Assembly: GCA_017303775.1 (NCBI GenBank)
Contig: JAFLCH010000007.1
Location: forward strand, 1-41,615
DNA length: 41,615 nt
Direction: 5' to 3'
Source of the DNA: Anaerolineae bacterium
GTDB taxonomy: Bacteria > Chloroflexota > Anaerolineae > Aggregatilineales > Phototrophicaceae
Position 1 is the stretch's first letter. Each line of letters opens with the position of its first letter. This document shows, piece after piece, positions 1 through 41,615 of this stretch. The position numbers were made by a program, and so were the translations under genes. The notes beneath the pieces were generated by a model that saw only the letters and a program-made list of their open reading frames with translations, made no database searches and was not told the origin of the DNA.

Positions 1-66
1 ATCGTAACATTGGTCTGTTGCTCCTCGCTCGAACCGTGCGTTATCATCAGGCGCTGGAGGGCACTC

Positions 67-1095
67 ATGAACCGATACATACTTCGTCGTTTGGTGCAGG
101 CGATCCCCACCTTGTTCGGGATCACTTTACTCAGTTTTATGTTGATGTTGGCCACCCCCGGTGATCCGATTACCACCATCACCTTTAACCCCAACTCATC
201 CCCGGAGGCGACCGCCAAATTGCGCCGTCAGCTCGGGCTAGACCAACCACCACTTGTCCAGTATGGCTACTGGCTCATCGGCAACGATTGGGTGCATATT
301 GATGTGGATGGTGATGGTGAAGGGGATGTTTATGGCACGCGTCGGGGCTTCCTGCGCGGCGATCTGGGACAGTCCATTCAATATCGTCGCCCCGTCTTAG
401 ATTTAATCCTTGAACGGGTTCCCGCCACCCTCCAACTCACCTTTTCCGGTGTTTTGCTAGGGTATCTTATCGGTATTCCAGTCGGGCTGTTCTCGGCGGC
501 TAAACACCGCTCTTGGTTCGATCAAGGCGCGCGCGTCCTCTCCGTCATCGGGGATGCAGTACCCAGTTTCTGGCTGGCGCTCATCCTCATCATTGTGTTC
601 AGCGTCAACCTCGGTTGGCTGCCCATGAGCGGGATGCGGGACATCACCCGCATGGAAGCTCGCTTTGACCTCGGTGAAACCATTCGCTATATGATTATGC
701 CCGTCAGCGTTCTCTCGCTCGGCATCATCGCCTTCATCTCGCGCTTCACCCGCACACAGGTGCTCGAAGTCATGGGGCAAGATTACGTGCGTACTGCTTA
801 CGCCAAAGGCTTGAGCGGTCGTCGTGTCCTCTGGATACATGTCATCCGCAACGCGCTCATGCCTGTAGCGACCTTTTTGGGGCCAACCTTAGGCAGCTTG
901 CTCGGCGGTGCGGTGATTATCGAGCAGGTATTTAGCTGGCCCGGTATGGGTCGGATGATCGTTGATGCCGTCTCTCAGCGGGACTATCCCCTGATCATGG
1001 GGACCGTTGTCATCAGTGCCGTGCTTTACATTTTGGGCGTGCTTTTTTCGGACGTTCTTTACAGCCTTATCGACCCGCGCGTTCGTCTGCAATAA
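67..1095 (+). CDS. Oligopeptide/dipeptide ABC transporter permease (DppB/OppB type)
   Basis: Inner-membrane subunit of a peptide-type ABC importer. The 342-residue protein starts MNRYILRRLVQAIPTLFG, the usual N-terminus of DppB-like permeases, followed by several hydrophobic segments. The EAA coupling loop near residues 240-260 (RTAYAKGLSG...RNALMP) contacts the ATPase. The ATG at 67 is preferred over an upstream TTG because GGAGG lies at 56-60. Oddity: residues 79-90, in the first extracytoplasmic loop, read DVDGDGEGDVYG, with Asp/Glu spaced like an EF-hand calcium loop. The next permease gene starts 10 bases after the stop, so the two form one operon. The ATPase genes are not in the window and may lie upstream. 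Substrate is inferred from family only. Confidence 0.93.
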   Translation: MNRYILRRLVQAIPTLFGITLLSFMLMLATPGDPITTITFNPNSSPEATAKLRRQLGLDQPPLVQYGYWLIGNDWVHIDVDGDGEGDVYGTRRGFLRGDLGQSIQYRRPVLDLILERVPATLQLTFSGVLLGYLIGIPVGLFSAAKHRSWFDQGARVLSVIGDAVPSFWLALILIIVFSVNLGWLPMSGMRDITRMEARFDLGETIRYMIMPVSVLSLGIIAFISRFTRTQVLEVMGQDYVRTAYAKGLSGRRVLWIHVIRNALMPVATFLGPTLGSLLGGAVIIEQVFSWPGMGRMIVDAVSQRDYPLIMGTVVISAVLYILGVLFSDVLYSLIDPRVRLQ

Positions 1096-1105
1096 GAGAG
1101 AACCT

Positions 1106-2020
1106 ATGGAAACGACATCGACCTTACCCGCCATTTCGACGCTGCAAACACCCCATCGCTCACTTTCATTAGGCGAGGCCGCGCTCCGCTATATCCTACG
1201 GGATCGTCTGACGCTGTTCGCGCTCAGCGTGCTCATCTTTTTGACTCTGTTTTGTATCTTTGGCCCGCCCATAGTCGAGAATACGACCGGGTTCGACCCC
1301 AATCGCACCAACGTGCTGGATCGTTATCTCAAACCCGGTGAAAAGGGGCATCTCCTCGGCACTGACCAACTCGGGCGTGATCAATTTATTCGCTTGTTGC
1401 ATGGAGGGCGTATTTCCCTCTTTATCGCCTACAGCGCCAGCATCATGTCGATTGTGATCGGCGTCGTGCTGGGCATTATTGCCGGTTTCAACGGGGGGCT
1501 AGTGGATGACATCATCACATGGTTCATCAATACCCTGTCCTCCATCCCCAGCATCTTTCTCTTGATTCTCTTCTCGACGGTATTTTCGCCGTCACCAACA
1601 ACCCTTGTCATGCTCTTGGCGCTGCTCGGTTGGGTTTCGACCTGCCGCTTGACGCGTGGTGAGGTGTTTACCCTCAAGGAACGGGAGTATATTCTGGCGG
1701 CGCGGGCGCTTGGTGCCTCCACCCCTCGCATCATGTTCTCCCATATCCTCCCCAATCTGCTTTCGCAAATCATTGTGGCGCTCACCATTGATGCCGGTGT
1801 ATTGATCCTCATCGAAAGCGGTTTGAGCTTCTTGGGGTTAGGCGTACAGCAGCCTACCGCTTCATGGGGGAACATGCTCACGGCGGCACGTACTTATTTT
1901 GCTACCGGTGTACACCTCGTCATCTGGCCGGGCATCATGATTACCTTCACCGTCCTTTGCTTTTACATCGTGGGCGACGGCTTACGCGATGCCTTCGACC
2001 CCCGTATGTCTCGCCGTTAA
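1106..2020 (+). CDS. Oligopeptide/dipeptide ABC transporter permease (DppC/OppC type)
   Basis: Second membrane subunit of the peptide importer, 304 residues from the ATG at 1106, which follows AGAGAGAA closely. It has the DppC layout: one N-terminal membrane segment (about residues 35-55), a periplasmic stretch containing LLGTDQLGRDQFIRLLHGGR, then five more hydrophobic segments. The EAA loop (REYILAARALGAS, then HILPNLL) and the SGLSFLGLGVQQP motif are typical. It pairs with the DppB-type permease just upstream. A strong hairpin with a T run follows the stop, so transcription probably ends here. The matching solute-binding protein may be the convergent gene at 2130-3788. Confidence 0.93.
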   Translation: METTSTLPAISTLQTPHRSLSLGEAALRYILRDRLTLFALSVLIFLTLFCIFGPPIVENTTGFDPNRTNVLDRYLKPGEKGHLLGTDQLGRDQFIRLLHGGRISLFIAYSASIMSIVIGVVLGIIAGFNGGLVDDIITWFINTLSSIPSIFLLILFSTVFSPSPTTLVMLLALLGWVSTCRLTRGEVFTLKEREYILAARALGASTPRIMFSHILPNLLSQIIVALTIDAGVLILIESGLSFLGLGVQQPTASWGNMLTAARTYFATGVHLVIWPGIMITFTVLCFYIVGDGLRDAFDPRMSRR

Positions 2021-2046
2021 TGCCCTCATCTTACGGTTGCTGAAAT

Positions 2047-2084
2047 AAAAGAGAGACCTTCTTGTTCGAGAAGGTCTCTCTTTT
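2047..2084. terminator. Bidirectional intrinsic terminator between convergent genes
   Basis: A perfect 15-bp stem has arms at 2047-2061 (AAAAGAGAGACCTTC) and 2070-2084. T2062-A2069 and T2063-G2068 can extend it. The + strand arm ends in a T run at 2080-2085, and the A run at 2047-2050 gives a T tail on the other strand. It therefore can stop both the permease operon (+) and the binding-protein gene (-). Confidence 0.9.
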
Positions 2085-2129
2085 TCTATATCTGTCTGCT
2101 TAGCTCAAGCAGTGTTTTAGGCCAGAATT

Positions 2130-3788
2130 TTAGCCACCAACACCGATCGACCAGTTGATCACGCCGAAACGATCATTGAACGCACCCGGATCATAGTTCT
2201 GGATGCGGTTGTTCATCACGAAGACCTGATTGGTGCCGACGGTGAAGTCGTAGGCCACATCTTCCTTGACGATACGGTTGACCGCGCTGTAAGCCGCAGC
2301 ACGTTCTTCCTGCGAGCAGCCCACGGTAGAACGACCCTGTTCCAGCAGCGCGTCTACTTCCGGATTGACGTAGGAAGTGAGGTTGAAGCCGCTGCCGGGA
2401 ATATCATTCTTGCTGTACAGAATGCTGTAGGCAATGCCATCCACTTCGATACCGCCGCCGAAACCGACGATGGTTGCATCAAACTTCTGCGGGACGAGCA
2501 CATCATTCAGGTAGGCGCTCCATTCCATCGAGGTCACATTAACCTGAATGCCAATCTGACCGAGCTGATCCTGTGCCACCAGCGCGATATTCGTCCACAG
2601 GTCAACCAGTGGCGAGTAAACCAGTTCAAACGTGAAGGGCACGCCGTCCTTTTCACGGATGCCGGTATCCGGGTTCAGCAGCCAGCCTGCTTCGTCCAGC
2701 AGCGCAGCAGCCTGTTCCGGATCATAAGCATAGGGGGTCACTTCTTCGTTAACTGTCGCCCACGAGAACATGGGGGTGAAAGGCCCGTTCAACAGGTAAC
2801 CACCGTCCGGTCCCAAGGTGCCAACGATAGCGCTCTTGTCGTAGCCCATCGCAATCGCCTGACGCACGCGAACATCACTGAAGAACTTGTTCGGGGTCTG
2901 TTCGATCAGATTACCGGATTCGTCGTAGGCAGACTGTGGGCTGGTCGGATCTTCCCAGTTCATGACGAACAACGGGGTGTTGTTCAGCGGTTCAACGAAC
3001 GCATTCAGGTTCGCGGGGCCGCCCAACTGTTCAAGCTGGTCAGGATACATGAACGCATAGTCCACTTCACCGCTCAACAGTGCCTGATTCTGGACAGCGG
3101 TATCCGCCAGAATGCGGTTGAGGATGAAGGGGATTTGCGGCGCACCACCCCAATAGTTTTCATTGGCGCGCAGACGGATGAAGTCGCCGGGGCTGTATTC
3201 ATCGACAATGTACGGGCCGCTGGTTACGGTGGGGGCGAGGTTGATCGGGTTATCGACGAAATCGCTGAAGTCCGCCGCATACAGTGCCGAGGGCACGGGC
3301 GTGAGTGAAGCGAATGCGCCACCCCAGATCGTGCAGTTCACCGCGCTCAGGACGACTTCGAAAGTCTTGTCGTCGATCACGTTGAAGGATTCGATGAGTT
3401 CCATATCAGCCTTGCGGGGCGAAGGAACGCTATCCGAGAGAATGGCGTTATAAGTGAAGAAAACATCGTTCGCAGTAATGGCCGAGCCATCGCTCCAAAC
3501 GGCTCCATCGACAATCGTGAAGGTGTAGGTCAGACCATCTTCCGATACTTCCCACGTAGTGAGCTTCGGCAGCGGTGCGCCGGTGTCCGGATCCGCTTCA
3601 TACAGACCATCGAACAAGAATGCCGAAACATCAATCGAGGTGCTGTCCGAAACAAGCGCTGGATTCAGGGTGGAAATGTCGCCGCCGGTTAATGCCCGGA
3701 TCAAGGTTTCTTCGGGTCCCTGCGCAGCGATGAATGCTGCCGGGACAACGACGAAAACTAATACCAACAGCAAGGCCAAACGTTTCAT
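2130..3788 (-). CDS. ABC transporter solute-binding protein, family 5 (peptide/nickel type)
   Basis: Exported binding protein of 552 residues in the SBP_bac_5 family, which delivers oligopeptides, and sometimes nickel or other ligands, to DppBC-type permeases. A signal peptide covers about residues 1-22 (MKRLALLLVLVFVVVPAAFIAAQ). It has no lipobox Cys, so this looks like a cleaved Sec substrate rather than a lipoprotein. Family features include LIRALTGGDISTLNP, the WSDGSAITANDVFFTYNAI segment near residues 100-120, and DVRVRQAIAMGYDK in the middle. The ATG has AGGAG eight bases upstream. It is convergent with the permeases and shares their terminator. Pairing with them is likely but inferred; the ligand is unknown. 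Confidence 0.92.
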   Translation of the reverse strand: MKRLALLLVLVFVVVPAAFIAAQGPEETLIRALTGGDISTLNPALVSDSTSIDVSAFLFDGLYEADPDTGAPLPKLTTWEVSEDGLTYTFTIVDGAVWSDGSAITANDVFFTYNAILSDSVPSPRKADMELIESFNVIDDKTFEVVLSAVNCTIWGGAFASLTPVPSALYAADFSDFVDNPINLAPTVTSGPYIVDEYSPGDFIRLRANENYWGGAPQIPFILNRILADTAVQNQALLSGEVDYAFMYPDQLEQLGGPANLNAFVEPLNNTPLFVMNWEDPTSPQSAYDESGNLIEQTPNKFFSDVRVRQAIAMGYDKSAIVGTLGPDGGYLLNGPFTPMFSWATVNEEVTPYAYDPEQAAALLDEAGWLLNPDTGIREKDGVPFTFELVYSPLVDLWTNIALVAQDQLGQIGIQVNVTSMEWSAYLNDVLVPQKFDATIVGFGGGIEVDGIAYSILYSKNDIPGSGFNLTSYVNPEVDALLEQGRSTVGCSQEERAAAYSAVNRIVKEDVAYDFTVGTNQVFVMNNRIQNYDPGAFNDRFGVINWSIGVGG

Positions 3789-3915
3789 CGAAGACTCCTA
3801 AACTATAAACTATGGTCGAAGACTCCCCCCGACCAAAACCAACCGAATGAAGAATATACCTGCTATGAGGTAGAAAACATCGCGCAAGTTGACAAGGTTT
3901 TATACCGCAAAACTG

Positions 3916-5280
3916 TCACTTCTGTGAATCACGGAGATAAGCTGCGGTTGCTAACCCTGCACAAACCTGCACGCCGACCAAACTGCGGATGGGCAGCGCG
4001 CGATAGTTCAGATCGCCCTCCAACGCTGCCCCCTGTTCTATCAGGTACGAACGCGCCGCATCACGGCTGTTCCGGATATTTTCAGAGGTATTGCCGCTGC
4101 TGATTTCGTCATCTAACATACGCGCTAACATGCCTAACAGCAGCAGGCGGTAAAAACGATTGCCGAGGAGATTGCTAAAGACTTCGGCCTGTGTCGCAGG
4201 CCGGTTTGTTTCTTCAGCCGACTGCGCCCATTTGCGTTCCACTTCGCGGTAATCTTTACCCATGCTCAAGAAGGAGATAACCGCACGGCTGATGAGGGTT
4301 TCCTGCCGCAGATCAGCCCGTACCAACGCGAGCTGCTGGTTGATCCACTGGTCGAACTCCTCCGCTAGATCAAGCCCTTGCAGAATGGCATCGCGCCGCA
4401 GCGTTGTAGAAAGACTCTGGTCGTTCACGCGCGGGTCATCATAGTAGGGCAATTCCACCACCAATGTGTACGAGCCGTATTGGGCGGCATATTCCCCGCT
4501 GGAAGCCCCACCCGAAATCACTGTCGCGGGGTCTTCAACCCCGTTCTGAGCGAGATAATCGTAGGTCGTGGATGAACTCAACCATTTATACACGGCGGGT
4601 GCGAGCTTTTCGGCATAGCTGACTTCTGGTTCACCCAGATCAAGCGCCAGATCAAACCACGTTGGGATTTCAGAGAACTGCTGGAACAGGTTTTCATCTC
4701 CGCCGGTGGCGTAGTAATAGACTCCACCGAATCCTGCGTTATGCAGGGAATAGAGCAGCGCCGGCTTGAGTTCATCGATGACGTTCATCAATGTTTGGGT
4801 TTCCGGCAGCGGCTGGTTGAAGTGCAGTGTCTTGTAATCAATCGGGAATGTCCATTCGACCTGATCGAACGGCGCGGGGCGGAAGAAGTGCCGGGCATAA
4901 TTGGTGGGTGTGAATGGCCCCTTAAACCAACCTTCGTTCAAGCGCATACCGTCACTATCGATGCACTTGATGAAGTGCCATGTATACCCTAACTCTGCCC
5001 GCAGATCGGCATCTTCACAGAGCTGGCGCGTCAAAAATTCAATCGTCATGGTGCCAATCGGCTCGTTGGGATGCGGCCCGCCGAAAACAAAGGCCTGAAG
5101 CGGCCCGCCTTTAATCGTGATCAGTTCAATCGGTTCACCGCTGCGCGCCTGCCCTACCACTCGCGTACTGACTAATTCCGGGAAATCGGCAGCAAGGCGA
5201 CGTGTCGAAGCATTTAACTCGTCGATGGTCAAGAAATAGGGATAATCCGGAATGGAGGCTGCTATTTTGCGGAGATCCAC
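3916..5280 (-). CDS. M14-family zinc carboxypeptidase-like protein
   Basis: A 454-residue protein with a metallocarboxypeptidase core. The zinc motif HxxE is H70-P-N-E73 (FGGPHPNEPIG). The third zinc ligand is probably H180 in LLYSLHNAGFGG, and the catalytic Glu probably E276 in YTLVVELPYYDD. The substrate-carboxylate region is DSDGMRLNEGW (110-118). About 150 C-terminal residues beyond the core are helical and unrecognised. No signal peptide is seen, so it is probably cytoplasmic. The start is GTG with AAGGA eight bases upstream. It lies 127 bases upstream of the peptide-binding protein on the same strand, which suggests trimming of imported peptides; that role is inferred. An amidohydrolase of the succinylglutamate desuccinylase branch is the main alternative. 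Confidence 0.82.
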   Translation of the reverse strand: MDLRKIAASIPDYPYFLTIDELNASTRRLAADFPELVSTRVVGQARSGEPIELITIKGGPLQAFVFGGPHPNEPIGTMTIEFLTRQLCEDADLRAELGYTWHFIKCIDSDGMRLNEGWFKGPFTPTNYARHFFRPAPFDQVEWTFPIDYKTLHFNQPLPETQTLMNVIDELKPALLYSLHNAGFGGVYYYATGGDENLFQQFSEIPTWFDLALDLGEPEVSYAEKLAPAVYKWLSSSTTYDYLAQNGVEDPATVISGGASSGEYAAQYGSYTLVVELPYYDDPRVNDQSLSTTLRRDAILQGLDLAEEFDQWINQQLALVRADLRQETLISRAVISFLSMGKDYREVERKWAQSAEETNRPATQAEVFSNLLGNRFYRLLLLGMLARMLDDEISSGNTSENIRNSRDAARSYLIEQGAALEGDLNYRALPIRSLVGVQVCAGLATAAYLRDSQK

Positions 5281-5432
5281 AGGCAGTGTCCTTAATTGTG
5301 GGTGTTCATCGATGTAGATGACACATTATGACAATGACGCAAGATTTCGCAATAAGACCATTGGTACTTGTTTGCACAATAGTACAGCCTGCAAGACGGG
5401 GAGGTTCAAATCTCTCAGCAGAAGGGATAAAC

Positions 5433-5465
5433 AAAACAGGACATGTTGGTATCACGTCCTGTTTG
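5433..5465 (-). terminator. Intrinsic terminator after the ABC exporter genes
   Basis: A perfect 9-bp stem has arms at 5434-5442 (AAACAGGAC) and 5456-5464 (GTCCTGTTT) with a 13-base loop. Read on the minus strand it ends in TTTTGTTTA. It lies about 30-60 bases after the stop of the second exporter gene. Confidence 0.72.
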
Positions 5466-5491
5466 ATTCATACGTTAGTGCGAACTGTATT

Positions 5492-7357
5492 TCAATCTCC
5501 GGCGGCTACAACCTGCCCCGGCAGATGTTGATCCAGACTGCTGCGCTCTGGCACAGCGAACGGGTCAAACTGGGCTTCCAGTTCATCACGGAACTGCTTG
5601 GTATATAGATTGTAGTAGTGTCCGCGAAGCTGCATCAGTTGAGCATGGCTGCCCATTTCGCTGATGCCACCGTGTTCGATGACCAGAATCCGATCCGCGC
5701 GGCGAATGGTACTGAGGCGGTGAGCGATGATAAAGCTGGTACTCTGCTTCATCAACACTTCCATACCGCGCTGGATGAGGGCTTCCGTCAGGGTATCAAC
5801 CGAGCTGGTCGCCTCGTCCATGACGAAGATTTCCGGTTTTGCCAGCACAGCACGCGCCAGACTGATCAACTGCTTCTGGCCGACGGAGAGCAGCACGCCA
5901 CCCTCACCGACTTCCTCATCATAACCCTTTTCCAGCGTGATTATGAAGTCATGCGCGCCCGCCAGTTTAGCGGCTTCTTCGATTTCCTCGTCGGTTGCGC
6001 CCAGACGGCCATAACGCAGGTTCTCGCGAATTGAACCGCTGAAGAGGTGCGGGGTTTGCAGCACCACACCGATCCGCGACTGAATTGCTTCCAGCGTGTA
6101 GTTGGTGTAGTCCTCTCCACCAATCAGGATGCGACCTTCTTTAGGTTCATAGAAGCGGCAGATCAGGTTGACGGTGGTACTCTTGCCACCGCCCGTCGGC
6201 CCGACCAGCGCAATGGTTTCGCCGCGCTTGACCTTCAGGTTAAAGTTGGTCAAGACGGGCTTTTCCGGCTGGTAGTAGAAGGTCACATTATCGAACTCGA
6301 TGTCTCCGCGAATGGTGCCGGGGTTGGTTGCGCCCGGTTTGTTGACGATGTCCGGCTTCGAGTCCATGAGGCTGAAGAAACGTTCAGCGCTGGCGACGGC
6401 CTGCTGCATTTCGCTGTAGACACGCGCCAGATCCTGCACCGGCCACATCATGAAGGTCACATAGGCGATGAAGGCCTGAATGCCACCGATGGTCATGGTT
6501 CCCAAGTTGACCTGAATACCGCCGTTCCACAGGATCGCGCCGATTGCCAGCGCGCTGAGAATTTGCACGACGGGCAGGAACAGCGCCGACAACCACGCCG
6601 CACGGAAAGCGCGCCGGTACATATTCTCCGCTAGATTATCGAATTCGCGGCGGTTTTCTTCTTCACGCCGCAGCGCCTTGACCACGCGCACACCGGTGAT
6701 GTTCTCGTTATAAGTACCGGTGATCTTGCTGTTGATCTTGCGCACCTCGCGATATTCAACAAGAATTTTGTTCTTGAACCACATCGCAACCCGCAGCAGG
6801 ATGGGGATCATGACGAGCACGATCAGCATCAACTGCCAGTTGATGGTGGCCATGAAGAACAGGGCGAACACGATGTTCATCACCGCCCATGTAACGTCCA
6901 ACATTCCCCACGTCACCAGATCGGCCATGCGCTCGGTATCCGAGGTGACACGTGACATGATCCAGCCGACCGGTGTCTTGTCGAAGTAGGAAAACGACAG
7001 GGTTTGTAGGTGATCGAAGACCGCCTTACGCAGGTCATAGCGCACCCGCTGCCCCAATACACCGGCCAAGAAAATGAAGGCGAACACGAACATGGCGAAG
7101 AAAATGGATACCACACCATAGATTGTCAGGTTATGGATGAGGGCATCGGTATTACGCGGGATGATACCTTCATCGACGATGCGCTTACCAAGAAAGGTGA
7201 AGAATGATTCCATGGCCGATACCACACCGATGGAAACCATGAAACCCAACACCCACTTCCAGTGCGGGCGTACTGCCCCCAGAATGCGCTTGAGAATGCT
7301 GGTGTTAACCTGCGATGATGAAAAATCTTCTTCTTCATACTGGAAGTCCGACGACAT
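5492..7357 (-). CDS. ABC exporter half-transporter, permease-ATPase fusion, catalytic half
   Basis: Type IV ABC exporter subunit of 621 residues: a six-helix membrane domain (about residues 40-330) followed by a nucleotide-binding domain. Walker A is GPTGGGKST, Walker B is IFVMDEATSSVD with the catalytic Glu present, and the H-loop is IIAHRLSTI. The signature is degenerate (LSVGQK instead of LSGGQ). I start at the ATG at 7357, which overlaps the end of the upstream exporter gene by 23 bases and has a perfect GGAGGT just before it; a longer in-frame start at 7423 lacks this. Together with the neighbouring half it fits the heterodimeric exporters such as LmrCD, BmrCD and TM287/288, which export drugs or lipids. 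The substrate is unknown. Confidence 0.92.
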   Translation of the reverse strand: MSSDFQYEEEDFSSSQVNTSILKRILGAVRPHWKWVLGFMVSIGVVSAMESFFTFLGKRIVDEGIIPRNTDALIHNLTIYGVVSIFFAMFVFAFIFLAGVLGQRVRYDLRKAVFDHLQTLSFSYFDKTPVGWIMSRVTSDTERMADLVTWGMLDVTWAVMNIVFALFFMATINWQLMLIVLVMIPILLRVAMWFKNKILVEYREVRKINSKITGTYNENITGVRVVKALRREEENRREFDNLAENMYRRAFRAAWLSALFLPVVQILSALAIGAILWNGGIQVNLGTMTIGGIQAFIAYVTFMMWPVQDLARVYSEMQQAVASAERFFSLMDSKPDIVNKPGATNPGTIRGDIEFDNVTFYYQPEKPVLTNFNLKVKRGETIALVGPTGGGKSTTVNLICRFYEPKEGRILIGGEDYTNYTLEAIQSRIGVVLQTPHLFSGSIRENLRYGRLGATDEEIEEAAKLAGAHDFIITLEKGYDEEVGEGGVLLSVGQKQLISLARAVLAKPEIFVMDEATSSVDTLTEALIQRGMEVLMKQSTSFIIAHRLSTIRRADRILVIEHGGISEMGSHAQLMQLRGHYYNLYTKQFRDELEAQFDPFAVPERSSLDQHLPGQVVAAGD

Positions 7358-9161
7358 CGCTGACCTCCCTTTCCACTTCTTCTTCAATACGAGACTGTAA
7401 TTCGAAAATCTGGCGATAGACACCGGGCTGCGCCAGCAATTCTTCGTGCGTGCCGCGCTGGATGATGCGCCCTTTGTCGAACACCAGAATCAGGTCAGCG
7501 TGCATCACGGTCTGGATGCGATGGGCGATAACAAAGCTGGTACGACCTTTCATCAGGCGTAGGAGCGCCTGCCGGATCGAATCTTCCGTTTCGCTGTCTA
7601 CCGATGATGTCGCGTCGTCCAGCAGCAGGATACGCGGGTTTTTGAGCAGGGTGCGAGCCAGCGCAACACGTTGTTTTTGACCGCCGGAAAGCGTCACACC
7701 GCGTTCACCGACCAGCGTGTTATAGCCATCGGGGAAGGATAGAATGACGTCATGCACCGCCGCTGCCCGCGCCGCGGCGATCACTTCATCGTCGCTGACC
7801 TGCCGCCCCACACCGTAAGTGATGTTTTCGCGGATGGTGCGTGAGAAGAGGAACGGCTCTTGTTCGACGATACCGATCTGTTTACGCAGCCAACCGCGCG
7901 GATAGTCTCGCAGCTCGATTCCATCCAGTGCGATCTTGCCGGAGGTGTATTCATAGAAACGCGGCAGCAGGCTGACCAGCGAGGTCTTACCCGAACCGGT
8001 TGACCCCATGAGCGCCACACTTTGCCCGGCCTTCACGCTGAAGGAGATGTTGTGCAGCACGGGCGTGTTTTCCTCGTATTCAAACGATACGTCCTCGAAG
8101 CTGACATCCCCGCGCAGATCAGCTTGCGGTTGATGCGCCCCGGCGACCAGCGACTCTTGTTCTTCGCCGATGACCTGCATCACGCGCTTGTATGAAACTA
8201 CACCGGTCGACATATCGACGATCAAGCGCCCCAGATTACGCATGGGGTTGATGATCATGGTGAGCAAGCTGACGTAGGCCAGATATGAACCGACGGTCAT
8301 CTCGCCGTTGATGACGAGGGTGGCCGCGTAGAAGTAGCCACCGATCATCTGGGCGAAGCATACGACGTCCGAGATCGGCCAGAAGAGCGAGTGCATGATG
8401 AGGAACTTACGCCCACGACGGTACTGTTCCGAGTTCTGCTTTTCGAACTTGGCGCGCTCGTAATCCTGCCGGTTGAAGGCTTTGACCACGCGCACACCGC
8501 TGAGGTTCTCTTGCAGCGTGGTGGAGAGCTTGGCTTCCTGCTCTTGCAAGCGTTCATAGAGTCTGGAGATGCGGCCAAAGAAGAACAGCGAGATGAGCAC
8601 GACCACCGGCACCACAATCACCGAAATGAACGCCAGCCCAACATTGAGGCTGAGGAGGGCGACGAAGTTGATGGTGAACAACAGGATGATACGCCCGACA
8701 CCGATGGCCTGTTCAGAGAAGAAGCGGCGGATGGCGTCGATATCCGAGGTTGAACGCGATAAGAGTTCACCGGTTTGCATGTTGTCGTGGTAGGTGAACG
8801 ATAAGCGCTGCATGTGGTCGTACATGGCGTCACGCAGGCGCAGCGCCAGACTCTCGGCAGTCTTGGAGGCAAAACGACCACTGACGAAGCTGAATGTTCC
8901 TTGCAGAGCCGCTAGAATCACAAAAGCCAGCGCTATGAGCGGCGCAAGCTCCATGACCTGCGGCGTGGGCAGGATGTCATCGACAAAGTGCCGGACGAGC
9001 AGGAACGAAGAGGTGTTCATCAGCGCGGAGATGGCGAGGGCCACTACGGCGATGAAATAGTATTTGCGGAAGCCTGTCATCATCTTCCAGAACCCGCGAA
9101 GCAGGTTCCGGGAAAGGCTGTCCCGAACATTGTATTGATATGTTTGTACAGGTGGAGTCAA
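7335..9161 (-). CDS. ABC exporter half-transporter, permease-ATPase fusion, degenerate-site half
   Basis: First gene of the exporter pair, 608 residues, with an N-terminal six-helix domain and a C-terminal ATPase. Walker A is GSTGSGKTS and the signature LSGGQKQR is canonical. Walker B is ILLLDDATSSVD, with Asp in place of the catalytic Glu. In heterodimeric exporters this Asp-bearing Walker B pairs with the partner's imperfect signature, here LSVGQK in the next gene, to make a non-hydrolysing site. The start is TTG at 9161 with GGAGG eight bases upstream; the next in-frame ATG is at residue 27, inside conserved sequence. It is translationally coupled to the next gene by a 23-base overlap. Confidence 0.92.
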   Translation of the reverse strand: MTPPVQTYQYNVRDSLSRNLLRGFWKMMTGFRKYYFIAVVALAISALMNTSSFLLVRHFVDDILPTPQVMELAPLIALAFVILAALQGTFSFVSGRFASKTAESLALRLRDAMYDHMQRLSFTYHDNMQTGELLSRSTSDIDAIRRFFSEQAIGVGRIILLFTINFVALLSLNVGLAFISVIVVPVVVLISLFFFGRISRLYERLQEQEAKLSTTLQENLSGVRVVKAFNRQDYERAKFEKQNSEQYRRGRKFLIMHSLFWPISDVVCFAQMIGGYFYAATLVINGEMTVGSYLAYVSLLTMIINPMRNLGRLIVDMSTGVVSYKRVMQVIGEEQESLVAGAHQPQADLRGDVSFEDVSFEYEENTPVLHNISFSVKAGQSVALMGSTGSGKTSLVSLLPRFYEYTSGKIALDGIELRDYPRGWLRKQIGIVEQEPFLFSRTIRENITYGVGRQVSDDEVIAAARAAAVHDVILSFPDGYNTLVGERGVTLSGGQKQRVALARTLLKNPRILLLDDATSSVDSETEDSIRQALLRLMKGRTSFVIAHRIQTVMHADLILVFDKGRIIQRGTHEELLAQPGVYRQIFELQSRIEEEVEREVSDVVGLPV

Positions 9162-9615
9162 TTGCTCACCCTCCGACGGACAAAATCAGACCCTCGATGA
9201 TGGTTCACCCAGGGCGCTTCTCAAAATATATTGGAAAGCTCAGGAAAATAGAGACTAAAACGGAATCCGACTTGTGTGAACTTAGTGGGTACGAGTCTCG
9301 ACTATATTCATGTAACCAGCCTTTCGTTCAACTGTCAATTGAGGGTGGTACAGGTGGCCTTAACACAATCACTACATGACTGGTACAAGCTGCCGACGAA
9401 GGTTCAAAAAAGATCATAGCAGATCATTTGATGAAAAGCAAGCACCGAGTTCACACCTTCCACTCCCCTATACGATCAGGTAGCGCGGTTGTTCAATGTT
9501 CAGTATAAACCGGCGAAAGTGGGATTGACATCCGGCAAAAGGCGGAGTTGGGGTGCCCAATTGGACAGGAAGCAGCGGACAGGAAAGATACACCTGCCCG
9601 CTGTGTTCAACGGGA
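9162..9615. other. Intergenic region without a convincing gene
   Basis: About 450 bases between the exporter operon and the MoxR-type gene. Short open frames on both strands have no recognisable product and no ribosome binding site. A possible minus-strand promoter for the exporter genes is at 9310-9338. Around 9565-9605 two GGACAGGAA words and a CAGCGG/CCGCTG pair occur, but they form no clear terminator. Confidence 0.6.
9310..9338 (-). promoter_or_regulatory. Candidate promoter for the exporter operon
   Basis: On the minus strand TTGACA (9333-9338) is followed after 17 bases by TTACAT (9310-9315). The -35 is a perfect match and the -10 a weak one. It lies about 150 bases upstream of the TTG start at 9161. 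Confidence 0.4.
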
Positions 9616-10590
9616 TTAGTTCGACCAGCCGCGCTGCCCTGATTGGCCGCCACGGGCATCGCCGGAGCGACGGTTGAGGGGTTGTTCGCGGCTGCCGCCG
9701 GATATGGCGCGCCGGGCCTTTTGGACATCGCTTTCGTGCTTGAGCAGCACAGTGAGCGTGGTTTCGAGGGTGTGCTTGTCGAGGCTGTCGGCGTTGAGCA
9801 TGACGAGCGACTTGGCCCAGTCGATGGTTTCGGAGACGCTGGGATTCTTCTTGAGATCCATCTGGCGGAGCTGCTGGACGACTTCGACGGCCTGCTGGGC
9901 GAGGCGGGCGTTGAGTTCGGGGACGCGCATCTTGACGATGCGGAGTTCGGACTCGTGGCTGGGATAGTCGATGAAGAGGTAGAGGCAGCGGCGCTTGAGG
10001 GCTTCGGAGAGTTCGCGGGTGTTGTTGCTGGTGAGGATGACGGTGGGGCGATGGCGGGCGGTTATCGTCCCCAACTCCGGCACGGACACCTGAAAGTCGC
10101 TGAGGATTTCGAGCAGGAAGGCTTCAAACTCGGCGTCGGCGCGGTCGATTTCGTCGATGAGGAGGACGACTGGTTCGGGAGCGGTGATGGCTTGCAGGAG
10201 GGGACGGGCGAGCAGGAAACGCTCGGAGAAGAAGACATTTTCCTCCTGCCCCAGCCGGTCGGCGGCGTCGGTGAGGCTGCCGGCGTTGGCGAGCAGTTCG
10301 CTGAGCTTGTCACGCAGGAGCTGGGTGTAGAGCATCTGCTTGGCGTACTCCCATTCGTAGAGGGCTTTGCTTTCGTCCAAGCCTTCGTAACACTGGAGGC
10401 GGATGAGCTGCCGCCCGTTGGCTTTGGCCCATGCTTTGGCGAGTTCGGTTTTGCCGACGCCCGCGGGGCCTTCCGTTAGAACCGGTTTTTGCAATTGATC
10501 GGCCAGAAAGATAACGGTAGAAATCTCGTCGGTGGAAATATACTGCTGTTCGCCGAGTGCGCTGGTGATCTGGCCTACGTCTTTGAACAT
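9616..10590 (-). CDS. MoxR-family AAA+ ATPase (CoxD-like)
   Basis: A 324-residue AAA+ ATPase of the MoxR group, which act as chaperones in cofactor insertion or complex assembly. Walker A is GPAGVGKT (41-48) and Walker B VVLLIDEIDRAD (141-152). The sensor region follows with ILTSNNTRELSEALKRRC. The stretch LQCYEGLDESKALYEWEYAKQ after Walker A is typical of the CoxD-like branch. The start is taken at the ATG at 10590 (FKDVGQITSAL) with GGAG ten bases before it; an ATG at 10617 adds only nine poorly conserved residues. The C-terminal tail is Gly/Arg/Gln-rich. The usual VWA-domain partner is not seen next to it, which is unusual. A lipoprotein gene lies 118 bases upstream on the same strand. Confidence 0.88.
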   Translation of the reverse strand: MFKDVGQITSALGEQQYISTDEISTVIFLADQLQKPVLTEGPAGVGKTELAKAWAKANGRQLIRLQCYEGLDESKALYEWEYAKQMLYTQLLRDKLSELLANAGSLTDAADRLGQEENVFFSERFLLARPLLQAITAPEPVVLLIDEIDRADAEFEAFLLEILSDFQVSVPELGTITARHRPTVILTSNNTRELSEALKRRCLYLFIDYPSHESELRIVKMRVPELNARLAQQAVEVVQQLRQMDLKKNPSVSETIDWAKSLVMLNADSLDKHTLETTLTVLLKHESDVQKARRAISGGSREQPLNRRSGDARGGQSGQRGWSN

Positions 10591-10708
10591 AGCGTGTTGT
10601 CTCCATCTGCCTAACATGCGGGAAGGCGGTATCGCACGACCCTGCCTTCAGGATACATCGAATTGATGGGCATGTCGAACCGAGCGCGCCTGTACTTTTG
10701 GGTAGGGA

Positions 10709-11203
10709 TCAGGGGCGCTGGACGTTGGCGACGACCTCCACAGCGGCATCGGTAATGGTGACGGATTTGAAGGTGAGCAGGCCGCGATCGCGGCTGAGGC
10801 GGCTGTTGAAAACGTCCTGTAGGAGGCGGTTGAACTCGGCGAGACGGGCGTCACCGGCGTCGAAGCCTTCGATGGAAATCTGTGTGGCTTGAACGAGGAG
10901 CGCGCCATCCTGAACGGTGACGGTGAGGGTGACTGTGCCGCTGACCGTTCCCTGCCCGTCGCGGCGTTCGTGCTGTCCGGTGACGAGGATCTGGCCGGAT
11001 TGGAGATCGGCCTGCGGGCTGCGCAGGAGGGGGTTGGGGAGCTGCGCGAGGGCGGCGGTGAGGGCGGTGTTGACGTCCGCTTCGCTGAGGGAGAGGGTTA
11101 GGTCGAGGCCGCCTTCCGCCCCCTGCTGGACGCCGAGATTTTCCCGATTGCAGGCTGCTAGCAGGGTGAGCAGCAGCAGGCACAACAAGGTCAAGCGCTT
11201 CAT
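10709..11203 (-). CDS. Putative lipoprotein, unknown function
   Basis: A 164-residue exported protein with a clear lipoprotein signal: MKRLTLLCLLLLTLLAAC, with LAAC as the lipobox and Cys18 as the lipid anchor. The mature part is short, polar and predicted to be mostly strand, with long runs of alternating Thr/Val (GTVSGTVTLTVTVQDG). It loosely recalls DUF2993/LmeA-like lipid-binding folds, but I cannot confirm that. The start has AAGGAG nine bases upstream. It precedes the MoxR-type ATPase on the same strand; a functional link is possible but not shown. Confidence 0.8.
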   Translation of the reverse strand: MKRLTLLCLLLLTLLAACNRENLGVQQGAEGGLDLTLSLSEADVNTALTAALAQLPNPLLRSPQADLQSGQILVTGQHERRDGQGTVSGTVTLTVTVQDGALLVQATQISIEGFDAGDARLAEFNRLLQDVFNSRLSRDRGLLTFKSVTITDAAVEVVANVQRP

Positions 11204-11285
11204 CTGTATATGCTCCTTGATAGACCTTCCGAGTGCTTTTGATGATCGGCGGCAGGTGTTACGCCGTTGTGATCAATGTGTAAAT

Positions 11286-11615
11286 TTATCCGGCCTGCGA
11301 GTATTCGGCAGGGGCGAAAAAGACGATGATGTGCAGGTCTTCGTCGATGCTGTGGAAGCGGTGTTCGACATGGGCGGCGACGAATAGGACTGAGCCGGCC
11401 TGCACGGGGATGTTTTCCCCATCATGGAAGAACATGCCGCGCCCGCGCACGACGTAATAGACTTCGTCTTCGGTGTGGGGCTGCTGTTCATCGGTTGCGC
11501 CGGTGGGGAGGACGTAGAGGCCGACGCTGAGGCTGGTTTCGCGGATAAATTCCAGATAGGCGTGGCCGGATTGGGCGCGCTGCTGGAGGAGGTCGGTGAG
11601 TTGGAAGGCTTTCAT
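11286..11615 (-). CDS. Small single-domain cupin protein
   Basis: A 109-residue cupin. The first cupin motif is visible as QPHTEDEVYYVVRGRG (His and Glu metal ligands) and the second as AGSVLFVAAHVEHRFHSI. Such proteins are small beta-barrels binding a metal ion, acting as isomerases, dioxygenases or sensors; no specific activity can be assigned. The ATG at 11615 (MKAFQLTDLLQQ) has AAGGA upstream and matches the family start; the frame stays open 72 bases further but without family-like sequence. Confidence 0.85.
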   Translation of the reverse strand: MKAFQLTDLLQQRAQSGHAYLEFIRETSLSVGLYVLPTGATDEQQPHTEDEVYYVVRGRGMFFHDGENIPVQAGSVLFVAAHVEHRFHSIDEDLHIIVFFAPAEYSQAG

Positions 11616-11698
11616 GAGGTGATTCCTTCGTATGTAGAAACACAGGCTACTGAGATTGAGGATACGCGGAAATGGGGAAATCGCCAAGCGAGTCTGTT

Positions 11699-11929
11699 AC
11701 CCGTGAGCGGGAGAGGCCAAACTCTTGATGGCGGGTTTGGCAGCAGCAGCGGCGGCGGCGTGGTGGTCAAAAAAGGCGGGAAGCAGGCGGGGCTGCCGCC
11801 GAGGGGGGTGTTTGTCGTCGTCGTCGTCGTCGTCGCCGACAAAGAATCCGGCACCCCCTCCGGCACTTCGTGCCGCCCGGCAGCCGCTTTGCGCTGCACG
11901 CCGAAGCGTCAGGGGAGGCAAAATACAGG
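11699..11929 (+). repeat. Diverged dispersed repeat, copy A
   Basis: Shares ordered blocks with copy B at 12065-12254: ACCCGTGA, CGGGAGAGGCC, a GGC-rich run ending GGCGTGG, GGCACCCCCTCC, CGGCAGCCGC, GCGCTGCACGCC, AAGCGT, AGGGGAGG and AAAATACAGG. Blocks keep their order but spacing differs, as in old copies of an intergenic element. Confidence 0.7.
11814..11834 (+). repeat. GTC trinucleotide microsatellite (seven units)
   Basis: Seven uninterrupted GTC units lie within repeat copy A and are absent from copy B. Such a run is prone to slippage and should vary between strains. Confidence 0.85.
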
Positions 11930-12064
11930 GGAGGGCGGCGCAGATACGCTCTGAAGCTCAACCAGAACCTCACCCCTTAAAGGTCGATGCTGCCCATTAG
12001 TGAGGGGGAAGTGGCAAGGTTGGCGGCATTGGCGGCAGTGACATTGGCAGTAGAGTGCCAAGTT

Positions 12065-12254
12065 ACCCGTGATCAGTAGGCAGTTATCAGCGGGAGAGGC
12101 CTACTGAGGCCAAGCTCTGCCCCTTGCCGGAGGGGTTGGCGGCGGCGGCGGCGTGGCGGTGCAATGCGGCACCCCCTCCTCGTTCGCTACGCTCACGATC
12201 CCGGCAGCCGCACAAGGCGCTGCACGCCAAAGCGTTAGGGGAGGAAAAATACAG
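12065..12254 (+). repeat. Diverged dispersed repeat, copy B
   Basis: Second copy of the element at 11699-11929, with the same block order from ACCCGTGA to AAATACAGG. It contains an extra segment near 12075-12120 (GTAGGCAGTTATCAG and a GAGGCC repeat) and lacks the GTC run. Confidence 0.7.
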
Positions 12255-12298
12255 GCTGCGTGGACAAGGCCGCCACAGCCGCCACACGGGGTCATGAT
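12241..12298 (+). repeat. Left arm of an imperfect inverted repeat pair
   Basis: The reverse complement of this segment (CATGACCCCGTGTGGCGG, then CTGTGGCGGCCTTGTC, then CTGTATTT) aligns with 12778-12852. I count roughly 33 matches in the best 40 aligned positions by eye. Confidence 0.6.
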
Positions 12299-12597
12299 TG
12301 GGACAGCGTGGCGACGTGGTCGACGGTGGGCAAGTATGCGGTTGTTAAGATGCACAGCGCTTGCTGATGGAACAGACGCTGAATACAGTGTAACCGAAAA
12401 GGGGGGCGTTAGGGTGACCATTTGGAAGAACATTTGGTAACTTTTTCCCGCCATCCGCACCAACCTTTTCCCGCTCAACACTTGTTAAATGGGTTGGGGT
12501 ATGGTTAGAAAATGGTTTGTGGACAAACCTGAATTAAACTTTTTCTATAAGAAGCGGGGCTAGAGGGCAGAAAAAGGGGAATGGGTGAGAATGGAGG

Positions 12598-12741
12598 TTA
12601 ACGGCGGCGACGGAAGGTGAATTGGCGCTGGCGGTGGAGGGCAACCTGCTTCGCCGTCTGCCCTGTCAGGAGCTGGATGATGACCTTATCCGCCATCTCC
12701 AGCTCGCCAAACGGCACAAAACCTGATGACTGTTTCTTGCC
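12598..12741 (-). pseudogene. Possible remnant of a coding region (about 47 codons)
   Basis: On the minus strand an open stretch between in-frame stops ends at TAA (12598-12600). It has a protein-like composition: FVPFGELEMADKVIIQLL, then TGQTAKQVALHRQRQ, ending FTFRRRR. Its amphipathic helix pattern differs from the repeat-derived frames around it. A GTG at 12715-12717 or an ATG ten codons from there could be a start, but no good ribosome binding site is seen. It may be the 3' end of a decayed gene or a very small gene; I do not recognise the family. Confidence 0.35.
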
Positions 12742-12777
12742 TTATCCCTACGTCGGGTGACATACATGGAGGCCGGC

Positions 12778-12852
12778 ATCCATGCCCCCGCGTGGCATCT
12801 GTGGCGGCCATGTCAACGGCAATCTCGCTCATTCCCGCTGTATTTCACCGCC
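12778..12852 (-). repeat. Right arm of an imperfect inverted repeat pair
   Basis: Contains CCCCGCGTGGCATCTGTGG, CGGCCATGTC and CTGTATTT in the same order as the reverse complement of 12241-12298. An insertion of about 20 bases separates the last two blocks. The pair encloses about 480 bases including the possible gene remnant, and this arm ends 15 bases before the GNAT stop. Confidence 0.55.
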
Positions 12853-12867
12853 GCTGCAAAACCCCCA

Positions 12868-13449
12868 TCAAAGCGCCACCGGATACCGCAGTTGAGGCGC
12901 TACCGCCCGCCACGCTGCCGCGTCCGCCTCTCCGCGCACATATGGCACAAACCCGAATCGCAGGTACAAATTCAAGGCCGGAATCCGCCCGCTGCTGGTT
13001 TCCAACCACGCCTCGTTGTACCCCAACTCGCGGAACACATCCAGAATCGCGCTCAACATCGGTTTCGCCAGCCCCAGCCCCTGCGCCGACGGAACGATAG
13101 CCACCCAATGCACCAACCCCGCGTCCCGTCCCAACAGCGTATCGCTGTTCCACGCCGTCACAGTCCCGATATCCGTCCCGTCAGCATCAACCAGAAACAT
13201 CACCCGCTGCGGGCGCTTGGCCTCGTCCGGCATATACCTAGCGAATGTTTCCGCCGTCGGCGTCAAGAACGGTTCCGCCACCTCATGGATGCGCACCCAC
13301 GTCTCCACATCCCCCTCGCCGTAAAACCGCATCCGGTATCCCGCCGGCAACTCAAAACGGGGACTCGCCGCGAGATTCGGATGCACCATCCACACGTTGA
13401 CGTTCGCCTTTTCCGCATCTTCATGAGAGGTCTGAGGCTGGTCGCTCAT
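12868..13449 (-). CDS. GNAT-family N-acetyltransferase
   Basis: A 193-residue acetyltransferase of the GNAT superfamily. The acetyl-CoA binding motif A is visible near residues 117-135 (HWVAIVPSAQGLGLAKPML, with the QGxGxA phosphate loop). Motif B follows as AWLETSSGRIPALNLYLRFGF. The first 45 residues are polar and variable. The ATG at 13449 has GGAGGA seven to eight bases upstream; a GTG five codons earlier lies inside that site. The acceptor substrate cannot be told. It is divergent from the iron-type binding protein gene. Confidence 0.87.
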   Translation of the reverse strand: MSDQPQTSHEDAEKANVNVWMVHPNLAASPRFELPAGYRMRFYGEGDVETWVRIHEVAEPFLTPTAETFARYMPDEAKRPQRVMFLVDADGTDIGTVTAWNSDTLLGRDAGLVHWVAIVPSAQGLGLAKPMLSAILDVFRELGYNEAWLETSSGRIPALNLYLRFGFVPYVRGEADAAAWRAVAPQLRYPVAL

Positions 13450-13714
13450 CTGCTTTTCCTCCACAGCTACACACGCAACAACCCTTCATTGTACCGTCGA
13501 ACCACCGCCTAATCGAGCCGGTTTAACCCCTGTTACACCCCAATCCGGCGCGGGTTCACAACATCTTTTGCAGCCGCCGGAAAGTGGTTATCTCCCCTCG
13601 CATACTCATTTTCCAGTCGCCGTAATTCTGCCTTTAATCAATCGTCTGGAAAGCCTTCCGACGCGCGGCTATCCTCCCCGCCCAACAAATCGATTTCATG
13701 GAGGAAATGTCAAC

Positions 13715-15592
13715 GTGTCGATGAAACAATCGAAAACGGGGTATCGTTACTTAAGCTATGGACTGCTGACCGCTCTGCTGTTGGTCATCACCAGCCTGTT
13801 CGTATTCGCGCAGGACACCGCTGCCTGCGAAGCCGGAAGCCGCCTGTTCACGCACGCCCTTGGCGAAAGCTGCATTCCCGAACACCCACTGCGCGTCGTT
13901 GTGCTGGATACAGGCGAGTTGGATAACGCCCTCGCCCTTGGTGCGCCCGTCGTCGGTGCGCCTGTCGAAGATGCCCTTCGCTATCAAGCCTATTTGGATG
14001 GTCAACTAGAGGGCATCGCCAGCACCGGTTCGATCAGTGAACCCAATTTTGAAGCCATCCTCGCCCTCGCTCCCGACCTCATTTTGGGCAGTAAGCAGCG
14101 CTACGAAGCCATCTACCCCCAGCTTTCGGAAATCGCCCCCACCGTCCTCACCCAATCACTGCGCGTGCCGTGGCAGGAGAACTTCAACCTGCATGCCGAC
14201 GCCTTGGGCCGCACTACCGAAGCCGAAACACTGCTCGCCGCCTATGATGCACAGGTCGCCGATGTACAAGCCGCCCTTGGTGATTCGCTGGATACCCTCA
14301 CCGTCTCCATTATCCGCTTCCGTCCGGGGCAGGTGCGCTTGTACCTGAAAAGCTCCTACATCGGCTACATCCTGCAAGATGTAGGCTTGCAGCGTCCCCC
14401 TTCGCAAGATCAGGATGTGTTCTCGGCTGAAATTTCGATTGAAGAAATGCAGCAGGCCGACGCCGATTACATCTTCGTCACTGGCTACGATGTCGAAGAC
14501 AGTGAACGCGAAACCTTCCTCAACAGCCCCATGTGGCAAACGCTCGGCGCAGTGCAAAGCGGGCGCGTCATTGATGTCAATGATGATACATGGATTGCCG
14601 GTCTGGGTGTACAAGCCGCGCAGCTTGTCCTCGCTGATCTCGTCCGATACCTAGGCGCGCCCACCACAGCCGTCACGACCTGCGAACCGGGTTTCCGCCT
14701 CTTCGACCATGAACTACTCGCCACCGATCCAGTGTGTGTGCCCGAAGACCCCCAGCGAATCGTTGCACTGGATATGAGCATCATCGAGCTGCTCATGATC
14801 GCCGGTGAAACCCCTGCCGCGGTCCCTGCCGTCGCCTTCAACTCCTACATCCGGATGCACCCTGAGCTAGAATCACCCCTGAATCAAGTGTTGGAAACTG
14901 CCGTCGATACTGGCTATCCGCCCAACCTCGAAGCCATTCTCTCCTCCGAACCGGATCTCATCATCAGCCCCAATGACTTCATCAGCCAGACCATTTTCGA
15001 AGAACTCAACGCCAGCTCCACCACCATCCTCTTCACGCCGCAGCCCGGAGATTGGCGCAGCCGTTTGAGCTTCGCCGGTGAACTGCTCGGCTTGACGGAA
15101 ACCGTAGATCAAGTGCTGGCCGATTATGATGTGCGAGTCGCGGAACTGAAGGACGCACTCGCTAGCGATGCTGCCGAAACCACCGTCTCGCTCATCCGCA
15201 CCTTCCCCGACCAAATCGGCTTACTCGTCTCCGGCACCAATGCCGCTGCGATTCTGGAAAGCGTTGGTTTGGCGCGTCCCGAATCGCAAAGCGTGGATTA
15301 CGATTACGTCCTCAGCCAACTGAACGGGCGTCCGGAAATCCTCATCTCGACCGAAGAATTGGGCTTAGCTGATGGCGATTACATCTTCGTCTTCGGTGAC
15401 ACGTCCGCGCTGGTTGCCAATCCGCTGTGGGGAGCGCTCGGCGCGGTGCAAAACGGGCAGGCATTTGAAGTCGGCTACTATTGGTGGGGTGATGATCTTT
15501 TCTCTGCCCACGACATTCTGGACGACCTGTTCACTCATATAGCAGGTATCGAAGCTGAAAACGGCAACCCATTTGAAAATGGGCTGGAATAA
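13715..15592 (+). CDS. Tandem-duplicated FepB/FecB-type periplasmic binding protein
   Basis: A 625-residue exported protein made of two fused copies of the metal-chelate binding fold (siderophore, haem or cobalamin uptake). A signal peptide lies around residues 12-33. Copy 1 runs from about residue 38 (CEAGSRLFTH, CIPEHPLRVVVLD) and copy 2 from about 323 (CEPGFRLFDH, CVPEDPQRIVALD). Each then has NFEAIL/NLEAIL, APDLILG/EPDLIIS, and an ADYIFVTG/GDYIFVFG ending with W-GALGAVQ-G. Normal family members have one such domain of about 300 residues. The GTG at 13715 is chosen because GGAGG lies ten bases upstream; the ATG two codons later is possible. No permease or ATPase is adjacent. The ligand is unknown. 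Confidence 0.88.
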   Translation: MSMKQSKTGYRYLSYGLLTALLLVITSLFVFAQDTAACEAGSRLFTHALGESCIPEHPLRVVVLDTGELDNALALGAPVVGAPVEDALRYQAYLDGQLEGIASTGSISEPNFEAILALAPDLILGSKQRYEAIYPQLSEIAPTVLTQSLRVPWQENFNLHADALGRTTEAETLLAAYDAQVADVQAALGDSLDTLTVSIIRFRPGQVRLYLKSSYIGYILQDVGLQRPPSQDQDVFSAEISIEEMQQADADYIFVTGYDVEDSERETFLNSPMWQTLGAVQSGRVIDVNDDTWIAGLGVQAAQLVLADLVRYLGAPTTAVTTCEPGFRLFDHELLATDPVCVPEDPQRIVALDMSIIELLMIAGETPAAVPAVAFNSYIRMHPELESPLNQVLETAVDTGYPPNLEAILSSEPDLIISPNDFISQTIFEELNASSTTILFTPQPGDWRSRLSFAGELLGLTETVDQVLADYDVRVAELKDALASDAAETTVSLIRTFPDQIGLLVSGTNAAAILESVGLARPESQSVDYDYVLSQLNGRPEILISTEELGLADGDYIFVFGDTSALVANPLWGALGAVQNGQAFEVGYYWWGDDLFSAHDILDDLFTHIAGIEAENGNPFENGLE

Positions 15593-15615
15593 GGCCTGAA
15601 CATTTGCTGTGTATA

Positions 15616-15644
15616 CGGGGGCAGTCGATGATCGGCTGCTCCCG
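15616..15644 (+). terminator. GC-rich hairpin after the tandem binding protein gene
   Basis: A 12-pair stem including two G-T pairs (arms 15616-15627 and 15633-15644, loop ATGAT) lies 23 bases after the stop. There is no T run after it, so it may stabilise the mRNA 3' end rather than terminate by itself. Confidence 0.5.
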
Positions 15645-15925
15645 CACATGAGGAACATCACCATCTAAGAAGCCTTTGAGCTGTAGCAAATCGCGACCAA
15701 CCTCCCGTTTTACCTCAAGCTCATATGACAGGAAAACATGGCACGTATAAATCAAATTTCTTCAACGGGATTCGGGGTTTAACCGGGGGAAATCACAGGC
15801 TAAACCTCCGGGGGGTCGTGGCAGAACCCGCATTAAGCCAAGAAATTAATCACACCGGTAGAATTTCGTGGGGGAGGCAATTTAAGATTTGTAGATCATC
15901 TCTCAAAGTTGAATTGCTATCCAGA
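15645..15925. other. Leader/intergenic region upstream of the DtxR-like gene
   Basis: No gene is seen. The DtxR frame stays open upstream to an ATG at 15725, but that extension has no family similarity. GGTTTA (from about 15776) and TAAACC (about 15800), and nearby CCGG-rich words, could pair to form a structured leader; I match no known riboswitch. Confidence 0.45.
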
Positions 15926-16624
15926 ATGTCCGTTATGACAAGTCACCGTCCACTGGGTTCTACGCTGCGCGAATTCCTGCTCGATCTGTACCAGCTCAGT
16001 GAGCGGGTGGAGTTCAGTGAGCATTACCTCAGCCCGTCTGATCTCACCCATTTGTTGTATGCCACACCCGCCTCATTGAGTCGCTCGATGGCTGAACTGA
16101 AAAAAATGAATCTTGTGGAGCATCAGCCTTATCACGGGGTACGGCTCACAGAAGCCGGTCGGCAGGCAGCACTACCATATGTACGCCGCCAGCGGATTGC
16201 CGAAGTATTTTTGAATCAGGTGATGGGCTTTGAGTGGGACACGATTCACGAAGAGGCAAAACGTTTAGTCGGCGGAATGACTGAAGCCGTCACCGAGCGC
16301 ATGTTTGAAATCGCCGGTTCTCCACAAACCTGCCCGCATGGAGAACCGATCCCTGACCGCGACGGTCACTTCACTCGCCCGAATGACCATCCGCTTCATC
16401 GTTTGCCATTTAAGACCCCGCTCGTCATCACACGGGTGTTAGCCCGCGAGCCGGATCGTTTGAAGTACATCGGCGCGCTCCGTCTGCGCCCCGGAACACC
16501 GCTGCAAGTGATTCATATCGCGCCCTTCGACGGGCCGCTCCAACTGCGCTTGCCCGATGAGTTCCGCATCATCGGGCATAATCTGGCTGAAGTGATTTAT
16601 GCCCGTCCGGTTGAGAATGAATAA
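15926..16624 (+). CDS. DtxR/MntR-family transcriptional regulator lacking primary metal ligands
   Basis: A 232-residue regulator with the DtxR plan: winged helix (about 15-75), dimerisation helices (80-145) and a FeoA/SH3-like C-terminal domain (160-228). The segment YVRRQRIAEVFLNQVMGF followed by DTIHEEAKRLVGGMTE aligns without gaps to DtxR. By that alignment DtxR His79 is Gln89, Glu83 is Glu93 and His98 is His108. Cys102, Glu105 and His106 of the primary site become Lys112, Val115 and Gly116. The conserved CPHGEPIP is kept. It is probably still DNA-binding, but canonical Fe/Mn sensing is doubtful. The ATG at 15926 or the one at 15935 could be the start; neither has a good ribosome site. It follows the tandem binding protein, a possible target. 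Confidence 0.87.
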   Translation: MSVMTSHRPLGSTLREFLLDLYQLSERVEFSEHYLSPSDLTHLLYATPASLSRSMAELKKMNLVEHQPYHGVRLTEAGRQAALPYVRRQRIAEVFLNQVMGFEWDTIHEEAKRLVGGMTEAVTERMFEIAGSPQTCPHGEPIPDRDGHFTRPNDHPLHRLPFKTPLVITRVLAREPDRLKYIGALRLRPGTPLQVIHIAPFDGPLQLRLPDEFRIIGHNLAEVIYARPVENE

Positions 16625-16711
16625 CAGATACGGTTGGCGAATCCACGTAGGATCAATTATGAGGGAAAATGCATTTCAACCACCCGGTGAAAGCATTCGT
16701 TCGCTTTTTGC

Positions 16712-16734
16712 GCGCGATGTTATCGCGCTTATTT
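16712..16734 (+). terminator. Intrinsic terminator of the DtxR-like gene
   Basis: A perfect 7-bp stem, GCGCGAT (16712-16718) and ATCGCGC (16722-16728), is followed by TTATTT. It ends exactly at the stop codon of the convergent small gene. Confidence 0.65.
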
Positions 16735-16959
16735 GCGCCGTTCGTTCCCGTGTTTGAAATGCCCGGTCGCCTTCGCCATGATTAACTGCGCGTCTTTACC
16801 TTCCGCATTTTCAATCTGTGTCATGAACTTGCGGGCAGCCTCACCGGCCAGCGTCTTGATGTGTTTGCCATGCCAGTACAGCAGCACCCGCCCATCTTTG
16901 GTGGACTGGTAATCAAAAATTGCGTCATCCAGCACGCCGCGTTTGTCTACATTCCCCAT
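16729..16959 (-). CDS. Small conserved hypothetical protein (76 aa)
   Basis: A 76-residue basic, soluble protein: it begins MGNVDKRGVLDDAIFDYQ, has TKDGRVLLYWHGKHIKTLAG in the middle and ends MAKATGHFKHGNERRK. From memory this resembles a family of unnamed 70-80 residue proteins with a conserved DKRG...DGKV...WHGK...LAG...AKATGNFKRGNE pattern, seen in Chloroflexota and other bacteria; function unknown. The ATG at 16959 is used; AAGGA is about 11 bases upstream. It is convergent with the DtxR-like gene and stands alone. Confidence 0.75.
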   Translation of the reverse strand: MGNVDKRGVLDDAIFDYQSTKDGRVLLYWHGKHIKTLAGEAARKFMTQIENAEGKDAQLIMAKATGHFKHGNERRK

Positions 16960-17289
16960 TTTTAGGATTATTCCTTTCGCAATCTCCCTAACGCGCCATA
17001 GCCGGTACATTTCACCGTATATAATTGTGACGTCAGTTATGGTTAATGCGCATCAAAAGAGTGTTTTTCCTTGTAGGGATGAGCCAGCCTCATTTGCATG
17101 AGTAAAAATCTTCCCTCAAAATCCTTGTCCGTTACTCAGGTTAAATTTCCAAAAGCTGTCTGCCAATACCATGAACCTGATGCATGTACTCGATTGGTTG
17201 ATAGGCAAGAAGCACATCAGGTTTGTCCGCCTTCCTGCTGCTCAATTTGATTTGCCAACAGTATCATAACAGCAATCGCAGCTAATCGC
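16960..17289. other. Intergenic region with one long-loop inverted repeat
   Basis: No gene is seen in about 330 bases. AACCTGATG (17174-17182) and CATCAGGTT (17215-17223) form a perfect 9-bp inverted repeat with a 32-base spacer. It lies 70-115 bases past the stop of the COG0523 gene and could form at the 3' end of that operon's mRNA. No T run follows. Confidence 0.4.
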
Positions 17290-18498
17290 TCAGTTTTCCT
17301 CGCCTGCGATAGCTTCCGGATCCCATTCAGCAAAGGGGTCTTCAAAGCTGCGCCACGCTCGCCAGCCTAGCGCCATCTCATCATCCGTCAATAAGCACTC
17401 GTTCAAAGCATTCGTGATGAACTTTGGTTGAAGATCAATCCCGATAATCACCAACTCCTGCCGGCGGTCACCAAACTCGCCGTCAAAGTGTCGCTTCAAA
17501 TGTGTCACCAGCGCGGCATCCTCCGGATATTCATCATCCGGCACAGTCACCCACCAGTTCCCCCCATATTCCAACGAAATCACTTCCCCCGCCTGCGACC
17601 AGATGCCTACAAGGTTATGGCGTGTCGCCAGCCAGATGAAACCTTTGGAGCGGATCACTCCGTTCAAAAGATCGCTTTCCAGCACGTCCAATAACCGTTG
17701 CGGATGAAAAGGACGGCGTGCGCGGTAGACAAAACTGCTGACCCCATATTCCTCTGTTTCCGGGGTATGCTCTTTGCCGGAAAGCCATTCGTCGAAGGCA
17801 GCCGCTTGATCAAAATCAAACCGATGTGTGTTCAGCACTTCCTTTAGCGGAATCTGGCCGAAGCTCGTCTGGATCAGATTGGCGTGCGGATTCATCCGTC
17901 GTAACAGCGCCTCGACGCGCTGAAGATCATCCCCCTCTACCAGATCCGTTTTGTTGAGCACCAGCACATTCGCGAACTCGATCTGATCAACCAACAAATC
18001 GGCGATGGTACGTTCATCTGTATCATTCATACCCATACCCCGCTCAACCAGCGTATCCAGCGTTGCCAGTTCGCGCAGTATATTCCGGGCATCAACAACC
18101 GTCACCATCGTATCCAGCCGTGCAATATCACCCAAACAAAACCCATCATCAAGCGCGAAGGTGAAGGTTTCCGCCACCGGCAGCGGTTCCGCGATACCTG
18201 TCGCTTCGATCAAGAGATAGTCGAAACGCCCCTCGTGTGCAAGACGGGTAACTTCTTGCAGCAAATCATCCCGCAGCGTGCAGCAGATGCATCCGTTGCT
18301 CAACTCCACCAGCTTTTCCTCTGTCCGGCTCAAATGTGCGCCGCTGTCAACCAGTTGAACATCAATGTTCACCTCGCTCATATCGTTGACAATGACGGCA
18401 ACACGCAGCCCTTCTCGGTTATTGAGAACATGATTCAGTAAGGTGGTTTTGCCTGCCCCCAAAAAACCGGAAAGCACAGTGACGGGTAATTTTTTCAT
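17290..18498 (-). CDS. COG0523/CobW-family GTPase (ZigA/YciC-type zinc chaperone), copy 1
   Basis: A 402-residue G3E GTPase. The P-loop is GFLGAGKT (11-18), the metal motif CxCC is C70-I-C72-C73, NKTD gives guanine specificity, and a CobW C-terminal domain starts near 270 ([15 protein letters not shown]). The [10 protein letters not shown] sequence after the P-loop is characteristic of the ZigA/YciC subgroup, made under zinc starvation and thought to hand zinc to client proteins. The ATG has AGGAG eight bases upstream and overlaps the stop of the reductase-like gene by four bases (ATGA), so translation is coupled. It is the last gene of the operon read from 21252. Confidence 0.92.
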
Positions 18499-19433
18499 GC
18501 ATGTTTCTCCTGATTATGATGCGGATACCAATCCCGAATGATGGCATAAGCCGCTTGACTTCCAGCAAAGGCAGCCCCTAATGAACTCGCCCATCCCTGA
18601 ATATCACCGACAGCCCACAACCCCTTAACCGCTGTTTGGTGCATAGCATCGGTTTTGAGGTGGTCATTTTCGTCCACCTCAAGACCGAAATTGGCGATGA
18701 GTTTTTGCGTAAGAGGTAATGCTTGTTCGGGGGGTGTCCATAGCAGCGTGCCAACCTCGACCTGTTCGCCGCTATCGAGCGTGACAGCATTGACCTCACC
18801 GGATGTGTGATGCACCTCAACAATCTTGCCCATATGCACAGGGATACCACGCGCGGCAAAATCAGCCAGATGCGCAGCCTCCGGGGCAATATCCGGGTAC
18901 AAAATAATTTTCGCGTGTTTCGTCCAGTGCTGGTACAGGATGGGAAGATGCTCAAGCGCCCGCAGCGATGTGATGACCAACCCCCACACACGATCCCGAT
19001 TTTCGTAACCGTCGCAGAAAGGACAGGCAATGATGCTCTTGCCCCAGCAAGCGAGGTAACCGGGAACATCAGGATAAACATCACGGAAACCGGTTGCCAC
19101 AATGACGTGTTTTGCTGTAAACGGGGTACCACCAGCCTCGCCGCTAACATCAAAGCCGCCTTCTGCGTTGGCTTGTACGTCTATGATCCGTTCGATGCGA
19201 CGTTCTGCGCTGTTATACACGTCAATTTGCTGCCACGCTTGTTCGCGAATTTGTGCCGGCAGCAGCCCATCCAGCCCCACGAAATTATGCACACCGTGCG
19301 ATGCCGCATTGCGGGGTGGTTCGGGTGCGTCAAAGATGATAACCCGCTTACGAGTACGCGCGAGTATTAAAGCCGCCTGTAACCCTGCAGGCCCGCCGCC
19401 AATTATGGCAATATCATAGTGTTGTTCAGTCAT
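18495..19433 (-). CDS. Thioredoxin-reductase-like FAD/NAD(P) oxidoreductase
   Basis: A 312-residue class II pyridine nucleotide-disulphide oxidoreductase. The FAD motif is IIGGGPAG (10-17), the ATG motif is IVATGFRD, and the redox pair is C137-P-F-C140 in ACPFCDGYE, as in thioredoxin reductase-like proteins. The C-terminal FAD segment is [11 protein letters not shown]. The second nucleotide-binding motif is degenerate ([14 protein letters not shown], no GxGxxA), so the electron donor is uncertain. The ATG at 19433 has GAGG six bases upstream and lies 11 bases after the preceding COG0523 stop. It is sandwiched between two zinc-type GTPases, which suggests a role in thiol or zinc-site redox; that is inference. 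Confidence 0.88.
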
Positions 19434-19444
19434 GCTATCCTCGT

Positions 19445-20653
19445 TTATGATGCACGTTGCATTTGCCAATTCGGGAACGGATCAGGGAACAATTCCCAAC
19501 CTGCTTCGCCAAGTGCGAGTTCATCATCATTAAGCAGTGCCGCCTGAAGCTGCGTCAGCATCATTTCTTTAGGCATTTGCATACCAATGAATACAAGTTC
19601 TTGGCGTCGATCTCCAAATGGCTCTTTCCAGTAATCAGCCAGATATTGCGCAATTTCATCTTGAGTAGGCCATTGCCCTTTGGGGGTGGCGGCTAGCCAC
19701 TGCCCAGCAGGAGCAACGCGAGCAATATGTCCGGCGAGTGACCAGTTGATGCCCATGTGATGCCGTGTTGCCAGCCAAAAAAACCCTTTGGAACGCAGAA
19801 CCGTATGCATATGATCGCCTTTAAGAAAGTCCATCAACCGCACAGGGTGAAAAGGGCGATATGCCCTAAAAACAAAGCTGCTGATTCCATACTCTTCTGT
19901 TTCTGGCGTATGCTCGCCTTCAAGCTCTTTCAACCAACCGGCTGAACGCTGTGCAGCTTCCATATCAAACATTCCCGTATTGAGGATGGCATTCGTAGGC
20001 ACTTGAGCCTGTTCGGCGTGGATGAAACGGGCTGTAGGGTTCAGTTTGCGCAAGATGCCTTCTAATGTTTCGATCTGCTCTGACGTGGCGAGATCCGTTT
20101 TGTTCAAAATGATGACGTTAGCAAATTCAACCTGATCAATCAGAAGATCGGATAAAGTGCGATTGTCCTCATCACTAACCTCCATGTTCAGTGCTTTGAG
20201 CCGCTGCCCCTCGCGGTAGTCATTTAGCCAACTGCTGGCATCAACTACCGTAACCATAGTATCGAGCCGTGTGATATCCATGAGACTCATGACGCCATCA
20301 GGGGTAGGGAAAGAGAAGGTCATCGCTACCGGCAGTGGTTCGGCGATACCAGTGGACTCGATAAGCAAGTAATCGAAGCGCCCATCCTGTGCAAGCAGCG
20401 TGACTTCTTGCAGCAAATCTTCACGTAGTGTGCAGCAGATGCAACCGTTGGTCATCTCGACCAATTTTTCTTCCGTCCGGCTCAGATGCGCACCACCATC
20501 ACGCACGAGTTGAGCATCGATGTTTACTTCGCTCATATCATTGACAATAACGGCGACACGCAGCCCTTCACGATTATTGAGGACGTTGTTCAGCAGCGTG
20601 GTTTTGCCTGCGCCAAGAAAACCGGAAAGCACTGTCACGGGAAGTTTTTTCAT
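19445..20653 (-). CDS. COG0523/CobW-family GTPase (ZigA/YciC-type zinc chaperone), copy 2
   Basis: A 402-residue paralogue of the protein at 17290-18498. The first 50 residues are nearly identical, and it has the same P-loop, CxCC at 71-74 (CICC), NKTDL and C-terminal domain (SFVFRAYRPFHPVRL, then [14 protein letters not shown]). The central part (about 110-260) and the C-terminus differ more, so the copies may serve different clients. The start is the ATG at 20653 with AAGGAG 11 bases upstream; a TTG three codons earlier sits too close to that site. It begins two bases after the stop of the upstream unknown gene. Confidence 0.91.
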   Translation of the reverse strand: MKKLPVTVLSGFLGAGKTTLLNNVLNNREGLRVAVIVNDMSEVNIDAQLVRDGGAHLSRTEEKLVEMTNGCICCTLREDLLQEVTLLAQDGRFDYLLIESTGIAEPLPVAMTFSFPTPDGVMSLMDITRLDTMVTVVDASSWLNDYREGQRLKALNMEVSDEDNRTLSDLLIDQVEFANVIILNKTDLATSEQIETLEGILRKLNPTARFIHAEQAQVPTNAILNTGMFDMEAAQRSAGWLKELEGEHTPETEEYGISSFVFRAYRPFHPVRLMDFLKGDHMHTVLRSKGFFWLATRHHMGINWSLAGHIARVAPAGQWLAATPKGQWPTQDEIAQYLADYWKEPFGDRRQELVFIGMQMPKEMMLTQLQAALLNDDELALGEAGWELFPDPFPNWQMQRAS

Positions 20654-20655
20654 GT

Positions 20656-21252
20656 TTAGCAATACTCCTTACGAATGACTTCGGATAATGTGTGCCAGCT
20701 GGGTGCGAGTTTGGGGGCGGTTACCCCTCCGTGATAACGACGGCGCAATGGCCATGCAGCGATTGTTTGTGTACGATAATCAATCGGAAGTTGTGTTGTT
20801 AGCCAAGCCTCATATGCAGCGATCCGATCCAATGCTTCACCGAGCAAGGTGAGGGCATTATGCTGTTCTTGAGGGTCACGGGGTTCATGAAGCGGCGGCA
20901 ACTGATCAGGCTGCCATGCCTGCGGATAGAGGTCGGTTTGTGGAGTATAACCCAAACGAAAACCTGAACGACCGAGAAATAAACTGCCGATATCAGGAGC
21001 GGCAATCCACAATCCCCACCCCCACAATGTCAAAAAGTAACCAGATTGGGCAGCGCGCGTGTAAGCGCTATGCCAGCGGGCTTGAGGTGACGGGCGGCGC
21101 GCGAAACCATACGTAAGCAGCAAATTACCTTCCTTCCGACGCACATCACAACCCCAGCACCACATTTGTTGTTCTATTAGGGCTTCACCTTGTTTCACAA
21201 TTGATCTTGGAAGTTTGAAAGGTAAAGATGACGGTGTGACTGCAAGTGTCAT
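20656..21252 (-). CDS. Unknown CxxC protein, first gene of the zinc-type operon
   Basis: A 198-residue protein I do not recognise. It has one Cys pair, C32-W-G-C35, in QQMWCWGCDVRRKEGNLLL, then many aromatic residues (YFLTLWGWGLWIA near 72-84). The C-terminal half is helical, with LTLLGEALDRIAAYEAWL and YRTQTIAAWPLRRRYHGG. No signal peptide or convincing membrane helix is seen. The ATG has AAAGGA six bases upstream. It is the promoter-proximal gene under two Zur-like boxes and is tightly followed by a COG0523 GTPase. A zinc-handling or zinc-independent substitute role is a guess from context only. Confidence 0.8.
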   Translation of the reverse strand: MTLAVTPSSLPFKLPRSIVKQGEALIEQQMWCWGCDVRRKEGNLLLTYGFARRPSPQARWHSAYTRAAQSGYFLTLWGWGLWIAAPDIGSLFLGRSGFRLGYTPQTDLYPQAWQPDQLPPLHEPRDPQEQHNALTLLGEALDRIAAYEAWLTTQLPIDYRTQTIAAWPLRRRYHGGVTAPKLAPSWHTLSEVIRKEYC

Positions 21253-21290
21253 TCCGCATCCTTTCTTATGAACTCAACCCGAATGTTTAA

Positions 21291-21305
21291 TGATACTTTG
21301 TATCG
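21291..21305. promoter_or_regulatory. Zur-like operator, box 1
   Basis: TGATACTTTGTATCG is an imperfect 7-1-7 palindrome 39 bases upstream of the first gene of the COG0523 operon. It lies just downstream of the predicted transcription start and closely matches box 2, 27 bases away. Confidence 0.65.
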
Positions 21306-21316
21306 ATTCTGATCAA

Positions 21317-21345
21317 ATGATACATTGTATCAATTGCAGTTTCAA
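21317..21345 (-). promoter_or_regulatory. Promoter of the COG0523 operon overlapped by Zur-like box 2
   Basis: On the minus strand TTGAAA (21340-21345) and TATCAT (21317-21322) are 17 bases apart. The perfect 7-1-7 palindrome TGATACA-T-TGTATCA (21318-21332) covers the -10 and half the spacer, so a bound repressor would block polymerase. The shape resembles Fur-superfamily boxes, in particular cyanobacterial-type Zur boxes (TGATAAT-N-ATTATCA, from memory). No Zur gene is in the window. The remaining region up to 21623 holds no gene that I can support. Confidence 0.65.
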
Positions 21346-21623
21346 GAGTCGAGATTATTAATGAGATGATTTGAAATGATGCAGGTAAGCGAGTGTTTGA
21401 AATAAGTTTGAGGCCGATACGCGAGTATTCATAACGAAGGCGATGCTAACGAGAAAAAAGCAAGTGATTCTCAACTTGCAGATGAGAACCCCTGAGTCTT
21501 CTCTTACCTATGTTTCCACGTATCTCAGTGAATTTCTATCAGCAATCTTCTGACAAAATTAAGACATATACCGCATTTAAGGAACACGACTAGATAGGGA
21601 AGGCTGATATGCAAAATGTCGTG

Positions 21624-22664
21624 CTAAATAGAACCTCTAATGACCAACTTCCAATCACTTTGGAAAAAGCGTCCCGGCCCTGTAACTTTGCCTTCGATAC
21701 GGTCAAATAAAATTTCAGCGAGCTGCCGCCCGATTTGTCTTAAATCGCGGCGAACGATGGTGAGCGGTGGAGAAATGATAGTTGCTTCAGGAATGTCGTC
21801 AAACCCCATAACACCCACATCTTCCGGAACTTGAAGCCCGGCGGCTTTGGCTTCGAGGATAGCACCGATTGCCATTAGGGAATTCGCCGCGAAAATAGCG
21901 GTTGGCAACTTCCCGTGCTGGATAAATGCTCGCATCCCATGATGCCCACCCTCAATGGTGAATTCGCCTTGCTGAATAAAGTTTGGTTCGATCGTTAATC
22001 CCGCTTCTTCCATTGCCCGCATATAACCGCGAACTCGTGAAGGTCCCGGTGGCATTTGATTCAGAGTTGAAATAAACCCAATACGGCGGTGGCCTTTAAC
22101 CTCGATCAGCCATTTGACAGCTTCATAAGTTGCCGGCTCACTAGTCCCCCCCACAACATCAATTGATGGGTGATCCACCTGTGCTCCCAATGCTACAATC
22201 GGCACGCGGCTATGCTTGATGAAGGTATCCAAATCCTCTGATGTTAGACAGTGTGGAGCCATGATGATGCCATCCACCGGACGCCTGAGGGAAGCATTGA
22301 GAAATCGTCGTTCATGTTCGTAAATATGGTCACTGTTTGAGATGAGTACTTCATAATCGTGTTGATCGGTGAAGTCCTGAATCCCTCGCACAATTGGATG
22401 ATAAAAAGCGTTCGAAATATCGCCGATCATGACCGCAATCATCTGCATATGCTGAGTCCGTAAACTGCGCGCAATCATATTTGGCTGATAATTGAGCTGC
22501 TCCACTGCATCAAGGATCTTTTGGCGGGTTTCTTCACTAATTCGGATCGAGGTGGCGTTCTGACTAAGAACGCGGGAAACGGTACTATGAGAAACACCCG
22601 CTAATTTGGCAACATCCTGCATTGTTGGAAGGTTTGAAGTTGGGCGCGACTTTTTTTCGGTCAT
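21624..22664 (-). CDS. LacI-family transcriptional regulator
   Basis: A 346-residue repressor: LacI helix-turn-helix at about residues 15-60 (MQDVAKLAGVSHSTVSRVLSQN, hinge region YQPNMIARSLRT) and a periplasmic-binding-type effector domain after it. It starts at the ATG at 22664, though no good ribosome site is seen. It lies 21 bases after the SDR gene on the same strand and downstream of a ribose-type ABC importer, so it probably controls those genes in response to their sugar. Candidate operator half-sites lie in front of the ATPase gene (27672-27701). Confidence 0.92.
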   Translation of the reverse strand: MTEKKSRPTSNLPTMQDVAKLAGVSHSTVSRVLSQNATSIRISEETRQKILDAVEQLNYQPNMIARSLRTQHMQMIAVMIGDISNAFYHPIVRGIQDFTDQHDYEVLISNSDHIYEHERRFLNASLRRPVDGIIMAPHCLTSEDLDTFIKHSRVPIVALGAQVDHPSIDVVGGTSEPATYEAVKWLIEVKGHRRIGFISTLNQMPPGPSRVRGYMRAMEEAGLTIEPNFIQQGEFTIEGGHHGMRAFIQHGKLPTAIFAANSLMAIGAILEAKAAGLQVPEDVGVMGFDDIPEATIISPPLTIVRRDLRQIGRQLAEILFDRIEGKVTGPGRFFQSDWKLVIRGSI

Positions 22665-22685
22665 AATATTACTTGATTGAATCCG

Positions 22686-23639
22686 TTAAACTATGATTAC
22701 TCGATGCTCAATCATGAATTCAACTGCCTCATAGACAGCTTGAAGCGAATTATAGCGCGGCTGATAATCAATCAGATGCCGTGCTTTAGCGATGCTGGCA
22801 TTAGGGCTATGGGCAATGTGATCCCATGTTGCTGCCGAATCTTCTGATGAGACTGTAGTTTTCCACATATCCCAAGGTAAGAACTCTAGTTTTGCTTCTC
22901 TGCCAAACCATGTTGCAACGCTTTCCGCGTAACCCCGTAACGTCAGTGCAGCAGGAGATACAACATGGAAACTTTCACCAAGGCTGGTACTGCGCGAAAG
23001 CAAGGCTTTTAAAAAAGCCTGCGCAACATCAGCTGCATGAACATGGTGCACTGTTTCCAAGCCGAGGTTCGGCAAGGTTAAAACATCACCACGAGCCAAT
23101 TTCTCGAATACGTGAGGATTAAAGTTGCCTGCCGGATTTAAAGGATTGTAGCCGACGCCGACTATGTGTCCGGGATGTAGAATAGTGGCCGGAAAATTAT
23201 GGCGACGAGCCTCGTTTAAGAGATACGCTTCGATTGATGCTTTCTGGATGCCGTATTCGCCAAAGGGATGGCGCGGTTGATCTTCGGTAGCTGGTACCTG
23301 TGTGCTGTGCCCATAAATCCATACAGTTCCACAATGTAGAAAGTGCTGAATTTTCCCCCGAAGAGCTTCGACTATTTGTAGGGCACTCGCTTCGGTAAAA
23401 CAGATCAAATCAATAACAACATCCGGCGATTGATCCAAGATCTTTTGCCCAAAGGTACCTGCCTGTTCTTCTACCTCACGGTCAAGCTTTATTTGCTTCA
23501 CCTTATTCCATGCGGCATTTGGCAGGTAGGGATTGCTACGTCCACGGGTAATATTAATGACCTCATAATTACGTTCAACCAGCATCGGAATCAAATAGGT
23601 ACCGATATGACCGGCTCCACCGATCACAACAATTCTCAT
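22686..23639 (-). CDS. Extended SDR, NAD-dependent epimerase/dehydratase family
   Basis: A 317-residue Rossmann enzyme. The cofactor motif GGAGHIG is at residues 7-13, and the catalytic Tyr-Lys pair is Y-G-I-Q-K in FGEYGIQKASIE (about 146-150). CGTVWIYG upstream supplies the Ser/Thr region. The usual activity is epimerisation, dehydration or reduction of sugar or nucleotide-sugar substrates. The ATG at 23639 is chosen because it directly precedes the Rossmann strand and has AAGGG eight bases upstream. It is followed by the LacI gene. Together with the importer it suggests catabolism of a particular sugar; the substrate is not evident. Confidence 0.88.
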   Translation of the reverse strand: MRIVVIGGAGHIGTYLIPMLVERNYEVINITRGRSNPYLPNAAWNKVKQIKLDREVEEQAGTFGQKILDQSPDVVIDLICFTEASALQIVEALRGKIQHFLHCGTVWIYGHSTQVPATEDQPRHPFGEYGIQKASIEAYLLNEARRHNFPATILHPGHIVGVGYNPLNPAGNFNPHVFEKLARGDVLTLPNLGLETVHHVHAADVAQAFLKALLSRSTSLGESFHVVSPAALTLRGYAESVATWFGREAKLEFLPWDMWKTTVSSEDSAATWDHIAHSPNASIAKARHLIDYQPRYNSLQAVYEAVEFMIEHRVIIV

Positions 23640-24052
23640 GATGCATCCCTTCATGGGGTAGAGTAAATAAGTCCACCCATAGCTAATCAATAGCTGACCG
23701 TATAGAGAATCTCAAACCATTTTGGTTGTCGAATTTCTCAAGCTGTTCATAACTGAACCCAAACAGGTTGCGTCAGATGATGGCGGGTACTTGTGAGGAA
23801 TAGCTATAGATTGGGTGACCACTTACTTGATTACAAGTGGTGGCACGTGAGCAGGTATGGAAATCGAAGCGTTCGCCGCCATGACTCGACTGCTAATTTA
23901 ACGGATGTGTCCGATAGGTAGGAAGTAACTATGTCCGGAACAACCGCCGCAGTAGGCTGTCAGCTATTCTGAAGTGAGGCAATTTGTTATAGTACAAAAA
24001 CTTCATGCCTAATACTCCCTTCCAAAAGTGATGGACTTTAGGTATGAGGCAA
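23640..24052. other. Intergenic region between the SDR gene and the sugar importer
   Basis: About 410 bases with no gene I can support. CCACTT and AAGTGG near 23819-23840 form a short inverted repeat. The region probably holds the promoter for the SDR-LacI genes, but I see no good -35/-10 pair. Confidence 0.45.
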
Positions 24053-24080
24053 GCGGAGCGGTAGTGACGTACCGCTCCGC
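24053..24080 (-). terminator. Hairpin after the sugar-binding protein gene
   Basis: A perfect 11-bp GC-rich stem, GCGGAGCGGTA (24053-24063) and TACCGCTCCGC (24070-24080), starts 12 bases past the stop. Only TTGCC follows it on the minus strand, so it may act as an mRNA 3' stabiliser or weak terminator. Confidence 0.55.
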
Positions 24081-24091
24081 CACCTATAGGT

Positions 24092-25075
24092 TTATGATGC
24101 GCGCCAGAATTTGCTGTTATCTTTGTTAATAACCACAACCCCGGTGTCTACACCCGGAGGTAGCGGGGAAATACCGGCTGCTTGCCAGTCGGAAACGGAT
24201 TCAATTTTGCTGTTCCGTACCATATAGGCAAACATCAATCCCCAGAACCCCATCTGCCATGTACCTTGTGCAAGTGTTGCACCGAGCTGACCGTTATCAA
24301 TCAAATCGAGAGTTCCTTCGTCAAAGTCAAACCCAATGTGCTGTACCTGCTCAATCACACCTGCTTCACGAAGCGCTTGAGCAGCACCAATGGCTGCCTG
24401 TGCATTGCTGCTGAAGACGCCTGTAATATCCGGTTCAGCTTGCAGAAGAGCCGACAAGCCACTCGCTGCGGCTTCCGATGTATTCTGATTATCAACGATG
24501 TATTCGTCGCCAGTTACGATATTGGGGTACTCGGCCTTAATGGTGTCAATAAAGCCCTGTGTACGCTGCGCCAAATTGTTCTGAGATGGCACGGTGATGA
24601 CGGCTGCTTTACCGCTCCCAATCTGTGCACCGATGTACCGGGCCGCAACAACACCGGCTTGATAATTACCCGTACCGAGGAAGGAGTAACGCTTGCTGAG
24701 AGGAGAATCTGCGTCGAAAGTAACGATCGGCAAACCGCTCGCAATTGCACTATCAATCGATGGTTGGAGTGCGTCGGCTTGAATAACCGTTAAGACGATT
24801 CCATCAGGCTGTTGAGCGATCGTTTCATCCAATACACGGGCTTGAGCAGTAATGTCGTATTCGGTCGGTCCTGTATATTGTGTCTCTACGCCGAGATACT
24901 CAGCAGCATCTTGCATGCCGCGATAAGCATCTTTCCAATAGCTGATGCCGGATAAAAAAGTAACCATCGTATAAGTCTGAGTACCTTGTGCGCGTGCTAG
25001 AGTGAGACCGTGTGAGGCTAACAGCCCAGCTGCCGCAGCAGTGCTAGACTTCTTGAGAAACTCGCGTCTATTCAC
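24092..25075 (-). CDS. Sugar ABC transporter binding protein (RbsB type) with a Tat signal
   Basis: A 327-residue pentose/hexose-type binding protein (Peripla_BP_4). The start is GTG with AAAGGA six bases upstream. The N-terminus MNRREFLKKSSTAAAAGLL carries the twin-arginine motif RREFLKK, so export in the folded state by Tat is predicted; most RbsB proteins use Sec. The body has VTFLSGISYWKDAYRGMQDAA, DGIVLTVIQADALQPSIDSA and GVFSSNAQAAIGAAQAL, typical of the two-lobed fold. It is third in the ATPase-permease-binding protein operon. The ligand cannot be read from sequence. Confidence 0.92.
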   Translation of the reverse strand: MNRREFLKKSSTAAAAGLLASHGLTLARAQGTQTYTMVTFLSGISYWKDAYRGMQDAAEYLGVETQYTGPTEYDITAQARVLDETIAQQPDGIVLTVIQADALQPSIDSAIASGLPIVTFDADSPLSKRYSFLGTGNYQAGVVAARYIGAQIGSGKAAVITVPSQNNLAQRTQGFIDTIKAEYPNIVTGDEYIVDNQNTSEAAASGLSALLQAEPDITGVFSSNAQAAIGAAQALREAGVIEQVQHIGFDFDEGTLDLIDNGQLGATLAQGTWQMGFWGLMFAYMVRNSKIESVSDWQAAGISPLPPGVDTGVVVINKDNSKFWRAS

Positions 25076-25127
25076 TTGATATCCTTTCTATCAATACACT
25101 TTTTCAAATATGCACGTCACGGAGCTT

Positions 25128-26156
25128 TTAGCCGGCTTTCTTGCCCCGCGCCCGCAACTGCCAACGCTGGCTAATGGTATCGAATCCCACTGCCAGAAGT
25201 AGCACAACACCCATGGCTAATTGTTGCCAATAAACAGGTACTCGTAGCAGTACCATCCCGTTATTGATAAATCCCACAAAAATAAGACCGAGCAGACCAC
25301 CGATTACAGTGCCTTTGCCACCCCGTAAACTGCATCCACCAATAATACAGGCAGCAATGATGCGAAGTTCTTCACCCGAACCTGCGCCCGGATCAGCAAC
25401 CGTAAAACGTGATACTGACAAAACACCTGCTAAACCTGCTAGCAGGCCGGAAAGCACATATACAGCCAGCACAACCCGCTTCACGTTAATACCGGAAAGC
25501 CGTGCCGCTTCTTCATTGCCACCCACATAATAAATTTGACGAAATGCAGAACTCCGCCGCATCAGAATATCACCAACAATAATGGCAATTATGGCGATCA
25601 AGATGAGGTTAGGGATTCCTAGATTTTGTCCTTGCCCATACACAAGAAAATCGGGTGGCAGGCCTGCAATTGGCAACCCTTGTGTGATTGCTAAGCTGAC
25701 CCCGCGCGCAATCCCCAACATACCCAAAGTTGTGATAAAGGGATTAATTTGTATCTGTGTGATCAAAAAGCCATTAATGAATCCGGCCAGTGCGCCACAC
25801 GCAACCCCGCACAAAATTGCGATGGGAATAGGCAGTTCGGCTCGAAGTGCGAGGGCGACAGTCACCCCGCCCATCGCAAAAACCGACCCAACCGAAAGAT
25901 CGAATCCGCCGGAAACTAGCGCTGCTGTCATTCCTACCACGATGATGGCCGAAGTCGCAAAACCCAAGCTGATAGCATTCAGGTTAGGCGTAGTAAGGAA
26001 TTTCCCTGTGATCAACTGCAATGCAATGCCAATTAGCACAATCATAATAATCAAGGTTGCTTCACGTGCTCTCAGGAGCCGAAGTAAGAAATTAGAATTC
26101 GCATTCGGCGTGTCTTGAGATGTTGTGGTATGAGGAGCAGAAGGTGTTGTTTCCAT
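25128..26156 (-). CDS. Sugar ABC transporter permease (RbsC type)
   Basis: A 342-residue membrane protein of the branched-chain/ribose permease family. It has about eight to ten hydrophobic segments between residues 35 and 330, with the family stretches GGFDLSVGSVFAMGGV and AACIIGGCSLRGGKGTVIGGLLG. The N-terminal 25 residues are polar and Thr/Pro-rich. It sits 17 bases after the ATPase gene and 52 before the binding-protein gene. No strong ribosome binding site is seen; translation may depend on the upstream gene. Confidence 0.93.
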   Translation of the reverse strand: METTPSAPHTTTSQDTPNANSNFLLRLLRAREATLIIMIVLIGIALQLITGKFLTTPNLNAISLGFATSAIIVVGMTAALVSGGFDLSVGSVFAMGGVTVALALRAELPIPIAILCGVACGALAGFINGFLITQIQINPFITTLGMLGIARGVSLAITQGLPIAGLPPDFLVYGQGQNLGIPNLILIAIIAIIVGDILMRRSSAFRQIYYVGGNEEAARLSGINVKRVVLAVYVLSGLLAGLAGVLSVSRFTVADPGAGSGEELRIIAACIIGGCSLRGGKGTVIGGLLGLIFVGFINNGMVLLRVPVYWQQLAMGVVLLLAVGFDTISQRWQLRARGKKAG

Positions 26157-26173
26157 AATTGAGTCTATGTACC

Positions 26174-27658
26174 TTATTGGCCGCTTGCAGAACGGATAAT
26201 TTTTTCTTCAGTAGCTTCTTCAGCGGTGTATTCAGCCACAATTGCGCTTTCATGCATGACTAAAATGCGATCACTCATGCCTAAAATTTCCGGCAGCTCA
26301 GAGGAAATAATAATGATGCCAACACCACTTTCGGCCAGTTGACGCAAGAGGAAGTGAATCTCTTTTTTCGCACCGACATCAATGCCGCGTGTGGGTTCAT
26401 CTACAATCAGAATATTGGGTTTAATCGCTAACCATTTAGCTACGAGCGTCTTTTGTTGATTACCACCGCTTAATCGCCGTACTTCCTGTTCAATTCCCGG
26501 TGTACTAATAGCTAACTGCTGAACATAACGTTCGGCCAAGGTTCGTTCTTTTGTAGGAGAGAGGAAACCATTCGTACTAACTTTAGAAATGACAGCAGCC
26601 TCGATATTAAGCCGAATACTCATTTCGAGGAACAATCCTGCTGCCTTGCGATCTTCCGGTAGGTAACCTAACCCATGCTTGATGGCATCCTGTGGTGACC
26701 GGAAATCAACGGGTGAACCGTTCAGGAATATCCGCCCCGCAACTTTAGAATCAGCTCCAAACACGGAGCGCGCTAATTCACTTCGCCCTGAACCAATGAG
26801 ACCTGCAAATCCGAGGATCTCGCCCTGATTGAGCTTGAAACTGTTACGCGCCTTTGAATTTGGGAGTGTTAAATCTTGTACTTCAAGCAGCGGCGACCCT
26901 ACTTGATTTGTTTTGCTCGGATACATTGCCCCAAGTTCCCGACCCACCATCATTCGGATGATCTGATCGGGGGTTACATCAGCGGTTTTTTCTGTACCGA
27001 TATAACGCCCATCTCGAAGCACAGTTATGCGATGAGCCAAAGTAAAGACTTCATTCAGTTTGTGGCTGATGTAAAGAATACTGACTCCTTCCAATGCTAG
27101 ACGATGGAGGAGCTTTAACAATCGATCAGCTTCAGTATCGGTGAGCGCAGACGTGGGTTCATCAAGGATAAGAACCTTGCAATTGGATGATAGTGCTTTG
27201 CTGATTTCAACAAGCTGTTGATTAGCGATAGAGAGAGTCTCCACAAGTGCTCGTGGATTAACATGAACCTGCATTTTCTCAAGCACTTGCGCGGCATTTT
27301 GGTAAAGCTGTCGATAGTTCACCATCCCAAACCGATTTGTCGGTAAATGACCGGGAAAGATGTTCTCAGCAACTGTGAGAGTCGGAACCATACTTAATTC
27401 TTGATAGACAATAGCAATACCTAATGCAAGTGCTTCGCGTGGATTAGCGGGAGTAATCGGCTGACCATCCATAAGAAGCTGTCCTGCATCAGCCTTATGA
27501 ACACCAGACAAAATTTTCATTAAGGTGCTTTTACCCGCACCGTTTTCCCCCATTACTGCGTGTATTTCCCCCGGAAGCAATTCAAGTTGAGCCTGGTCAA
27601 GCGCCAGTGTTCCCGGAAATTGTTTAGTTATGTTAACAGCTTGTAATATTGGTTGCAT
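26174..27658 (-). CDS. Sugar ABC transporter ATPase with two ABC domains (RbsA type)
   Basis: A 494-residue protein with two fused ABC domains. Domain 1 has Walker A GENGAGKS, signature LSIANQQLVEISKAL and Walker B VLILDEPTSAL. Domain 2 has the degenerate loop GLIGSGRSE usual for RbsA, signature LSGGNQQKTLVAKWL and Walker B ILIVDEPTRGIDVGAK. It energises import by the permease and binding protein that follow. It is the first gene of the operon, with a well-formed promoter at 27701-27729. Confidence 0.94.
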   Translation of the reverse strand: MQPILQAVNITKQFPGTLALDQAQLELLPGEIHAVMGENGAGKSTLMKILSGVHKADAGQLLMDGQPITPANPREALALGIAIVYQELSMVPTLTVAENIFPGHLPTNRFGMVNYRQLYQNAAQVLEKMQVHVNPRALVETLSIANQQLVEISKALSSNCKVLILDEPTSALTDTEADRLLKLLHRLALEGVSILYISHKLNEVFTLAHRITVLRDGRYIGTEKTADVTPDQIIRMMVGRELGAMYPSKTNQVGSPLLEVQDLTLPNSKARNSFKLNQGEILGFAGLIGSGRSELARSVFGADSKVAGRIFLNGSPVDFRSPQDAIKHGLGYLPEDRKAAGLFLEMSIRLNIEAAVISKVSTNGFLSPTKERTLAERYVQQLAISTPGIEQEVRRLSGGNQQKTLVAKWLAIKPNILIVDEPTRGIDVGAKKEIHFLLRQLAESGVGIIIISSELPEILGMSDRILVMHESAIVAEYTAEEATEEKIIRSASGQ

Positions 27659-27671
27659 AAAAGTTTTGGGT

Positions 27672-27701
27672 TGCGCAAACGTGTGCAGTCAATCGTGTGC
27701 A
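27672..27701. promoter_or_regulatory. Repeated TGTGCA half-sites: candidate LacI-family operator
   Basis: CGTGTGCA occurs twice as a direct repeat, at 27680-27687 and 27694-27701. The first copy also forms an imperfect inverted repeat, TGCGCA-AACG-TGTGCA (27672-27687). The cluster lies between the -10 (overlapping by one base) and the ATPase start, where a LacI-type repressor would block initiation. Confidence 0.5.
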
Positions 27702-27729
27702 TTGTATATATCTTTAAAAAGGTTGTCAA
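27701..27729 (-). promoter_or_regulatory. Sigma-70-type promoter of the sugar importer operon
   Basis: On the minus strand TTGACA (27724-27729) and TACAAT (27701-27706) are exactly 17 bases apart, about 45 bases upstream of the ATPase ATG. The rest of the 27659-28008 interval shows no gene. Confidence 0.78.
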
Positions 27730-28008
27730 ATTTTGCTTTCGCTACCCTAGCAGTAGAGGTATTCGGTTGAGGCTGTTTCATAATTCGGAGACTAGACGCC
27801 TCATATGTCCGATTGATGGGGAAAGTTATTGAAAAGCATACTTTGTCAGATCAGATCAATTTCAAAAATCGCGATTAACCTCTATAGCTTGATCATCTGC
27901 GAAATAGCGTGATCCTTGATCCGACTGTTTGTGGTTTGGGGATAAACAATAATAGCCACGCTGGTGGGTGCATTCCCTAAATGAATACACCCCCAACTGA
28001 TACTGTTC

Positions 28009-28239
28009 TTATTCTGTTTTGACTATGGTGATGCCGCGAGCTACACCGGGAGTACGGATAATACGACCAGCGACTTCTAAGCGATCTAGATAGCGGTAAA
28101 GATTAGGGCGAGACATGAAAGTTGCTTCTGCAATTTCACGCAGGTTCGGGCTATAACCGAACTGTTCGTTATGCTGACAGATGAAAGCAAAAACCGCATC
28201 CAGCACTTCAGGTTCTAGTGTTTTTTTGGGTTGGCGCAT
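28009..28239 (-). CDS. LexA-type winged-helix protein without the peptidase domain
   Basis: A 76-residue protein that is almost entirely a LexA N-terminal DNA-binding domain: LDAVFAFICQHNEQFGYSPN, LREIAEATFMSRPNLYRYLDRL, GRIIRTPGVARGITIVKTE. LexA normally continues with a self-cleaving S24 peptidase of about 120 residues; here the gene stops after the wing. The start at 28239 has GAGG six to seven bases upstream. Without the cleavage domain it cannot respond to RecA like LexA and may act as a stand-alone repressor. A perfect inverted repeat at 28477-28506 upstream is a candidate operator. Confidence 0.82.
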   Translation of the reverse strand: MRQPKKTLEPEVLDAVFAFICQHNEQFGYSPNLREIAEATFMSRPNLYRYLDRLEVAGRIIRTPGVARGITIVKTE

Positions 28240-28476
28240 GATAGCCTCGGTTAGCAGCCTGATAAAAGTGGTCATCCTGCAAATGCAAATCCTTTAACAG
28301 AGTGCTGGTCATAAGTGTTTCGCAGTTTATTCCTATATCTTTCCTGCCAGAATGGAAAGACCTGAGAACGCTGCTGCCCGCGCACTTCTCGTTAGGTGAA
28401 ACATAGGTGGGATCCACGCATCACCGGATGATGTAACAGGTTTCAAACCATGAAGATCATATCACGCTTTAGAACT

Positions 28477-28506
28477 GATATTCTATACCCTAACGGATAG
28501 AATATC
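28477..28506. promoter_or_regulatory. Perfect 10-10-10 inverted repeat, candidate operator
   Basis: GATATTCTAT (28477-28486) and ATAGAATATC (28497-28506) are exact reverse complements separated by ten bases. AACGGATAGAA at 28492-28502 recurs at 28514-28524, 22 bases apart. The site lies 240 bases upstream of the LexA-like gene and just past the Fes-like gene's terminator, suggesting autoregulation. A second possibility is a hairpin in the RNA. Confidence 0.5.
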
Positions 28507-28522
28507 GTTAGAGAACGGATAG

Positions 28523-28553
28523 AAAAAACAAACCATCTATCCAATGATAGATG
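28523..28553 (-). terminator. Intrinsic terminator of the Fes-like gene
   Basis: CATCTATC (28534-28541) and GATAGATG (28546-28553) form a perfect 8-bp stem with loop CAAT. On the minus strand it is followed by GTTTGTTTTTT. It lies about 33 bases after the Fes-like stop. Confidence 0.75.
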
Positions 28554-28585
28554 ACAGGAGTGGCCTGAGGCGGAAAAGAGTCTGT

Positions 28586-29773
28586 TTATGAGGCTGGAAA
28601 AACCCAAGCAAGCGCTTCCGGTAGGATGCTACGGAAGCCTACTAAGCCATGACCGCTACCAATTTCAGTGAATTTGTAGCCTTCGGGTAGGCGAGCACTG
28701 AGAATGTCCCGCAGACCAAATCCCGGGCGTAAGAACCGTGATTTGGCTTCGTATCGTCCAACAGATTGGAAGATACGACGAGGAAGTACCGGCGCGACTT
28801 CGAAGCGGTTAGCATACAGCGAAAGCAAATCTTCGTTGGGTCCTTTGCCAAGCGGTGGCGAAATCAAGAGGAGCGCATTGAACACCGCCGGGTTTTTCAA
28901 TGCCGCATGTGCCGCCGCAACCGCACCAATAGCCACCCCCCCCAAACCGAGGTTGGATGAATCGATACGATAGTGCGTTTGTACCAAAGGCAGCACTTCC
29001 AATAACAGAGAAGAATAGTGCCGATCATTGCTGATATATTCTTTCTCACGCGACTGCTGATCGCCACTTTGTACCATGGCGATCACCAATGGAGCCAAGC
29101 GTTTGTGCTTGATAAGCGCATCTGCAATGGCAGGAACTTGGAGCGGGCCATTTGCCCACTGGCCATCCTGCAATATTAAAAGCGGATACGCGAGACCGGA
29201 ACCTTCATATCCCGGCGGGGTATAGATCCACAATTTGCGATTCTTGATCCCTAACTGCAAGCTATCGAAGGTATGCTCAGTTACTTTGCCACGCGGCACA
29301 GCAGCTAGAATGTTCCAGTCGAGGAATGGCCGTGCCTCACCCATCCGAAGCACTGAAACGTCCTGCTGTCCGGTCTGCATTTTCAGTGGATTAGCTGGAT
29401 CAACACGCCAAAACTTTGTCACCCGCCCCAACACATCCGTTTCTTGAGCTAATGGAGTCATCGGATCATCGACTACTAGAAGGTAATCAAGCAGGTCATC
29501 CGGCGCAAAATTGCGGGTGACATGCCATAGGGTTGTACCTTCCAGTTGAGTCATCGGAGCAAAAGGCGGATCGGCCTTGATGGTATCTAGATTGATGGCA
29601 ACCGTTTTGCGTGCAGCAAGACTATTGAAGATGAATGTGGCTTTGTCTCCCTGAACCCATGGCCATTCTCGTCGTTCATCGACTAACTCATCCACCAGTG
29701 TTTGCCGCGCACCGTCACTGCGCGCGCGCGCCGCTTCTGTCAGAAAGCTATCGAAAGAAGTCCATCGGGGCAT
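28586..29773 (-). CDS. Enterochelin-esterase-like protein lacking the nucleophilic Ser
   Basis: A 395-residue protein with a Fes-like layout: an N-terminal domain (about 1-165) and an alpha/beta hydrolase of the esterase-D type (about 170-395). It has KLWIYTPPGYEGSGLAYPLLILQDGQ, REKEYISNDRHY and LLEVLPLVQTHY. At the nucleophile elbow the expected GVSxGG is G279-V-A281-I-G283, so Ser is replaced by Ala. Glu342 and His375 (GSGHGLVGFR) are in the usual places. The ATG has AGGAG eight bases upstream. It is probably catalytically inactive as a Ser esterase and perhaps a binding or scaffolding protein. No siderophore genes are adjacent. Confidence 0.85.
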   Translation of the reverse strand: MPRWTSFDSFLTEAARARSDGARQTLVDELVDERREWPWVQGDKATFIFNSLAARKTVAINLDTIKADPPFAPMTQLEGTTLWHVTRNFAPDDLLDYLLVVDDPMTPLAQETDVLGRVTKFWRVDPANPLKMQTGQQDVSVLRMGEARPFLDWNILAAVPRGKVTEHTFDSLQLGIKNRKLWIYTPPGYEGSGLAYPLLILQDGQWANGPLQVPAIADALIKHKRLAPLVIAMVQSGDQQSREKEYISNDRHYSSLLLEVLPLVQTHYRIDSSNLGLGGVAIGAVAAAHAALKNPAVFNALLLISPPLGKGPNEDLLSLYANRFEVAPVLPRRIFQSVGRYEAKSRFLRPGFGLRDILSARLPEGYKFTEIGSGHGLVGFRSILPEALAWVFPAS

Positions 29774-29948
29774 CAGCTAGGCTCCTGTGTCCATGTCTGT
29801 AAACATAACGTCCATTGTAGCACTGTGCAGGTTGAATGACTAATTCAAGTACAAATCTGCTGTTTAGCCGGAAAAAGCTACCAAATCATTACGAATACAT
29901 GCTCATAACGTGTGATAAACTGTTATATATTTACTTATCTATACATTT

Positions 29949-29972
29949 ACACCTAAACATTCAAATAGGTGT
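29949..29972. promoter_or_regulatory. Inverted repeat in the divergent promoter region
   Basis: ACACCTA (29949-29955) and TAGGTGT (29966-29972) flank a 10-base spacer, about 30 bases upstream of the DUF2726 gene. The surrounding 29880-29990 is strongly A+T-rich and probably contains the promoters of this and the divergent Fes-like gene. Confidence 0.35.
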
Positions 29973-30003
29973 TAAGGAATAGACGCGACAGAAAGGAATC
30001 TGT

Positions 30004-30747
30004 ATGACATCCGACAATAAGTTCGGGCTATTACGCCGAATGCTGCGAGCGTTAGGGCTTTCCCAACAATCAGCAGATGATGTTGTGGATTTTATTGGAG
30101 ATTTATTGGCTGGAGAGGGAAAAAGCAATCACGAACCCAAGCAATCACCGGATTTCCCTTATCATTTGCGAGACAATTTTCTCTCGGCGGCAGAACTAAG
30201 CTTTTTTGATGTTTTACGCACTGTGGTTGGAAATCGAGCAGTTTTGTGTACCAAAGTCGCGTTAGGTGATGTCTTTTGGGTGAAGCGGGATGACGCGAGT
30301 CGCCATCGTATTTATACAAACAAGATTGATCGTAAGCATGTTGATTTTCTAGTTTGCGATCCAGCTACGATGCGACCTCTCTTAGGAATTGAATTGGATG
30401 ATAAAAGTCATCAAAGACAAGATCGGCAAGAACGAGATGCATTTGTTGATCAAGTTTTCAATGCAGCGGGGCTTCCACTGCTGCATATCCCAGCCAAACG
30501 AGGGTATGTGGTTGCTGATTTGAGTACGACACTCGCCCCATATCTGAATATACAAGCTGCTCATCCAACACCCACACCGCAAGCCGAACTTGCCAGTCCG
30601 CTAGAAACAACCAAAGCACCGAACTGCCCAAAGTGCGGTAGCTCTATGATTTTGAGAACAGTCCGAAGTGGTGCGAACGCTGGCAATCAATTTTGGGGGT
30701 GTTCAAATTATCCGAATTGCCGCTCTATGCTACCTTACACAGGATAG
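30004..30747 (+). CDS. DUF2726 nuclease-like protein with a topoisomerase-type zinc finger
   Basis: A 247-residue protein. Residues 50-182 fit DUF2726, a PD-(D/E)xK-like fold: the core is HVDFLVCDP with D114 followed by GIELDDKSH (E130, D132, K134). Residues 208-242 form a C4 zinc finger of topoisomerase I type, NCPKCGSSMILR ending WGCSNYPNCRSMLP (Cys 208, 211, 233, 239). The fold suggests DNA binding and perhaps cleavage; activity is unproven. The start has AAAGGAA six bases upstream. It is transcribed alone, divergently from the Fes-like gene and convergent with the TetR gene only 12 bases away. Confidence 0.87.
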   Translation: MTSDNKFGLLRRMLRALGLSQQSADDVVDFIGDLLAGEGKSNHEPKQSPDFPYHLRDNFLSAAELSFFDVLRTVVGNRAVLCTKVALGDVFWVKRDDASRHRIYTNKIDRKHVDFLVCDPATMRPLLGIELDDKSHQRQDRQERDAFVDQVFNAAGLPLLHIPAKRGYVVADLSTTLAPYLNIQAAHPTPTPQAELASPLETTKAPNCPKCGSSMILRTVRSGANAGNQFWGCSNYPNCRSMLPYTG

Positions 30748-30759
30748 GGTCACCAAACC

Positions 30760-31356
30760 TCAACGCCGAAGGGAATTAAGTAGGCGTTGTAGTACAGCGT
30801 CAGCCTCATGAAGTGCAGTATCTGGATCAGCAGACTGGGCGATCCAGAGTGCACCTTCGTTCATTGCACCCGAAAGCAGGTGCGCGAGAGCTTCGAGTGG
30901 CATGACGACAATTTGGTCGGATTGCATCAGGGCGCTCAAACTCTGTCGTAGGGACTGCATCGAATTGGCATCGTCGAATTGACGCCATGTTTCCCAACCA
31001 AGTACCACAGGCGCGTCAATTAGCAAAATTTGACGGAAGGATGGATTAAGCCCAATTCTAAGAAAGGCAGTGCAACCCGCTAGAAGTTGATTCCATAAAT
31101 CGGTTTGTTGTTCGGCCGCTGCCTGTACCTGTGCGTTGACATCCTGCTGCACAGCTTCAACAACTGCACGGAACAATCCTTCTTTACTTTCGAAATGATG
31201 ATAGAGAGCGCCACGGGTTACACCTGCTAGATGCACCACTTCCTCTGTAGCGGTGTGGGCATACCCATATGCACCGAACTGCTCACGGGCAATCATGATT
31301 AACTTTTGAATAGTGGCTTCACGTTGTGCCACTTTGGTTCGTCGTGATTCAGCCAT
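30760..31356 (-). CDS. TetR-family transcriptional regulator
   Basis: A 198-residue repressor. The helix-turn-helix is about residues 15-60 (LIMIAREQFGAYGYAHTATE, VVHLAGVTRGALYHHFESKEGLF). The C-terminal helical domain carries the ligand pocket, with the common LLIDAPVVLGWETWR stretch. The ATG at 31356 has GAGG nine bases upstream; the open frame extends to 31440 but that part overlaps the operator. It is divergent from the VOC-fold gene, whose promoter contains a 21-bp perfect palindrome, so it probably represses that gene. Confidence 0.92.
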   Translation of the reverse strand: MAESRRTKVAQREATIQKLIMIAREQFGAYGYAHTATEEVVHLAGVTRGALYHHFESKEGLFRAVVEAVQQDVNAQVQAAAEQQTDLWNQLLAGCTAFLRIGLNPSFRQILLIDAPVVLGWETWRQFDDANSMQSLRQSLSALMQSDQIVVMPLEALAHLLSGAMNEGALWIAQSADPDTALHEADAVLQRLLNSLRR

Positions 31357-31429
31357 GCACTTATGCCTCGATTTAACTGAAGTCACGTTTACTATACCGC
31401 AATTTGAGACAACTGCTTGTTTCAAACCG

Positions 31430-31459
31430 TTGACATACATACAGTATGTATGTTAAAAT
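31430..31459 (+). promoter_or_regulatory. Promoter of the VOC gene covered by a perfect palindromic operator
   Basis: TTGACA (31430-31435) and TAAAAT (31454-31459) are 18 bases apart. A 21-bp perfect palindrome at 31433-31453 fills the spacer; its core is CATACATAC, a central A at 31443, and GTATGTATG. This is the expected position for repression by the adjacent TetR protein. AGAGGAGGT follows at 31477-31485 as the ribosome site. Confidence 0.82.
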
Positions 31460-31488
31460 AAATCTATCAAACAGACAGAGGAGGTTAT

Positions 31489-31908
31489 ATGACTCTCAAG
31501 GGTTTTTATCCCGTCATTTGTACGACAAACCTTGCAGCTACCTGTGATTTCTATATGCGTCATTTGGGGTTTGCAGCTACCTTTGAATCAGATTGGTATA
31601 TTAGTCTGCGAATGGAACAGTATCCGCAGTACGAACTCGCTATCCTAGATCCAACACACCCAACCGTTCCAGAAAATTACCAGAAATCGGTTCAAGGGCT
31701 GTTGCTCAATTTTGAGGTAGACGATGTAGACGCCGTTTATCACAGGCTGATTCAGCAAGAACAGCTACCACTCGAACGAGATTTGGTCTCGGAAGCGTTC
31801 GGGCAGCGCCATTTCATCACCGCCGACCCGAATGGTGTGTTGATTGACATCATCACAGTCATTCCACCCTCCGAAGCATTTGCTAGCCAATACCTCCAAA
31901 CCCCTTAA
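31489..31908 (+). CDS. VOC/glyoxalase-fold protein
   Basis: A 139-residue single VOC protein (glyoxalase/bleomycin-resistance/dioxygenase fold). It shows the two babbb modules: [28 protein letters not shown] and [23 protein letters not shown], ending [19 protein letters not shown]. These small proteins bind or detoxify compounds. Control by the divergent TetR gene fits a substance-induced resistance or detoxification role, which is inferred. A GAGGAGG site lies four bases before the ATG. An 8-pair hairpin around 31922-31942 follows the stop but has no T run. Confidence 0.87.
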
Positions 31909-31977
31909 TCTTCTCCGGGTAGGCGGATCATATATCCGTCTGCCTGCCTATAACACCTTCAGACCAATCACTGAAAA

Positions 31978-32027
31978 GACCTAGTGCTGCCACAACTATT
32001 GTATACTGGGCGGGTACGCGCTAGGTC
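31978..32027. promoter_or_regulatory. Inverted repeat bracketing a -10-like sequence upstream of the GH13 operon
   Basis: GACCTAGTGC (31978-31987) and GCGCTAGGTC (32018-32027) are reverse complements at nine of ten positions, 30 bases apart. TATACT lies between them at 32002-32007; its -35 is poor. The pair could bind a dimer or form a leader hairpin before the GGAGG at 32067. Confidence 0.45.
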
Positions 32028-32075
32028 TGTGCCGATGGCTGGACCGATCAGCATAGTCGATCATCGGGAGGTGAG

Positions 32076-33785
32076 ATGATGATTCATGAAAAAACCAGTC
32101 AGCGTCTGCGTGACAAACTGAGCGACCTCTATGGTGAGGCACACAGCGGCGCATTGATGGAACGGCTGCTGGCGCTGATCGGCGATGTTCAACAACCTCC
32201 ACGCAGTCGTTTACCGCTCAGTGAAAAAGATGTCATTCTGATTACCTATGGTGATCAGGTGAGCGCATCCGGTCAACCGCCGCTGGCGACTTTACATCGT
32301 TTCCTGAAAGAAACGGTTGGCCAGCAGATTAACACGGTGCATATCCTACCGTTCTATCCCTATTCTTCAGATGATGGATTCTCGGTCATTGACTACGAGG
32401 CGGTTAACCCTGAACTCGGGGGATGGGCGGAAATCCAAGAGATGCGTGTTGATTTCCGGCTGATGTTTGATGCGGTATTCAATCACATCTCTGCCGGAAG
32501 CGAATGGTTCAAAGCATTTTTGCGGGATGAACCACCTTATGACAAGTTTTTCACAGTGGTTGATCCGGGAACAGATCTTTCACTGGTGCGGCGGCCTCGA
32601 ACGCTGCCTCTACTCACCGCGTTTGAAACGCCCAGCGGCACCAAACATGTATGGACAACATTCAGTGATGACCAAATCGACTTGAATGCAGCCAATCCGG
32701 ATGTTGTGCTGGAATTGATTCGTATCCTGTTGTTTTATGTCCAGCAAGGCGCTGACCTTATCCGGCTTGATGCTATCGGTTTCCTATGGAAGACAATTGG
32801 AACCAACTGCATTCATTTACCAGAAACACATCTCATCATCCAACTGATGCGAGATGTGTTGGATATTGTCGCGCCGAATGTAATGCTCGTGACTGAAACA
32901 AACGTGCCGCATGACGAGAATATTTCATACTTTGGCGATGGGTACAATGAGGCCCAGATGGTATATCAATTTTCGCTGCCACCACTGGTGCTACATACTT
33001 TTCACACGGGAGACAGCACTGCCCTGACCAGTTGGGCGAAGACGATCCGCCGAGCAAGCGACCAGACTACATTTTTCAACTTCACGGCGTCGCACGATGG
33101 CATCGGCGTACAACCGGCACGCGGAATCTTGAGCGAAGCAGAAATAGATTCTCTCGTTGGATTAGTAGAGGCGCACGGCGGTTTTGTGTCGTATAAAAAC
33201 AACAGCGATGGCAGCCGCAGTCCATATGAACTAAACATCAATTACTTCGACGCGATCACGAACCCGGCGCTGACAGCCGCTGATCCGGGGCTGGCGCTGC
33301 GGCGGTTTATCGCTTCGCAGGCCATTATGCTGTCATTTATGGGAGTGCCGGGGATTTACTTCCACAGCGTCTTTGGATCGCGCAGCCACCATGCGGGAGT
33401 CGAAGCAACGGGACGATACCGCAGCATCAACCGGCAGAAGTTCACGCTGGGGGAACTGCAAGCGGAACTAGCGGATAAGAACAGTCTGCGCGCCCGTATT
33501 CACGCTGCTTACTTGAAGCTGGTCGAAATCCGTACCGGACAACCTGCCTTTCATCCTTTGGGGCAACAGACCGTATTGGAGTGGGGAGCGGAAGTTTTTG
33601 CACTCGAACGGCGATCACCCGATGACAAGCAGCGCGTGTTAGCACTGCACAGCATCAGCCCGGACTCAGTAACACTAGCGCTTCCGGAGGGTAATTGGCG
33701 AGACCTCATTAACGGGAGTGATCAGCACGACAGCATAACGCTTGAGCCGTATCAGGTGGCGTGGTTAGCTACCGGAGAGGTGTAA
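32076..33785 (+). CDS. GH13_18 sucrose-phosphorylase-like enzyme
   Basis: A 569-residue TIM-barrel enzyme of the sucrose phosphorylase group, which releases glucose-1-phosphate from sucrose or glucosylglycerate-type donors. Family segments are ILPFYPYSSDDGFSVIDY (90-107) and MFDAVFNHIS (130-139). The catalytic trio is Asp232 (LIRLDAIGFLW), Glu274 (LVTETNVPH) and Asp341 (TASHDGIGVQPARG). EAQMVYQFSLPPLVLHTF is characteristic of subfamily 18. It has no signal peptide and should be cytoplasmic. The ATG at 32076 or 32079 follows GGGAGGTGAG. It is the first gene of a three-gene operon. The exact acceptor (sucrose, sucrose-6-phosphate or glucosylglycerate) cannot be decided here. Confidence 0.9.
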   Translation: MMIHEKTSQRLRDKLSDLYGEAHSGALMERLLALIGDVQQPPRSRLPLSEKDVILITYGDQVSASGQPPLATLHRFLKETVGQQINTVHILPFYPYSSDDGFSVIDYEAVNPELGGWAEIQEMRVDFRLMFDAVFNHISAGSEWFKAFLRDEPPYDKFFTVVDPGTDLSLVRRPRTLPLLTAFETPSGTKHVWTTFSDDQIDLNAANPDVVLELIRILLFYVQQGADLIRLDAIGFLWKTIGTNCIHLPETHLIIQLMRDVLDIVAPNVMLVTETNVPHDENISYFGDGYNEAQMVYQFSLPPLVLHTFHTGDSTALTSWAKTIRRASDQTTFFNFTASHDGIGVQPARGILSEAEIDSLVGLVEAHGGFVSYKNNSDGSRSPYELNINYFDAITNPALTAADPGLALRRFIASQAIMLSFMGVPGIYFHSVFGSRSHHAGVEATGRYRSINRQKFTLGELQAELADKNSLRARIHAAYLKLVEIRTGQPAFHPLGQQTVLEWGAEVFALERRSPDDKQRVLALHSISPDSVTLALPEGNWRDLINGSDQHDSITLEPYQVAWLATGEV

Positions 33786-33793
33786 CGGGCATT

Positions 33794-34567
33794 ATGACGC
33801 AACCCGTAATTGTGCTGACCGGACAGCCTATCTGGGAAGATACAGTACGACGAGGACTCGAACCTGCGTACAGTGTAGTCGCTCTGAGCGATAAAAGCGG
33901 TTACGTCAAACGGTTGGCCGAGATGCGTCCAGCGTTGGTGCTGGTGGATGGGAAAGAGGCTGATTGGTCTTATTGGGTGACGACACCGAAAACCAGCCCA
34001 GCTACCCGCCGAATTCCAGTGGTATTGGTTGCCAGTGATTCTAGGCTGCGAGAAGCAGCCCGTTCAGCCGGGGCAGACGCCGTGATCTCCACCAGCGAAT
34101 TAGCAGCTCAACCAGCACAATTGGTTGAACAGTACGCACGGGTAAGCGACACAGCGCTGCTGGAAGCGCTGGAATGCGGATGCGCAGAGACACTTCCCCC
34201 GCTGGCAACTGAAGGTGTGGCGCAGTTCAACGCGGGGCACTACTATCGCCAGCACGATCTGTTTGAGGAACAGTGGGTTCAAACGGACGCACCGATCCGT
34301 GATTTGTACCGGGCGATTTTGCAGGTGGGGGTGGCGTACTATCAGATTGAACGGGGTAATCACCGTGGGGCGCTCAAAATGCTGCTGCGCAGTATTCAGT
34401 GGTTAGCGCCACTACCCGACGTATGTCAGGGGATAGATATTCGCCAACTCCGGCTGGACTCGGAAGCGGTGCGGGCGGCGCTTGAACAGATGAATCCGGC
34501 GGACATCGGTCACTTTGACCGCAGCCTGTTTAAGCCGATACGCCTCGTGGATCCTTCAAGGGCATGA
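33794..34567 (+). CDS. Pseudo-receiver fused to a DUF309 domain
   Basis: A 257-residue protein. Residues 1-117 look like a response-regulator receiver: beta strands at VIVLTG, ALVLVDG and IPVVLVAS, then GADAVIST. Asp52 is present, but the N-terminal acidic pair and the conserved Lys are missing, so phosphorylation is doubtful. Residues 135-200 match DUF309: FNAGHYYRQHDLFEEQW (H154, E158, E159, W161), IRDLYRAILQVGVAYY and GNHRGALKMLLRS. DUF309 is usually a stand-alone protein of unknown function. The ATG at 33794 lies nine bases after the phosphorylase stop. It overlaps the next gene by four bases. Confidence 0.85.
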   Translation: MTQPVIVLTGQPIWEDTVRRGLEPAYSVVALSDKSGYVKRLAEMRPALVLVDGKEADWSYWVTTPKTSPATRRIPVVLVASDSRLREAARSAGADAVISTSELAAQPAQLVEQYARVSDTALLEALECGCAETLPPLATEGVAQFNAGHYYRQHDLFEEQWVQTDAPIRDLYRAILQVGVAYYQIERGNHRGALKMLLRSIQWLAPLPDVCQGIDIRQLRLDSEAVRAALEQMNPADIGHFDRSLFKPIRLVDPSRA

Positions 34568-35640
34568 AAGCCGCGCTGCGCTTTTCGGGTTTGCTGCTGG
34601 TGATGAGCGGAGTGCTGCTGGCCTTTACGCTGGGGACGGCTGTGGCGGCACAGGGTGGGAAACAAATCGCCTATGTCGATTGGCAAGGAAGCTACCGCAT
34701 TGTCTTGCACGATGCGGCCAGCAAGCTCGAACGGGTGATCCTGCGGCAGACGGCAGAACCCTGCTGTTTGTCGTTTTCGCCAGATGGGCGCTGGCTCGCT
34801 TTTTTGATGTCGTTGAACGATGGGCCGCCGCGCATCGGTGTGATTCCGTGGGGCGGAGGCAGCCCGTACCATCCGGTTGACAGTTATGTGACTGCCGTGC
34901 GACCACAGTGGTCACCGGACAGCGAATGGGTAGCATTCCGGCATCAGTACGCAAACCCGACCAGTGTGGAGGCACACCGGAGTGAACGCCGCCTGCGCGA
35001 CCCACAACTGCCTGACGGGCGCGATGCCTTCCCGATTTGGTCACCCGATGGGCAGCAGGTGGCGTTGGTCAGTGATGAAACGATCAGCCTCGTTCCGGCG
35101 GCGTGCTTGTACAAGGCGGATGAATGCGATGCGCCGAAACAGGTGAACAGGGCAGAACAGCAAGTTAGCGGGATGCCGGTGTGGTCGTCTGATTCGAGCC
35201 GGTTGGCGTTCGTCGCCGTCGTGAACCGGCGCAGCGAGGTGTTTGTGGCAGCGGTGGTCTGCCCGGCAGTGTGCCCGGAGGCTGTGGCAATGACGACGGA
35301 TGGGCAGGACAAGCGTACACCGGTTTGGTCACCGGATGGGCGGTATCTGGCTTATTCAGGGCGCGATGGTGGGGCATACGCTGTTTTCTTGTTGGAGGCA
35401 AGCTGCGCTGAAATTCAGGCAGCCTGTTCACCCCGACGGCTCGGCCCTGAAGGAAATAGTTTCGCGCCAGCGTGGTCGAGCGACGGCACAGAAATTCTTT
35501 TCACGCTTGAGGCGGTCGGGACGGCCAGCGGTAGACGCATTAGCATCCAAAGCGTCACGGTGGAGGGGATTGTTCAAAGTCTGCGTGATGGATTGTTCTT
35601 CAACCCGTCAGCCGTTTGGTGGTACGGGTTGGGGGAGTAA
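34564..35640 (+). CDS. Secreted TolB-like beta-propeller protein
   Basis: A 358-residue exported protein with a signal peptide in residues 1-29 (hydrophobic LLLVMSGVLLAFTLGTAVAAQ). At least six PD40/WD40-like repeats follow, each with a W/FSPDG-type core: CLSFSPDGRWLAF, PQWSPDSEWVAF, PIWSPDGQQVAL, PVWSSDSSRLAF, PVWSPDGRYLAY, PAWSSDGTEILF. Such propellers act as binding scaffolds. Its ATG overlaps the stop of the DUF309 gene (ATGA), so it is in the same operon as a cytoplasmic phosphorylase, an unexplained pairing. Confidence 0.88.
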   Translation: MKAALRFSGLLLVMSGVLLAFTLGTAVAAQGGKQIAYVDWQGSYRIVLHDAASKLERVILRQTAEPCCLSFSPDGRWLAFLMSLNDGPPRIGVIPWGGGSPYHPVDSYVTAVRPQWSPDSEWVAFRHQYANPTSVEAHRSERRLRDPQLPDGRDAFPIWSPDGQQVALVSDETISLVPAACLYKADECDAPKQVNRAEQQVSGMPVWSSDSSRLAFVAVVNRRSEVFVAAVVCPAVCPEAVAMTTDGQDKRTPVWSPDGRYLAYSGRDGGAYAVFLLEASCAEIQAACSPRRLGPEGNSFAPAWSSDGTEILFTLEAVGTASGRRISIQSVTVEGIVQSLRDGLFFNPSAVWWYGLGE

Positions 35641-35653
35641 GGTCGGGCTATTC

Positions 35654-35682
35654 AAAACAAACGCGCCAGTGACCCCGGCGCG
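35654..35682 (-). terminator. Intrinsic terminator of the kinase gene
   Basis: CGCGCC (35662-35667) and GGCGCG (35677-35682) form a perfect stem. On the minus strand the hairpin is followed by TTTGTTTT. It lies about 175 bases past the kinase stop and close to the end of the convergent TolB-like gene. Confidence 0.6.
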
Positions 35683-35856
35683 ATTGTGCAATGATCTGTT
35701 CGATGTGTTCCGAACACTCAGGAGAGCGTTCTTCGCCTGCCTCAAGTGGCAGACACTTTGAAAGGCATATGCGATTGTTCAGATAAATCCGTCAAACGGG
35801 TTTCCCTTTCTCCAATCGTACCTTCACTCTCATCATCAACCCGTTTCCATAAATTG

Positions 35857-38800
35857 TCAACCAACGTTTTGACCGGTGCCAGAGGTACAGACCGGATCGT
35901 TATCCGAGATGCCAAATTGAGCGCGCTGCTGCGGTGTCAGGTCGAGCGGACTGCGTGCACAGAAGGAGTGGATCACGTCATCCAATTCGGTACGCCAGAT
36001 ATAGACTTGATTATCCAATTCAGCGCCGGTCATGACATAATTGCCATCGGGCGAAAACTCGGCCCAATATAAACCTCTGGCATCACCATTATCGAGTACA
36101 CGGAGCGTTTGGCCGGTGGCAACATCCCAGATACGGGCTGTTCCGTCCCAACTAGCTGTGACCACGCGGGTGCCATCCAGTGAGAAGCGCGCCGTCCATA
36201 TGACATCGGTATGCCCGACCAGAAGATGAACCGTTTCTCCGGTGGCGACATCGATCAGATGACCGAAGCCATTGGCGTCTGCGAGTGTGATCAATTTGCT
36301 ATCCGGAGAAAACTGCCCGTAGGGGGTCGGCACACCGGTTTCGATCACGCGGATGATCTGGCCGGTCCCGGTATCCCAAAGCCGCACCGTGTTATCGCTG
36401 CTGGTGGTCAGCAGCAGCTTACCATCGGGCGAGAGGGAAGAGGACGACACGACGCCGGTATGCCCCTCCAGAATATGCAAGGTTTCACCGGTGGCAACAT
36501 CCCAGATGCGAGCTGTCAGATCAAAACTGCCTGTTGCAACACGACGACCATCCTCCGAGAAATCGATGAAGTTGATCCCCTGTGTATGCCCGACAAACTG
36601 TTGGAGGATGTCACCACTTTCGGCATCAATCAGGTATCCGTTGTAATCCGGGTCGGCAACCGAGTCTTCGTATGCCACAAACAACGTCTTTCCGTCCGGC
36701 GCAATATCTAGCACGCGAATCGGCTGGTCATAAGTGATGAGCGGCGCGTCCGGCGCATTCAAATCCCAGCGCGAATATTGACCGAAACCACCGATATAGG
36801 CAATCTGACCATCCGGCGAGAAGCGAGGGAAATAGGCTTTATCATACTGATCGGTCACGATTTGGCGCGGCTCAGAGGGAAAACCCAGATCCCAGATTGA
36901 GGCGATATTCCACTGCATCATCAAAAGAAACTGCCCATCGGGCGAAATATCTAGGGAAAGGATACGCGAGGTGGTGGTGTAACGATTCAGTTGGGTGCCG
37001 GTTCGTGCGCCCCATTCAAAGGCAGAACCGGAATCATCACCTGTGATCATCACATCGCGGCTAGGATCATAGTCGGCAGCGAATATCCCGTCCGTGTGGG
37101 CGCTAAAAGTCGCCAAGGTGGTGCAAGTGTCGATATCCCATGTGCGGGCGACGTTGGCTTCGTCCGTCACCAGCACGACTCCATACATGTCGAACGAGAA
37201 GATCGATTTTAGAGGTGGCAAACCGGCTTCCACCAGTGTGCAGCCGACCTCACCGGTCTCCGCATTTTCGAGATAGGCGTGATTATCGGCAGCATCTTTG
37301 ACTACAAGCCAGAAGACGCTGTCGCCATCATAGATCGCGGAACTGAGCTGATTCGCGTCCGAACGACTGCGGAAATAGAGAGTAGGGTTACTGGCCTCCT
37401 CAATATTCCACAATTCGTAGCGATCTCTTAGCCGTGTCGCAAAGCTGGTACCATCCGGCGCAATTTGAACATAGAACACTTCTTCGCCGGTGGGGTAGAC
37501 CCGGATCGGCTGCCCACTTTCAACATCCCATAGCGTTGGGTCTTCGTGTGTTCCCACGCTTAAAAGCTGTTTACCATCAGGCGAGAATACGATGTCATAA
37601 ACAATGCCTGTCTGCGCAATCATGAGCAGTTCGGTGCCGGTTTGGGTGTCGTAAATGCGGGTGCCGCCTTCGGTTGAGGTGGCAACACGAGTGCCATCGG
37701 GTGAAAAAGTCACTGTGTAAATCTCAAATTGATGTCCCTCGAAGTTGCGCAGGATCATCCCTTGACGGCTGGCACGCATCAGCGCGGCATCGGCACCTGA
37801 GGTATAGCCATAGGCAAGGCTGCGGATGGCTAAGGCCATACCGATGTTGCCGACGGCTTTATCATCCATGGCGTTATCGGCGGCAAGGTAAAGGCGCTGC
37901 TGTTCGGCGCGGGCGAAATTCGCATCACTGGTGGCTAAAGCGCGCTGGGTGTTGTCCCGTTCAGTTTCGGCCTCACGGGCGTTGTTGAGGGCCGCGCTGC
38001 TGAGGGCGATTGCGCCGATGGTGGCGAACAGCAGCACGGCAACCAAGCCGCGCAGGAAAGTTTGTGAGCGGCGCTCCAAACGCTGTTCGTGCAGCCGGCG
38101 TTCGGCTTCCTGCGCCTGTTCTAATTCCCAGTGGCGCTGGCTGGAGTCTAGAAATTCGTGTTCCAGCGAGGTGAGGGTGAGACCGGTGACCCCCGCCCAC
38201 TGGGTGAAGGTTTGCAGCCGCACACCCCGCACGAGATCGCTGGTGTCTTTGCCGGCGGCCTTCCATTCCTGCGCCATGGTGGAAAGCTGGCGCTGCAAGC
38301 GGATTTCATCGCGGCTTTCGTTGAGCCAGAGGCGGAGGCGTTCCCACTCGCGCACTAATGCTTCGTGGGCGACTTCTACCGTGGGGCTGCGGGTGCCGGG
38401 GTCGGTATCCAGCGAGAGCAAACGGTAGGCAGCAAAGGTGTCGATCACTTCTTCGAGGGTATCGGTATCTTCGGATAAGGCTTGAAGTTCGGAGCGGGCG
38501 GTGCGCCGTCGGGTGTCCTCGACACCTTCGCCCAAGGTGACGAGGCGGAGAAAGATTTGACGGGTGAATTCCTGCCCCTGCGGGTTGAGATCGCGGTAGA
38601 TGTCTTCGGCACGTTTGGCGAGCGCGCCGACTGTGCCGCCGATGGATTGATAGGCTTCGCGGGTGAGCGTCCGCCCGCGCCGCAGTTCAAAGAGTTCGGT
38701 GAGGGCGTATTGCAGCAGGGGGAGCGCGCCCGGTTGATAATTCACGTCGCCGATGATGGTGGTGACCAACCCCGGCTCGAAGGCCACACCAACGCGCTCG

Positions 38801-40536
38801 GCGGGTTGGCTGATGGCGCGTTCGAGTTCCTCGGTGGAAAGGGGCATGATGGTTTCCAGCCGGGAATGTACGAGTTCGCCGAATTGGGGGTAATGAAGAG
38901 GGCGGTCATAAAAGTCGGCGCGCAGGGTGATGATGACGCGGACACGGCTGCGCGGTTCGATGATGGATTGGTAGAGGAGATCGAGGAACTGAGTGCGTTC
39001 GGTTTCATCGGCAGTCAGGGTGAAGAGTTCCTCGAATTGGTCGATCACCAAGACCAGTTCCGAGTTATCCTGCGGGAGGACGAGGCCGGCGGCACGGACG
39101 AGACCGCGATTGTCGCGCCGGAGATGCTCTTGAAGGCTGCTGATTTGCTGGGAGGCGACCCGCGTGAGGGCGACTTCCAGTTCATCGAAGGGATGTGTGC
39201 CGGGCATCATCTCGACCACGAACCATTTTTCAGAGCCGGGGAGATCACCGCGCCAGAGGGAGGGGACGAGACCGGCTTTGACGAGGCTGGACTTGCCACT
39301 ACCGCTGGGGCCGACAACGGCTAGAAAACGGCGATAATCACCGGACTCGGCCATGCGGTGGATGAGGCGGGCGGTGACTTTTTCGCGCCCGTAGAAATCC
39401 TGATGATCCGCTGATTGAAAGGCGAGCAAGCCTTTATAGGGGTTGTGGGGGTAGAAGTCTTCGGTAGGAATGGGGACGGCGTTGATGGACTCGCCGGGGC
39501 GAACGATGAGATTGAGTTCACGAGCGCGGACGATGGCCTGTACACGACTGCGGACGCCTAGCTTGCCGTAAATCTGGTTGACGTGCCACTTGACTGTACC
39601 CAAGGTGACGGTCAGACGTTGGGCGATTTCCTTGTTGGCCATGCCGTCGATGATCATTTGCAGGATTTCATGCTCGCGCCGGGTGAGCAGTTCCTCGACC
39701 GAGGTTGGTGAGCGGTGGAGGCCGATGGCTTCGCGGAAGTCGGCGGCCAGCGCGAGGGCATCGGGGTAGCGATGGTCGGGATTTTTGGCGGTGGCCTTTT
39801 GAATGACACGGTTGATGGCGGTTTGCAACTGCGGCTCTAGACTGTCGATCTGCGGCAGGGGATCGTTAATGTGTTTGTAGAGCCGTTCGATGGCGGAGAT
39901 GCCTTCAAAGGGGTGATGCCCGGTAATGATTTCGTAGAGGGTGACGCCCAGACTGTAAATATCGGTTCGGGCGGTGACGGGTTCACTGCGAGCCTGTTCG
40001 GGCGAAATATAATCCAGCGAACCGACGATGACATCCTGCTGGGTGTGGTTGTCGGGCAGGTTGAGGTCTTTGGCGATGCCGAAATCGGTGAGGTAGGCGT
40101 TGCCATCTTCATCGAGGAGGATGTTGCCGGGTTTGATGTCACGGTGGATGACACCGCTGCGATGGGCGAGGGAGAGGGCGGCGGCGATTTGATCGAGCAG
40201 GAGCGCGGCTGAACGCAGTTCAAAGGGGCCGTTGGCGAGGGCATCACGGAGGCTGCCGCCCCGCAGCCAGCGCATGACGAGATAAGCTCCCTGCGGGTCG
40301 CGCCAGTAGTCGTAGAGAGGCGTGATGTGGGGGTGTTCCAGCCGGGCGACGAGCTGGGCTTCACTTTCAAAACGGCGGATGAAATCCGGTTGGTTGGAGA
40401 GGCCGGGGAGGATGATCTTGATGGCGACTTCGCGGCCAACGGTGGATTGGTAAGCCTTGTAGACGGCACCGAACCCCCCTGCACCAATTCGTTCGCGCAG
40501 GTCGTAGCCTTTGATCTGTTGGACAGGTGCTTCCAT
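35857..40536 (-). CDS. Ser/Thr kinase - LuxR HTH - NTPase - membrane segment - WD40 protein
   Basis: A 1559-residue multidomain protein. Residues 10-270 are a Hanks-type kinase: glycine loop GAGGFGAV, Lys40, HRDIKPGN (Asp133), DFG (151-153), SPEQ. Residues 282-345 are a complete LuxR/GerE helix-turn-helix (LTRREHEILQMIIDGMANKE, TVKWHVNQIYGKLGVRSR). Residues 365-780 are a STAND-type NTPase with GPSGSGKSS (409-417) and LVLVIDQFEEL (494-504). A coiled coil and one hydrophobic segment (about 825-847) follow, then WD40 repeats from about 940 to 1530 (GHTxxV...FSPDG...W). The ATG at 40536 has GGGGGAG five bases upstream. All kinase catalytic residues are present, so it should be active. It probably relays an external or envelope signal; the target is unknown. 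Confidence 0.92.
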   Translation of the reverse strand: MEAPVQQIKGYDLRERIGAGGFGAVYKAYQSTVGREVAIKIILPGLSNQPDFIRRFESEAQLVARLEHPHITPLYDYWRDPQGAYLVMRWLRGGSLRDALANGPFELRSAALLLDQIAAALSLAHRSGVIHRDIKPGNILLDEDGNAYLTDFGIAKDLNLPDNHTQQDVIVGSLDYISPEQARSEPVTARTDIYSLGVTLYEIITGHHPFEGISAIERLYKHINDPLPQIDSLEPQLQTAINRVIQKATAKNPDHRYPDALALAADFREAIGLHRSPTSVEELLTRREHEILQMIIDGMANKEIAQRLTVTLGTVKWHVNQIYGKLGVRSRVQAIVRARELNLIVRPGESINAVPIPTEDFYPHNPYKGLLAFQSADHQDFYGREKVTARLIHRMAESGDYRRFLAVVGPSGSGKSSLVKAGLVPSLWRGDLPGSEKWFVVEMMPGTHPFDELEVALTRVASQQISSLQEHLRRDNRGLVRAAGLVLPQDNSELVLVIDQFEELFTLTADETERTQFLDLLYQSIIEPRSRVRVIITLRADFYDRPLHYPQFGELVHSRLETIMPLSTEELERAISQPAERVGVAFEPGLVTTIIGDVNYQPGALPLLQYALTELFELRRGRTLTREAYQSIGGTVGALAKRAEDIYRDLNPQGQEFTRQIFLRLVTLGEGVEDTRRRTARSELQALSEDTDTLEEVIDTFAAYRLLSLDTDPGTRSPTVEVAHEALVREWERLRLWLNESRDEIRLQRQLSTMAQEWKAAGKDTSDLVRGVRLQTFTQWAGVTGLTLTSLEHEFLDSSQRHWELEQAQEAERRLHEQRLERRSQTFLRGLVAVLLFATIGAIALSSAALNNAREAETERDNTQRALATSDANFARAEQQRLYLAADNAMDDKAVGNIGMALAIRSLAYGYTSGADAALMRASRQGMILRNFEGHQFEIYTVTFSPDGTRVATSTEGGTRIYDTQTGTELLMIAQTGIVYDIVFSPDGKQLLSVGTHEDPTLWDVESGQPIRVYPTGEEVFYVQIAPDGTSFATRLRDRYELWNIEEASNPTLYFRSRSDANQLSSAIYDGDSVFWLVVKDAADNHAYLENAETGEVGCTLVEAGLPPLKSIFSFDMYGVVLVTDEANVARTWDIDTCTTLATFSAHTDGIFAADYDPSRDVMITGDDSGSAFEWGARTGTQLNRYTTTSRILSLDISPDGQFLLMMQWNIASIWDLGFPSEPRQIVTDQYDKAYFPRFSPDGQIAYIGGFGQYSRWDLNAPDAPLITYDQPIRVLDIAPDGKTLFVAYEDSVADPDYNGYLIDAESGDILQQFVGHTQGINFIDFSEDGRRVATGSFDLTARIWDVATGETLHILEGHTGVVSSSSLSPDGKLLLTTSSDNTVRLWDTGTGQIIRVIETGVPTPYGQFSPDSKLITLADANGFGHLIDVATGETVHLLVGHTDVIWTARFSLDGTRVVTASWDGTARIWDVATGQTLRVLDNGDARGLYWAEFSPDGNYVMTGAELDNQVYIWRTELDDVIHSFCARSPLDLTPQQRAQFGISDNDPVCTSGTGQNVG

Positions 40537-40565
40537 ATGCTCCCCCTTGAGATTGATCGAGAACA

Positions 40566-40595
40566 CGCGGGCAGCCCGCGCCGTGACTGCCCGCG
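40566..40595 (-). other. Strong GC hairpin between the SnoaL-like and kinase genes
   Basis: CGCGGGCAG (40566-40574) and CTGCCCGCG (40587-40595) form a perfect 9-bp stem with a 12-base loop. It occupies the 71-base gap, 30 bases before the kinase start, with no T run. It may act as an attenuator, RNA processing site or 3' stabiliser. Confidence 0.55.
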
Positions 40596-40607
40596 CAGCG
40601 TGTCTGT

Positions 40608-41147
40608 TTACGAACCCGGTGCGGGCATCGCGCCTAACTGGGTGAGAAAACCGAGGACATCAAACTGCACCCATTCTTCGATGATCTTGCCGTCATCGTT
40701 GAATTGGAAGATGTTGATGACCTCGACGACCACGGGGCCGCCGGTCGGGGGGATCGGCCCCATGGGGCTGGCGTATTCGTTTTCGAAGATGCCGCTGATG
40801 GTGAGGCGGGTGGCGGCGAAACGGCCATCGACGAGGATATTCTCGCGCACCATGTTGAAATCGGTGAGGGCGGCTTGCACGCTGGTGAAGAAACCTGCCA
40901 AGCCGTCACGATCCAGATCACCTAAGGGTGTGTGTACTACGTATTCATCAGCAATAAAATCGCTGAGATTTTCGTAACTGCCGGGGAGGATGACCTCCTC
41001 TGCCACACGGATGAGGGACTCGCGCTGGGCTTCTTCCTGCTCCGGCGTGACGGGGGTTTCTTCCTGTGCAAAGGCAAAGGTGAAGGTCAATAAGGCGATC
41101 AAGAGTAGGCTCAAAATCATGCCTAAGCGCTTCTGCCTGCTGTTCAT
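40608..41147 (-). CDS. Exported SnoaL-like (ester cyclase/NTF2-fold) protein
   Basis: A 179-residue protein with a signal peptide (LGMILSLLLIALLTFTFAFAQ) and a SnoaL-like domain of the NTF2 fold: NLSDFIADEYVVHTPLGDL, GLAGFFTSVQAALTDFNM, then VVVEVINIFQFNDDGKIIEEWVQFD. Members bind small hydrophobic ligands or catalyse cyclisation or isomerisation; the fold alone does not give an activity. The ATG at 41147 has AAGGAG eight bases upstream; a TTG two codons earlier is less likely. It lies 71 bases upstream of the kinase gene on the same strand and is probably co-transcribed. Confidence 0.87.
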   Translation of the reverse strand: MNSRQKRLGMILSLLLIALLTFTFAFAQEETPVTPEQEEAQRESLIRVAEEVILPGSYENLSDFIADEYVVHTPLGDLDRDGLAGFFTSVQAALTDFNMVRENILVDGRFAATRLTISGIFENEYASPMGPIPPTGGPVVVEVINIFQFNDDGKIIEEWVQFDVLGFLTQLGAMPAPGS

Positions 41148-41282
41148 GGTCAAGACTCCTTTTTAATTAACTTATAGGACTTACGAAGCGAGGGGCGTGG
41201 TTTAGAGGCAGCCTTGAGGGTGTAGATGACCGTACCCTACGTAGTGAGGATTACAGTACCCGCTTCGTCGATTGTAGCATCA

Positions 41283-41615
41283 CTATGAGGATGGCGCGGC
41301 GGGCGGGAACGCACCGATTTGAGCGAGAACGCCGACCATATCCAGCACGGCCCAATTTTCCTCGACGAGACCTTCATCATTGAAGCGGAGGATGCCGATG
41401 CCTTCCATGAGGATGGGGTTGCCGGTGGGCGGGTAGACACCGAAGAGCGTGCCGGTGTGGGTGCCGGTGTAGGTGACGCGGACGACGAGTTCGTGCTCAC
41501 CGATGATGGTGGCGTGGGTGGTCTGGATCATGTCGGGGACGCCCAAGCGGAAGGTGTCGATGTAATCCTTCAGCCCTTGCAGGTCGATTTCGGGGGCGAG
41601 AGGAAGGTGGCCGAC
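41283..41615 (-). CDS. SnoaL-like (ester cyclase) protein, 5' part outside the window
   Basis: The last 110 codons of a second SnoaL-like protein, reading into the window from beyond 41615. It shows LKDYIDTFRLGVPDM, IIGEHELVVRVTYTGTHTG and GIGILRFNDEGLVEENWAVLDMVGVLAQIG. The last part parallels DDGKIIEEWVQFDVLGFLTQLG in the next gene, so the two are likely tandem paralogues. Its N-terminus and any signal peptide cannot be seen. Confidence 0.8.
   Translation of the reverse strand, partial: VGHLPLAPEIDLQGLKDYIDTFRLGVPDMIQTTHATIIGEHELVVRVTYTGTHTGTLFGVYPPTGNPILMEGIGILRFNDEGLVEENWAVLDMVGVLAQIGAFPPAAPSS

Follow-up and report, generated by a model that had tools for sequence, protein, structure and literature searches.

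Architecture of the locus

The DNA analysed here, called the window below, is the whole stretch of 41,615 nt from an Anaerolineae bacterium (contig JAFLCH010000007.1, whose full length it spans; genome completeness of the assembly 76%). Its last part carries one long kinase gene with two genes for SnoaL-like proteins directly upstream and in the same direction (Table 1). The start of the kinase gene is likely ATG 40536 rather than GTG 40566, because the Shine-Dalgarno-like AAGGGGGAG precedes it, and this start gives a product of 1559 aa.

Table 1 Features of the kinase locus in the window
Feature	Positions	Strand	Residues of ORF 35857-40566 (-)	Basis
Pkinase-GerE-nSTAND1-TM-WD40 protein, 1559 aa	35857..40536	-		ATG 40536, Shine-Dalgarno-like AAGGGGGAG
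Ser/Thr protein kinase domain	39712..40506	-	21 to ~285	Pfam; catalytic motifs intact; K50, D143 and D161 invariant in 31/31 relatives
LuxR/GerE-type helix-turn-helix domain	39523..39690	-	293-348	Pfam profile, conserved core, structural neighbours
nSTAND1 NTPase domain	38242..39441	-	376-775	Pfam; Walker A GPSGSGKSS, Walker B LVIDQFEE
Single predicted membrane helix FLRGLVAVLLFATIGAIALSSAAL	37981..38058	-	~837-862	Hydropathy; 34/34 relatives
WD40 beta-propeller region	35977..37779	-	~930-1530	Pfam; probably extracytoplasmic by inferred topology
Intergenic stretch with stable RNA hairpin, SnoaL-kinase	40537..40607	-		z -2.3
Exported SnoaL-like (NTF2-fold) protein 1, complete, clear signal peptide MNSRQKRLGMILSLLLIALLTFTFAFA	40608..41147	-		Pfam, fold model
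SnoaL-like protein 2, 5' end cut by contig end	41283..41615	-		Pfam

The sequence-only reading of this DNA had placed a LuxR helix-turn-helix (HTH) between a kinase and an NTPase, in one chain with a membrane segment and a WD40 propeller, and Pfam and hydropathy analysis agreed with that layout. The GerE/LuxR profile matched with an E-value of 5.7e-18 (64.7 bits, cut-off 23.5) and nSTAND1 with 3e-123 (412 bits). A single hydrophobic segment stood out, with a Kyte-Doolittle value of 2.29 against 1.19 for the next best, and it lies 60-odd residues C-terminal of nSTAND1. From this one helix and the positive-inside rule, the propeller is probably extracytoplasmic. The Hanks-type catalytic motifs GxGxxG, VAIK, HRDxKPxN, DFG and SPE were all present, both Walker motifs were intact, and the signature residues of kinase, NTPase and HTH were preserved among relatives, those of the kinase and the Walker motifs without exception. 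At the level of sequence, the kinase, earlier described as apparently active, is shown to be under selection to remain active. The predicted structure of the kinase-HTH-NTPase half (pLDDT 70, pTM 0.38) was too poor for judging HTH exposure or domain packing. A gene for an exported PD40/TolB-like propeller (34564-35640, +) is convergent with the kinase gene and gave no sign of belonging to the system.

Elsewhere, STAND-WD40 proteins have been discussed as conflict systems, and predicted systems of this kind typically join nSTAND1 to effector and sensor domains (PMC7159879, PMC10907252). The same layout could thus be read as an anti-invader protein, in which the propeller would detect the invader, nSTAND1 would assemble, the kinase would be the effector and the HTH would serve only autoregulation. 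PADLOC kinase models did match the kinase domain, but the top matches were generic kinase models, so a defence reading based on them was set aside. The genes examined showed no effector-associated domain, DGR or toxin partner, and the best 25 of 48 Pfam matches contained no EAD, TIR or protease domain. The propeller is seemingly extracytoplasmic and the predicted targets described below are exported proteins, which also speaks against defence; we regard this reading as the least probable of the alternatives considered here.

Distribution of the family and conservation of the HTH

Relatives were searched with a 215-aa query covering the kinase end, the HTH and the nSTAND1 start. Full-span relatives were found in many genomes of the window's family, and the 29 named loci were nearly all from Chloroflexota, mostly Anaerolineae. 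In surveys that scored ten candidates per genome, the full span was present in a minority of 298 genomes of the class, namely in families of the same order and one other (f40), and among 301 genomes of the phylum it was confined to the class Anaerolineae. The record of one relative, L031 (JAHHHY010000009.1), is titled Pleurocapsa minor, which is probably a mislabelling, since the gene belongs with those of Anaerolineae.

HTH-less kinase-nSTAND1-WD40 proteins co-occur with these relatives. The window's genome encodes three, one of which is truncated where its contig ends. When kinase and NTPase sequences were combined in a tree, one branch separated 35 HTH carriers from 8 HTH-less proteins (99/92; 99% of bootstraps), a pattern that one gain or one loss of the HTH could explain. 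Kinase-less HTH-nSTAND1-WD40 versions exist as well, and two of them that bear the motif described below took no firm position in the NTPase tree. Other arrangements were also observed. L089:5880-9764 (-) encodes a variant chain of Pkinase, GerE, an AAA/STAND-like P-loop and TPR, with no WD40 match and no operator motif. Proteins of 964-992 aa with an N-terminal LuxR HTH followed by a P-loop NTPase, the reverse of the MalT order, are encoded at L086, L087, L088 and L091; NB-ARC plus TPR was confirmed at L086 and L088, and the operator motif was absent from all four.

The HTH positions LT-RE, NxEIA, TVKW, KL-V-R and QAI were invariant across diverse relatives, and the nearest solved domains were the DNA-binding domains of LiaR-like proteins, VraR and NarL. 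With a Pfam score above the cut-off and a conserved HTH core, the domain belongs to the LuxR type (GerE), and judged by these features it is a canonical LuxR domain throughout the HTH clade, which speaks against a non-DNA-binding linker. The regulatory evidence for DNA binding, given next, is stronger than the HTH sequence itself.

A candidate operator upstream of HTH kinase genes

A comparison of 12-mers with one mismatch allowed gave 38 shared words upstream of the SnoaL genes at L030, L031, L035 and L048, and none in shuffled sequences. Their common stretch AGGGGGATRGGGAAAAGTTAGGG also directly precedes the kinase gene in relatives that lack SnoaL genes; where SnoaL genes intervene, the motif remains at the head of the operon. 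The refined motif is 24 bp long, RGGGGGnTRGGRAAAAGTnAGGKA, and mostly lies 85-115 bp before the start codon. No shared motif was found in the SnoaL-kinase intergenic region across eight kinase upstreams, the operator preceding the SnoaL genes instead. By this placement, the window's own operator would lie beyond the contig end.

With a profile refined on the family, the leave-one-out score exceeded 10 in 31 of the 35 HTH carriers whose upstream sequence was long enough. None of nine HTH-less paralogues reached that score (best 2.9; Fisher p 1e-6), and the 99th percentile of shuffled upstreams was 9.5. GGRAAARG, counted without a seed in the final 250 bp, was present in 26/34 HTH carriers, 1/9 HTH-less proteins and 3% of shuffles. 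The HTH-less controls were few and form a separate clade, so these comparisons only partly separate an association with the HTH from one with the clade. Two kinase-less HTH-nSTAND1-WD40 proteins outside the training set also had the motif, at -92 and -85. Among the HTH carriers, L065 and L066 had no motif upstream, and L067 and one L068 copy had only a weak variant. Several loci carried two motif copies 22-25 bp apart. At L073, a membrane TPR-like gene (1986-2555) is divergent from a kinase-less LuxR-nSTAND1-WD40 gene (2645), with the motif between them.

The motif keeps a fixed relation to the promoter. A TATAAT-like -10 box started 25-28 nt past the motif at 16 of 30 loci, against a shuffle mean of 0.49, and no four-wide window held more than 5 in 500 shuffles; L034, where the motif is inverted, stood outside this assessment. 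Further -10 boxes were found at 38 and at 49-50 nt, that is, one and two helical turns on. The -35 boxes were poor (mean 2.9 of 6), with the SnoaL subclade (TTGAAN) as the exception. This layout is expected of class I/II activation, in which the activator contacts polymerase from a single face of the helix.

A TATAAT-like -10 box suggests a housekeeping promoter open to any activator, and membrane proteins whose HTHs serve protein contacts are known in general. The operator might accordingly belong to an unlinked transcription factor or an alternative sigma factor, the HTH being a non-DNA-binding dimerisation or scaffold module. But the motif accompanies HTH members, the kinase-less ones included, and is absent from the HTH-less paralogues, its genome-wide sites are nearly confined to these genes, as expected for a dedicated autoregulator, and the HTH retains its TVKW recognition-helix core and other conserved positions. 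We consider an unlinked factor rather improbable, and binding of the HTH to the 24-bp candidate operator is what we infer from the data.

Predicted regulon

Genomes were then scanned with the partial pattern GGRAAARGTNNGG plus the -10 spacing, in 98 family genomes and 396 class genomes, two overlapping sets that make 494 genome searches. The scan gave 15 distinct exact sites, and the reversed control gave 0. Twelve of the 15 also carried the G-run, which is absent from the search pattern, and scored 23-32 bits against the profile: nine lay before HTH kinases and three before genes of signal-peptide proteins, namely a 321-aa protein without Pfam match, a PAP2-like protein and a cupin. The other three sites (scores 7.6-9.0) look like chance matches. 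Allowing one mismatch in the pattern brought the counts close to those of the reversed control, so only exact sites with -10 spacing were used for other targets. At L037, an exported BD-FAE esterase gene beside the kinase gene has its own motif copy. The predicted regulon is thus small and, apart from the kinase, exported.

Some sites and neighbours were noted outside this count. A 21.7-bit site in the window's genome, L120:7184-7207 (-) (G000:C134), had the wrong -10 spacing and was left out; it lies about 140 bp before a gene for a 227-aa protein that looks sigma-like by eye and has no Pfam match, followed downstream by a zf-HC2 protein, a CHAT-TPR protein, a subtilisin-like protein and a LuxR-like ORF. 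An inverted motif of 27 bits at L116:1500-1523 (G058:C145) precedes the gene of a membrane TPR protein by about 126 bp, and the kinase on the same contig (L034/L130) likewise has an inverted motif. Genes for SBP_bac_5 solute-binding proteins adjoin HTH kinase genes at L040, L058 and L051 and suggest other exported partners. CFX10 has two HTH kinases with two ORFs of about 585 aa between them, and the ORF that was scanned is SBP_bac_5.

The motif could also be autoregulation left over from a LuxR ancestor, with phosphorylation of other proteins as the main output and the exported genes as bystanders. Since the same genome also encodes kinase-nSTAND1-WD40 paralogues that lack the HTH, DNA binding is not needed for the kinase to work. 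However, non-kinase predicted targets recur and are all exported (SnoaL, BD-FAE esterase, cupin, PAP2-like and the unknown 321-aa protein), and versions exist that keep the HTH without a kinase. We therefore hold such a relic to be unlikely, though less so than the other alternatives.

SnoaL-like genes upstream of the kinase

The sequence-only reading had noted exported NTF2-fold proteins encoded directly upstream, and had named a lack of conserved linkage as grounds against its interpretation. Export is clear for protein 1; for protein 2 a signal peptide was seen only in the orthologue L031. Linkage was found in one subclade only, in 5 of 9 close relatives. The kinase gene is directly preceded by SnoaL genes in the window, L030, L031 (a tandem pair, as in the window), L035 and L048, and the close relatives L047, L037, L033 and L034 have none there. 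Beyond the kinase, SnoaL was the sole common neighbour of the SnoaL-bearing loci, one weak far-upstream match aside. In a profile search of 12 genomes, the best six matches and the window's cut second copy adjoined the kinase, and other SnoaL domains scored 102 bits or less, a gap that is partly by construction, since the kinase-linked genes themselves had supplied the profile. About fifteen tandem SnoaL domains lie on a single contig at G058:C129:19974-28893.

Profile and fold both placed the proteins in the SnoaL/NTF2 fold: the model of protein 1 (pLDDT 84.5) has the SnoaL fold, with IdmH as the closest structure (Foldseek E 1e-10). Export argues against the classical polyketide cyclase role. 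They could be carriers of the propeller's ligand, as had been proposed; that they are merely exported proteins under the control of the switch fits equally well, because the other predicted targets are unrelated exported proteins. A hairpin between SnoaL and kinase genes was possible at all five loci (the window and four relatives; z -2.0 to -5.2), with a sequence that is not conserved, and it may hold kinase levels under SnoaL levels.

Comparison with known systems

No description of a kinase-LuxR-nSTAND1-WD40 layout was found in the open-licence literature, in keeping with the earlier remark that no such system was known. MalT and the LAL regulators come close in joining an ATP-dependent STAND switch to a LuxR-type HTH in one chain, with a G-rich operator near the promoter; the MalT box is GGGGA(T/G)GAGG. 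But they are soluble, have a C-terminal HTH and a TPR sensor and lack a kinase, whereas the window protein has nSTAND1, a membrane helix and WD40. It falls outside this group, since its HTH precedes the NTPase and no TPR was found among the best 25 of 48 Pfam matches. A SARP-LAL regulator with repeat operators is a further analogue among LuxR-type ATP-binding regulators (PMC5930380).

Transmembrane regulators such as CadC, ChiS and TfoS are published analogues, and those of the ToxR/CadC type bind DNA from the membrane through a cytoplasmic DNA-binding domain, one membrane helix and an extracytoplasmic sensor (PMC6320335, PMC11856585). The window protein resembles the ToxR/CadC type in the single helix that hydropathy predicts between a cytoplasmic DNA-binding domain and a presumed C-terminal sensor, but its HTH is GerE, whereas theirs is an OmpR-type winged HTH (Trans_reg_C) with no kinase or NTPase. 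ChiS/TfoS and the hybrid two-component systems of Bacteroides combine a membrane kinase and a DNA-binding domain in one chain. Those are histidine kinases without STAND NTPase or WD40, whereas the window protein has a Hanks-type Ser/Thr kinase. PknB-type receptor kinases share the cytoplasmic Ser/Thr kinase, one membrane helix and an extracytoplasmic domain; unlike them, the window protein has no PASTA repeats and carries an HTH and nSTAND1, and its NF033483 match was restricted to the kinase domain. By profile and both Walker motifs, nSTAND1 is a member of the STAND NTPases. The HTH-less Pkinase-nSTAND1-TM-WD40 proteins of Chloroflexota have the same layout minus the HTH and no operator motif.

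Proposed mechanism and significance

Taken together, we consider it fairly probable (about 0.7) that the protein acts from the membrane as a transmembrane one-component activator, with its own operon and a few exported proteins as targets. The idea of a membrane one-component DNA-binding switch, already put forward from the window, holds up in comparative sequence data, in which the candidate operator tracks the HTH across genomes. The C-terminal propeller, probably extracytoplasmic, would read a signal, and nSTAND1 would act as an ATP-dependent oligomerisation switch, by analogy with other STAND proteins. The LuxR HTH, held at the membrane on its cytoplasmic side, would then bind the G/A-rich operator of 24 bp a short way upstream of the -10 box and recruit RNA polymerase where the -35 box is poor. 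The promoters with this operator, whose presence and position were established computationally, would be those of its own gene and of a few exported-protein genes. In the window's subclade, the controlled operon would run operator - SnoaL gene(s) - kinase gene, an order by which the switch would control exported partners and itself. The kinase probably phosphorylates its own chain or a partner, which would set the state of the switch or its DNA binding, and this is the weakest step. That a propeller receptor, a STAND switch, a Hanks-type kinase and a transcription factor work together in one membrane-anchored chain, with a dedicated operator and exported targets that possibly bind or modify the ligand, is a reading we favour only slightly.

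Receptor kinases of the Hanks type, STAND switches and membrane one-component regulators are as a rule treated as distinct signal routes, and here they occur in one protein. Few signals and outputs of bacterial STAND-WD40 receptors are known; the readable output here would be a defined operator of 24 bp that keeps a constant distance to the -10 box, so that the receptor role becomes directly testable with a promoter reporter. The operator together with an export signal would also give a rule for finding the controlled genes in uncultured Anaerolineae.
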